From Allacma fusca (lineage: Eukaryota > Arthropoda > Collembola > Symphypleona > Sminthuridae), in the NCBI GenBank assembly GCA_947179485.1, contig OX359246.1, positions 29,636,001 through 29,700,000 of the forward strand: DNA of 64,000 nucleotides, given 5' to 3'. Shown here piece after piece: positions 1 through 64,000 of this stretch. The notes beneath the pieces were generated by a model. The model worked only from the letters and a program-made list of their open reading frames with translations, searched no databases and was not told where the DNA came from. A program made the position numbers and the translations under genes. How positions within the stretch are numbered: position 1 is the first letter of the stretch; each line of letters begins with the position of its first letter.

Positions 1-803
1 ACTTTCCCGATTGACTTACGAAAAATCAGCAATCGTTTCTGTTTCTGTACGCCAAAAATGAAATCTCCAGTAACTTTAAAACTAAATACACAACGATGCA
101 ACATTTTCAGGAGCTACTTATTTCAAATGTAAATGGCTATATCGCATCACACATGCGTATGCGATATTTAAATTTACCAGAGCATTAAGATTGAACAACT
201 ATGTTTGTTGTAAATTAAATAATTACAAGTATGCAATGTGCTTTAAACTTTAAATATTTATTTATTTATCTTGAGAAGGTTTACAGAGTCAGGAAAAAAG
301 GGACATGTGAATGTGTGCAATGTGAATTAATGACCAGTGACAAAGATGGTACATATTTTAGGAAATGGAAGCCGAATCACATGTACGTATTTCTATTTTC
401 GTTGTAATATTCACAGATTAACACTGTACAGACCAAGAAAACACAACTACATCCAGGCCCACCACCAGCTAGAGACATTTAGCATTGCATGTACATTACA
501 TGTACGCTAGGGTCCATTATATATTGTAGCTATATGAGCTTTTATGGCAAAACGAAAAATACCCCATTTTAACTAACACAGTTGTATTTCTGAAGGCAAG
601 AATACCGTTTAAATTTAAATAACATGATAACATCCCTTTTTTATGCCCTATGGGGTGTCAGTTGTGGCTCATCCATCTCTGATAAGAATGCGACCCATCA
701 AATATCTAATAATAATAAATGTAGTTTTTAGACAAAATTTTACCGGATGTGTTATGATTTGTCTTTATGACCTGTATTCAAATTTGAGGTCAGACAGAGA
801 GAA
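1..803. other. Intergenic, no gene seen
   Basis: AT-rich non-coding DNA with no convincing reading frame, RNA gene or tandem repeat that I can recognise. It ends at the left arm of the fold-back element that starts near 804. Confidence 0.5.
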
Positions 804-1364
804 AACTTGAAGCAAAGTATATACATTCTTTCAGGATTTCAAACTCTTCATTGTTTCATTCCCGTGCATTTTTTCAGAGATATTTTGACTCTGATTTTTC
901 ATGATAATTTTGGAAATTTCATGGGATTGTCTTCCCAGCGGTTACGCACAGAATCGGGGGACCTGCGGTTCAAAGTATGGAGAAAGTTTGAGAGCAATTC
1001 CATTTCGAAAACCAGAAGTGGCAAGAGGCGGAGTTGAAAAAGTTGACAAAATATAAAAAAATTTCAGTGGCAGCTTTTTAGAAAATTTTCTAGAAATCAA
1101 AAACATTTATATGAACGTGGAACTATAAATTTTACCAGGGGAACGAAATTAATCTGCTGAAAAAATTCAAGCGATAAAGAATATTTTGAGAAACAAATTG
1201 AATTGATACGAACAAGGAAACCATTTTTTTCCAACCTAAATTTTGAGTTTGGGTGCAACAAAAACTTTCAACCCAGTTTCAAAATATCTATGGAAACAAA
1301 ATGCACGGGAATGAAGCATTAAAGAGTTTGAAATCCTGAAAGCATCTGGACTTTGCTTGAAGTT
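804..1364. mobile_element. Fold-back / long-TIR non-autonomous DNA element
   Basis: The left arm (about 804-893) recurs in inverted orientation at about 1276-1364. Both arms contain the blocks CTTTCAGGATTTCAAACTCT and TTCATTCCCGTGCATTTT, with scattered mismatches and small gaps over roughly 85 bp. The 380-bp interior has no convincing coding capacity; the short open frame over the left arm is an accident of the repeat. The long imperfect arms and short spacer fit a fold-back or MITE-like element. I did not find a clear target-site duplication, so the exact ends are uncertain. Confidence 0.6.
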
Positions 1365-1734
1365 GCTTCCCATTCTTACCTCCAATTTGAACTCCGATCA
1401 TGCAAACAAATTTAATAAAATCTGTAAATCGCTTGTTTTCTTTCAATAAAGTGGTGGGAATTATATGATTTCGATGGGTCTTTCTTTTTTATTGAGGAAG
1501 AGCAAGTGTAACCTGTGTCCCTTTATATGGGTAATGCTCAAATATTCAAAAAACAGAGAAATGTATTGCAGGTGAAGGTACCCTTGTAATAGTGAAATGA
1601 ACAGCGGAGCCTAATGAACTGAAAACAAAAATATTATTTCAACCTGGATGCGAATTCAATTCTCATTTTTGAAGATTTGTGGCCAAGAAATGTGTTTATG
1701 ACCCCAATGGTTAGTACTTATATACAGTGGTCTG

Positions 1735-1960
1735 ACTAGAGCTTCCTTCGGGTTTCCGAAATCCCGACGTTCCGTGTTCGGAAACGGAACGGAACAATTT
1801 CGGGACATTATTTTTGGTTCCATCATTGAATCGGGACAAAACCGGAACATGAGCATTTGTACCGATAATATTGGGACCGGGACGGTTCAGAGCATCGGCA
1901 CAAAAGACGTCACATCTAATTTATGTAATCGGAAAGCGGAATTGCTCTGTTCCGTACATA
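1735..1960 (+). mobile_element. Degraded GGGAC/GGAAC-word DNA element fragment
   Basis: Starting at a TAGAGCTTC motif, this stretch is dense in the words CGGAAC, CGGGAC and their complements, unlike its AT-rich surroundings. The same TAGAGCTTC start followed by GGGAC words recurs near 14656. No matching right end or target-site duplication was found, so it looks like one end of an old or interrupted element. The open frame across it is low-complexity and not believable as a gene. Confidence 0.4.
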
Positions 1961-1974
1961 CATGGGACCTATTC

Positions 1975-2690
1975 AAGAGTATTGAGTAATCTACTCAACT
2001 CATACTCGCACTCATGCTTGTGAGTAGCGAGTAGGAGTAAGAGTAGTATTCAATATTTCGTGCTACATACACACCACGTAAGTATGAGTTGCGAGGTTTC
2101 TGGTTTACACGAGTGAGTAGGAAATAAAATCGCTTCAAACACTACTCATCAGCCCCGGTTTTATCCTTGACAGGATGACGCCAAATCGATTGGAATCGGA
2201 TTGCATCAAGGCTAATCGGCCAGTAATCAACATGTCACAACGTTGCGACCCTGGAGAATCACATTTTTAGAATTTTCATGGGAATCACATTATGTACATA
2301 ATCATTCACTACAAGCATTTTGCATTACACACAGATGTGGGAATTATTGTGGGTCAAGTTTCTGGGTCAACGTCAGACTATCATGATGGTCTTAAACAAG
2401 CAAAATTTAAGATATTTTGAACGAGTGTTTAATGGAACATAAATGAAATTGTATTGTTTTGTTTTTATTATTAGCAGAACTATTTCTTAATACACGGCCA
2501 GAACAGCACGTTAAGAAATTAAGTATACGAGTGTTCGTAGTGAGTAGCTCACGAGTGAGAGTAGGAGTAGTTCAAATTTTGGGCCATCGCGGATGAGTAG
2601 AAGTTGGAGTAGCAATGCAAGGCTACTGAGTGAGTACGCGTGCCTTTGAGTACCGTGAGTGGTTCGTGAGTTCGATTATGAGTAGTAAAA
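1975..2690. mobile_element. GAGTAG-word repeat element, degraded
   Basis: Clusters of GAGTAG/CTACTC words occur at about 1975-2060 and 2520-2690 on either side of a word-free centre (about 2130-2510). This is the arrangement of subterminal repeats seen in the better-preserved elements at 11.6, 16.5 and 28.6 kb. The outer ends can be loosely aligned as inverted repeats but no clean 8-bp duplication is visible. Probably an older member of the same class. Confidence 0.4.
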
Positions 2691-4970
2691 TAAGTATGAA
2701 TTACAATATCTTCGTACGCTGCATGGTCAACTGCTACCTGGTAGAACTACAAAAACAACTTTATAATACTTTTCCGGTTTACGCGCACGTCTGTCTTTTC
2801 TTGATATGTACTGCGAATTACTTCGTTGATTGAATGGACAAGAGGTCTACACAAAACGGATGAGATAAGACCCAAAAATGCAAATGTACCAGTGACATTC
2901 TGGAAGACATTTGGCCAATTTACATGTCGGAACAAATTGCATAAAATCTATTACACATACTGTCAATACAAACAACACTATGACAAGTACCAAACAAATT
3001 TTGCAAATATCACGACTACCTTAATTTAGTTTTGTTTGCTAACTATATTGCTGCCGGATTTAGCCAACCACCAGGCAGACGTAATTTTTGTTATAAATAA
3101 AAAACACGCAAGGGTTACACCAGCAATGTAGTCTGCTATGATTCTCGCAATAACGATTTAAATTTGATCTTTGAGATTTCTTTTGTTACATTTGCATTAG
3201 TTTAAGTTGTTATATTTGTAGAGATGTAATTGTATGCCAAAAAGACTTAATTTATTTTGCCTAACCTTGAACGTCATCATTGTATTATTTCAGAAATGCT
3301 ACGGCACCCATGGGTTTACAGATTCTTAAGCTCTCAAGACCAGAACAAGACATCATGACCACTTCAGCATATTCGTACATACAGATAAACAGTTTAAGCT
3401 TTGCTTGACAAGCGGCTTTTGCTGTTTCTACTCGATGTTGACAATTTATAGGCAAATGATTGGTTAAACTTAGTAAAAAATCATTTATTTAATGTTTCTA
3501 CCAATGAAAATTCGAAAACCATTCTGCATCTTCAACAACGATGTGTTCGTTATATTACTTGTAATAACGAATTGCAATTGCACTTTAATATGTTTTTGTA
3601 GTTGCCTTCCCAACTGCAAGAAACTTAGGAACTAATTTCAAGTTCAACTTCGTTTATTCTTATAATGTAATTGCGCATTTTATCCATTGCCATTTACGAC
3701 ATTACTGGTACCTGCAGTATCAACTACAATTGAACGGTAAGTTTGGTAATTCCCGACCTTTGCACCGCCAGAAAGAGTAGCAAGGGCATATATGTTAGTT
3801 TGAAAGAATCAGCTCAAAGATTTGTCCTGTCCCCCGTTAAGGAATGGTGGAATCAATACAATATGGTTTGGATATCAGAAATCCTCGTAATCCTTGGATT
3901 ATCATGACAGATATTTAACTCCTGGTACCTTTTACTCCATGTTGCAACTCTTTAATTCTACATGACGTTTCGTTAAATTTGATGTGCTAATGTGCTATTA
4001 TAATCATAGAACAGTATCATAGTAAGGTACGTTTCCTGGACATACAATGTTTATCTGGTCAGTCCGTCTAACCAGACCATTTCATTGAGACCGTACATCT
4101 TTAGCAACAAATTATTTGAAGTTAATATTCCAAAAATCAGCAATAATATCTTGCTAATTTCTACTTTAATAAAGTCTAATAATAATCTGAAACCGAAGTT
4201 AAGAAATGAAATTTGATAATGCGGTGTTGTGCAATTATATCAGTGGATTTAATAAAACAATTCCGTTCACATTTTTTCAACCAACAGAATGCGCTCACTT
4301 GAATTAAAATCTGAAATAATTTAATCTAGTATATGTTGAATCCAACCGCCGATTTTATTCCTATAACGTTACATTGGATTTAAAATACTTATAAGTTATA
4401 TTTTACATGAGAAAAGCTTAGAAAATGTTGTACAATCTAGTTTTGATGTGTTGATTTTTTCAAAACTAATGTAACTAAATCAGACGAATATAAAATAGCT
4501 TATAAAAACAAATAGACATGGATCGTTCTGATCTAACCAAAACATTCGGGTTAGCTTTCCGTATAAATCTGCTTATAAAGACTCTTTGCAATTTACTTTT
4601 TCGTTTAATCCTGACTAAATGGCTCACTCTGGTTATTTTAAGGCAAAGATCTCGACGAAAAATAAGAGACAAATATCCAGGTCCGGAGATGATTTGATAC
4701 ACCATAAAAAATGCTTTTCTTAACTGCAAATTTATGAAATTTCTTTACTAGACGAATAAGTAAAGCGTCAGTTAGTCTACTTTATCGTCTACTCTGTTGT
4801 TAGTCAGTGTAAGTATTTTATTTCATTCACTATAGTATTGTCAATGTTAGTTATATTGGTTCCTTTATTCACTCGAGTAATTACTAGTAAAAATTACAAT
4901 TAATTCAAAATCAATGTGTGCACATGCAATATTGTATACAAGATTATCAAACAACTCGTCATTCATTCAA
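2691..4970. other. Intergenic, no gene seen
   Basis: AT-rich DNA with many short open frames on both strands, none with recognisable protein character, consistent splice borders or repeats. I see nothing to annotate. Confidence 0.4.
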
Positions 4971-5171
4971 TCATTTTCTTGTAGCAGTCCTCATGCGCTT
5001 ACGCACTGGTGACAACGGGAATGATACGGGAGCTGGCTGGTGAAACCGTGCGCCTCTATGCCAGAACTCATTCATTCTCTCTTGGCGGTTTCTTACTTCT
5101 CTTTCTAGATTCTCCCAATCAACTGATGGGAATGACATAGGCAAGCGCCCTTTGAAACAATCTTCGTTCAA
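4971..5171 (-). CDS. Possible small coding segment, unknown
   Basis: Open frame of 66 codons from a methionine, rich in charged residues (around WENLEREVRNRQERMNEFW), with a proline-rich then basic C-terminus. Composition is more protein-like than most open frames in the first 18 kb. It lies just downstream of the candidate exons at 5236-5643 on the same strand but in a frame I could not join to them. I do not recognise a family. It may be an exon of the same gene, a separate remnant, or chance. Confidence 0.2.
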   Translation of the reverse strand: MNEDCFKGRLPMSFPSVDWENLEREVRNRQERMNEFWHRGARFHQPAPVSFPLSPVRKRMRTATRK

Positions 5172-5235
5172 TAATTTTGTATGTCTGATGTGTACTCGTC
5201 ATCTGATGACAAGCGAATTTAAGCAATTGGAAGAA

Positions 5236-5643
5236 CTAATTTTCGCTTAAATTTTCCAGTTGTTGAGCCCCACGGATTAGCGGCATAGACCCTGGTGATT
5301 CAACCGGACTTGTATTCCTAGATGCTGGGCTGTCAGTATCCCCACCAGCGTCTTGTGACTCTAAGTATAAAAAGTCCTGGTCGCACTCTTCTGTACTGCC
5401 TTATTCCTGCAAATTATGAAATTGGCATTGAAATACAACAATAAATGAATAAATGATTCATGCCGATGTCGGCTGTAACCAATGAATGTATGTCAAATAA
5501 TTCAAAAATCTCACCGTATCTTCTCACGATGAAAAGCATTCGTAACATCTTTCGGGAAATATTTCTATGAGGATGTTTCAAGTGATGTAGCTTGAAACAC
5601 GAAATGCGTATGCCACGATATTCGAACATGTTTTCTTTTATAC
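5236..5643 (-). CDS. Candidate 3' end of an unknown gene (two exons)
   Basis: Two exons join in phase on the minus strand. Exon A runs 5643 down to 5515 (acceptor CTTACAG, donor G|GTGAG). Exon B runs 5390 down to 5236 (acceptor TACAG) and ends in TAG. The joined frame starts with a basic, His-rich stretch (residues like LHHLKHPHRNISRK) and goes on into an acidic, Ser/Pro-rich tail (SQDAGGDTDSPASRNTSP). Exon B has no in-frame ATG near its start, so it would be missed by simple ORF calls. No upstream exon was found, so the gene is partial or decayed. No family recognised. Confidence 0.28.
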
Positions 5644-5649
5644 CTGTAA

Positions 5650-7262
5650 GGTATTCAATACACTCATTTCACACAGCTCAAGACCTCTTGGATTTGTCAC
5701 CGCGTTTATAAAAATGTACACAATTTCAATGGTTACCTAATAAATCTGCTGTTAACTGATCGCCTTATTTATATTAGTTTTTATGCATTGCTTATCTAAT
5801 ATTTATTTTACAGCTACAACACCATTTTTAATGACTGGTATTACAACATATTTGTTTTCATTTTTATAATAATAGATTAAACATATTGTTTAATGTACAA
5901 TATACTTTGTACACATATTTCGTCTCCCAAATGAGTCCAACTATCGTGTGGCCTGTGTTCCGTGCTATTTTAAAGTATTTACAACATTGTAGTCCATGCT
6001 AACAAAATTATTCGTGATTAAATATCTTCTTGGATGATGACTAACAATGCGAGAGTCAGTGCTGTAACGCCTTGAGACGTCTTTATTATGTACATTAAAT
6101 TGTTCAAAATAACAATCCATTTTTCATTGGAACAATTGAAAGACCGAACCCTTATGCTAAGATATTAGTTAACGCGATATGTTTATGCAGTAAAGGTTAA
6201 TAGTTAGGAAATACTACTACGTTAACTGGCCGAAGTTCTGGAAATCCAGAATGGAGTAAAGTAAGTGTACGTGCAACGCCTGGAGTTACTGTTGCGTTAA
6301 GACGTTTTACGTGATACAGTGAGTGTAAGTATATGCGAACCATTCTTTGAAAGTGCAAGTTCTGTATGTTAGTTCAACTTTATTAATTAATATTACCTTC
6401 TATTTGATGCTTTGATGTGCTTCAATGCTTCAGTGTACTTGGTAAAAAACGGTATTACAGCTTGGAAATGTTATCTGAACGATTATTATTGTGACAAAAA
6501 TCTTTGCACAACCTTGTATACAAACAACTCACGCTGAAATTTGAATGCCATGTTGTTAATACATTGCTCAACATCAGTATATATAGTATAGTACATTTAC
6601 GGCAGTAATTATTATTATTTGCACGAAAACAATTTGCTCACCCTAGTTTATAGCTTTGGTTACATATGTTTTGAATTGGCTACTGGCTTCTTTTACGCTA
6701 AATTTGCTGTTACGAAGTTTTTCCGTTGGATGATTAAATCCAGGGCGCTCGGAGATGGTAATTTAAAAAAATCAAAATTATTAATAAAATTTAAACGGGC
6801 AACTGGCGTTAATTAAATTACTGCCATGAAATTAAAACGCATCGGTACTTAAGTCTTGTTTTCATCATAATCATCTTATAATATTTGATGCATTAGAATT
6901 GCTTAAAAATTAAAAAAATTGAGGCAAACATCAACGTATTTTGTAGTTTGTCATTGTCACTAAAACGTTTATCGTAACAGAGGCACCGATTTAATTAAAT
7001 ATAATATAAATATATATATATATATATATTTAAATATAATTCGTTGAGTGACCAATAGGTTCTCATGTAGAGAAACTATCTTCCCAATTTAAGCATTTAA
7101 TTTTATGGCGCAGTTGTTTCTTAATTATGAATACAACCTTGAATTGATTTAATGAGATAGTTACCACCATTTACTTCAGTATAGTAACCAAATGTTACAA
7201 ATTGTTTGTCAACAGGTGTTTTTACATCCACTTTGGAATAAACATACTCGGTTCGGTTAAAA
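5650..7262. other. Intergenic, no gene seen
   Basis: AT-rich DNA. The only structured feature I see is a short AT dinucleotide run at about 7009-7030. Confidence 0.4.
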
Positions 7263-7843
7263 GGCATTGTAATTTAAGCTCTTGTTCTTATTATATTGTA
7301 ATTGTAGCTCAGGAATTTAGTTAATTTGTATAGTGGTTTAAATTTGCATACGCTAGACGGCTAGACTCCTTTGGAGTATATAATTCTTTCTTAATTATAT
7401 TGTTTTTAATATAATTCCATACTCTGTACACTACACCCTGGCCGTCCTTTATCAAGCATTCAAAATAGTATATTGAACTGGCAAGTAATGTTATTTTAAA
7501 TAACTTATTTCACGTCTCCTACTAGCTGGATAATTGATTACCGTGACGTACGTATTACAGTGAGCATTGTAATTTATGCTCTTGTTCTTATTATATTGTA
7601 ATTGTAGCTCAGGAATTTAGTTAATTTGTATAGTGGTTTAAATTTGCATACGCTAGACTCCTTTGGAGTATATAATTCTTTCTTAATTATATTGTTTTTA
7701 ATATAATTCCATACTCTGTACACTACACCCTGGCCGTCCTTTATCAAGCATTCAAAATAGTATATTGAACTGGCAAGTAATGTTATTTTACATAACTTAA
7801 TTCACGTCTCCTACTAACTGGATAATTGATTACCGTGACGTAC
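7263..7843 (+). repeat. Direct tandem duplication, about 290-bp unit, two copies
   Basis: Copy 1 (7263-7551) and copy 2 (7563-7843) start GCATTGTAATTTA and end CCGTGACGTAC, separated by 11 bases. They are near-identical. The main difference is that copy 1 has CGCTAGACGGCTAGACTCC where copy 2 has CGCTAGACTCC, a gain or loss of one internal 8-9 bp repeat. Each copy contains an AT-rich near-palindrome (AATTATATT...AATATAATT) that could form a hairpin. No coding potential. Confidence 0.85.
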
Positions 7844-10800
7844 TGCAGCTTTTCGGATAATCATCGGGTTCATTATTTATTCGTCAGTGAAGAGGGTATC
7901 TAAATTCATCTATATGATTATTAGGATTTGATCTTCGAAAATAATATTAAAATACATTATATGAGAATTCGAACGTATTTGTTGTGTATTGATTTTTCTT
8001 CAGATGTCCGGCAATCTGGTCGGGTATCGGAGTGAATGTTGCCGATGATAATGTCTTCAAAAATAATTATTAAAATACTTTATATGGGAAATGAGACATA
8101 AGCGTTGTGTAGTATTTTCCATTCAGATATCTTGCCATCTGGTCGGGTATGGGAGTAAATGTTTTCGATATTAACGTAGTATCTAAACTTTTGTTAATTT
8201 CTAATGTTTACGACGGGAAATATGAAATTAGCAACATGGACAACAGAATCAGCCTGGGAAATCGACATTTAACTCGCCGGGATATTTACAGAAACAAACT
8301 CGACACCTGCAATTATGGCATTTGTAACCCCACTAGTAACGATTGAAGACACGTTTCTCCGCTGAAATAGCTATCAATCTAGCCTGGTCAACATGACAGC
8401 CCCGTTTTAGGTCAGGTTAGAAACCGTAAGGCTATGCGAGTATAAGTCAGGATGTTACACAAAAATTATGCCAAGTTAGAATTCATTCCCCATGAATTCC
8501 CGAAGTATTTTGCGTATAATTTCCATGTATAAAAATGATGATTTCGTAAACTTTCTAAAGCAGAACAGATTTGTTTATTTGCCGTAGTGTGCTTGTGCCA
8601 ATACAGTGAGGTTATTGTGTTCTCGATATTTATTAGATGCAATTTATTCATAGGATACGACGGTGGGATTACGTTCGTTGGAATTTTGTACATGATAGAT
8701 TAAATAACACTCCTGCGATCTTAGGAGGTTAGGTCATCCTTTTGGACCTTTGAACGTTTTCTTGTTTTTTATTCTGAGCATGTCAATTTGTTTATTACAG
8801 CAATATCACAACGAAAATTAAACCAGTTGATGAATGATTCAGCTATTAGTATTGTTGCTTATTTATGATTATAATTGACGCTAAATAAATTTAACTGGTA
8901 CTTGAATAAGCAACTGAAACACGAGTACGAGTCGGTCCGGATTCAACCTTTACGGTATCGACAACTTGTTTCTTCAATGTTCAAGTACGAGTAATCCATC
9001 AATATATTTGCGTACTCAGTTGATTGAAATAGGTCGGTGTTTTTGTGTGTAAAACGTTTGCTTACTTATCGACGTTTCCCCCCGAAATCGCTGAATGCAA
9101 TCATTATTCAAATTTTGCGTTCAGTTGAATGAGTTCACTATGAGTTGAAATGTGTCTTCGAGTTCGAATATAAAAAAATCAAAATAAGTTTGTAATACAT
9201 AGACATGAAAAGCAAAACAATTATACAGATGACGCTGTGATGGATGTTCTTGTATCATACTTTGTGTAACTGCGAGAAGAGAAATGAAAAGGTTTGAATG
9301 AGTACATTCAAACCGTGTCGGATATACCGTTCTTTGTTGTTATATTAAACAATGGAAATATCTTGACAATGCATCTAAGAAAAATGTTTTGTTATTCTTT
9401 GTGGGAAGGTCCACCCTTGTCCGGAAACTACCAACTCTGTATGAAGACAAAGAAATCTTTTACCGTGCGTAAAGCCTAAACATATTTCAATGCATCTGTA
9501 ATTCTTTCAATATTTTCATATATTATTATTCCGGATGCAAATTTACACATAAACCAGAGAAACGTTAGCCTAAAATGACTATAATGGAATTTACACCAGA
9601 TGACATGTTCTATCTAACAATAGAAAACATCCTGATATTGTTTCGTAATACGTTAGTAATTTGGTACCAGACATAATTCGTGGAACTCTGGAATATAGCA
9701 AGAATATTGTGCTGGAAAACAGATGATCTACTTGAGATTCCTCACAACTGCTTAGTTATTAGTAGGCGGACTTGTCCGGGCGTTCGTCGGGCATCGGCTA
9801 ACTTGAGGTTTTGTGATTAACCCTACCTTTAGGTGTGATACCATAGCATCGTGGTTTTCTGTTTATTTTTCCGTGTATTAAAATTCATTTTTTAAATCCG
9901 ATGTTATTAAAACAAAAACGATCCAAGCCATTAGAGCTTATTATAATCCTTGGCAGGATTAAATGTCACAAAAACAAATATGTTTACAAAACTGTACACA
10001 CAAACTTTTTTCGGCTTCACAGATAAGGTTTATACGTGGCGTAAACCATAATAGTCCTTATAGTTCTAGCCCACGCCAGGGGGTTCCAGATTCTGCCATC
10101 CAAAATTTCCTATCTTACGAAAAACATCAAACAGGAATCTGTGAAAGAAACAATTATTCATTAAAAATCCAAACAATGCATCGATTCGAGCAACTACGTT
10201 TACTATAACCGGAAAATGGAACTTGTTTGCGCCAGAAACAATTCTAAGTTATTAGTTGTTAGGAAGTAATTCATACGGCGTTTAGTGTGAGCCATCAATT
10301 GAACAACTCGTAAAGATACAAGGAAAACATCACGGTGTAAAACTTGCAACACCGTTTCCATATGACGCATTGGTGGAGCTTCTGCGTTATATATGAACAA
10401 CCCTATGATGATACCTGCTTTGACTAATATTTTAAGTTGTATTATGCCAAAGTATTACGTAGTTTATAATTCGGCCTCTTAGTGGCGATTTCATGTCCTT
10501 GCAGTAACGATTTCATAGATTATAACTAATTGCAATTAACCTAACAGCATCTGAAGATCGAAAGTATAAACATGCACAACAACATAGAATAACCTATTTT
10601 TTGGTACTTGTATCATTTCGTTAAGTTTTCCTGCTATGGAAATATAGTAATTGCAAGCCTTGGCTCGGAGGATCACACTATTGTATAAGAAAGTTACACT
10701 TTCTAATCATTAGCTAAGATAAACAGTGCATGTTAAGTCACACAGGGGCAAATATGAACCATATTATAAAATAGCAGTCGTCATACACTGAAATGTTAAT

Positions 10801-11626
10801 ACCGCTACCATAAACCATTGTGTTCACTGTTCTCATCGTGACTAACAAATATGCATTACTAGTTCAATATATTTAAACTACGGAATGCTCATCTTATAGC
10901 AAACAATAATTAAAAATATGAGTTTTTTGTATAATATCTCACAGTTTACACGTTACCAGTTCTATAAACTCAGCAACGCTAAGCTTAAATCGGAATTACA
11001 ATAACAAAACAGTTTTTCTTCGAATCATAGCTATCGGTTCACACAAGTTTAACTCTAAAAAACTGATATCAATTAAAAGCAAAATGTTCCTTTACTATAG
11101 ATTATAGTTTGACAGTACTAACTCGGACACACTAGAATATTATTAAATATATTTAACGTGTAGAGTTGATCGTAACCTAGACTCATTAAGCGTACAAATT
11201 AATTAATTCATTGTTTACTTCACTCAATTTGCTCGTCAGTAGTTCTATATACTCTAGCACTGCAAAGCCTAATAAAAATGCAAGCCACAAATGCGCATTT
11301 GTTGTCAGTAAATATTAAACTGTTAATAACGGTTGCATTTTATCTGATACACCACTTGTGTCGGTCAAAATGACTACGCTAACATTTGGTAGCTCACTGT
11401 TTTTCTATGAAAACAGAAGATATTTAAACACTTGTTTTGTAAAGCATTTTGTACATAATTGTTGTTATAAGTAGTACGTATCAACCGGAGCACTCAGGAT
11501 ACAGAAGACGTCATTGGTCTTCACAGATCCATGTATTACATTTGAGACAACTGCTTGATTATTTTTTTGGTACCAACCCGCCATCAAAGTGACAACGGTC
11601 GTGCTTTATGTATGTTCTCATATTAC
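7844..11626. other. Intergenic, scattered element debris
   Basis: Mostly AT-rich sequence without a believable gene. A few CGAGTACGAGT-type words around 8920-9160 resemble the words of the element at 11635-12520 and are probably a remnant of that family. Open frames here (for example around 9963-10208) lack recognisable features. Confidence 0.35.
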
Positions 11627-11634
11627 GTCCTATG
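11627..11634. repeat. 8-bp target-site duplication, left copy
   Basis: GTCCTATG directly precedes the left terminal inverted repeat TATAGCTCCTTAT and recurs at 12521-12528 right after the right repeat. A perfect 8-bp duplication is the hallmark of hAT-type insertion. Confidence 0.85.
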
Positions 11635-12520
11635 TATAGCTCCTTATCGAGTTCGAGTATACCGGCGAGTATCGAGTACGAGTGCGAGTTCGAGTCGAGT
11701 ACGGTCCAATTTTTGTGAATACTCGATACTTGAAATGGGTTTCGAGTACGGGTAACGATTTTTCACATACTTACGAGTACGAGTATCAAACGAGTACGAG
11801 TCCAATAAAAATACTCATAAGGGTTATCGAGTTCGAGTTCAAGTACCACATGCTCAATATACGAGTACGCGTACACGTGCACACAAGTGTTGCAAACTTT
11901 TGAATTTCCAGTAAAGAGACGAAGGCGCTAATATGAAATTGTCACAAAAAATCGTTGTATCCACCAGTAACGACTCTCTCAGGTTTCAAAGTATAATCTC
12001 TCTCCATTTAGTACATTACTATTGAAGTTAAAACAATTAGTTAATTCTAATGGCTGAACATATTAACACAAACTCTTCGACAGGCGTAGTTGAATTGATT
12101 GAAAATTTACAGAGACACTTTACCAACTGCATGTTCAATTTAAAATTTTGGGGGAATTATTTGTGAGAAATTAAATGAATCTAAAAAAATCACTGTCCAA
12201 TTGTGGTCTTGTTATTATTATATTCCATAATTTTTATAATAATTAATATATAATTTTTATGATAAATACTCGAGTATGAAGACTCGAGTCACGGCACGAG
12301 TACGAGTACGGGATTTCGGTATTTACAGTTCCGTACTCGCGAGTATGAAACAAGTTCGGGTTCTGAACTGGAACTCGGTCGCTTATTTCAAGTATTTTCC
12401 TGAGTACTCGTATATGTGGCGAGTACGAGTACCTTGGATTGGAGTCCATACTCGATGCTTCGATTTCGAGTACGAGTTCGAGTACGGTTCCGCAAGGTAA
12501 TCACTCAATAAGGAGCTATA
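11635..12520. mobile_element. hAT-like non-autonomous element, CGAGTACGAGT words
   Basis: 886 bp bounded by 13-bp perfect inverted repeats, TATAGCTCCTTAT on the left and ATAAGGAGCTATA on the right, and flanked by GTCCTATG on both sides. The outer 250 bp at each end is packed with variants of the word GAGTACGAGTTCGAG; the centre is plain AT-rich DNA. There is no transposase frame. Open frames over the word-rich ends on both strands are by-products of the repeat. Subterminal word arrays are typical transposase-binding regions in hAT elements. Confidence 0.85.
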
Positions 12521-12528
12521 GTCCTATG

Positions 12529-13376
12529 GACGTAAAGGTAACTTCAACCCGGTGCCTGTCTGTCTGAATATAGAATAATAGACACTGGAAGCCATGAGTT
12601 TATTAACCCATAATAATAAGAATCGTTCTCTCACTATCAGAACTGTAGTCAATGCCCATGATTTCAATTGCGCTTCTGACACACCGGTGGAGATTCCCAC
12701 ATTTCCAGATCTTAGTCGGATCTGAGTAGCGACAAGGATATAAGCAATTTCTTTGATAAACTTTCTTCTCGATGATTTGTGCGCCTTATTGTTCCATGAA
12801 GGATCGTTGTTACTTCATATGATACAGGAATAATTCAAAATAACGCAATCAAGGCAATTGATGAATATCTGAAAAAGGCATTTCATAAGTGAAATTATAA
12901 TTAAAATATGTTGTATTTGTGAGCCCACGCATTATCTATCTTCATGTTCCACCATTTAGTCGGATATTGACATATATAATTCTCGATGATTTAGAAATGC
13001 TCAAGCATTCCTCACATTTTAGTTTCAGAGTAGTCACGAAACATTATATCAAATATAATTTAAATCGCATCCGGACTTGTTGGGTAGTTTCTCTGAGTAT
13101 TGCCGAACAAGGCAGTCAATTTGTAACTACCCAGCGTGTATCAAAATATACCATAAATACCAACGTTTACATCGAAAATGATCTTATAGGAGGTGCTCTT
13201 ATGGGGAACATTTGCAGCCCAACAATCCTATAGGGAAACCTTGGAGTGCTCTTATATTGAACATGCTCTTATACAGAGGCCTCTTATAGCTAGAGTGCAC
13301 CGTACGTTGCTTTCCATTTAAAGGGTCGGTAATTTATTTGACTCAACGTTATTGGGGTTACGAAAAGAAGTGTATA
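12529..13376. other. Intergenic with a GCTCTTATA-word patch
   Basis: No gene recognised. A patch at about 13170-13290 repeats GTGCTCTTATA / CTCTTATAG several times and may be the remains of another word-rich element end. An open frame at 12919-13233 covers part of it but shows no family resemblance. Confidence 0.3.
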
Positions 13377-14257
13377 GAGCGATGTAAACTTTACTTCTTC
13401 ACGTGCTCTTCAAATACTTTTCACACACTCTTCCTTCTACAATCATCTTTCCGCTGCATACTTTCCTACGAATTTTGCGTGAAAATGAAAGTGAAGCGCG
13501 CGTATCTTTTTGTCTCTCAGGCAGACACAAAAGTATAAATGCAACAAGCATAAAGCAAATCCATCCCACGCTGAAAAACCGAGTACATACATCATTAATA
13601 AATAAATTGCAAAAATGAAGGTTGACAGCGATATTTTGAGGAAAGTTATGCAAGTATACTAGTTGTATGAATTAAAAAATCGTGGAATAAGTAATATGTA
13701 TATTCGACCAATTTTTGCGAAAAGAAATATTCACGGTGAATCAATTTTTTTATATTATTGATTTTTACTAAACCTACGATCAGTGACAACTTTACTGGGC
13801 TTATCATAGACCCATTCCCAGCAATTCCCAATAATAATGACGTTCTTCGATGAACTTTTCTTCAAACTATTTTTTTTTGCACAAATTGACGACTCATGGT
13901 TATATTTTAGAACATTAACTGTGTTTCAATATTAATTATGAAAATATCATGGAGGCACAAATATAAAATAGTTCAGAAAGATTAGGTGTGCTAAAATGAT
14001 CCCACTATCGCCCGTACTTCACTCACGCAAAGTTGAACGCGTTCAACTTTGATAAAATGAAGCATGATTGAAGGAAGAGTAGCGCATGTGAGACTATAAA
14101 GGGCGCGGAGCACAGCGGAAAAATGACGCGTGAAGCAAGAAGGAAGATCACGTGGTACTGCTATCACGTGATGCTGAAAGTATAAACTCGAAAAGTGATG
14201 CGTTTGCTTTGTTTTTCGTGCTAAGCATAGAGGAAAAGCAAAGTTTACATCGCCCTT
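13377..14257. mobile_element. Inverted-repeat-bounded DNA element with internal palindromes
   Basis: The 14-bp motif GCGATGTAAACTTT at about 13379 recurs inverted (AAAGTTTACATCGC) at about 14240-14253, with weaker similarity further out. The interior contains a perfect 22-bp palindrome (14029-14050), a TATA-like ACTATAAAGGGCG, and two CACGTG E-boxes about 18 bp apart near 14150-14170. No clean target-site duplication was found. This is best read as a non-autonomous element carrying promoter-like sequence; the short frames inside are not recognisable proteins. Confidence 0.45.
14029..14050. repeat. Perfect 22-bp palindrome
   Basis: Two 11-bp halves, AAAGTTGAACG and CGTTCAACTTT, form an uninterrupted palindrome centred between 14039 and 14040. 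It lies inside the element at 13377-14257. Confidence 0.9.
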
Positions 14258-15357
14258 ATGGGAGTGTACACATATTACGTCTTAATTGTTGGGGAGGGAG
14301 GGATTGTTGATGCTAATGATTATGTGTATACCAAGGGGGTAGGTTAACCTTGCTGATGAAGTTTCACCTATTCTAACTAAAATGTAAGGAACAAACCGGG
14401 ATAGTTTTCAGATTCAGTGTTTTTCGCAGCAAACTTTTATTACTGACATATTTTATAAACATTCGTAATTTATACATTGCTCGAATCTCTGACAACCATA
14501 AACATTTCAAAAACTCATGGATTACGCAGGAGTGGATACAAAATAGAGCACCTTGGGTGGTTAATGTTTATGATTAAGGTCTTAAAAAACCCGGCCCCAA
14601 CGAGCTTTGGGCTGTTAAGGGTAAACATTTGTACGCTTGACGGGTTACGGGTAGAGCTTCTGCGGGGGACAGGGGCTTCCCGTCGGGACACTGGACGGAC
14701 CGGGACAGACCGGGACGGGACGTCCCCGGGGAGAAAATAATTGTCCCCATGTCGTATTCGGGACGGGACGGGGACAGTTTGTAATTTTACCATTAAAACA
14801 AAGCACGACTTAGTGTGCTGGACTTCTGACAATTTATTGTTTTATTGGATGTCTGCCTTTGTTATTCACTTGTACTAGTTTCATTTCGTTATTCATTGGT
14901 GAAGGCCAATTCCATTTTGCATAGGTCATGTATCCTACTAATAATTCATGTATTGGTAATGAGAATCCAGTATTGTTCATTGCAATAAATTCAGGAATGA
15001 GGCCAGAAGTGCTTACCAATACCGAGATTTAATCATTAGTCAACGTTCGATGTAAATGAATTACATTATCGGAAATAACTGCGGGAATGTTTTTAGCAGG
15101 CAATCAGGCCAAGAAGGGACAGCAACTCTGGCCAAACACGAATAATTGTAAGAATTCCGAACTGGAAGAAACCCCAACTTTTACCAATTCTATTTAAAAA
15201 AAGTCAAAAATGTTAAATTGAATGAGCAAATTGTTCTAGGTCTAGTCTAGCTAAGGATTTACAAGCTCAACTTCTATTTATGGGTGGGTTGGGGGCGTGT
15301 TTAAATTTTGCAGGCGTGGCCCCGAAATATTGCCCGTAATTTATCGTTGAACTTCAA
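14258..15357. other. Intergenic with a truncated GGGAC-word element end
   Basis: No gene seen. Around 14656-14780 a TAGAGCTTC motif is followed by dense GGGAC/GGGACGGG words, echoing the fragment at 1735-1960. The frames on both strands across it are low-complexity. The rest is AT-rich. Confidence 0.35.
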
Positions 15358-15365
15358 TTGGGTGG
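15358..15365. repeat. 8-bp target-site duplication, left copy
   Basis: TTGGGTGG abuts the left terminal repeat that starts TAGTGCATCG and recurs at 16016-16023 right after the right terminal repeat. Confidence 0.85.
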
Positions 15366-16015
15366 TAGTGCATCGTATGGGTTCCAAACCGTCGAACCTG
15401 TACCTGAACCTGGAACCAAACTTTGGGTACCTCAAAATTTACCCATTTAACAGGTTCAAATTTTTCGATCCTGAACCTGACCCAATTTCATTTTTGTTGT
15501 ACCCACACCTGATTAGTACCTGAACCCGAAAAAGTACATAAAAGACGACCTGAACCCGGGTATTTTGAACCGGACCTGAACATGATTGGGTACTTGAGAA
15601 TCCGAACTTTTTTTAAATTTTATTTTGTATTAAAGTGTAAATTGGGCATTTGTAGTACAAAATATATTTAAAATGAATAAGAATACAAGTTCACTGGTTC
15701 CTGGGACACCCTGCCATTGCTTTTGCAATGGAAATCATCTTGGAAGCTTGAAATTCTCCGGCCTTTAACTTTCAATCAATGTACCCAAACATTTCAGGTC
15801 TTACATGTGTTACACCTGGTCCTGACAGGTAAAATCAAAATGGGTTTTTCTCTGTACCTGAACCTGAACATCCCAACCCAATTTCACGGGTATAAAGTAT
15901 TGTACCCAGAAAGGACCAAAAATTATTGGGTCCAAAATACATGCACCCATACTGAACCTGAACCTGGACCTGAACCCAAATACCCGGGTGCGACCTGAAC
16001 CCATGCGATGCACTA
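15366..16015. mobile_element. hAT-like non-autonomous element, ACCTGAACC words
   Basis: 650 bp bounded by 18-bp inverted repeats: TAGTGCATCGTATGGGTT on the left and AACCCATGCGATGCACTA on the right, one mismatch. The TSD TTGGGTGG is perfect. Subterminal regions (about 15375-15590 and 15850-15998) are built from ACCTGAACC, AACCTGAACC and GGGTA words; the middle is ordinary AT-rich DNA. No transposase frame. The TAGTG... start and 8-bp TSD are standard hAT features. Confidence 0.88.
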
Positions 16016-16023
16016 TTGGGTGG

Positions 16024-16472
16024 GTGGCCACGTGCCTAAAATATCCCACGGGGAGATTCTCTACTATAAAATCAAGTCCGTCAATCTCGGTGTTTTAATA
16101 ATTTTGGATTAATGTAAAAAAGAATGTTAAAGGTTTTATTCACCTTCCCTTCATTTCAGCACGTTTATTAATTACTTACAGTTAACCGTTTCACTCCCTT
16201 TTCACAGGTGAATTCATACGTAAGTGATACAGGAGTTAGCCTCAACGGGAATGCCCATAAGCAACTCTTTCAATACTATCCTAATTACTACCCTACTCAA
16301 ACTTTAAATTACAGTATCTGCTAGTCAAAAGATCAAAGTATTTTTATAAAAAGCACTCCGTTCCCTTAAATGTTACTAGATACATCTTATTATTTTACTT
16401 CGTTTTCATTATTTTGAAATCTAAGCAAATACACATGACGATTAAGTTGAATGCACACTTTCTTACGCTACA
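16024..16472. other. Intergenic, nothing seen
   Basis: 450 bp of AT-rich spacer between two hAT-like elements, with no gene or repeat recognised. Confidence 0.5.
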
Positions 16473-16480
16473 CTTGGAGA
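16473..16480. repeat. 8-bp target-site duplication, left copy
   Basis: CTTGGAGA precedes the left end TAGTGCTGCGC and recurs exactly at 17464-17471 after the right end GCGCAGCTCTG. Confidence 0.85.
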
Positions 16481-17463
16481 TAGTGCTGCGCTCGGGTCAA
16501 GTATTTATAAAGATCCGACCACGAACTTGACTTGACCAGGACTTTTCAAGTACGTATTTCAAGATAACCCGAACTTGACAATTTCAGTTCAAGTAATACT
16601 TGAATGGAACAAGTTCGGGTTTTCAAGTAATTCTCAGATTACTTGACCATGATTTTATACGCGCGTTTCGGGTCCAACGTTAACTTGACTTGACCATGAC
16701 CCGAACTTGATCATGAACTTGAACTTTCAAGTACAAGAAACCTGATTTGTACGAACCAAAATACTTAATTACCAAATTTTATTGGAGAAAAATTTATATT
16801 TGTGAGGTGTGTACGTGAACATACTTCTACTTCGTTTCTAACACATTAGGTTTCACCCAGCATAATGCGAGCAACCGCCTCTAAAAACAAAAATTGTATT
16901 TTTGGTCCTTCTCGCTGAATGTAGAATGTTGGTACAATGGAGATCTACTCTGGTTTCGAGTAGCAGGTGTGTCTGGTTTCTCAGTTGACATTTTCGGTAA
17001 CACAGAACACCTTTTAGGTTTCGTTGACGTTGACATATACTATTGTAAAAATGGGTGAACATTTTTAAATCAATTTTTACGGAGCCGAGCCATATGAGTA
17101 TTGAGCGTTCTTTTGTATTTACATACGGAACAAGTTAATTAAGGTCTCTTAAAATGATGCACTAAAATTCCGCTTTAAGTTTTATTTAGTAACGTGAATC
17201 GTAAGTGAATTGAAAACTCCCTCAGCCATGGAGACTTGCGCAAACATAATTACTTGAAATTGTACAAGAAAAACTCAAGTTCGCGGTAAATAATTATTCT
17301 TGACCACGAACTTGACTTGAGGTAAGAAATCATGGTCAAGTCCATGAAATACCTGAACACGACCCGAACCGTTCATGGTTTTAATATTATTTACTTGACC
17401 ACCACCCGAACGCGAACTTGACTTGAAATACTCGTGGTCTACTTGTACCTGTGCGCAGCTCTG
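16481..17463. mobile_element. hAT-like non-autonomous element, ACTTGACC words
   Basis: 983 bp bounded by imperfect inverted repeats (TAGTGCTGCGCTC on the left; the right end read inward is CAGAGCTGCGCAC) and a perfect 8-bp TSD. Both ends (about 16490-16740 and 17270-17440) are filled with words such as GAACTTGACTTGACC, CCCGAACTTGA and TCAAGT. The centre is AT-rich with no transposase. Same class as the elements at 11635 and 15366 but with its own word. Confidence 0.85.
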
Positions 17464-17471
17464 CTTGGAGA

Positions 17472-18500
17472 CTCCGCTCCTTAGTGAATTAGTATTTTAT
17501 GCATGGTTAGTGTGGGATTTTTCACTTTTATTTATATTCGATATCTCGGAAAAATTTGCGATAATTACCACCAGAAATATCACCGGCCAATTTGACGATA
17601 TTTGCGATTATAGGGACTCGCCATGTTGCTATTGGCATCCCTAGTAACTAAAGTTTCAATATGCAGATTCAGATACAAAATGTATTCACACAAAACAACA
17701 AAACGCATTAACCTCAAAAATACTGATATCGCATGTATGTACTTCTTTCCAGGAGTTAATCGCAGTCTAAATACGACGTCATTTTTGTTTTGACCTGGAA
17801 GGAAGGACATAAATAAGTGGATTTTAATCTCTACCATCATTTGTTTCCTTCAACTTGCGTGCTAAATAAACAGAGACATGCCCCAGCCAGACATCAGCAA
17901 AATGTCAGGACACAGAGGGACAATTTCTCATTGGTTATATAGACTACAGCTTATTTCTCAAACTGCAAAATTAATATGCTCCATTTAATCTTCCATAAGT
18001 ATATGTAATTACAAGCATCAATAGCCCTAATTATCATTGCAGTAATTTAGAAAGACCCCAAGACTTGGAAAAAAAGAAGAGAATTCTAAACTCCAGCGCT
18101 CTCAACGTTTTGAACATAAGCTATTCAGGCAAACATATATATAAATAAATAACTGTAAAACGGAAAACGAGCAGGAGGCCACCGGTTTACAAATACCTGT
18201 TTGTCAACATTAACCGAGAGAAAAATAGTATGACCACAAGTATATATATTTAATGGCTTTGCTGAAAATTAAGTGATGATGATTTACTAAAGAACATATA
18301 CACAAATGCTTATTACATATTTATCGTTTGTCTCAAAAGTATTTCCTATCACGTGAGATTTAGAAGCACATTCGAAACGTTTTGTTACGCATCCCAACAT
18401 TCGCTTATCACTACAACTAACACAGGCATATTTTTCGGATTTTATCCCTGTCTTACATTGTAATATTACTACAATTATTTCGGGCTTAGTTCAAACTGCA
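17472..18500. other. Spacer upstream of the first IR gene
   Basis: About 1 kb with no gene or repeat recognised. The last 100 bp lead into the IR start codon at 18501. I could not pick out a specific core promoter. Confidence 0.4.
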
Positions 18501-20486
18501 ATGAATTTTCAAACAGTTATAGTAATTTCTCAGGGAATAATTGCCTACTCGCTAGCAATCTCCCAACCCCCCAACTCGTTACTCAGCTTTTTCACGGGCT
18601 CTCAAATTTGTGACATGACGTACTACGCAACTGATTCAAGCCTCTTCTCCAATTTCCTTTGCCAGATATTACATCACTCCAGCTTTCCCCACATCCTTAA
18701 AACTCTGAGAGGTGATAATTTCTTCAATTCTTCAAGCCCACCCAAGAACAAAGTGGTTTGTAGAATCCACATGACGAAAATAAGCGTCAGCCCAGGAGGT
18801 TCCATTACCTACCCCGCTTTTCATATGAGCAGGAGATTTTACTTCAACCAAGAAACGGATACAGTACTATTAATATCAACCTCACCTTTCCCCCCGAATA
18901 GCCTATCCGGACCCAGGATTGCTCCGCACAGTATCTTACCATTTCTCAAAACCATTGCGGATAAAACTATATTTTTATTTCTCCGGAAGTTTCAACAGTC
19001 TTACTACAAAATCCAGGAACTGTACATCTTAAAATTATTATGCCAAAATAATTTGAAATTCTGCTTGGTTCGAAGAAAAACAACCCCCAATAATATTTAC
19101 GACGGAAAAAAATCCTTGAATGGTTGGCCCGTAACAATATTCCATGATGGAGGGAAGGAGCCGAAGATGTTCGATGTCAAAAACCTGGGAATAATTGATA
19201 TACTGTTGGGAAGATCATTTGATATAAAGCATGCTGGATACGTTATAATGACAAAAATTGTCACGGAGATGGTTAGTCATGTGAACGCATCAGTGTTATT
19301 GAGAGTTTCCAGGAAGGAAATTTACTCAACTTATACGCCTATCATCCTTCCCAACACTCACACCAGGACCATAGCATTTTTCTCACGGATGAATGGAATC
19401 CGAATTTTTGACAAGCCCTATTCGTTTGTGTACTGTACAAATGTCACAACCAGGACGTCATCAAATCTTCTCGCATTTCTCTACCCATTTCAAGCCCCTG
19501 TCTGGATTTCCCTTTGTATTTCATGTGCCTGTATGTCTTTAATCGTAAGGACAATTCGTCAAAATTCCCTACAAATCTCTGTCTTTATTTTGCTAAGCAC
19601 GCTCGTGGGGCAATGTGGGCTAATTTCCAACCGGAAGCTTCTGTACATTTTATGGATTTTCATGGCGTTTCTTCTGGGAATCCTGTACACTTCCTCAATC
19701 GAGAGTTTACTGGTTTGTCCCACAAAGGAAGCAACTTTGAAAACTTACCGGGAACTTTCAATTGGAAAATACTCCCTTGTCATACCAACCAAAAGGAACA
19801 TTTTATTTAGGTTAATGCATAACAACTTTGGACCCGGTCCCTTCGATATATTGAGCCACATGAGGGATTTAAAGGACAGGGCAGAAGTCATAGGGACGGG
19901 TGATTCCCTAGCCCTGGCTGAGCAGCTAGTTCGGAAAAATGGCCACGCCTACATGGGCTTGGATACAAAGGTTAACGCCTATGTCAAATATTTACCCTTA
20001 AATTACCCCCAAATTCGATGCTACAAAGGAGAGGAGAAATTCGTTATTTTTGGCATGTACTGGCTTATTTTCTCACCTAAGCATACCTTGCTGGCGAAGT
20101 GCTTCTGCAAGGTATTTGAATCCGGAATCTATGGATTATTTGATCAAATTGGAGAATGGTATAAACAATACATGGAAGAAATTAGATTGTCAAGTTTATC
20201 TGACAAAGTAAAGAAGGAACCGCAGCTGAATGCTTCAGAGCCTCAGATATTATTCTCAATGGAGAATCCACAGGGGCAAGCTATGTTTCGGGTATATATA
20301 CTGGGTGTTGTCATTGGAATAATTATATTTACTATTGAAATAGGATTACACTTTTGGGGACTCAAACAATTGGAAATTATTATTGCTGCAGTAAATACTA
20401 TGAAGTCATATTTATTCAAATTCCTAACCAGACCTTGGGACTGTCCTGGATTAAAGAAACTGATTTCGCATCAAAGACATCGCTAA
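18501..20486 (+). CDS. Divergent ionotropic receptor (IR), intronless
   Basis: Single-exon gene for 661 residues. IRs are variant ionotropic glutamate receptors that act as ligand-gated cation channels in sensory neurons. An N-terminal hydrophobic stretch (about 1-20) looks like a signal peptide. A fast-evolving extracellular region follows. Residues 261-280 hold R271-K-E-I-Y-S-T-Y-T-P280, which aligns with the ligand-contacting Arg block REEVIDFSKP of glutamate receptors. M1 is about 331-350, a pore-loop-like segment about 358-373, M2 about 381-400, the S2 lobe 401-597 (with GIYGLFDQIGEWY near 542-554), and M3 about 598-619. The usual SYTANLAAF-like gate motif is absent and replaced by LYTSSIESLLVCP, so this is a divergent tuning-type IR. 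AATAAA at 20526 lies 40 bp after the stop. No frameshift seen. Confidence 0.9.
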   Translation: MNFQTVIVISQGIIAYSLAISQPPNSLLSFFTGSQICDMTYYATDSSLFSNFLCQILHHSSFPHILKTLRGDNFFNSSSPPKNKVVCRIHMTKISVSPGGSITYPAFHMSRRFYFNQETDTVLLISTSPFPPNSLSGPRIAPHSILPFLKTIADKTIFLFLRKFQQSYYKIQELYILKLLCQNNLKFCLVRRKTTPNNIYDGKKSLNGWPVTIFHDGGKEPKMFDVKNLGIIDILLGRSFDIKHAGYVIMTKIVTEMVSHVNASVLLRVSRKEIYSTYTPIILPNTHTRTIAFFSRMNGIRIFDKPYSFVYCTNVTTRTSSNLLAFLYPFQAPVWISLCISCACMSLIVRTIRQNSLQISVFILLSTLVGQCGLISNRKLLYILWIFMAFLLGILYTSSIESLLVCPTKEATLKTYRELSIGKYSLVIPTKRNILFRLMHNNFGPGPFDILSHMRDLKDRAEVIGTGDSLALAEQLVRKNGHAYMGLDTKVNAYVKYLPLNYPQIRCYKGEEKFVIFGMYWLIFSPKHTLLAKCFCKVFESGIYGLFDQIGEWYKQYMEEIRLSSLSDKVKKEPQLNASEPQILFSMENPQGQAMFRVYILGVVIGIIIFTIEIGLHFWGLKQLEIIIAAVNTMKSYLFKFLTRPWDCPGLKKLISHQRHR

Positions 20487-20525
20487 TTCTGAATACTACA
20501 GTGGCCTGTAACTTACCTGCGTGGG

Positions 20526-20531
20526 AATAAA
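20526..20531 (+). terminator. Polyadenylation signal for the IR gene
   Basis: Canonical AATAAA 40 bp past the stop codon of the IR at 18501-20486. Confidence 0.5.
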
Positions 20532-20539
20532 CATATTTT

Positions 20540-22374
20540 TAATCATTCATCAGAGATGTAGAGGTTTTAAAAAAAATTTGGTTATCACAGCGAGCTTATT
20601 AGTTTTACAGCTTATTTGAAGTGATATTTGTAATTTAATCCATTGCATTTAAAAAACGTAGAATTTAAATGACATTATATAAACGACGTAGTATCTCCCT
20701 CAATTTCTCACCTGGGGTTAAATTTCTCTATCACAGTGCTCCGATATATGTTATAGATCTTTCCTATATAAATTTCTTAAATTCGTCAAAAGATAAGTAA
20801 TAAAAAATTCATTTTCTGAAATAACATTAAAATTCTTAATCTCTATGACCATTTTGGCCGTATTTAAAGCCTATGACATTTTTTACAGGAAATATTTCCT
20901 TGAAAATGGCGGGTTTTGTAAATGTTTGTGCATCATTGTCTATCTTACAATTGACAATAATTGTGTGGTTGAAATTTATGCACAACTACCATTGAATTGA
21001 GTAAAAGAAGCTAAAATCCAGTACAAATGACTTCAACCCATTAAATTAATACAATACAGCTGGGGTAAGTTCATTTAAATAATTATGGCTCATCCACCAA
21101 CAAAAAACATACAAACAACATTTCATGCACTCATCACTATTATGGATGCTGGATAGACAATGCTCCGTGCATCACAACAGCTAGGATAAGTATCTAATTA
21201 TATGTATGTATAGTTATGTATGTATAGCTGAAGCGTACCAGAACCTACAAGTCAAAACTATCCTCACGAGGAAATAAGTGTGAATATTTTTAACACAAAA
21301 CCCGCAGTGTATCCGTATATGCTTTTGTGACAAGCATAATTACATTTCTTTTGTGAAAATGTACAATCAGCCAGCCCAGCACAATACAAGAATTTCAGCT
21401 CGAACTGGTTTTTCTGGATGCTCGTTATGAAGCTTGGAACTAGTTCCTTGTCCTAATGTAGGACATGAATTATACTTTTAGATCTGGGCAACCTGCTAAT
21501 ACTCTCAGAGATAAATAATCTAGCTCAGGCATGTAAGGCTCTGCCTGTGTAGCAATTGTTACTTATTCCCATACTTGAGTATAGTATGCCCCATGTATGT
21601 ACCTATGTATGTACATATGTACGTGCCTAACTTATATGCACGTGAGTCTATACACTCACGCACATGAATGATTTATTTCTCGTAGGGGAAAACATCCTAT
21701 AGAGTGCAATGGATAGGAATGGCATCATCTCACTCTTTCGTCTTTATTTTAATTGCCATGAAGAGAGGATGCTCCAAGCAAAAGCAAATAGACTGTAGTG
21801 TAGTTGGATGCTTGAACTGAAATGTTCTCGCAAGTCAGCATCATCCTATGGGATGAATGGTTTTGGCTGCCCCAGCAGTTCAAATGGAAAGACTTACGCT
21901 CACCCACAACCTTAGACCTGAGTTTATCTGTGCTTTTAGGTTTAGGGATTTGGGCATCCCGATCATTATTTATAAATAGGTAAGAAATCCCATTCAATTT
22001 AGATAAAATTCACATTACGCCATATGTATATTTTAAATTATAAAATATTTGTTTTAAAATTTAATGAACAAACTACATAAAAAAAAACCTAGCGAATAAA
22101 AAGTGTACAAAAGTTTCTAAGTAAGAAAAACTACTGTGCTTGGGAAAATAATAAAATAATTGTAAAAAACAAACACAGATACATATAATTTGGTCCTTAT
22201 ACCGTAAAAATTTTACTGCCTGAGTATGTGTTTTTATTTCCAGAACTTTGGCCATTTATAAAAAAGTCACCTTTTCAATATCATTGAATATTTAGTGCTA
22301 AATTACAGAATCAACTAACGCATTACTCCCCCGTTGTTATTTTATCTCCGGGATATTTTTTATACCTTTTGTAG
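20540..22374. other. Spacer with (ATGT)n-like patches; N-terminal exons of next gene likely here
   Basis: Mostly AT-rich. TATGTATG-type microsatellite patches lie near 21196-21240 and 21590-21630. The ceramide-synthase-like gene starting at 22375 must have at least one upstream coding exon, because that exon opens mid-codon behind a splice acceptor. I could not identify it with confidence. Confidence 0.35.
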
Positions 22375-23815
22375 ATACATTTTTAAAACTTTTGGAGTCA
22401 AAGTGTCGTTCGACGTAGAAACTAATTCAAGGCGGGAATCATTATTGCAGGAGCGTCAGATCTTGAAGAGCAATGGAGACCATAAGCAAGATTCCATACT
22501 TGGAAGTCAAAAGGGCACCAGCCCTTCTGCAGAAAATGTTGATACTCAAAAGTGTTTACACTCTACGTGTAAAAAGTGCGACCATCAGAGTCTGGAAAAT
22601 TTAAGTTACCATAGGTGAGATTCTTTCCATTAGGATTCCCATTAGTTATAAAAATATACACGCAGGATTATTTCAGGAAAATTATAAGTGTAGATACTTG
22701 GATTTGAAACGAATGTTTCTGTGGGTGACATTTTTCTAAAAATATTTAAAGCTGGAGATTGGCCTTCCTAACCTCATTATGGATATTTGGGATGTGTTTC
22801 CTGGCTAGCGAGCCCTGGTTTTGGAATGTTCAAGAGTGCTGGATTGGCTTCCCTTACCAAGTACATACATACATAAGTATAATTTGTGCATGCATCCGTA
22901 ATAAATGTCGTTGTCAATTAGTATATTTGTTCAAAACAGTCTGAAATTCATTAGTGTAGGTTTAATGTGTATTTGCATAAATAATTGTTTTCTCACAGGG
23001 GGTGACTTGGAGCATGTTCTTGTACTACAGTTCCTCCATTGGGTTTTACTGGTCCCTGATATTCAATCAACTCTGGGATTGTAAAAGGGGGAAAGAATTT
23101 TTGTCGACAATAAAATACTTACTCAATATATTCATTTTATACGCTTTATGGATGGCGGGGCTGATGAGAATTGGGACTGTGATAGTGTTGATTAATGGTT
23201 CCGCCAAAATCCCTTTTGAGGTTCGTAAAATAATTATTATGAGATCCCAGGGATGATATTACATCGTTGTGTTTAAGAATGTTTTTTTAATATTTTTACT
23301 GAGAAGCTCCTGTGATTTATATCTTTCTCATGTATACAGGCAACACAAATATTCAGACTTCTGGGAAGACGGAAACTTTTCCTAACCTTCTACCTTGTCT
23401 ACATCCTCACTTGGCTCATCAGTCGATTAATAATTTTCCCTTCTCATGTACTCAAAGCAACGCTCATCGATGCAAAGGCGCTTCTGGGAACCTATCCCAT
23501 GTACTATGTCCTAAACGCACTTGTATTTTCACTTGTGTTGCTCCATATTTTGAGGGCCTTTGCCCTAATCCAGGTGGACACGGATGAGGTACGTCCTGCT
23601 AATTTTTTTTCTTTTTAGAATTCTCATATTGTTGACGTCATGGCGTTACATCACTTTTGTAATGTTACACTGGGGATCGAATAGCAATTTTGAATCCATG
23701 CAAACACTGTGTGTGATCCGAGTTTTAAAATAATTTCGCTTAATTTTTTCAGATTCAAAGAGGGAATTCTGACAACAACAAAAAATGTAACGTTTGCTCT
23801 TCCAAAGTTGACTGA
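22375..23815 (+). CDS. Ceramide synthase-like TLC-domain protein lacking catalytic His
   Basis: Five exons join in phase: 22375-22614, 22752-22860, 22999-23220, 23340-23588, 23753-23815 (TGA). All have GT-AG borders. The 5' coding exon(s) are not identified. Family hallmarks are clear: SWRLAFL and EPWFWNVQECWIGFPYQ at the TLC entry, then YYSSSIGFYWSLIF, DCKRGKEF, and RLIIFPSHVLKATL plus GTYPMYYVLNAL near the C-terminus. Ceramide synthases acylate sphingoid bases in the ER membrane. Their Lag1 motif needs a His-His pair and a downstream HDxxD; here the aligned positions read YL (in STIKYLLNIF) and NGSAK (in VIVLINGSAK). All four residues are lost while frame and splice sites are intact. It is therefore probably a divergent, non-canonical paralogue rather than an active synthase. 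The homeobox-like segment is poorly conserved. AATAAA occurs at 23915. Confidence 0.75.
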
Positions 23816-24481
23816 GGTTTTATATTTTCAAAGCCTTTGAATAATATTGTTATTACAGATATTCTACACTTTTTGCCATATATTGTAATATTTTCCGTAA
23901 ACAAAAGATTTTAAAATAAATGCTGAGAGCTAAAGCTACTAAGAATTCAAATATTTTTAAAATATGTGCGCACAGAATCCATTTTGACATTTCCCGCTCA
24001 CAGTTCTCTGCCTAACTTGTAAAAATTTTCCTCCATGTATTTTTAAGGAATATTTTGAGGCTCGTATGTAGGAAATTTCAGTAGCTTTTCAGGCAGCTAC
24101 ATATCTGCAGGATCAGTACATTTGGACTATTGGGCCTTTAAAAGCAAAGTGAAGCCGTGCCTAGGGAATTCCTCTTCAGTACCAAAATCCAAAGAAATTT
24201 GGAAGAGGAAAATGGTCTGATGTTGATATTTTTCATGGAATATCTGGGAGTCTTGAAAATCTTTTAAAATCTGACTGTTGGCAAATGAATAAGATTTTGG
24301 CAATAATTAGTGAGAAATGCTATTTCCTCATAGCTGAAGACAAGCGTTTCAGGGGTAAGAATAATTGTAATTTATTTACCACAAAATATAAACTTTGTAT
24401 TTAAAAATTGTTAGTATAAATGTATGACATCTACAAAAGTTTTTAATTTAAAAATCCAAATAAGGAAAATAATTTCATACT
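23816..24481. other. Spacer, nothing seen
   Basis: 3' flank of the ceramide-synthase-like gene and 3' flank of the minus-strand C2 gene. No further gene recognised. Confidence 0.4.
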
Positions 24482-25213
24482 TTATCTACGAGACGATAGC
24501 CTCAGTTTTGTAATATCTGAATTCGTCACGTTTACTTCCATGGGTTTAGGAGGATAAATTGGACTGCTGCCATCTACACTCCCACGGATGCACAGACGAC
24601 CCTTGTTATAAGGCCCAATAATATTTCTCTCAACTAGATGTCCCGGTGCTTGAAGCACATCTTGAACGGATATCTCTACCGAGCCAATGTAGTCATTCGC
24701 GTCAACGTCGTCGTCCCAAAGTTCAATTTTAAACCTCTGAAATATTTGACGCAAAATTTATATTTAGAACTTTCACACTTTTTAAAACCACTATTTACTC
24801 CTAAAAGAATTGTTGACTATATTCTTACACCGGGATGGTCCGCTTGAATGTAAAATCCAAAGATTTCCTCCCAGTCTGGATTATAATCATCGGAGATGTA
24901 CTTGGTAGTTCCTTGCAACTCGTAATGCCCTAGTGCATTGGAATGATGGAAAATGGCGTAAGTATCCGGAGCAAAATGGTGGGGTAAGCAACATGGGTCC
25001 ATTGAAGGCAGATCTCTAATTAAGTATCCAAACAAGGTAATACCAGAAGAAGCACAATTTTCCAATAAATTTGAAACTATTAATTATAAATATTCGCCCA
25101 TAATGCTTATCTTACCTGGCGGATAATAGAATCTCTACCCTGAAGCCACCCCCAGCAATTACTGGAGCTAGCAAAAATGACAGAGCAACTATTGTGAGCT
25201 GAGGATAACTCAT
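24482..25213 (-). CDS. Secreted single-C2-domain protein, copy 1
   Basis: Three exons on the minus strand: 25213-25116 (ATG), 25015-24829, 24736-24482 (stop), 179 residues. Residues 1-20 are a signal peptide (MSYPQLTIVALSFLLAPVIA). The C2 domain follows immediately: FRVEILLSARDLPSMDP with Ca-ligand candidates D34 and D39, PDTYAIF, NPDWEEIFGFYI, then FKIELWDDDVDANDYIG with acidic residues at about 103-110. C2 domains are calcium-dependent membrane or protein-binding folds, usually cytosolic; a secreted stand-alone C2 is unusual. The acceptor at 25015 was chosen because it joins SAR to DLPSMDP in frame and has a strong pyrimidine tract. The longer upstream open frame on this strand (to 25481) runs in another frame and lacks a C2 start. 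It is paralogous to the gene at 26400-27536. Confidence 0.8.
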
Positions 25214-26399
25214 GGTTTCCAAATGACGAAACGATTCTTCCAGCTAAATGATTACCATTTCTGGGAAAGGTAACTGCATTACGACGAACTGAATAAATTT
25301 GAATACATTTCCAAGGAGTTTTATACCCCACAAAAATTTCAAAGGGATTAAGATAATTTACGGGAGGTAAATCTAACTTAAGCCAATATGCCACTTTTAA
25401 TGCTTTTGAATGATAATTGATTGTTACCATATGTTTGTTAAATCCTGAGCTGACAGATTTTAAGGTCTTTTCAATGCTCATATGTTTAATCCTTACACTC
25501 TGCGGTTATATCAACAGGGCTGATCCCTGTAAAATCCCGGCTCAATCACATGACAGATTCCGATGCGGTGGACGGAAGTGCTGATAAAACCACGGCGTAA
25601 ATGATTGATAACCACAAACCACAATTTAGCAAAATATACATCCACATAAATAGTATCCTGTTTTTTTTTTACTGATAGTTTAATCACTAGCGTTCAGGTT
25701 CAAAAACATTTTGCCTGATCATGACATTTTATCAGAGCTGCCTCAATGTAATCATTGAAGCAGTTTTTCAAAAGTGGAGTCACTAAAGCAATGCTATAAT
25801 TTCGGACCTATTTTGTTATGCTCCCCTAAATTTTTCATAAATAAACGGGCAATAAAAATTGAACAATATTCAATGCTAGAAACAGTCTTTTCTTATGTTT
25901 CTACTCCTGTAATTTCTGCGCTTTCTGCATCGTTCTTTTCGGAAACAATATAAAATATACACAGTTCATAATAGTATAGCATTAAACCCGAACAGGGTTC
26001 ATAATAACAATATTTCTCCATATCAGACCCGGAAAAAATGCAAAATTTTACCGAAATACATAAAAACCCAACAATGATGCAAAGCAAAACCATGCATTAA
26101 TTTATTAATACATATTTACAAAAAATAATGAAAATATATGCACTTTGATCGGAGATGCAATTCACACATGTAAGCACATCCAACCGAACATCAGTATTTA
26201 TCTTTTTTATAAAATAATCTAGAATAACTTTAATTACTAGCTTGTAGAAGACAGACCATGAAATTTCATGGAGTAAATAAAACAGTTTGTATTGTAGAAT
26301 TTAAAATTTAAATCTTAAAATTTTGTTGAACTTAAGTTTGTAGTAGCGACAAATTTATTTTAGGATATGATGAAAACCTGAAATTTTTAATCTTAGACT
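25214..26399. other. Spacer between the two C2 genes
   Basis: 5' flank of copy 1 and 3' flank of copy 2. No additional gene recognised; an open frame at 25893-26093 has no support. Confidence 0.4.
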
Positions 26400-27536
26400 C
26401 TATGCTAATTGTGTGAAATTACTAGCACCTGCCGCAGATGACAATGTATATACCGTGCTACTGCAACTAAGGGTTCCTGCGGCATCTGGCCCCATTATTT
26501 TTTTCGTCACGACCTGACCATTTGCTTCGTACAATTCCTTACAATCAAATTCTGCCCACCCACAATAGTCATCAGAATCGACGTCAGAGTCAAACATATT
26601 CATTAGGAATCTCTGAAATGTAAACGCACATAAGAAATCAAAACGTCAGACTAATCATTCATGGTTGTGTATTAAAGGGTGTGCAAGATCTTTCTATTAA
26701 AAATTTTCCTCTGCAAATTTGTTTCCAGCTTCAAAATGTTTCCCTTACATACAATTCACAAACATACATACATACATAGGTAATTATATGTACATACATA
26801 CATGCAATCGACACAGCGGTACGTCCCAATGATTCCGCCCTAACATATTCCTTTTTAAAGCGCAATCTCCCTGGACACAATCCCTTTCCTAACATTGTAA
26901 CTTAATTTCCGTAAAAGAGCATAACGTGGGTTAAATTCTAAAAAGTAAAATTTTAATTTTCGAACCCATTTAAAAGCATAGGTTTTGAAATGAAAATGGT
27001 ACTTTTTAGAATTTAGCCAACGATAAGGAACTTATTCTTATCATTTTGTGAGCACGTTTAAGGTGACAGTAGCGGAATTTGGAAATTATTAATACAACTT
27101 ACGCCTGGAAGGTCTGCAGAGTTGCCAGTGAATTCCATATAAAAGCCATAACTTCCTTCCCAACAAGGATTGTTGTTATCGTCCATGATGGAAGAATTCG
27201 CTTGATATGCGTAGTTTTCGGAAACTCCATCGTAATAGTTCACCCTCATGTAGCAATCAGGTTTAACATAAAAAAACGGGTCCATATCAGGAAGATCACT
27301 GAGGAGTGTAAAGATTCAAAAGAAAGATAAAAGATTATCTCCTTTGAATTTAATAGTAGTACAGAGACTTTGGAAAATTTTTATAACTTGATTTAATAAG
27401 CAAATATAAAAGATGCGGATTATAAATGGGAACCTTACTGGGCGCAACAATTGTTTATTTCAAAATTATAATAGTCTCCCAGAACTCCCGTCAGAAATGA
27501 TAAGCCTATAATCAATTTGAAAGGTATCTTCTCCAT
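26400..27536 (-). CDS. Secreted single-C2-domain protein, copy 2
   Basis: Three exons: 27536-27439 (ATG), 27298-27103, 26612-26400 (stop), 168 residues. Signal peptide at residues 1-20 (MEKIPFKLIIGLSFLTGVLG). The C2 domain has HDLPDMDP with D34 and D39 at exactly the residue numbers of copy 1, PDCYMRVNYYDG, NPCWEGSYGFYMEF, and FDSDVDSDDYCG (acidic residues about 106-113). Exon 1 is 98 nt in both copies, and the splice phases and the ...PG|RF junction are shared, so this is a tandem duplicate. The C-terminal tail is shorter and Ser/Thr/Ala-rich. A small inverted-repeat insertion sits in the second intron (26929-27018). Confidence 0.8.
26757..26808. repeat. (TACA)n microsatellite
   Basis: Interrupted ACATACATACATACATAGG...TACATACATACATG run inside intron 2 of C2 gene copy 2. 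Confidence 0.7.
26929..27018. mobile_element. 90-bp hairpin MITE-like insertion
   Basis: GGTTAAATTCTAAAAAGTA (26929-26947) pairs with TACTTTTTAGAATTTAGCC (27000-27018), 18 of 19 positions, across a short AT-rich loop. It lies in the second intron of the C2 gene copy 2. Possibly a tiny MITE; no target-site duplication established. Confidence 0.5.
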
Positions 27537-27539
27537 TCT

Positions 27540-28604
27540 CCAACTGTTTCTTGTACTAACAGTCCAACGATTATTTCCTTAAAGGGATTTGATACTATGA
27601 CAGACTTGACCAGGAATTAATGAATGTGCTCGGTTGGATTAGTCGTTCGGTGCTATATATAATATATAATCACTCGTGATGTGTAACATTACAACATTAA
27701 ATTATCAAATGTTCTAGTGTCATAGGATTTAATGGTTTGTAAGTATTCCCGTCCAGGTAAGCTCATTTTTTTGTTTCCTATTTACGCAATAACAAGTTCA
27801 CATTTGAGTTTTGTGCAAAAATGTGAATATATTACGCAGACAAGTATTAAGCACTACTTGTTTACCTATTGATGTTATCACTTCCGGTATTTATGAAATT
27901 GATTGAAATTCAATCGATATCCAATCCCTTCGTAATTACATTCCATAAGAACATGTACGGAACTATGTACGAAAATTAAACACTATATACTGGGGGGTGT
28001 CTGTTTATAAATTTATTGTTTCATTAACACGCGTAACAAATTGCGGGCAGAGCGTGAAACAACGTTAAGATTTATTAAAGATTGTCAGCTTCAAATTTTT
28101 TTTTTATATGCAAAATCTTTGATACACCTATAACGCCTAGTGATATACCTTTGATATACCTAGAAAAGAATTCCCTTCAAAATGGGGGAAACATATATTT
28201 TGTGTCTTCCTTTATATGATCTCAGGGGAGGAAAAGGTTATGGGACACAAGGCACACATACGTATACACATGTACATACATGTATTTGCATTATTGCATG
28301 CACACTATCAAAATATACATTGCACACAAAAATTTCCCTGTTCTTATGTTCGCATAGTCTACTGAATCTGGTTACATAATGCTTTGCTTTTGCAAATAGA
28401 CGTAATGACATTGGTACTTGACCAAATTGCTCAAAACATTGGGTCTGATGGGAAACGTACATGATAAGTAGAGCTGAAGTGTGATAATATAATGGGTTTG
28501 GAAAGCACGCACCTATTTCACACATAGGCTAGACTAGAGGGCTAGCAAACATTGTCGATAAATACACTGATAAACAGCTATTTACGTGCACGTATGCACT
28601 GAAC
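27540..28604. other. Intergenic, nothing firm
   Basis: Promoter-side flank of C2 copy 2 (a TATATATAATATATAAT run at about 27654-27670 is a candidate TATA region) and AT-rich spacer. Open frames at 28182-28525 overlap a CACA/TACA-rich patch and are not credible. Confidence 0.35.
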
Positions 28605-28612
28605 GTCTGGGC
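28605..28612. repeat. 8-bp target-site duplication, left copy
   Basis: GTCTGGGC precedes CAGTGATGGG and recurs at 29719-29726 after CCCAGCACTG. Confidence 0.88.
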
Positions 28613-29718
28613 CAGTGATGGGCGTTTCAGCAAGCGCTATTCTATTCTACTCTATTGTACTTTTCAACAGTTGCCGCCTCTATGACACTCTACTCTACCA
28701 GCGGTTTTGGATAGAATAGAGGACCTCTACTGCTATTATGTTTATCTGACTTGCTAGCTATTATTCTACTCTATTATGTGTTAAAGTTATTGTCGCTACT
28801 CTACCTCTACTCTATTCTCGAAATTTTTTTTGGCTCTGCTAGCTACCACTACCTCTACCAAAAAAATACAGTATTTACAGAGAAATTCATGGTGTTTTAG
28901 AATAAAGTAGCAGAATGTAATATAAACAGTAATGAAGTTAGAACCAATAGTCCTCACTTGTACCTATAAACGGTTCATTAAGAATCTGAATTATCATTCA
29001 ATTTCTACCAGGGCTGGATATCGGAATTCGAATTGCATATTGCCCCGAAAACTTTGACCCTCGTTTGTATTCAAATGGTCATTTTCCATGAGTAATTGTG
29101 AGCAAGAAAAAATAGATCACTGATTTCTGCTAGTTTAACGTTAATATTGAGGCTTTATTGAATACAATAAGATCAGTACCCCATTAGTACAGCTAAAAAA
29201 TTACCACAAGCTAAATTAGATAAAAGCTTAAAAACTAGCGTGTTTATAAAGGGAATTACGTGGTTATGACATTTGGTTATGTATTTCCAATTCCCTTCTA
29301 TTGCATTTGCAGCTACAAAACACGTTCATGAGTTACTGTAATGATGAAGTGAAGTGAGGTTGTATATACGGACACCAGATGTCATTCCGAGTATTAAATT
29401 GGGTGTTCAGGGAAATGGTAAATTTATGTATTACTTCTTATTACTATAAGCTTACTACTACTACTACCTCTACTCTATCATTAGAATACAATGTACTGTT
29501 CTACCTCTACTCCTACTACTGGTATCTGAATTGGGACCCTAAATAACGCTCCTCTACTCACTTAATTTTATGTTAGCCTACTATTTTCCTCTACCTCTAT
29601 TATGCTAGAATTTCTGTATACCTCTACTACACCTCTACTGATGTTTTGCTGATTTTAACGACCCTACTCTATTTCTACCACTACCTCTATTTTCAGTAGA
29701 GTAGAGGTCCCAGCACTG
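28613..29718. mobile_element. hAT-like non-autonomous element, CTCTACC words
   Basis: 1,106 bp with terminal repeats CAGTGATGGG (left) and CCCAGCACTG (right, inward CAGTGCTGGG) and a perfect 8-bp TSD. CAGTG-starting termini are typical of hAT elements. Both ends (about 28630-28870 and 29440-29705) are dense in CTCTACCTCTACTCTATT words; the centre is plain. There is no transposase frame. It is a fourth member of the class of elements with private subterminal words. Confidence 0.88.
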
Positions 29719-29726
29719 GTCTGGGC

Positions 29727-30513
29727 TAGACTCGAGTATATTTTAAGATGTGATTTCTAACATCCTTTCCCTTAATTATTATTTTCAATAAATTAAAAGT
29801 GATTACAAGGAAATTATTAAGATGTAATTACATATAGAACCAAACCAATAGTTAAGATTCGCGCATCTAAAAACCATTTTGAAGGAAATTTGTTTATGTC
29901 TCACAGAACAACAGTAACATATTGGTGGAGTAAAATGAGACTACGTACATACAAAAAGTACATAACGGAATCAAGTACACAAGTGAAATGAAACTTGATA
30001 CAGAGGATTTGGAACATGCTCACAATGTCAACTATTTCCTAGAAACAAAACACACATTTTATCGACTCTACTTATCTCTACATTATAACGGCCACTTGAT
30101 GGAGTCTGTGGCTTTTCAAATTGCGCGCTCTTCTGCTTCAAGCACCAATGGATGCCAAGAGTACATATATACCATACCATAAGCAATCCTCCCCTCATCG
30201 TACGCGCTCTTCTGCTTCATTTACTTTCCACAAACACCAATAGATGGCAAGAGTACTTATATCCCATAAGCAATTCTCTCCTCATCGTGCATCGTATAAT
30301 TGTTAGCTTGGATCGGAACTCCACTCCTGCCTATCTCTACGACGCAAGCCATTCTCATAACGAATAACGAGCTCACCGAATCACACCATTCAAATCAAAC
30401 TTTCACTGAAGAATTCATCATTCCCACGGCTTCAACCTTTTCAGGTAGGTAATTTTTGTTGTTACTATTTTGACATTTGCATGCGACTATAAATATATGT
30501 AAATAAAATACTT
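29727..30513. other. Spacer with a short tandem duplication
   Basis: No gene recognised. It contains the 80-bp duplication described at 30123-30288. Confidence 0.4.
30123..30288 (+). repeat. Two-copy tandem duplication, about 80-bp unit
   Basis: CGCGCTCTTCTGCTTCA...AAGCAATCCTCCCCTCATCGT (from 30123) is followed at about 30202 by a diverged copy CGCGCTCTTCTGCTTCA...AAGCAATTCTCTCCTCATCGT. The copies differ by small indels. Confidence 0.7.
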
Positions 30514-30945
30514 GGTTGGGACCCATTGGTTTTACCAAGGGTGGAGAGTGGTTGGGACCCATTGGTTTTACCAAGGGTGGAGAGTGGTTGGGACCCATTG
30601 GTTTTACCAAGGGTGGAGAGTGGTTGGGACCCATTGGTTTTACCAAGGGTGGAGAGTGGTTGGGACCCATTGGTTTTACCAAGGGTGGAGAGTGGTTGGG
30701 ACCCATTGGTTCAACCAAAGGCGAGTAGAGTTGACCTGTTGGTTTAACCACAGGTGGAAAGTTGTTGCGACCTATTGGTTACATAACAGGCGGAGAGTTG
30801 GATAGACCCATTGGTTTAACCAAGGGTAGAGAGTGGTTTGGAGCCATTGGTTCAACTAACAACGAGTTGAGTTAACCTGTTGGTTTAACCACAGGTGGAA
30901 AGTAGTTGTGACATATTGGTTAAACAACAGATGTAAAGTTGGAGA
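30514..30945 (+). repeat. 36-bp minisatellite
   Basis: About six near-perfect 36-bp units (start GGTTGGGACCCATTGG, contain TTTTACCAAGGGTGGAGAGT) from 30514 to about 30729, followed by about six decayed units to about 30945. Because 36 is a multiple of 3, all three forward frames and one reverse frame stay open and give 12-residue protein repeats (for example GPIGFTKGGEWL). Equal openness in several frames argues against coding. Confidence 0.9.
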
Positions 30946-32500
30946 CACGCTCAACCATGATATTTTATTTGGATTATTCTATTTAATATACATAAAAGTC
31001 TTAAATCTCATTATTCTCAAGCATATTCTAGCGTCTATGTAAGAGTAAAACCTATGAGTAATTTTCCCTGCTGAGCAGGGCTTTCTACTAGTTAAATGAT
31101 ATGTATTTGCTTATACACAGTGATTGCATGTACACATTCACATATCGACGCTGAAGTAGCAAAATGGTCTAAGTGTCGCACAAAAGCATGCGCACTTATC
31201 CCATTTTGCCCCTGCAACGACGATATGCAAATACTTGATCTAGCACCAGAAACACAAATAACAACTGATTACAACTTTGTCTCCGTAATATTTTAATTAG
31301 TAGAGAATGTTTTGTTTTTTTCCGCGTCGTCTTAACTTCAAATAATTGTCATTGACATTAATAGGCATAAATTGGACAGTATAATTTGCATAGGTAATTT
31401 GTAAGACTCCTTTCGTAATGGTCACTCCATTTGCCTAAATATGCAATAATAAGTCTAATCAATTTGTCTGACAAAGCAAGATATTATAACGTACGCCTTT
31501 ATTCGAAAAAAGTTTAACCCAGAATGACAAGATGGGTCAGAGTCAGCACATTTAAGATTACACAATGCTCAAAACATTACAGTCCAATCTGACAGTCCAT
31601 AAAAAGAAATTAAGTAATAATAGTAATATTGACAATTTCAGTCAATTCACATTTCAAATTATAATCTTCATCACGAAGGGTACGCGCAAGCGTGGCGCGA
31701 ACCCATGTGACCAAACCATTTTTACTACGATGACGTGTTAACAATGATAGAGCGCAGCTGGATCGTTATACATGAGTAGATTAACAGCATTAAGAATTAT
31801 TTCAAGGTCAAAGAAACCCATTAATTTCCAAATGTATCCAGGAAAAATTAAAATTTAAGAACGTGATAATTCTGCAAGAATTTGTAGCTAGAAGTTATAA
31901 GCTGTGTAATTAAATTATTTAAGTACCCATAAACTAGGGGTACACAAGGTCTCAAATATATATTTATAGTACAGCAGTCAATGAAAAACTTACTACGCGT
32001 GAACAACTGTTTACGACGAAACAAACCATTAAAAGACTTTTGTGTCCACAATTTGGAAAATATAACAAAAATATTTACCGACATTGTCCCACCCCCAATA
32101 AAAGCATTTCCTTTTTAATTGAGAACATCACAATTGGACAATCAAGTATAGTAAGAGAGCTAGTGCAATTATTACTGTATCTAACTATATAATTTGAGGC
32201 TATAATAGTTTTGCATGAGACATCTTCATAAATATTGGAGCACAAATGTCACGTCAAACACATGCTCAACAACAAATAAACTTCCTGGATAAGAAATTCC
32301 ATCAATTGGTAATAAGGCACTTTACTCCTTCTCAGCATGCAATTCTTGGCAAAAAATAATTTGTGGCTTGTACTCATGAAGAAGTGCATATGTATTTATA
32401 CAGTGTATGCATACAAGGGCATGAATTCCGATAAAGGGCAGTAATTCCAACATTTTTATTCCATAATGGGAGAATTTACTCGCCGTAACCAACAAACACG
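30946..32500. other. Intergenic, nothing seen
   Basis: AT-rich sequence with short unconvincing open frames and no recognised repeat. Confidence 0.4.
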
Positions 32501-32506
32501 ATTATA

Positions 32507-32520
32507 ATCGATTCATCGAT
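32507..32520. promoter_or_regulatory. Paired ATCGAT motifs upstream of ARL6
   Basis: Two ATCGAT sites, at 32507-32512 and 32515-32520, lie about 270 bp before the ARL6 start codon. They resemble the core of the DRE/DREF motif of insect housekeeping promoters. This is only motif resemblance. Confidence 0.25.
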
Positions 32521-32789
32521 CTATCACTTCTTTCTCCTCTTCTCCAACTCCTCAGTCTTACATGAATTCCTATTTGAATCACATTCCCTTTATCGAGATC
32601 CTACAGAGAAGCTAAAATTGTTACAAGGCTTCATATTCAACAAAAGTTTGAAAAATGCCAGTAAAAAATTGTTTCAATTTTTTACAAATGGGTTTCTTTT
32701 GAGAAACAAATTAAGGCCGGAAGAATTTTGCACAAGTGTAAAAATAAGATAACATTGCAGTGCCTGTGAACAGGGAAGGGAACAGGACA

Positions 32790-33549
32790 ATGGGATTTTT
32801 TGACAAGCTCGTGGGGTTTCTGGGTTGGCGGAAACGGGAAGTGAATGTTTTGGTTGCGGGTCTGGACAACAGTGGGAAGTCAACGTTGTTAAACCATTTT
32901 AAGCCGGATGAGTACCGGACGACAGATGTTGTTCCTACCATTGGATTTAATGTAGAAAAGTTTCAATGTATTTAAAATAAACGAAAATTAATAATCAAGT
33001 ACTAGTAAAATACAAACAGGCTTAAATTTAGTTTCGGATCTTGTTTCTCCTCAGATAAAAACATTTCATTTACGGCCTTTGACATGTCAGGACAAGGACG
33101 TTACCGGAACCTCTGGGAACACTACTACAAAGACTGCCAGGGAGTTATATTTGTTGTGGATAGCAGTGACAGGTAATTGCATGGGATAGAAGGAAATGCT
33201 TAGTTGATTAGTCTTGTGTGATTTTTTAAATAATTTGGGATGGATAAATATGCAAAAAGTTTTCGTGCTCTTTTGAAGGCTAAGGTTCGTTGTGGCCAAG
33301 GATGAGCTTGATTCTTTGTTAATAAATCCGGACGTGGCGACGCGAGCGATCCCGATCCTGATTTTTGCTAATAAAATGGATGTCAAAGAAGCCATGTCCC
33401 CTGTCAGGATTTCCACAGCCTTTGAATTAGAAAGAATTTCAAGTAAGCCCTGGCATATCTGTGCCTCTAATGCAGTCACTGGGGAAGGTCTCAACGAAGG
33501 AGTTGAGTGGCTCACGGACCAAATATGGAATTACATGGAGAGACGATAA
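32790..33549 (+). CDS. Arl6: ADP-ribosylation factor-like 6 (BBS3-type small GTPase)
   Basis: Three exons, 32790-32967, 33055-33172 and 33279-33549, give 188 residues with consistent phases; human ARL6 has 186. ARL6 is a GTP-switch that recruits the BBSome coat to membranes for ciliary cargo traffic. Visible motifs: N-terminal MGFFDKL amphipathic helix with Gly2, P-loop GLDNSGKS, switch [11 protein letters not shown], switch [18 protein letters not shown] (the DMSGQ form typical of ARL6 rather than DxGGQ of ARFs), NKMD, and [11 protein letters not shown]. The acceptor at 33279 was chosen because it gives [11 protein letters not shown], matching the family. The GTP-binding residues appear intact, so a functional gene is expected. 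It lies tail-to-tail with the IR at 34395-36185; AATAAA occurs near 33734. Confidence 0.93.
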
Positions 33550-34394
33550 GAAGCGTATTTTGTTTAGCTTTATGAATTTGTGTAGTATAAAAATAGTTAT
33601 ATATGGGTTCCATCGTGTAGAATTTATTCAGCAGAGAAACAATTCTGTGTCTCGCCAATGAGTATCAACAATGCCGTTGTAAGATGCAAGATTCCACAAT
33701 ACATCTGATACTTTGATACTTACAATTTTTAGTAATAAATTATAATATTAAAAAAATCTCATAATTGAATATAAAGTCTACCAATATTATCCAAATTAAT
33801 ATTTATGCGTTTCCTGTAAGTCTGTTAATCCGTATGAGTACGAAGAATGAATATGTATTTTGTATTTAGGATATGTATTTATATTCTGGTGACACGGGTT
33901 AGTGTATGATTTGTGTAATTATTACGAAATTTGGCCGTGTGTATTTACATTGGTGTTATGGAGTGGGAAATTAAAATATTTGTAATCTGGCCCTGCGAAG
34001 AAGCATAAAATAATTGAGTGAACCTTCAGTAATAATTATGCAAAATTATTTTTTTAAATTATTGAAAATTGAAACCATAGTATTTTTGAGCTGAAGTCTA
34101 AAATAGACTCAATATTTCACTCCTGGATTTGATGATATCATCTTCCCAAGTCAAAAATTACTTTTTCAGAAACCTGAAATGCAGGACAATGTTCACAAAT
34201 TCTTTTAAATATCATTTTTTAATCCTTGCCTTACTTTTCCATTTCCTAAGGGAATCATTTATGCCATAGAAAAAAACAATATTATACTCAAATTTGTCCA
34301 ATATGAAAATGTAAGCAAAAGAGAGCTCCAAAATATTTCTACGAACATCATTTATTTGTCTCGCTGTAAGTTCAAATAAAACTATGATTTTGTA
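33550..34394. other. Convergent 3' flanks of ARL6 and the second IR
   Basis: AT-rich sequence holding the probable poly(A) signals of both genes: AATAAA near 33734 on the plus strand, and its complement TTTATT at 34351-34356 for the minus-strand IR. No other gene. Confidence 0.5.
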
Positions 34395-36185
34395 TCACTG
34401 TGGGTGTCTTCTTCTTCTTCGTAAAAAGATTCTCCGATCATCATAAATCTTTTCCCAAATGAATGCAATCAAACTCAAGCACCCTCCGAAAACAAGCCCC
34501 GAAAAAGTCAATTGAAAATTAAGCCAGCCCAGAGGTTTGACAACGCGGTCCTCCAAACGTTCCCTCAGCTCCAGCAATTTTCTGTAGTTCTGCGTATTCT
34601 CCAAACTTCGCATCCAATCCTTTCCAATATTTTTCAAAACCTCAGTAGCCATTCCTACCCATTTAGATATTAAACCCGTATCCCTTAAATATGCAATAAT
34701 CCCATTGAAAAATTGTAAATGCTTGAAGCCCCGGGTAAATCCAATATTTAACAAGGACATTACTGGAGATGAGGATCTGACAACGGGATCAAATCCATGA
34801 TCCAATGTTAAATTCTCAGCTAATAAAGAATTTAAAATAAATTCATATCCAATACAAACAGTTTTGTCATTCAAAACTGCCACTGCACACTTTGGGAACT
34901 CTTTCTCAGGGACAGATCTTTTCCTTACATTGGAATAGGCGGGAACATTAGTCGTCTTCAGGAATTCGTCTAGCAAATCTCCAGGAAGGTATGTTAACAC
35001 AATGTTGTAATCTCTTGCATTGGATAGCTCCTCAAATGATCTCGGCACTTCATCTATGGTTGGAGATGTGACATAGGCTAAAAAGTTACTATTGTAATAA
35101 GTATTGAGGATAACAGACATGAATAGGAAAACGATACCCAGAAAACTCCTTGAATTGAATGCGAGACTTTGTTGCAGAATTGCTGCGAAAGGTATCAAGA
35201 GGGCTCTAAAAAATGGGTCCTTTTTCTTAAAAATTTTGAACTCCACCCCCAAAACCAGGACCGTGGTAAGGGAGCTCAGAGCCAGAAAGACCCAGACCAT
35301 ACTGCTAAACGGATAAAATATAGCAAGCCACTTCAAGCTCGCCGTTGGCTTAAGAGTAATAAAAATCACCGGCGAGTACAAAATCGGCGTGGAGTATTCT
35401 CCCAGCGACTCTCGTTCATAAGTGTGCGAAAAAGTTACAATAAAATCCAGCGTCCCGTCCATAAAATCTTGCATAAAACCTGGCCAGGAACCATTTGACA
35501 GCTGAGAATATCCCAAGTGATTATAGTCCGGATCGATAGTGAGATTGTAGTGAGTCTGGATTTCTTCAATCATAGAAATTGCCCAACCCAAATTCCTCCC
35601 GTTGCTCCAAATAGAAAATGGATGTTTCCGGATGATGCCGCATCTCAAGTAAGAGATTTTATCTTCAAACCATTTTTGAGCTAACAGCGTTCCATTTACA
35701 TGGAAAATAATTTCTGTGCTGTATTTTATCTCTTTGCGAATCCAATCATGTCGAGATTTGTTCTCTTGGAGAGTCTCTCTGGTGAGAATGAAAACATAGT
35801 GTATTTGTTCTGGTTGACGAATCGGAATAACCAGGTATAGGGTCTTGACCACTTTGTCGAATTTTAAATTGTCAAAAAGTACAACGTTGAAGCAATTCCC
35901 AGTAAATTTTAAAGTTTGTTTTGCTGCACGCTGGGTCAAATTCTGGGAAATAATTTTTTTAGGTATCTCCAGTGTAAATAGTTCTTGTATTTTTATGGGT
36001 AATGTAGCATGTGGCGAGGTAAGTATCACTTCGCAAGTACGATGTATCTGAGAGGGTGTAAAGAAATTAAGTAACGAGCTAACCAGAAATGGATCCTTTA
36101 ATTTCTCTGCATCGCCGATGCAAAAAGCAGAGCAAGCCCATGTTAAAGCTAAATGAATACAAGATAGTCTCGAAACATGTATCAT
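34395..36185 (-). CDS. Ionotropic receptor (IR), intronless
   Basis: Single-exon gene of 596 residues for a divergent ionotropic receptor, a chemosensory ligand-gated channel. Signal-like N-terminus (1-22). The S1 lobe includes residues about 178-290: R258-E-S-L-G-E-Y-S-T-P267 aligns with the glutamate-receptor block REEVIDFSKP, so the ligand-contacting Arg is kept. M1 is about 292-314, the pore-loop region about 328-342, and M2 about 348-367 ending in NTYYNSNFLAYVTSP, close to the classical SYTANLAAFLT gate. The S2 lobe is about 368-557 (RSFEEL; GIIAYLRDTGLISKW). M3 is about 558-577, followed by a short Arg-rich cytosolic tail. This copy is closer to canonical IRs than the one at 18501. No stop or frameshift. 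A minus-strand AATAAA lies about 40 bp downstream. Confidence 0.92.
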   Translation of the reverse strand: MIHVSRLSCIHLALTWACSAFCIGDAEKLKDPFLVSSLLNFFTPSQIHRTCEVILTSPHATLPIKIQELFTLEIPKKIISQNLTQRAAKQTLKFTGNCFNVVLFDNLKFDKVVKTLYLVIPIRQPEQIHYVFILTRETLQENKSRHDWIRKEIKYSTEIIFHVNGTLLAQKWFEDKISYLRCGIIRKHPFSIWSNGRNLGWAISMIEEIQTHYNLTIDPDYNHLGYSQLSNGSWPGFMQDFMDGTLDFIVTFSHTYERESLGEYSTPILYSPVIFITLKPTASLKWLAIFYPFSSMVWVFLALSSLTTVLVLGVEFKIFKKKDPFFRALLIPFAAILQQSLAFNSRSFLGIVFLFMSVILNTYYNSNFLAYVTSPTIDEVPRSFEELSNARDYNIVLTYLPGDLLDEFLKTTNVPAYSNVRKRSVPEKEFPKCAVAVLNDKTVCIGYEFILNSLLAENLTLDHGFDPVVRSSSPVMSLLNIGFTRGFKHLQFFNGIIAYLRDTGLISKWVGMATEVLKNIGKDWMRSLENTQNYRKLLELRERLEDRVVKPLGWLNFQLTFSGLVFGGCLSLIAFIWEKIYDDRRIFLRRRRRHPQ

Positions 36186-37654
36186 TTTTGACTGTGGAAA
36201 AATAAGTCAGAACTCAGAATCTGAAGTAAGTCATTTTTTCAGTCAGCCAGGATGTAGAAAAAATAGTTTTTTGAATGTGGTTCCTGGTCTGGTCATTCAC
36301 ATTGTTGTTAGTACAAAACAGACTTGTTTACCAACAATTAGTGTACTTATACTACGCTTCTATTTATGACATAAACAAAGCCCACATATAAATAATAAGT
36401 AGTGTACAAGGACTATTATCTAGTCTAACTTAAATGTTGAGAGCCGTTTCCTTCTTTGTAGCTCACAATCAGCTTAATTTAAATAAATAAAATCATCATT
36501 ATGCGTTCAGCTGTAACTGAACAAAACACCTGTCTTCGGGAAATCGGAGTGACGAAGATTCACTAAACAGTTTAAGTGTAACTGCATGATGTATTCCAGC
36601 TGCATGCATACGTGCATAATTTTGCATAACTTCCAGCGAATATAATTTGTACACAGTTGTATGTACCTATAATGTATTTCAGGTCTTAGGCAATCATACG
36701 TTAAATTGCAATAATATCCTTTTCAACAGAACACATCATTTCAAAAATAATTCATGATATTATTGTGTAGAGTTGCTTGTACGTCAATAGCGCCTTATCA
36801 AGTAGAATGTTTAGATTTTTCAATATGGTCCTCATAATAGGAGATTGTCGTCATTACCTGTAATGGAATTTATTTTTAAAATCATTTTTACTAACCATCC
36901 TTCTCCGCAGGTCTCATGTTTTCCATAATCGCTGATTTTTATACAGAAAATACGTTCATATTTTCAGTTTTCCGAAAAATAATTAAAAAAATAGCGTTGA
37001 TGAGTTCCTAGAGTTATAGTAAATATCGTTGGATAAATTACGAAAGGTACCATTTTGCTTCGAGCTTAGTTTTAAAAAGTACCATTTGCGTTGCGGTTAA
37101 AATTCACCGGTTAGATCGTACCATTTTGTCTTACCAAATGTATGCACATTCATATACGTAGATTTGTGTTTGCATATACATTGTTGTTTCGTTACTTATT
37201 TCTATTAATAATGTAGTTACTACATTATTGACAGTTTGGCAACATTTTGGATTGTATTGACCATGGATTCTCCCAACCTCCCCAATTCGATTTTACTTCA
37301 ATCGCACGATGAGTAGGAAGAGGAGACAAGCTAACATGCATTGCTTCATCCGTCAATAAAGGTAATATTTATAATTATTACAGATTGATCTTTCACTATT
37401 TCTGCTGTTTTCAAGAAAAATTTAATCATCCACAGAATTGATTAAACTGGTACGTTGCTGTTTTGATAGCAAATAAAGGATCTGAAAAGCATGATTCTAG
37501 TTTCGGAGTTATGAGAGACTAATAGTCACCTTTCCTATACAACTAAAGTGAATATAATTTTGCTCCCTCCATTTCGGGCTTATTTTAATTAATTTTGATC
37601 ACCCACTTCGTTAGGCGGTCCTAACAGTATATTTCATTAATCCGACCGGGGTGC
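36186..37654. other. Intergenic, nothing firm
   Basis: 5' flank of the IR and AT-rich spacer. A patch near 37040-37140 repeats the word TACCATTT several times and may be a relic of another word-rich element. Confidence 0.35.
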
Positions 37655-37766
37655 TAGGGTTCTCAGACGTCCCGGAATGCCCGGGACAGTCCCGGAATGA
37701 CACCCCTTGTCCAGTGTCCCGGAAGAGTGTATTCCGGGACACGTAATGTCCCGGAAATGTCAAGCT

Positions 37767-40700
37767 CAAAAAGTTATGAAAACTATTAGTTTTTAAGATA
37801 AAAATAAAATATTTCCTTCTACAGAATATAAACGAGAGCATCATGTGCCATCTACATAAAACTAATAAAACCATAAAAATGCGCTTACAAACGTAATGAA
37901 ATCGTTTTAGCAGCAGAAAACTGTTTGTCTTTTTGAGAAGTTGCTTTAAAGGTTACGCGACCAGGTCTTCGTGCATGTTCAGGTCTGTCCAGAATCCCTA
38001 AAAAGCAACCTCTATGCTTTCACCCCTACCTCAAAAAGTGACTTTCCTGTATATCTCCTGAACAACTTAATGTAATTCTACTATCAAAAGCTTAAGGTTA
38101 ATGGGAGATCATTGCGAATCTTCATGAATTTTGGTGTTCCTGTAACACTTGAAGTCGTTGATAAATAAACAAAAATTGGAGCAAATGGCGAATTTAAGTT
38201 GCATGGTGACCGTTCATTTAACATTGGAAAATATTTGAGGTTGTTCCACTAATCAGAAATGAGGTTTTATTAAGAGACGCTTTTCAAAACTAGGATGTTG
38301 CTATAAAATTTTGGTGATCTTTAAGGGATCACCCCATAAATATTAGTTGTATCCTTAATTTGGTTTACAGGTCACTTATGTACTTACATGACAAGTTGAG
38401 CATACCAGTTCATTTTTTTCTTTTATTTGTGCAAAAAATGCTTTGATTTCTATTTTTAAGAATTTTTTGCACGAATACAAGAAAACAATGAATCGCTATT
38501 CTTTTTCAACATTTCTTTTTTGTTTACTTGGGCAGGTTTAAATTATAGTAACCAAGTGTTAATACAACTTAGTCGTGTCCAAGTCAACAAAAAATAATGC
38601 CATTGTAGAGTACAAAAAAAGAAAAAAGGGAGAATGGAAATTCCGCAATGCTAAATAATTTACCAAATCTTGCATCTTGGAATTTGAATGGTTATTTTGA
38701 ATAAATTAACACTTTTTGTGTACGCCTTTGAATATTTAGTACAGTGTGACTAATATGATCAGTGATTAACTTTTAACCGAAACGATTCAATTCTAACTTT
38801 GGGAAGAGAGTAAGTAGAGCATAAGATTAACTTTGGGGTTCATTAACAATTAACACATGTCCGACATTAATTAAAATGATGTAGCTATCATGCACTGATA
38901 GCGCTCTGGATGGTTCAAAAAGTTGTAGCCCTTTCGTGATTGAAAATCAAGTCAATAATCAATTTTTGTAAGTTTGAATGCTTCACGTCCACGTAAACAA
39001 AATCTCCAAAAATTAGCCAACAATAACGTGCATGTACTTCACTGGCAAATATCATTATTGTCTGAAATCTTCCTTCTAATCTAAGCAATAGTTTTACAAT
39101 TCCAAAAGGTCGAAATAAATTAATAGATAAAAAGCTTAAAAAGTGAAGTTGCTTTTGCGCCAAAGCTTGTTTTCAAAAGTTGAAAACAAGTTTTCTGGTA
39201 GATGCTGTCAGAATAAATCCCAATGTTTATTGAAAATGACGAAAACTCTTGAAATGACGAAAACCAATGCCACGATATTATTGTGGCTGATGCAAAAATA
39301 GCTGTGAAAAAGTGTGTCCGTCAAGTTAGCCGGAGTTAGCATACAAACCATTGGAATACATACATATGAGCCGGAGTAACCATAATCAGCAGACTTTGAC
39401 TGAGAAGTACGATTTTGTATAAAGACTGGTAATGACTACCGGCACATAAATAAACACAGCGTCTCTCCCTAAGACCCAAACCTTTTAAGCACATAGTTAC
39501 TTTCATAGTACCTATGGCACACGACACAACCATGTTTTCAACTCAATATTTACTACAAGTAGTAAGCCCTGTACGCAATGTACCTGTACCGAAAAGGAAC
39601 CAAAAAAATTGTCCCTGGGTACAGGTACCTGGCAATACCTGAAACTGAATCCGGATCCTTGTTTTGAGATTATAAGTATTTGTTGTAACTCAGGGGTGGA
39701 TTTAAGGGGTGGCCCATCTTGGCCGGCCTGGGTAAAAAATTTAGGGCCAGGGTAAACAAATTTTGACCAAAGCCCTCAGATTGCAATCGTGTGTTTTTAG
39801 TATCTTTGAATCAAAATTTCTGATTTTAAAAAATCACATGAGAAATTTCCGCACTTTTTAAAAACTCTAAATTCAAGGGAAGCACGAAGCTTACATTGCA
39901 AACTTTTAAAAAATTGCTGACTTGCGTGTGCCGGCAGTCAAATCGGGAAACATCTGAAAGGGGTAGTGAAGGCGTTGTACACATATTACCATGCACGCAT
40001 GAATTGCATGCGTATACATACAGCCAGTAGGGAATGTCGATTCAAAATGCCCTCGTACATATGCCTGCCAACTAGAGGTAGGATTAGGGCTTTTAAGTAA
40101 CAATTGAATCCGCTGTGAAACCTTTATTTGCGTATTTTTTTTGTATTTATATACAACATCCATCCCACTCATCACATTCAATAAACGTGCACTCAAGAAG
40201 CAAAACTTCTTATTGGCTCTGAAAATTTGTGAAGATAAACTATCAAGCTCAGGAGATCGTTTCAAAATGTTGAATGTGTGAGTATTTAATACAGTAAACG
40301 ATTATTTAGCTTTAGCATGAATATATGTACATGAAAGCAATGCTTGAACTCTGCGCAACGTCAAATATGCATGCAACCTATCTGTCCTAAATTCTATTGT
40401 AGTAGAATTATCGGGTCATTTTTAATTTCCGATCCGCCCAAAACCCGAACTGAAAAATAAATGCATGCCCAAGCCCGATCTTAACCCGGTTTCATTGATT
40501 TATTGCAGCCCAAACCCGGTCGTAGCCCGAAGTAAGTTCGTATTTGCAGCCCGAACCAGGCCAAAAACCCGGCCGGGTCGGGTTCGGGCCGGCCCAATTC
40601 AAAAAGCCCGCTTCCGGGCCCATCTCTACAGTGCCAAGCTGAATATGCTCAAAATGCCCGCCAACGTGCCATAGTTTCGGTAATATTGGCACATTGGGAA

Positions 40701-41822
40701 AATGCCCTGAACTCGTACAATTTTCTGCTGACCTGATTTATTTACCTTTGTGCTAAAACCGTCGAGTAATCGTTTCTAGTTATAAAGATTTGAGCGGGGT
40801 AGTGTGCAGTAAAAGTAGCGTCTAAAACGTCTGAAAAAGGTAACCGAAAATTTGAACTGAATATGCTCAACATGTCGTATGTGCCCAAAATGTAGGTATT
40901 TTCCCAAAGTTGAATGCCCAATGGCATATATGCTCATGGCATATTGATGCCCAATATGCCATGACATTTTCAAATCGACAATCCCTGACAGCCAGCATGC
41001 AAACATTGCTTGTTCGCTGTAGTGAATGAGGAGAGGAGATTCCTGCCAACGTTATACACGGGCAGCGCCTTTGTTATTAACAGAAAGCCCTATGACGCTC
41101 CACTCCTTGGGACCGTACCCCTGCTCAACTACTCCCGATTTCTTTTTTAATAATTTGGGTTCGGTTGGTTATAACCCGATAGTATTTGGCGTCAATATTA
41201 CTCACACTATTTAAAATGCATGCATGTACATTGTATGTGCATATTTCAAAACAATGTTTCACCATGGGAATGACTGTTTTGAAAAAAACAAACCCAACGG
41301 TAATTTCATAAATGAGTTCAACATACTACAATAGTTACGTAAGAAGAGATGGCCGACCTGGCGCCGCCTTACGCGACACCCTTGCATAATCGCAATTTTT
41401 TGTAGTGCAGTATTTGCGATTCATTACACTGATGATTTTTGACATTTTCATTCCCAATACGACTCCATCCTAAAAGAAGTTACTATAGTATTGTCCTGTA
41501 CTTAATACTCCAGTTACACCTGTTGTTTGTCAAGTTAATTAGCTCAACTTCGTTTAGAACAAAAGCATTAACATATCTACAAAAACAAAAGTTAAACAAG
41601 CTAATATGAAATAAAGGCAGGCTGTACGCGTGAAAAAAGTGTCACAAGAAATGATAAATATGTGGGGTGCTTTCCTGATTTCCCTGGTGAATATTATGTC
41701 CGTCCAGACAGGTACAGAAAGGTTCAAACTATGTTTATTGAAAAAACGGTAAGTGATTTTCAATATCCCTGTTCGCAAAAATAATTTACTTACAACACTT
41801 CAAATCCCCACCAAATAAGGTC
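37767..41822. other. Non-coding region with nested word-rich element remnants
   Basis: No believable gene. Three patches have private words: GTACCTGTACC / TACAGGTACC at about 39560-39650, followed by a CAGGGGTGGA start at about 39693; AACCCG/CCCGAAC words at about 40430-40625, ending GGGCCCATCTCTA; and TGCCC/GGCAT words at about 40640-40985, starting CAGTGCCAAG. They resemble ends of hAT-like elements but I could not pair ends or find target duplications. The open frame at 39906-40265 has no recognisable character. Confidence 0.4.
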
Positions 41823-42284
41823 ATGCAATCAAAACACCCCTTTTTGCTAAACAAATTTTCCCTAAAACTCCCCAACAAATTTGACAATTTCTGCCAGAAA
41901 GCAAAAAGAATTTTTAAATCCCTGCTCGTAAAAAAATCCCATCCGTTTGATATTTCCGTGCCAATAATATTTTTCCTCGGCAAGATTCCTATCTTCCAAC
42001 GAAAATCCGACCCCTCATTTGAGGTACTTGGACATCGGGTTAAGGTATTTCATACACTCGTACCTGTACATGATGCAATCGCTTCCAATAAGTATTCTTG
42101 TGTACACGTTCTGACATCCAAGGTTGTACCAAACTTTGCGGGTAGAAATTGCGTGTACCCACAAAGTACAAAACAAATTTGGATTTGTGTGTACCCACAA
42201 AGTACAAAACAAATTTGGATTTGTGTGAACCCACAAAGTACAAAACAAATTTGGATTTGTGTGTACCCACAAAGTAGTGAATAA
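41823..42284 (+). other. Open stretch of unknown status ending in a 36-bp repeat
   Basis: A 153-codon open frame (+) covers unique sequence (41823-42130) and then runs through the tandem repeat at 42153-42277. The opposite strand is open over much of the same DNA, and the C-terminal part is just the repeat translated. No family was recognised. More likely non-coding element sequence than a gene. Confidence 0.2.
42153..42277 (+). repeat. 36-bp tandem repeat, about 3.5 units
   Basis: Units GTACCCACAAAGTACAAAAC + AAATTTGGATTTGTGT recur every 36 bp at 42155, 42191, 42227 (GAACCC variant) and partially at 42263. Frames on both strands remain open because the period is divisible by 3. Confidence 0.9.
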
Positions 42285-42819
42285 TTAAGCTTCAAAATTT
42301 ATGCAACCACTTTGTACCTGAATCAGTATTTATGGGGGCGCTAGCTCGTCAAAACACCAATGTTTGTAGTAACACAAATCAGATTGCCGTAAGTGTCTAA
42401 ACCCCTGGGTTTAACATTTTGTAGAACCTTCTACAACTGACCGGATGCATGAGAGATACAAATAAACATTATTTAATAATTCCGCGTGTGTAGTGACTTT
42501 TATTAAAATCATTTATTTCCACGGTAAGTTCCACTAACTCTGTGGAAATTGCGATTATGTGTTTGCTTCACATGCCGATCTTTCTCTTTCTGCTTTCCCA
42601 CTACTGACTTCCGTTTTCGCTGTACACCCAACTTCCTTCTCTCCTTCCTAGTCAACGTGTTTGAATCGGTAGGTTCTTCCTACAATATTTGAACAAAGTA
42701 ATTTTGAATGAAGTTATTTTTTAAACAAATAGCACAGTCATTGCAACCCAATATATGTACAAGAAGCTGGTTTTGGTTATTAGTTACAACATTTTTAGTA
42801 TTTCGTTCAAACAAAAGGT

Positions 42820-45800
42820 TTATTCAACAGTTTTTATAACCTGCACAATTGGATGGTCTTCATCAACGGGTTCCATATCTCCAGGATTTGCAGTTTTAGC
42901 GACACCAACACTGTGTCTCACCTCGTCCGGATCTATTTGCCAAGGCCTCAAAGGCGTAGGTGCAGCACTACTGAAATCCCAGTCAGCTGCGTGCTTACCC
43001 CATAAAACCTCGTTATGGATTTCCCCATCGTACATTGGCTACAACAAATTACAAATTCAATTAATTAAATTATGTGTGCTATATATATTATTGAGACACA
43101 CTGTATATTATCATATACGTGCTTACAACTTTATATGAGTCCAGAAAATGTGAACACTGTATTGCTCCTACATGTATTGTTTTGCAAAGGGTACAAGCGG
43201 TCTTCGGATCCATACTACAAGCACTGTCATTAGCAAAAACAAATAATTATTGTACTGAACATATATTTCGTTTCACATAGTTGTAATAAATCAGCTGTAG
43301 GGATTTTATTAAACAGCTAGTGATGCCGTGATGTACTCGGTGAGATTAACGCTGAAGTTCAGCAACATCCAGAGTGATGAAATGACAACTAGCTAATAAG
43401 CAAATACACAATATACAGTTCTAAAGAAAGCGGACACAGCAAAGCTCTCGCTTCAGCAACAGTCAAAGGGTATTTTAATTCACGGTCAAAATAAATAACT
43501 GCACGAAAGCAGAAATGAAAAACGGCGTAATTTTGGATTGGAGAGTGAGGTGTGAAAGTCTTCACGAGCAAGAGAGAAGTGAAGATTGTGAGTTAGAAAT
43601 TGAAACAGGTAAGCAGGTAAGCAAAAATTCATGTTAGGATGAACGAATTCTTATTAATAGTAAAAGAGCTTCATTCTGGAACAGGAGCAAAGGCAAAGGT
43701 CCAGGTGCTTGGAAACAAGCAAACACAAAATATTATATTAATTACATGAACTCCAAAATCAGTTATGTCAATTAGAAACTTAAATATAATCGTGTACATG
43801 TCATTCTTACAGCACTGAATTATACGACTAACATCAAGTACCCAATTTATCGCCAGCAAACGACTGTAAACATATTAAAAGAAACTAAATTGTGAGTATT
43901 TCGTACACACTACAGATAAGCAATACTATAAAACGATTCAACTAAGTCATGTACAATACTAAAAGCTTTATTACACAAGCTACTCTACAAACATGATCAG
44001 AAATATGCATGATCGTTTATGTACGCCAAACCAATATTATGGAAACACTGGTTATACTATGGTTATGCTAATCGTACCATAGGAACTACCAATTATCATT
44101 TTGGAAACTATAGTAAGGTCTAAAAAAAACTAAATTTCAAACCCAAATACACATCACCAAATATCAATTTCCAGCAAACAAATTAATTCAATACTAATTC
44201 AACAATATCAGTTTTCAACATTCACTACTAAACAAACTAACGAATTCAACATCCAAAAGACAACATTAAAAAAGCCCAATATTATGCAAACATCGGCAAG
44301 CACATTTCTCTAACATTCGCGATTTAATGTGTACCAGCATGTACTTACAGCCACATAATCCTTAAATCGACCGGGTAAATACTTCATTAGCGGTTCCATG
44401 CCGTCATATCTAACAGGTTGTGCATTGTGCAATATTTGAAGTACGAAATGCCCCCCTACGTTTAGCGTATAACCTACAAGAGAATAAACACTTTGAAATA
44501 AATTAATTCGGAGTGGAATATCCGCAATCCTCTTTCTATGGGTATCCTCGGAGACCATAGTGCCATGCGTCAACTCAAAAAACAATACTGGCGAAGGAAT
44601 TTCCGGCTGTTTATAGTTTACAGACTTGTCCTTGTGACAACTTCGACATACAGAACCTAGAAACGTTGTTGTTGCGTTTAATCTGTGTAGAATAAGTTCA
44701 ATGCTGGAACCACATAAGGCAGTTATAGGAAAACTGCAAATCAAATACATTTAATTATCGTATTTCATAATTCGACATTTGTTCTAATAGTCGATGTAGT
44801 GACCGTATATCAATTATTATTCATGTTAAAAGTGTAGTAATAATTAATACACCTTCTGAATGTCTCGTACACACATGTACTACAAGAAGTCACTTGCAAA
44901 TAGTCTTCAAACAGCCCATGGAGAGCAGCGAGTCCGTATTCCTCCTCACCATTCCACATGTCATTCAAAGCAGGTTTACTTTGTAATTCCCGATCAGTCA
45001 GAGATAACCATTTCTGTTTTGCAAGATTTTGAAATCCCTCTCTCAAACACTGAAGGGCATCAACAACTAATATCCTGCTTGCTGAACCATTGGAAATAAA
45101 CTTATGAAAGTATGTGTCAGTCTCGTACAGATAAAGCGTCATAGTCATGATATTATCGAAAGAACAAGTGTTGACAAAAAGAAATGCACCATCATCTCGA
45201 GCTCTGGAACCCCAACTGTAACAAAAGCAACCGGTTTCAAACTCCAGAATACGTAAGAATACAATTAATATTAACTCACGGAATAAATGGCAAAGTGTCG
45301 AAAATCGATGCCACCAATTTAACTTTAGGTACATGTTTGCCTTTCTTCTTCCAGGATTCTGTGAGAACACATGAGCTTTCCTGTAAGGGAAGGAAAGACA
45401 CGTTCGCAGGATTTTCGCAAGTCTGGTATGTGGACACTGTCGGGGTTACATTCTTCCTACGTCTTCCGGGTTTTCGTTGCTTATTTATTCCCTCAAGTTG
45501 TCCTAAGTAACGAGTGTAATCCGCCAGGAACCTTGTGCACCGCCCTGTAAACCAATATGTCTTTACTTCTTGATCAACTCATTTCGGACAACCAGTAATG
45601 TGATATTACAGAAAATACAACACATGATACCTTCAATAACATTTTTGGCTTCATGAACGTATCTGGCTAATGTCAGTTTACCATCCTTACACTGTTCGTG
45701 CCTTTTTACAACCTTGTTCCAATTTTCGACAGGTTCTTGTGTGTCGTTATGGCGGTGATCTCCACGCAATTCGAACATAATATGAGTGAGCATTGGTGTA

Positions 45801-48621
45801 TACGGTAACATGTGCGTGCACAAGTAAGTGACAAAGCTTTCATTGTAAAACCTGTTTGGCGATAAAAAACATTCTACTTGGTCTTGTGCCAGTGAACTTA
45901 TAACGATAGTCCGCAAATCGTGATAGAATCGTCCAAACGATGTTCCACGACATAACGTAGTATCCGAAAGATGTTGTACTAGATAGTTTTGATGCACTAT
46001 TTCGTATTCTGTGAAACATTAGTACGTATAGTTTTTAAATGCAGACACACATGATGTTGGGTCGATTTGTAATACAAATTATCAAGTAAAGATGTTACCA
46101 AGTTGTAGCAATTTTGGTGGAGCGGATTGAAGAGTCGATAGCACCTGTGTAACACTGGGAACATCGGTTGGTGATAGACATAGAACGAATATCTTGCGAA
46201 CGTAGTAGTTAGCCGTGTGGATATCGTAAGAATACTGATAACGGTTAAACAACTTCTTTATGATTTTCACACGCTCGTCTTCCTTTTCTACGTAACATTC
46301 TTCCAGTTTAGCGACAATAGCTTGGATTATGTGCATACGGCAAACATGGTGATTTATTTCTGAAGGTTTCCGGACCTTGAAAAGTTCTTCCCAACATAGG
46401 TTAAGATATGAGGATGTACTATGACCATTCCAGAACGTGTGAATAACTGCTGCTATGGTGGCTAAACTAAAGTCTGTTTCTATGCGTTTCATCCACCCAG
46501 ATGGTCCAGTTTTGAAGTACGAGTCGACCCTGCAAGTGATCCGTAGGAAGTAAATAATAAAGATGAAAAACATTAGTAATAAATTGTTACAATCTTACGT
46601 AGTACGAAATACGGCCAAACCCTGGCCGATGGAGTCTGTATTCTGCGAATTACTTAAGAATTCACAAACTGCTATCGAGTTTGATTTGTCAGCTGGGTTG
46701 GCAATGACCAATGCATACATCAATATTTGACTATCCCCCAAATTCTCAGTAAGATGTCGAACAACTCCTCCGGTTGCATCCAAGTGAATAACGGTGTGTT
46801 GTTTGCGTTGCTTAAATGTCTTTAAAACATCCATTTGTCTTGTGGTCATCATAACAACGTGCAAAGGTTTAATGCTATACCCAATGACAAACTCAGCTAA
46901 ACTTCTGTCCGTATAAATCCGTCGATGCAGGTCCACAGTGGGCAGACTATCAGTATCTCGTTCTTTAAGCATCTGAAAGCAAATGCATATGTATTTATTT
47001 AATCGAAATAATGGAATGCATGTACGCTTTACCTCATGCCTTGCTTGTCGCAGTACTTGTCCGCGCGGAACTGCTGTAAAATTGCCGCATCTTTGAGCTA
47101 AATCATCAGCTTTGTTTGCCATTTCCGTTGCCACTGCATCTGCATGTCTATAACGCAAATGTTCCTTAAATGCTGCTCGATTCTCGGCTTGCAATTTATT
47201 GCTGCAAACTCTTAGCGGCTGGTGGTTAATAGTGCCCGTACAGCTACGAATATATCAACTGATTTACAACTTACCTTCAACCTACATTATAAATTCAAAT
47301 TTGCTTATACACTTACACGACTTTAAAGAGTACTTTTGATTTGTCGGCATTAAAATTCCCAGTGATCCGTATAGTCTCCCAGCAGTGTGGTTTATGTGTA
47401 CAGTATCCATCTAAAACGTACAAGTGGCCTCTTTTCCCGGTGGAAACATCCTGCCGTTTGCAGTTAGGGACACAGCATGGATTGACCTTGTTAAATTTCC
47501 TCCTTAATATCACGTCCAGCCAACCTGGACGCATACCAAATGTTATTTTGCCATGGCGATTTCGCGTCTCAACATAGCTGTCCCAAACCTTTTTCTTGAC
47601 AGTAAACTGGAACGTTTTCGGGATAAGCACTGTTGTGTTGCTAGTCTCGACTTGTACTGAGTCACCGTGGTCTATGAAACAGTCTGCAGTTAGATGTCAA
47701 AATGTTATCAATTGAAAGAAACCAGAATCATTACCTGTATATTTGGTGCCGAAATCATCAAAACCTGCGTTCTCGTCTTCAACAACCTGTGCAATATCCA
47801 TCTGGTCATTATCTGTTTGAATCTCATGTATGTTTCTGTTAGGCGTAGAAGGCGGTTTTTCACATACGAACTCTAAACCCAAGTCTTTGTGCGTGGAAGT
47901 AAGTTTGTCGCCGCTTTCGACATTTTCTGTCCTTGTACTTGCCAGGGCAGCCTGCAAACCCATATCTGCAAACAGAAACATTTATGTGGAATCGATTTCC
48001 TAAAAATATAGAAGTTACGTGTTACATGATGTTGACCTTTCAGTGGTCTGCGGCTGAGATTAAAGTCTCCCGCAGATGTCCAGAAACTTGAATGTATTTC
48101 CCGATTGTTGCTTGTTTGGCTTACATCTGAGACTGGAGACGGAATATTTATAGCCAACGTGCGTGCGTTTTGTTCTTGGCCATCGTCGGATTTAACTGAG
48201 TGATTATCGTCGTCTTGGTCCATTGTAATTGAGCTGATATTTGCCCTTACACCTACACAACCATGTCAAGGCAACACAGTTCACTTATTTATACCGATCT
48301 CGAAACAAATTGCGGAAATCGTCGACACTTACCACGAAACGTTTGTAAAAATATGGAGGGATAACGGATCCACGAATTTCCTTTACACCTGGGGCATTCG
48401 TAGTTGCCGTCTTTTGCAACTGTCTTCCTATTTACTCGAATGCACAAACAATGGTACCATTCCTTACACTTTCCACATTCCACCATGTCCCCAGACGAAG
48501 ATCCTTGACAAATGCAGTAAATGGATCTGCTGGCGTTGGGCGTAGAACATGCGGGAGGTGGATCCAAGCACACTACGGGAGTACCGCGTAAACCCAAAAA
48601 TGCAGCCTGCAAACAAAACAT
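42820..48621 (-). CDS. PHD finger-DDE transposase-like-USP-like peptidase protein (12 exons)
   Basis: Exons on the minus strand: 48621-48333, 48252-48037, 47965-47735, 47683-47317, 47243-47033, 46972-46599, 46529-46099, 46008-45631, 45544-45280, 45215-44853, 44733-44349, 43038-42820. All borders are GT-AG, all phases agree, and the joined frame is about 1,242 residues. Order: a PHD finger at 36-79 (C36xC38, C49xxC52, H57xxC60, C76xxC79); an acidic linker; a Cys/His-rich region at about 310-400 reminiscent of WRKY/GCM1-FLYWCH fingers; a DDE-type core with HLDATGG (D503), IETDFSLA (D582) and EPVENWNKVVKRH (E801), followed by a basic segment; then a USP/C19-like peptidase with Cys box VNTCSFDNI (C938), a CxxC pair near 1070, and His box YTLNVGGHFVL (H1136) with VRYDG (D1151). 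The true start is uncertain: the first exon could also begin at an acceptor at 48606. It could be an autonomous transposon gene or a domesticated one. The transposase assignment rests on motifs, not alignment. Confidence 0.72.
43039..44348 (-). other. Last intron of the PHD-DDE-peptidase gene
   Basis: About 1.3 kb between exons 11 and 12, far longer than the other introns of this gene (about 50-100 bp). AT-rich, with no coding sequence or repeat recognised. Its size suggests later insertions. Confidence 0.5.
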
Positions 48622-48660
48622 ACGAAATGTATCTCACTCTTTTCTAAAGAACAATAGCTG

Positions 48661-51600
48661 AAATTTGATTCTAATGTTAGATTTGATTCCGGCCAGCCGG
48701 GTTAGAAATAAAACTGGGGGTGCCCTTATTTTTGCGTGGTTTTAAAACTTCAAAGATTTTTAAAAAATTCCGATTTGTCCAAATTCAAATAAAATTGATG
48801 AAGGTAGAAGTAATCGACCACGGAGAATTTGATTCTGAGGTCAGAATTGATTCCGGCCAACCGGGTTAGAAATAAAACTGGGGGTGCCCTTATTTTCGCG
48901 GGGTTTTAAAATTTCAAAGATTTTTAAAAAATTCGGATTTGTCCAAATTCAAATAAAATTGATGAAGGCAGAAGAAATTGACCACGGAGAATTTGATTCT
49001 GAGGTCAGAATTGATTCCGGCCAACCGGGTTAGAAATAAAACTGGGGGTGCCCTTATTTTCGCGTGGTTTTAAATTTTCAAAGATTTTTAAAAAATTCGG
49101 ATTCGTCCAAATTCAAATAAAATTGATGAAGGTAGAAGTAATCGTCCACGGAGAATTTGATTCTAATGTCAGATTTGAATCCGGCCAGCCGAGTTAGAAA
49201 TATAACTGGGGGTGCCCTTATTTTCGCGTGGTTTTAAATTTTCAAAGATTTTTAAAAAATTCGGATTTGTCCAAATTCAAATAAAATTGATGAAGGTAGA
49301 AGTAATCGATCACGGAGAATTTGATTCTAATGTCAGATTTGAATCCGGCCAGCCGGGTTAGAAATAAAACTGGGGGTGCCCTTATTTTTGCGTGGTTTTA
49401 AAACTTCAAAGATTTTTAAAAAATTCGGATTTGTCCAAATTCAAATAAAATTGATGAAGGTAGAAGTAATCGACCACGGAGAATTTGATTCTGAGGTCAG
49501 AATTGATTCCGGCCAACCGGGTTAGAAATAAAACTGGGGGTGCCCTTATTTTTGCGTGGTTTTAAAACTTCAAAGATTTTTAAAAAATTCGGATTTGTCC
49601 AAATTCAAATAAAATTGATGAAGGTAGAAGTAATCGACCACGGAGAATTTGATTGTAATGTCAGAATTGATTCCGGCCAGCCGGGTTAGAAATAAAACTG
49701 GGGGTGCCCTTATTTTTGCGTGGTTTTAAAACTTCAAAGATTTTTAAAAAATTCGGATTTGTCCAAATTCAAATAAAATTGATGAAGGTAGAAGTAATCG
49801 TCCACGGAGAATTTGATTCTAATGTCAGATTTGAATCCGGCCAGCCGAGTTAGAAATATAACTGGGGGTGCCCTTATTTTCGCGTGGTTTTAAAATTTCA
49901 AAGATTTTTAAAAAATTCGGATTTGTCCAAATTCAAATAAATATGATGAAGGTAGAAGTAATCGACCACGGAGAATTTGATTCTAATGTCAGATTTGAAT
50001 CCGGCCAGCCGAGTTAGAAATATAACTGGGGGTGCCCTTATTTTCGCCTGGTTTTAAATTTTCAAAGATTTTTAAAAAATTCGGATTTGTCCAAATTCAA
50101 ATAAAATTGATGAAGGCAGAGGAAATGGACCACGGAGAATTTGATTCTGAGGTCAGAATTGATTCCGGCCAACCGGGTTAGAAATAAAACTGGGGGTGCC
50201 CTTATTTTCGCCTGGTTTGAAATTTTCAAAGATTTTTAAAAAATTCGGATTTGTCCAAATTCAAATAAAATTGATGAAGGTAGAAGTAATCGACCACGGA
50301 GAATTTGATTGTAATGTCAGAATTGATTCCGGCCAGCCGGGTTAGAAATAAAACTGGGGGTGCCCTTATTTTCGCGTGGTTTTAAATTTTCAAAGATTTT
50401 TAAAAAATTCGGATTTGTCCAAATTCAAATAAAATTGATGAAGGTAGAAGTAATCGTCCACGGAGAATTTGATTCTAATGTCAGATTTGAATCCGGCCAG
50501 CCGAGTTAGAAATATAACTGGGGGTGCCCTTATTTTCGCGTGGTTTTAAAATTTCAAAGATTTTTAAAAAATTCGGATTTGTCCAAATTCAAATAAATAT
50601 GATGAAGGTAGAAGTAATCGACCACGGAGAATTTGATTCTAATGTCAGATTTGAATCCGGCCAGCCGAGTTAGAAATATAACTGGGGGTGCCCTTATTTT
50701 CGCCTGGTTTTAAATTTTCAAAGATTTTTAAAAAATTCGGATTTGTCCAAATTCAAATAAAATTGATGAAGGCAGAGGAAATGGACCACGGAGAATTTGA
50801 TTCTGAGGTCAGAATTGATTCCGGCCAACCGGGTTAGAAATAAAACTGGGGGTGCCCTTATTTTCGCCTGGTTTGAAATTTTCAAAGATTTTTAAAAAAT
50901 TCGGATTTGTCCAAATTCAAATAAAATTGATGAAGGTAGAAGTAATCGACCACGGAGAATTTGATTGTAATGTCAGAATTGATTCCGGCCAGCCGGGTTA
51001 GAAATAAAACTGGGGGTGCCCTTATTTTCGCGTGGTTTTAAATTTTCAAAGATTTTTAAAAAATTCGGATTTGTCCAAATTCAAATAAAATTGATGAAGG
51101 TAGAAGTAATCGTCCACGGAGAATTTGATTCTGAGGTCAGAATTGATTCCGGCCAACCGGGTTAGAAATAAAACTGGGGGTGCCCTTATTTTTGCGTGGT
51201 TTTAAAACTTCAAAGATTTTTAAAAAATTCGGATTTGTCCAAATTCAAATAAAATTGATGAAGGTAGAAGTAATCGACCACGGAGAATTTGATTGTAATG
51301 TCAGAATTGATTCCGGCCAGCCGGGTTAGAAATAAAACTGGGGGTGCCCTTATTTTCGCGTGGTTTTAAATTTTCAAAGATTTTTAAAAAATTCGGATTT
51401 GTCCAAATTCAAATAAAATTGATGAAGGTAGAAGTAATCGTCCACGGAGAATTTGATTCTAATGTCAGATTTGAATCCGGCCAGCCGAGTTAGAAATATA
51501 ACTGGGGGTGCCCTTATTTTCGCGTGGTTTTAAAATTTCAAAGATTTTTAAAAAATTCGGATTTGTCCAAATTCAAATAAATATGATGAAGGTAGAAGTA

Positions 51601-54025
51601 ATCGACCACGGAGAATTTGATTCTAATGTCAGATTTGAATCCGGCCAGCCGAGTTAGAAATATAACTGGGGGTGCCCTTATTTTCGCCTGGTTTTAAATT
51701 TTCAAAGATTTTTAAAAAATTCGGATTTGTCCAAATTCAAATAAAATTGATGAAGGCAGAGGAAATGGACCACGGAGAATTTGATTCTGAGGTCAGAATT
51801 GATTCCGGCCAACCGGGTTAGAAATAAAACTGGGGGTGCCCTTATTTTCGCCTGGTTTGAAATTTTCAAAGATTTTTAAAAAATTCGGATTTGTCCAAAT
51901 TCAAATAAAATTGATGAAGGTAGAAGTAATCGACCACGGAGAATTTGATTGTAATGTCAGAATTGATTCCGGCCAGCCGGGTTAGAAATAAAACTGGGGG
52001 TGCCCTTATTTTCGCGTGGTTTTAAATTTTCAAAGATTTTTAAAAAATTCGGATTTGTCCAAATTCAAATAAAATTGATGAAGGTAGAAGTAATCGTCCA
52101 CGGAGAATTTGATTCTAATGTCAGATTTGAATCCGGCCAGCCGAGTTAGAAATATAACTGGGGGTGCCCTTATTTTCGCGTGGTTTTAAAATTTCAAAGA
52201 TTTTTAAAAAATTCGGATTTGTCCAAATTCAAATAAATATGATGAAGGTAGAAGTAATCGACCACGGAGAATTTGATTCTAATGTCAGATTTGAATCCGG
52301 CCAGCCGAGTTAGAAATATAACTGGGGGTGCCCTTATTTTCGCCTGGTTTTAAATTTTCAAAGATTTTTAAAAAATTCGGATTTGTCCAAATTCAAATAA
52401 AATTGATGAAGGCAGAGGAAATGGACCACGGAGAATTTGATTCTGAGGTCAGAATTGATTCCGGCCAACCGGGTTAGAAATAAAACTGGGGGTGCCCTTA
52501 TTTTCGCCTGGTTTGAAATTTTCAAAGATTTTTAAAAAATTCGGATTTGTCCAAATTCAAATAAAATTGATGAAGGCAGAAGAAATTGACCACGGAGAAT
52601 TTGATTCTGAGGTCAGAATTGATTCCGGCCAACCGGGTTAGAAATAAAACTGGGGGTGCCCTTATTTTCGCGTGGTTTTAAATTTTCAAAGATTTTTAAA
52701 AAATTCGGATTTGTCCAAATTCAAATAAAATTGATGAAGGTAGAAGTAATCGACCACGGAGAATTTGATTCTAATGTCAGATTTGAATCCGGCCAGCCGA
52801 GTTAGAAATATAACTGGGGGTGCCCTTATTTTCGCGTGGTTTTAAATTTTCAAAGATTTTTAAAGAATTCGGATTTGTCCAAATTCAAATAAAATTGATG
52901 AAGGTAGAAGTAATCGATCACGGAGAATTTGATTCTAATGTTAGATTTGAATCCGGCCAGCCGGGTTAGAAATAAAACAGGGGGTGCCCTTATGTTTGCG
53001 TGGTTTTAAAACTTCAAAGATTTTTAAAAAATTCCGATTTGTCCAAATTCAAATAAAATTGATGAAGGCAGAGGAAATGGACCACGGAGAATTTGATTCT
53101 GAGGTCAGAATTGATTCCGGCCAACCGGGTTAGAAATAAAACTGGGGGTGCCCTTATTTTCGCGGGGTTTTAAAATTTCAAAGATTTTTAAAAAATTCGG
53201 ATTTGTCCAAATTCAAATAAAATTGATGAAGGCAGAAGAAATTGACCACGGAGAATTTGATTCTGAGGTCAGAATTGATTCCGGCCAACCGGGTTAGAAA
53301 TAAAACTGGGGGTGCCCTTATTTTCGCGTGGTTTTAAATTTTCAAAGATTTTTAAAAAATTCGGATTCGTCCAAATTCAAATAAAATTGATGAAGGTAGA
53401 AGTAATCGTCCACGGAGAATTTGATTCTAATGTCAGATTTGAATCCGGCCAGCCGAGTTAGAAATAAAACTGGGGGTGCCCTTATTTTCGCCTGGTTTTA
53501 AATTTTCAAAGATTTTTAAAAAATTCGGATTTGTCCAAATTTAAATAAAATTGATGAAGGTAGAAGTAATCGACCACGGAGAATTTGATTCTAATGTTAG
53601 ATTTGAATCCGGCCAGCCGGGTTAGAAATAAAACTGGGGGTGCCTTTATTTTCGCGTGGTTTTAAATTTTCAAAGATTTTTAAAAAATTCGGATTTGTCC
53701 AAATTCAAATTAAATTGATGAAGGCAGAGGAAATGGACCACGGAGAATTTGATTCTGAGGTCAGAATTGATTCCGGCCAACCGGGTTAGAAATAAAACTG
53801 GGGGTGCCCTTATTTTCGCCTGGTTTTAAATTTTCAAAGATTTTTAAAAAATTCGGATTTGTCCAAATTCAAATAAAATTGATGAAGGCAGAAGGAATTG
53901 ACCACGGAGAATTTGATTTTAAATTCAGATATGAATCCGGCCACCCGGGTTAGAAATAAATCCTGGACTTCCCTCATTTACCCCCGAGTTTAGACATTGA
54001 ATTTTTTTTAGAAACTTAAATTTGT
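48661..54025. repeat. Satellite array, 164-bp monomer with 656-bp higher-order repeat
   Basis: About 32 head-to-tail monomers of exactly 164 bp; for example CGGAGAATTT falls at 48821, 48985, 49149, 49313. Landmarks include TTAGAAATAAAACTGGGGGTG, a run TTTTTAAAAAATTCGGATT, and AAATTCAAATAAAATTGATG. Variant monomers recur in fixed order: GATTGTAATG occurs at 49651, 50307 and 50963, then 51291 and 51947, and the AAATATGATG variant at 49941, 50597, 51581 and 52237. Spacings are 656 bp (4 x 164) with phase jumps of 328 and 984. The last monomer (from about 53900) is clearly diverged, as expected at an array edge. No reading frame stays open. Confidence 0.95.
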
Positions 54026-55237
54026 GGAAGTGCTAACTATATTCATGATTACAGAAAGGATCGACCATGAAATGAGAATATATTAAAAGCAAAAAATTAT
54101 GCACAAGTTGTTTTTTTCGCGAAAGGTTTTTGAATCCGAAGATTAGTTGCTTATGACATTTAGTTCCGCCCTGGACTAGGAAAATATTTACTTGATGTGG
54201 ATATGGACCTAGTTGAAAATGTTTGGTTGCCCATGACATGTGATTACGCCCTTGACTAGAAAACAATTTGACGTGGCCTGCATATGCACGTAGCGTTTAT
54301 TGTGTCTAAAGCCGCTCCTAACATCTTTTTCAAGACGTGGAGACACATCATCATTAAAATTAGTGTAAACATTAAAGTAAACTCACATCGTAGGAATTCC
54401 CCAGGTGTTATCGAGCAACAAATGTAGTTCTAGTTGCTAGCAGTTCGAATTATTAATAATTACCTAATTACAAAAAGTCAACACAATGAAACAACAAGTC
54501 GGAACGGCTAAAGGATTACTTTGTTCAAATCTTCGAGGGGTTTTCCAAGTTACTCTGTACGCGTGTTTTAGTGCATAGGGAAACTCATGGGTATGTATTT
54601 GAATGATGTATATGATTAACTCAGGCTGGAATTTAACTCGGGCTAACTTGACTGACGGTGAAAAAGTTGGTTTGCAATGAATACTGAATTGAGCAATTTT
54701 GAGATGTAAGTTGGAAATTATTAATACTATTGAAAGAGTACTCAATAAAAAATTCTTTTGTTGCTTTTCTTCATTTCAAGAGTTTTCATCGTTTTCAATA
54801 AACTATTGGGATAAATTTACCCTGGAATAAAAAAGATCTTTTAACAGGAAGCTTTGAATTTTTTGGAATCAAAGACCTATTTAATCAGACATTTTGATTT
54901 CAGTGGTAATAATATTTTTTTGAAAATGGAACTACTAAATTTGAAATCAAAGGAATTCTTAGTATCCATGGCTTATTTACTAAATTTTGCCGGTGCACTC
55001 GGTATTAAATTAAACGAGGACCAGCTGTACAATACTTGTGAAGGCAGAGCTTCAAGTCAGGCTTAATAATTATGCCCTTTTCATGTTGTGATTTTTTTAT
55101 TTTTTGAACAAACCAGAAAGCAAGAAAATGTTGTTAGATGCAAAAAGGCTGAAAAATACAATTAAAAATCATGTATACATTAAATTTTAAAAAAATATTT
55201 TGTCCCGGAATGACGTTTCGAAAAAGTGGGAACCCTA
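54026..55237. other. Region between satellite and right element end
   Basis: AT-rich. An open frame at 54854-55066 (+, 70 codons, with LNLKSKEFLVSMAYLLNFAG) has some protein-like character but no family was recognised and no splice partners were found. The right terminal motif with GTCCCGGAATGACG lies at 55201-55237. Confidence 0.3.
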
Positions 55238-55387
55238 CCGGTGTCCAAAGTTTCAGATCGTGAAGTAAAGGCCAAAGGAGCCTTGAAAAATGATCGGGTT
55301 GGCTGGATATACTTTAAAACCTATTTCGACGACGAATTGGGTGGGTTAGCTCAGAAAGCTAGTCTTTCCAGTTGTGCGTTCATTTGA
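55238..55387 (+). pseudogene. Coding-like fragment abutting the element's right end
   Basis: Directly after the right terminal motif (…AACCCTA at 55237), frame CCG GTG TCC AAA stays open for 49 codons to TGA at 55385. It has a natural-looking composition (REVKAKGALKNDRVGWIYF, TYFDDELGGLAQ). It lacks a start codon. It may be the 3' part of an exon or older element gene cut by the insertion, or chance. No family was recognised, and I could not join it in frame to the left flank. Confidence 0.25.
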
Positions 55388-55907
55388 TTGTATCTACAAA
55401 GATGCAATTAATCTCATTGAGCAAAAATGAGACGATTTCCAAGATTTCTTTGGGCTTAAAATTTAATTGCAGATGTCAAACTTGAATTTTTATAATTGCA
55501 ACTAGAAAACTGCCGAGACCATTCATTAATTTGAATTACTTGAACAAGTTGCTACGTAATGCTTTTTTCTTTTAGGTAAATGTTCCATTTATATCTTATG
55601 ATACATCCTATCCACTCTCCATTATTTCGTGTGAAATAATTATTGCTGATTGTACAATAAACAAACAACACATTCTGTTTTTTTTCTTCAATACAATAGG
55701 TCAACTTTACTTCCACCTATTGTATCTGGATAATATTTTCACTAATATATAAGTAAATTATTGCTGTTTCAAGTGCTGTTTTCCGAATTCATACTAATTA
55801 TCAATAAATTTAATATGTTAAGGAATTATTATACTGTGTAAACACTAAAAAATTTTATTAGAAGTCGAGAAGTTAACCGCATAGCATGAAAATGGTACCT
55901 TTGAGAA
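55388..55907. other. 3' flank of SLC35G-like gene 1
   Basis: AT-rich sequence. TTTATT at 55854-55859 is a minus-strand AATAAA about 50 bp past the stop of the transporter gene. Confidence 0.45.
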
Positions 55908-57993
55908 TTAGTACAAACAAGTTGATACTTTGTCATATTTAGCCAATAATATACTTGAAATGCACTTTCCCCCGATGATGACGACAACTGCAGAAATAAT
56001 TACCGAACATCCAATAATACTGTAAACAAGAAATTAGGTAATTTAAACGATTGAAGTTAATAAAACAGATTATAAGTAGTTATTAAAATGGGCTCCATTC
56101 ATTCTCCTTGCTCATGTGAAATAGAGACCTATCAAATAGTCATTTCCGTTGGCAACAAATTTTCTTCCAGATTTTCTACAATCATTCATTTAGTTTAGTT
56201 TAGTAAACATTTGCATTCACAGGTCATAAGGCCACGAAACACAGTTGGAACTACATACATGGTATCTGTATTCTACGGTAAGATGGTAGGCTGGTACAAA
56301 ACAAAAAATCTTCGCAGGAACTTTAGGGTGTTGTTAAAGTAAAACAAAATCGTTCTTTCAGACAACTTTGAAATATTGATTATTCCGAACTGTGAACGCA
56401 AAATTTATACCCACACCGAACCTAACTATAGTAACTATAGATATGTAAATGATCATGCTTCTCTGGTCTTAGTTTTAGGGTAAAGCTGGCGTAATACATA
56501 TATAGTAATGTGATAAAACAATTTGCGGAACTTAAGCCATAACAGTTGAGATTCTTAGTATTGGTCAACAAATTTAGTATTAAATAGCTTCCAAGAAAAT
56601 TTGCTGAAAAACTAGGAGCATGAATATTTGATGAGCCACTTCTTTATATTTGGATTTATAAGAAAGCTGTAGTATTTTTAAGGTTCAAAAGTATTTTTAG
56701 GTACTCACCTCCAGTTATCTGGTCTCACTCCGTGGATCAAGAATGCAAGAAAAATACTAAAACTGATCTCGGAAGCTCTAACGGAAGAAACAGTTCCAGC
56801 TTTTTCAAATTTTAAACCCAAAATTACAAGCATTTCTCCTAAAAAGGCTCCACCCGCAACATACAAGGATATTAGGAATATCTGAAATGTTATGATGGGT
56901 AAGGGCAGTCCAAATAAAACCTTTGATATAACAAGGCTTTGAACCATTCCCAAAACTCCATAAACGAGGAGCATTAGTGCAAAATTCACTTCCCGCATGC
57001 TTCGTGTAACGATCACGATGGAAGTATCACAAAGTAGAATTCCTACTGCAAAAGCAGCTCCGGTCTGTAATAATAATTTAAAAATTTACGGTCATTATTT
57101 CTATTGGACCATGGAAAGTGAAAGTACCATTTCGTAACCAGTAATAAAGTAATTATACCAAAGTAAAGGAGTCGAATCTTTCCCCACCGAAAAGTAAAGG
57201 AGGCTCGGCAATAGCAACAACCCCAACCAAAGTTAATAAAGCCGACGAGACGGAAATCAAGCCAATTTTCTCTCCCAACAAGAAATGAGCCATGACTGTC
57301 ACAAAGACAGGAGAACTGTGGTAAATAACGTAAGAATCAGCGATGGTCCAGTATCGCAAAATAAAGATTCGCAATATGTCCGATGCGGCTACCAACAAGC
57401 TTTTTCCCTGCGCTCAATAATTTTTTTAAATTTAGCTTTGCCTAAATGTGCTCAATTATTTATTTTTAAATCCTTTTCGTTTTGGAAGATAACTGACAAT
57501 TATTTAGTAATTATTGCGAATAGTTCCTTACCACTAAGCCCAGAAGGTTTTTCCAATTTTTCCGTATAGGCCAAACGGCATCGAAAACGGACTTCGTTCC
57601 CTTCCCCACCCTCGATTCGTTTCGACAAGGAGACAACTCCAAACAAATTAAAATGACTATTGAGGAAATAGTAATCCCCATGTATTTCAAAAGTGAATAA
57701 CTTCCCGGGCCGAAGACTTGTCGTCTGATAGTGTCGCTGGCGTAGCTATCACATGAAAATATCAAGCCGGCGAGCAGTGTGAGAATGATTCCTTCATATT
57801 CTCTAACGAATCCTATTTTCTTCGATTTTTCGAGAGGGCTTTCTTCAGACTTGCAATAATTAGATAGCTTCCCTGAATTTGCCTGTCTCTCCTCCAAATC
57901 TTCATCTTCCGTAAGATCGTCCATTTCAAATTCGCAGTTACTTACATTTTGGTTCACTTGAGCGTTCCTCATTGGGCCAGGTCTTGGATCCAT
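55908..57993 (-). CDS. SLC35G-type EamA/DMT membrane transporter, gene 1
   Basis: Four exons: 57993-57532 (ATG), 57407-57159, 57064-56709, 56019-55908 (TAA), about 392 residues with consistent phases. An acidic cytosolic N-terminus of about 65 residues precedes around ten hydrophobic helices in two EamA-like halves. The first half includes YEGIILTLLAGLIFS and ends in WKNLLGLVGKSLLVAASDILR. HSSPVFVTVMAHFLLGEKIG and LLTLVGVVAIAEPPLLFG are the classic EamA signature of SLC35G/solute-carrier-35-like proteins. The second half includes CDTSIVIVTRSMREV and AFLGEMLVILGLKFEKAGTV. The substrate of SLC35G members is not established. It is paralogous to the gene at 59572-61473, with the same intron positions and a 249-nt second exon in both. 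The last intron (about 690 bp) is longer than the others. Confidence 0.85.
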
Positions 57994-59571
57994 ATCTGTA
58001 TAATTAGTTGAAACTCACTGATCATCCCCCTGGATGAAGTTTCGTAACGCCCAATTTTATTCCAAATTTTAAACAGTAATAAATATATAAATTGTATACA
58101 CAGGACTGGAGTTCAGATCTATATTCCGTGACATATTGGAAGCAATCTGAGAACATGATTTAATTGGCCCTTCCATCAAGCACGTGCCTATAAGCCAGGT
58201 GAGTTATGTTTGTTTGTTTCTTTTGAAGCACATTTTTTCTGTCTAAATTCTATTAGAATAATCCAATCGTAGAGGCCAGGTACATCAATATTATACATTT
58301 TTGATTCAGGTGTATGACATTTTGAACAGATGTTTTTAGGAATATCTTAAATGCATAATAGAAGAAAAGTTTTAAGTGCTGCTGGATATACTAAATGAAC
58401 ATTTTCGACATGGAATGGAACTCATAATCCTTGAAAGCCTTCTGTGATATTGCATTAGATCAGGGTTTCCTCAGGATAATTTGTTTGAAATGTAAAACCT
58501 GAGACTGGTGAAAGGGAAGTGTGGGAAAGCAGAAAACAATGTGATTGTGTTCGTATAGATGTAAGTTATGTACAGACATGTGTTGAGTAACCTTCAAAGG
58601 CTACAGAATTTCCGAAGGAAAAAGAATAGATACTTAAATCATACGGAAATAACCCAATCTCTTCTGGCCCAGTGTACAATCACTGCATTAATTTAAATAC
58701 GATTTAAAATTAAACAGATAAATTTGATAGTATCGTCCTGAAATCCATGAATAACTATTAAAATGTGTGACGACAAGTCTGAAACTCAAAACAGAGATCT
58801 GCTTTACCCCGTAACCTTCCTTATTGACCTGGAATCATTGAAGGTCGAACCCTTTGTAATATTATTTTCATTGCAACAAATAATACTGGAAATAATCTTG
58901 AGCTCAGACCTAAAAGTTGGATTTCTGGTGATTTCGGTTTTAATTACAAAATAAATATTTATTTTTGTCTCATGAAATTGTTAAACAAACTATCACATAC
59001 TGCTGGAATTGGGGAGGATCACTATAAACGGTTTAAGAAGAAAACAAAAATCCCTAAACTGAAGGTACACTTCTGGTCCTATGATTTCCAATTTTAATCC
59101 TCTCAAGTTTCATTATTAAAACTATGTGGAACGAAAAACTCACAATGGATCCCAATTTACTACAATTTACACAATATTTAGCAAATAGTCAAAGTAATAG
59201 GAATAACAAAACAAAATCTTAAGATCTAAATGTGATACAGATGAGGAAACGTTTTCCAGGGGCTAAGTGTATCTTCTCCGATGGGATAATAAAAATGACC
59301 CGAGAGTATTTCACACGCAGATAAGTTATTTACATAAAACTACAATATAAATGTAAAGTCAATGCAGAGGTAAAGTCGAGACAGGGAAACGGAAAACGCA
59401 CTCACAATCCGAATGGATCTCTCACACAATAAAACCTCTGAAAAAAATCATATATTTTATAACCAGGAAGTCTACGACTAGTACATTTACGTCAATCATG
59501 TATAAAAAAACAGGGAAATCATTTCCAATTCTTATAGTAGATATGTCACCAATGGCCCTGTTAAATATCCC
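57994..59571. other. Spacer between the two transporter genes
   Basis: AT-rich. An open frame at 58763-58954 (+) has no recognisable features. No other gene or repeat seen. Confidence 0.4.
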
Positions 59572-61473
59572 TTAAAATAAAATCCAACAGAAAAATCGAC
59601 GACATCCACTTTCTTTAGGTAACGTCGATATCCATTTTCGAAGGGCTGTTATCACAACTCCAGCGAAGACCACTGAGCCTCCGATCGCACTAAAATAAAA
59701 TTAATAGAATAAAATTTCAAATTGATTATCACATGCACATAGATAGGAAGTTAACATTATGCAGCGTGGTTTTTCTTACTGTAAGAGTGCCCTCACACAC
59801 TCTCACCATGTAAAACACCATGAGAATCGGCAACTCTTATTAATGGTAAAATTAAGATTGTGCAAATGTCTCAAACTGCCCCAAAACTCACCTCCAAGTA
59901 TTAGGCTTAACTCCAAGGACGATAAATTGGAGTATGAAACCAAAAACAACATCACAAGTCCTAATTAAAGAAACAGGTCCAGCTTGTTCAAATTTCAGCG
60001 CTAGGATTATAGACATTTGTCCCAAAAAGGAGAGGCCCGCCACCCCAAAGAGCATCATTGAATCATAAGTTTCAGTGGGCCAAGTGAAACCATTTGAGAA
60101 TCTTGAAATCACAAAGGCCTGGATCATCCCAATGATACCAAAAACAACCAACATCAGGGCAAATTGAACCTCTCGAATTTTCCTCGTAATTATTGTCATG
60201 CAAGCCGAGCACACGAGAGATCCCACAGCAAATCCGGTCCCAATCTATGAAAAAATAACTCACGTGTAATCAAATTGTTCAAGTAATTGCCCCAGCTCTG
60301 TACTACTATCTACTCCTACCCTATTTGTTTTTTAAACCTCTCCGTACATCCTCCCAGCACCAGCACACGGTAGCAAGCACAAACAAAACACGTGAGGCAT
60401 TATAATTAATACTGATCCCTACAAATGCATGTTTGTTTACTCATTCATTGCAATAAAACAAATTCACTTGGGAGTTTTTGCGAATATGCACACCCTCCAC
60501 GAATTGTGCGGATGGGACGGAGAAGCAGAGGAATAATAAAATAATAAAATATCGCACGCTATTTTTTGCTGACATGGATTTTCACTTACTAATGTGTCGT
60601 GATCGAAGCCCTCCTTCCCCGTCAGCATGGGGGGCTGGGTGATGACTACAACTCCGCACAATGTGAAAACAGCCGTCAGGATTGGAACAAGGCCAGTTTT
60701 CTCTCCTAAGAAAAAATGTGCCAGGATTGTTACCAGGACTGGGGAACTGTAGGAAATGACGGAAGCGTCTCCGATGGTCATGTGCTCCACGGCAAAGTAT
60801 CTCAGGATGACTGATGACCCTCCCAAAATCCCTCTTGCCTGGAAACATAAAACATAAGTAACCCATGCTAAAAAATTTATACAGCAAGCAATATTTCCGA
60901 CTTACAATTAGTCATTATTACATTAAAAAAATTTCTTGCGGTTAAAAATAAATATAAATTTGAATGAAAAATTACCAGCAATCCGACAACGTTTTTCCAA
61001 TTGTCATTTTTATTCAGAGGCCAGACTGTATCAAAAACCGACCCATTTTTCTTCTCATTCTTTGAGGTCCCCCTGCAACACTCAAAATACATAAGGATAG
61101 GGATTGAGGGAAGTGTGATCCCTGCATATCTCCAGAAAGAAGAATCATCCGCACTGAACCCATAAGGCTGTAACATTTTGACCAGGAGGATGACCAACGA
61201 AAAAAGTAAACTCGCTGCGAGGGTTAATGTCATCCCGCCATATTGTCTCAAAAAACTTTTCTCATCCTTCCCCTCAGATTTCTCCCCCTCCTTAGTTTTA
61301 CTATTCTCAGGCTTTTGGGCCTGCCCTCCCTCCAGGTCCTTCTCCAGAGCCGGGTTATCAATCCCGAACTTCTCACTTTTCCCATCCTGGTAGAGGCTCG
61401 TGGTAGAGTTGAAATTTGAGTCGAACTCCTTCTCAAAAGAAGCGTTGATAGGGATGGGGTGGGATGCGGCCAT
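59572..61473 (-). CDS. SLC35G-type EamA/DMT membrane transporter, gene 2
   Basis: Four exons: 61473-60976 (ATG), 60838-60590, 60244-59892, 59689-59572 (TAA), about 405 residues, all phases consistent. A hydrophilic N-terminus of about 75 residues rich in Lys/Glu (KTKEGEKSEGKDEK) precedes two EamA halves. Signature segments: GGMTLTLAASLLFSLVILLVK, YSSPVLVTILAHFFLGEKTG, FTLCGVVVITQPPMLTG, MTIITRKIREVQFALMLVVF, and FLGQMSIILALKFEQAGPV. As a drug/metabolite-transporter fold protein it should sit in a cell membrane with about ten helices. Exon-exon junctions match gene 1 exactly, so the pair arose by tandem duplication; sequence divergence is substantial, so the event is not recent. Confidence 0.87.
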
Positions 61474-61479
61474 GATTCC

Positions 61480-63305
61480 ACAAATGGATACTTCTAGCTC
61501 TAGTGTTCACACACAAACACAACAAAAAAAAACAACAAGAGAAAACACTTTTTAGTACTCTCCGTTTCAACAGCTTACTGTCAACTGCCTAAGAATCTCC
61601 TCTGGACTTGTCAAGAATGCCTTTTGAGGGATTTTAATAAGAAAGCTGAAAGTTGAGTTGAGCCTCTGGACCCTTTAAAAATAAAGAACCTTAGTCTACT
61701 TAATAGGAAAGACTGTTTCAAGAGAAAAAGGCTCCTGGATCCTTGACCGTCATAATTGGAGTGAGCTGATGAGTGATTTAGGTTTAGGAGTTTTAAGCCG
61801 TTGTAAGTTTGTACTTTATACTTACAATTAGAAAACTCTACTACGTCAATATCCAATTCTGACGAACACGCTCTTGTTTAGAAATCAAATGTTCACACAC
61901 ACACAATTGTACCACACACATACACTCACATATATGTAACTATCTATGGGTAGTCAATTATGATCCCCTCCTGAATAATATTATTACCCTCAATGGAGTC
62001 CAAATAAAGAGCTGTCAGTGACGGAGCCCAAACAAACAACCATGTCCTTTGTATATAAAGGGACTCAATTCTATGTATTCCTCTGACTCTATAAAAGCAA
62101 GTACATATGTAAATACATATACCTTCGCAAGCACTAGAATACTACTACTACATACTATTACTAACAATAATGGATGATTACAGGAAAGCAATTTATAAAT
62201 CACAGCTCAACATAATTACGTGACTAGTCTGATTACAACTACCAAGTAACAATTAGAATTTCAAGTGAGTCGAATTTATTGAATTTTGTTCAGAAAAATA
62301 CGCTTTTAGCTCCATAGGACGAAAATGTCAATTCCCCTGAACAATAGTGGTAGAGAAGGCTCTCGTGACCTTGATGAGTTGTAAAAATCATGATGAGTAA
62401 AATTCCCAATCTATTTATCCCCAATAAATAATTTTACACGTATGACAACTTCCTTCTCTTCCAAAAATACAAGTTGTATTTTCCTAAAATTCCCCAACAA
62501 TTCACTTGACTATATAGGTGCGATTTTCCTTGATGCAAAAGTAGTATGTTCACCTGTCCAGATGAGTTAGTTCAAACTGGTTTTTGGGTATGTTGTAGGT
62601 ATATATATATTTTATTGGCTTATTTCCCTGAGGAAGTTTTTTCCAGAGGAGACCTTTGACTTGCAAATGACGTGACAGTGTGGGACCCCACCGTGACAAT
62701 GACACAATAAACAAGATAATTGTCGTATTTTAAATACTAGACTCTGCACGTGTGTGCTGTGCTACCAGACAGGATTTTAAATGAGTTTAATTTTAAAACT
62801 CTTCAAAAATCCCTTAGCGAGCAAGTTCAAGGGGGGATCACAGAAAAGAATGTGGAGTCATTCCAGTAGATATATAATACACACGTGTATATGTTATGAG
62901 TATATAAACAGAATCCTGGAAACGTCAATGAGAAGGAAAGACTCAATGAGTAGGGAGAAGGGAATAGAATGAAAGCCGGATTTTCCCATAAAATTATCCA
63001 ATTTATCTGTAATCGGAATTAACTTTTACAGTCTCCTCTTTATATATATATGGGATTTTTTTATGTAAGGAATACATTGAGAGTCCCATGGACTGGGGCA
63101 ATGTGCATATATGCTTGTGAGTCCCTCCAATACTGTATGATTCATAATCATGTGTGTGTGTGTTTTCCTATGGGATATTTTATAACACCTGGGGAGAGTG
63201 TGACAGGGACTAGTGTTTTGCTGGGCTGTAAAAATATTATTAAAAAAATGATGAGGCAGTAAAAATGCTCAAGATACGCTTTGATTTCTATCATTTTCTC
63301 CAGGA
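61480..63305. other. Intergenic, nothing firm
   Basis: 5' flank of transporter gene 2 and AT-rich spacer. A short CA run lies at about 61893-61904. Open frames at 61611-61856, 62015-62203 and 62781-62972 show no family resemblance. Confidence 0.4.
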
Positions 63306-63647
63306 ATGAACATTAAAAAATTAGCATGTATTTTATTACTGTGGATGATCATCCACGTGAAGAGTCTCTGTCGGAGATGGGGATATTATATAAAAGTAAG
63401 GTCACTTTGTGTTTTTAATGCTGGGATCTTTGAATAATGAGTCCGATGGGAATTCCGCTTGTGTAACAAATTTGTTTACATGTATTTTTTTTATGGATTG
63501 ACTCTATTCCCCCTTCAGTCATGGAGAGCTAGCATGATCACTCATGAGGCAAAACCCTGGTCCTATGTATTTAAATGCACGAATGCAATCCTAATTGACA
63601 TTTGCTTTGTTGTGGAGAAAATCAAGTCATTATGTTCGCATTATTAG
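63306..63647 (+). CDS. Candidate two-exon small secreted protein
   Basis: Exon 1 (63306-63395) starts at ATG and encodes MNIKKLACILLLWMIIHV, a good signal-peptide shape, ending at donor AAA|GTAAGG in phase 0. Exon 2 (63519-63647) follows acceptor CCCCCTTCAG and reads SWRASMITHEAKPWSYVF to a TAG stop. The product would be 72 residues. An overlapping open frame in another phase (63602-63952) might be the real continuation. No family was recognised. Splice signals and a leader peptide are the only support. Confidence 0.35.
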
Positions 63648-64000
63648 AGATTTGGTTACGGATTTTTTTTTTTGAGGTAACCAGACATATTGTATGTGGT
63701 TTTGGAGTCATCAGTACTTACACCAGAATAATTCTCAAGTTCCCACACACGCTCATGTTTTTTCTGATTGATTCTGAGAGAAACTTTACCCCTGACCAGG
63801 CCTCTGTGATAGGTTGGAATCAACTGTCGGGGTTTATCAAAGCCATGGTCTATTCGAGATTTTTTTTTTATTCTCTGCCCCTGCATTCTATAGATAATTG
63901 TTACCCACGGTTTGCTGAGGGGACACATGGTTGGGCAAATATCCTGTCATGAGTCACAATCTGGATTAACGTCAGAGTCAGGATAGTAACATGACCTTAA
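63648..64000. other. Window end, status unclear
   Basis: An open frame of 116 codons (63602-63952, +) runs through here with hydrophobic patches (IWLRIFFFEV; SGFIKAMVYSRFFFYSLP). It lacks recognisable motifs. It could belong to an exon of a gene starting at 63306 or be chance. Confidence 0.2.

Follow-up and report, generated by a model that had tools for sequence, protein, structure and literature searches.

How a PHD finger, a candidate D-D-E transposase core and a deubiquitinase-like module come to stand together in one gene, and whether such a gene belongs to a transposon or has been domesticated by its host, is the question raised by a locus of the collembolan Allacma fusca, analyzed here within a stretch of 64,000 nucleotides of contig OX359246.1 (hereafter the window). 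A preceding sequence-only reading had left both options standing. The best explanation, including the mechanism proposed below, is that this gene (gene 1) encodes the transposase of a recently mobile, Rehavkus-type (Mutator-related) transposon, a reading to which we give a probability of roughly 0.68 and in which the assignment to Rehavkus is made by described features of the group, not by sequence comparison.

Gene structure

The sequence-only reading joined twelve minus-strand exons, and this model proved largely correct: the joined frame yields 1242 aa without internal stops, each of the 11 introns has GT-AG borders and agreeing phases, and the motifs quoted from the product are present in it. 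The twelfth exon had to be given up, as it belongs to another gene; gene 1 thus comprises 11 exons and 1182 aa, ending with the stop at 44310 (Table 1). At its other end, the presumed start codon ATG 48621 overlaps an acceptor-like TTTGCAG. Since three of the four distant copies in which the PHD exon was read have no in-frame Met upstream of the PHD finger, and the sole such Met in distant copy L032 falls inside a conserved segment, a first exon upstream of ATG 48621 is likely, although none was found by eye within 53900-54658. A dN/dS check, proposed with the earlier reading and run on four diverged copies in which exons 7-11 are free of gaps and stops, gave values of 0.11-0.15 for these exons and, in four comparisons, of 0.14-0.21 for the module exons; judged by these ratios, gene 1 is under purifying selection.

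Table 1 Features of the transposon and its two genes (positions in the window)
Feature	Position	Strand	Remarks
Whole transposon, 15,345 bp	39314..54658	-	Both ends common to ten other copies with differing flanks
9-bp target-site duplication, left (gene orientation)	54659..54667		Identical 9 letters at 39305-39313
9-bp target-site duplication, right	39305..39313		Identical to 54659..54667
Left terminal inverted repeat, ~25 bp, imperfect	54634..54658		Inner 19 bp match at 18/19, outer 6 at 3/6
Right terminal inverted repeat	39314..39338		Pairs imperfectly with left repeat
164-bp tandem array, ~32 units, within element	48662..53960		Ten other copies: ~14-36 units
Gene 1 exon 1 as first drawn, PHD finger	48333..48621	-	True start probably in an upstream exon
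Gene 1 exon 2	48037..48252	-	Joined exon model
Gene 1 exon 3	47735..47965	-	Joined exon model
Gene 1 exon 4, Cys/His-rich region	47317..47683	-	Similar exon in distant copies L029-L032
Gene 1 exon 5	47033..47243	-	Joined exon model
Gene 1 exon 6, first catalytic-type Asp D503	46599..46972	-	Exon model, core alignment
Gene 1 exon 7, second Asp D582 and HVCR.H	46099..46529	-	Exon model, copies, core alignment
Gene 1 exon 8, Glu E801	45631..46008	-	Exon model, core alignment
Gene 1 exon 9, linker	45280..45544	-	Exon model, copy comparison
Gene 1 exon 10, Cys box C937 and first zinc knuckle	44853..45215	-	Exon model, module alignment
Gene 1 exon 11 to stop: second zinc knuckle, H1136, D1151, conserved C-terminus	44310..44733	-	Module alignment, copies
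Gene 1 protein, core	residues ~439-832		
Gene 1 protein, C-terminal module	residues 918-1182		
Gene 2 exon 1	43127..43213	-	Conserved in diverged copies
Gene 2 exon 2 (formerly exon 12 of gene 1)	42841..43038	-	Conserved in diverged copies
Gene 2 exon 3, basic tail and stop	42509..42679	-	Conserved in diverged copies

The enclosing transposon and its copies

What had been read as a lone gene sits inside a multi-copy element of 15,345 bp, which takes in the adjoining 164-bp array, the latter beginning ~700 bp from the left end of the element on the 5' side of gene 1. In the genome search for copies with shared termini, likewise proposed earlier, ten more were read and have the same two ends, and matching 9-bp flanks are present in 10 of the 11 copies including that of the window, copy c3 being the exception. 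Nine of the ten further copies show 1-7 substitutions against the window copy over ~9.35 kb, exon 7 (144 aa) is identical in 12 copies, counting the window, and the 11-exon coding sequence is without internal stop in all 11 near-identical copies, with the stop codon at the same position in ten of them; together with the intact exons 7-11 of the diverged copies, this marks the exon model as more than a product of chance. An Rfam scan of the window at gathering threshold gave no match, and among relatives sought in collections of viral contigs and genome contigs none was confirmed. Of two telomere-type repeats examined as a hint to the host, TCAGG had 0 matches and TTAGG many among the matches listed, one of them at the end of contig C1.

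Because of the near-identical copies and the 9-bp flanks in 10 of 11 of them, the element is regarded as a recently mobile transposon and not as a domesticated gene. Of the two options left by the sequence-only reading, an unusual transposon-encoded protein fits the shared ends, the target-site duplications and the close similarity of the copies. Domestication as a host gene could account for an extended open frame of many exons on which purifying selection acts, but is contradicted by near-identical copies at other sites with common ends and 9-bp duplications and, hence, refuted for the window copy unless this one alone is host-expressed; as an explanation, domestication is given a probability close to negligible. 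The copies also bear on the 3' end of gene 1. Exon 11 continues past its supposed donor to the stop codon, and all nine distant rows with codons other than GTAAGT at this site retain the read-through peptide [VI]S..[WF]Y; the GTAAGT donor is confined to the window and four close rows (L040-L043). The presumed exon 12 (43038-42820) corresponds to exon 2 of a three-exon gene 2, which codes for 151 aa, probably a small accessory protein, and is conserved in diverged copies; conserved read-through and conserved gene 2 together led to its rejection as part of gene 1. According to an alternative reading, which we consider unlikely, the gene 2 exons are spliced to gene 1 as an alternative 3' end, and some transcripts would then include the presumed exon 12. 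Such splicing would agree with the retention of GTAAGT in the window and four close families, with the in-frame join and with the position of the gene 2 ATG one base after AG (window, L041, L042), as if spliced to an upstream exon, but the exon 11 peptide is conserved to its stop far beyond these families, and the join as drawn leaves out the conserved exon 1 of gene 2.

PHD finger and D-D-E core

The C4HC3 PHD finger of the earlier reading is borne out by Pfam (PF00628, E 1.4e-6, residues 36-79) and was recognized by eye also in distant copies L029-L032. For the D-D-E core, the triad (D503, D582, E801) is invariant in all five rows of the core alignment and lies in a mobile element; an RNase-H fold did not emerge from any comparison run. 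Exon joins in this alignment are approximate (in frame for three of the eight tested) and, therefore, only residues inside exons were used. Searches of the core against Pfam and PDB matched nothing relevant, Pfam MULE had no match in the element versus 63 elsewhere in the genome, and an hhalign comparison with three ordinary Mutator-like elements (MULEs) of the same genome was negative, the three-row MULE profile being thin and visibly misaligned.

C-terminal USP-like module

The C-terminal module shows the residue order Cys, CxxC/H, C..C, His, Asp/Asn. Its Cys, its His and three zinc Cys are present in 10/10 rows, with Cys or His as fourth zinc ligand; the zinc knuckles, CxxC or CxxH followed by C..C, lie between the Cys and His boxes in every row, and the third catalytic-type position is Asp in eight rows and Asn in two. 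L038, which has frame breaks, and L031, whose frame is broken close to the His and whose place is taken by the related row L033, were left out of this alignment. Searched against 177,635 PDB sequences, the module profile gave USP12 as sole match up to E 10 (E 0.28), and a profile of the C-terminal half gave four matches, all to USP46/USP12 (best E 0.22), both profiles placing the His on the USP His. A profile from an alignment version with assumed junction residues also had USP12 as best of four matches (E 0.15), the other three being BRCA1. Such residues were likewise contained in the module rows of the Pfam scans and some hhalign runs, leaving the C-terminal-half alignment unaffected; among these rows, Pfam UCH matched 1/10 (E 0.18), the remaining weak Pfam matches of single rows being zinc ribbons. 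The Cys-box half alone gave no profile signal, and a single-sequence AlphaFold model of exon 11 alone was useless (pLDDT 29.7). In hhalign, the module scored 35-36 against a USP profile, and none of 700 column shuffles (400 + 300) reached the real score; these shuffles are a weak null, because the unrelated core alignment scored 30.5.

The deubiquitinase-like module of the earlier reading thus keeps its Cys/zinc/His/Asp-Asn order and its PDB matches to USPs only, at E values of 0.22-0.28 that are under usual significance. A USP-like fold is likely on these sub-threshold matches and, since all matches at E 0.18-0.28 share this limit, the module is termed USP-like and not filed as a member of peptidase C19. 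Within the same transposon, it might instead descend from a USP but lack catalysis, serving to bind ubiquitin or as a structural domain. The Asn in 2/10 rows and the silent Cys-box half would suit such a loss of catalysis, but Cys and His are invariant in 10/10 diverged rows and active USPs having Asn as third catalytic residue exist, which leaves this reading rather improbable. Somewhat less credit still is given to another zinc-containing or papain-like fold resembling USPs by chance: the weak E values, the zinc ribbons among the single-row Pfam matches and the score of the core control point that way, against which stand two differently cut profiles that retrieved only USPs from PDB, with His on His, and the shuffles, none of which attained the real score.

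Proposed mechanism and implications

In the preferred reading, that of a mobile Rehavkus-type transposon, the D-D-E core would excise the element and join it to a new site by cuts staggered by 9 bp, and the PHD finger would tether the transposase to histone tails and thereby favor open chromatin. The C-terminal module, with a predicted USP-type cysteine-peptidase fold and zinc fingers, would strip ubiquitin or a comparable tag from its substrates, for which the transposase itself and proteins residing at either the donor or the target site are the likeliest candidates, and tag removal would shield the transposition complex; the peptidase-like module may, in this way, aid jumping. PHD-guided removal of a ubiquitin-like mark, an idea of the sequence-only reading, stays a hypothesis. 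A broader proposal is more tentative, namely that transposases of this Rehavkus lineage ancestrally join a histone-reading PHD finger to a DDE core of diverged Mutator type and an active USP-type isopeptidase, with a second accessory gene alongside, and that jumping requires the peptidase, whose role would be to edit ubiquitin-like marks carried by the transposition complex or by target chromatin; we regard this as possible but less likely than not.

Ubiquitin-type peptidases have turned up repeatedly in eukaryotic transposons of unrelated groups (Ginger, Mutator, Helitron), in which their role is a guess, and the present family, with its near-identical, apparently intact copies, well-defined ends and conserved pattern of catalytic residues, offers a natural system for testing it. 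For genome annotation, the locus cautions that a tidy multi-exon gene beside a satellite array may be one large transposon.

Comparison with known systems

In MULEs, the second D and the E of the core are separated by a stretch with a C..H motif, which is also present in the core described here and, visible by eye, in MULE L051 of the same genome. The element also shares the 9-bp duplication with MULEs, but differs in the above negative Pfam and hhalign comparisons. Rehavkus is placed as outgroup of Mutator-like elements, and its published outline, which is based on very few elements, lists a 9-bp target-site duplication, PHD, DDE, a minisatellite before the 3' terminal inverted repeat, inverted repeats of 26-400 bp and one ORF. 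In common with this group, the present element has the 9-bp duplication, the PHD finger within the transposase, a minisatellite near one terminus and an arthropod host. In contrast, its single array lies 5' of the gene, and two conserved genes are found instead of one ORF; as so few elements underlie the outline, the second gene is taken as a within-group difference. Its imperfect repeats, at ~25 bp, lie at the edge of the listed range, slightly below it. Described members include Rehavkus-1_TC and Rehavkus-1_HR. Rehavkus-1_TC from Tribolium castaneum has a satellite of equal unit length (164 bp), but measures 9.5 kb versus 15.3 kb and, as described, bears arrays in both inverted termini. The accessible parts of the Rehavkus descriptions make no mention of a USP-like module. 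The present family suggests that this little-described group is richer than its outline.

The domain combination, considered striking in the sequence-only reading, is less isolated than supposed, given the PHD finger of Rehavkus and published transposases that bear a peptidase domain of the Ulp1, OTU or C19 type. Ginger1 likewise fuses a DDE transposase to a C-terminal ubiquitin/SUMO-type peptidase, and Ginger1-9_HM is listed with both Ulp1 and PHD, but the Ginger1 core is Gypsy-integrase-like and its peptidase Ulp1/OTU rather than USP-like. Transposase_11 proteins of T. vaginalis, cited in the Ginger paper, carry a USP-class Peptidase C19 domain, but belong to a different transposase family and host, and the citing text mentions no PHD. 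Finally, the VTD deubiquitinases of Helitrons are transposon-borne, too, and have been proposed to protect transposition proteins, but they reside in rolling-circle elements and display an Asp-x-His motif unlike the residue order of the module described here.

Gene organization

The sequence-only reading had joined twelve exons into one gene, and these do connect through GT-AG introns with consistent phases to a product of 1242 aa with 0 internal stops; exon 12, however, does not belong to it. In nine distant related rows (L029, L030, L032-L037, L039), a [VI]S..[WF]Y motif near the C-terminus, encoded by codons other than GTAAGT, corresponds to the read-through of exon 11 up to the stop at 44310, and in the close rows L040-L043 the reading frame ends at the gene 1 stop, give or take one residue. 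Since this read-through peptide is conserved and a three-exon gene for a protein of 151 aa was found downstream of gene 1, the supposed last exon was reassigned as exon 2 of gene 2.

Exons of gene 2, which together encode the 151-aa protein
Feature	Window position	Strand	Remark
Exon 1	43213-43127	minus	
Exon 2	43038-42841	minus	exon 12 of the sequence-only reading
Exon 3	42679-42509	minus	

Exon by exon, the gene 2 protein gave 97 match rows in the genome, many of them in diverged copies. Its splice sites are preserved in L041 and L042, stops occur inside exon 2 in L040, and the gene is intact in ten of the eleven near-identical element copies, the exception being c1. Mutator elements with two genes exist, and by this parallel the gene 2 product could be an accessory protein. 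A second tandem repeat, of 36 bp (3.6 copies, 42149-42276), follows gene 2 within the element.

The C-terminal USP-like module

The peptidase-like region claimed at the C-terminus was examined in an alignment of ten rows, made up of the window row and nine others with 21-34% identity to it. All ten retain the Cys, the DN following it, three zinc-type Cys and the His; the fourth zinc ligand is Cys in four rows and His in six, and at the third catalytic position eight rows have Asp and two have Asn. Against 177,635 PDB sequences, up to E 10, the module profile gave USP12 as its single match (E 0.28), in which the module's His aligns with the USP His and its first knuckle with a CxxC of USP12. 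The C-terminal half gave four matches, three to USP46 and one to USP12 (best E 0.22); for scale, a USP12 stretch matches 89 distinct PDB sequences at E 0.001. Pfam UCH was matched by one of the ten rows (E 0.18). When aligned to five host USPs with hhalign, two versions of the module alignment, A2 and A5, scored 36.1 and 35.1, above the maxima of column shuffles (25.7 in 400 shuffles of A2, 24.9 in 300 of A5), while the unrelated core alignment reached 30.5; for the Cys-box half by itself the score was only 13. Thus, the conserved residues and the exclusively USP matches in the PDB speak for the claim, but best E-values of only 0.18-0.28 leave it short of proof, and a USP-like fold is given a probability of about 80%. 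The module is carried both by near families and by families with only 24-40% identity in exon 10; hence, within this genome it is an old part of the lineage rather than a recent capture. On contig C1 of the host genome (G000 C1:74366787-74380094), three USP-domain matches of equal score with an even 5,919-bp spacing represent a host USP-like gene triplicated in tandem.

PHD finger and D-D-E core

The proposed PHD finger was recovered by Pfam PF00628 (E 1.4e-6), the sole further Pfam match in the 1242-aa product being a second, weak PHD model. Best PDB matches were PHF8, PHF2 and ING1, whose methyl-lysine cages include Tyr and Trp; these residues have counterparts in YCIC and EWYH of the element.

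The candidate D-D-E triad also held up, with D503, D582 and E801 invariant in the window and L029-L032, as is HVCR.H between the second D and E. A C..H motif at this place is a Mutator-type feature, and we infer an RNase-H fold. The core matched nothing in Pfam or the PDB, none of the 63 Pfam MULE matches across the genome lies in this element, and hhalign against three of these MULE loci gave no match, which may be explained by Rehavkus being the diverged outgroup of MULEs (passages of PMC6446971). The ordinary MULEs form a distinct family, with some open frames of about 880-900 aa in several places.

In the probable mechanism, the PHD finger would tether the transposase and the D-D-E core would cut and paste with a 9-bp stagger, of which the duplications are observed. 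The module would strip ubiquitin or a similar tag and in this way either stabilise the transposase or clear the site; peptidase removal of ubiquitin-like tags has already been proposed for other transposons (passages of PMC2836005, PMC9741609).

Selection

Exons 7-11 align with L040, L041, L042 and L043 without gaps or stops. For dN/dS, simple counting with Jukes-Cantor correction gave joint values of 0.147, 0.114, 0.131 and 0.106, respectively, with core dS exceeding 1 and thus unreliable in L041 and L043. Module exons 10-11 gave 0.140, 0.207, 0.184 and 0.208, and gene 2 gave 0.294 (L040), 0.153 (L041) and 0.169 (L042), L043 lacking gene 2 coverage. In all four comparisons, the module exons 10-11 had a lower dS than exons 7-8 of the core (0.14 vs 0.36 for L040), as if 3' parts had been swapped between copies.

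Copies, mobility and repeats

A search of the 393-Mb genome gave 72 matches to exon 7, 12 of which (window included) are 100% identical across 144 aa. Ten other copies, retrieved with about 10 kb on either side of exon 7, all end at the equivalents of 39314 and 54658 in different flanks, so that further copies with shared termini do exist. The termini are imperfect inverted repeats of about 25 bp (18 of the inner 19 and 3 of the outer 6 bp match), and direct repeats of 9 bp flank ten of the eleven copies. In the stretch of about 9.35 kb that lies to the right of the array, nine copies show 1-7 substitutions and 0 gaps relative to the window; c1 is more distant, with 30 substitutions and 5 gap columns. 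Gene 1 is free of internal stops in all eleven copies and has its proper stop in all except c1. Hence, transposition of the family was recent and may be continuing. The copy without a 9-bp flank match, c3 (G000 C9:42308001-42328000; L013, L014), shows 0 differences from c6 in its unique part, which suggests recombination or flank deletion.

The 164-bp array (48662-53960) recurs in all ten other copies with about 14 to 36 units; its length steps resemble whole units, the remainder of the element being nearly identical. Outside the element, a nested 36/72/141-bp tandem repeat occupies 30513-30930. TTAGG, the arthropod telomere repeat, is present at the end of contig C1, which makes an arthropod host probable, and a separate short array lies far from the contig end (G000 C1:7148859-7148938).

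Comparison with published systems

In the passages of Dupeyron et al. 2019 (PMC6446971), Rehavkus, found in Arthropoda and Annelida, has a 9-bp TSD, TIRs of 26-400 bp, one ORF, a PHD finger and a minisatellite. The main text of that paper mentions neither protease nor peptidase; nor does PMC13359780, and in the text of further papers mentioning Rehavkus neither protease nor ubiquitin appears. That the USP-like module is undescribed rests on these passages and on further literature searches. Peptidase-bearing transposons as such are known, even with PHD and Ulp1 together (passages of PMC2836005, PMC9741609). Rehavkus-1_TC of Tribolium, described in passages of PMC10218199 as 9.5 kb long with a 164-bp satellite unit in its termini, shares the unit length of the array found here.
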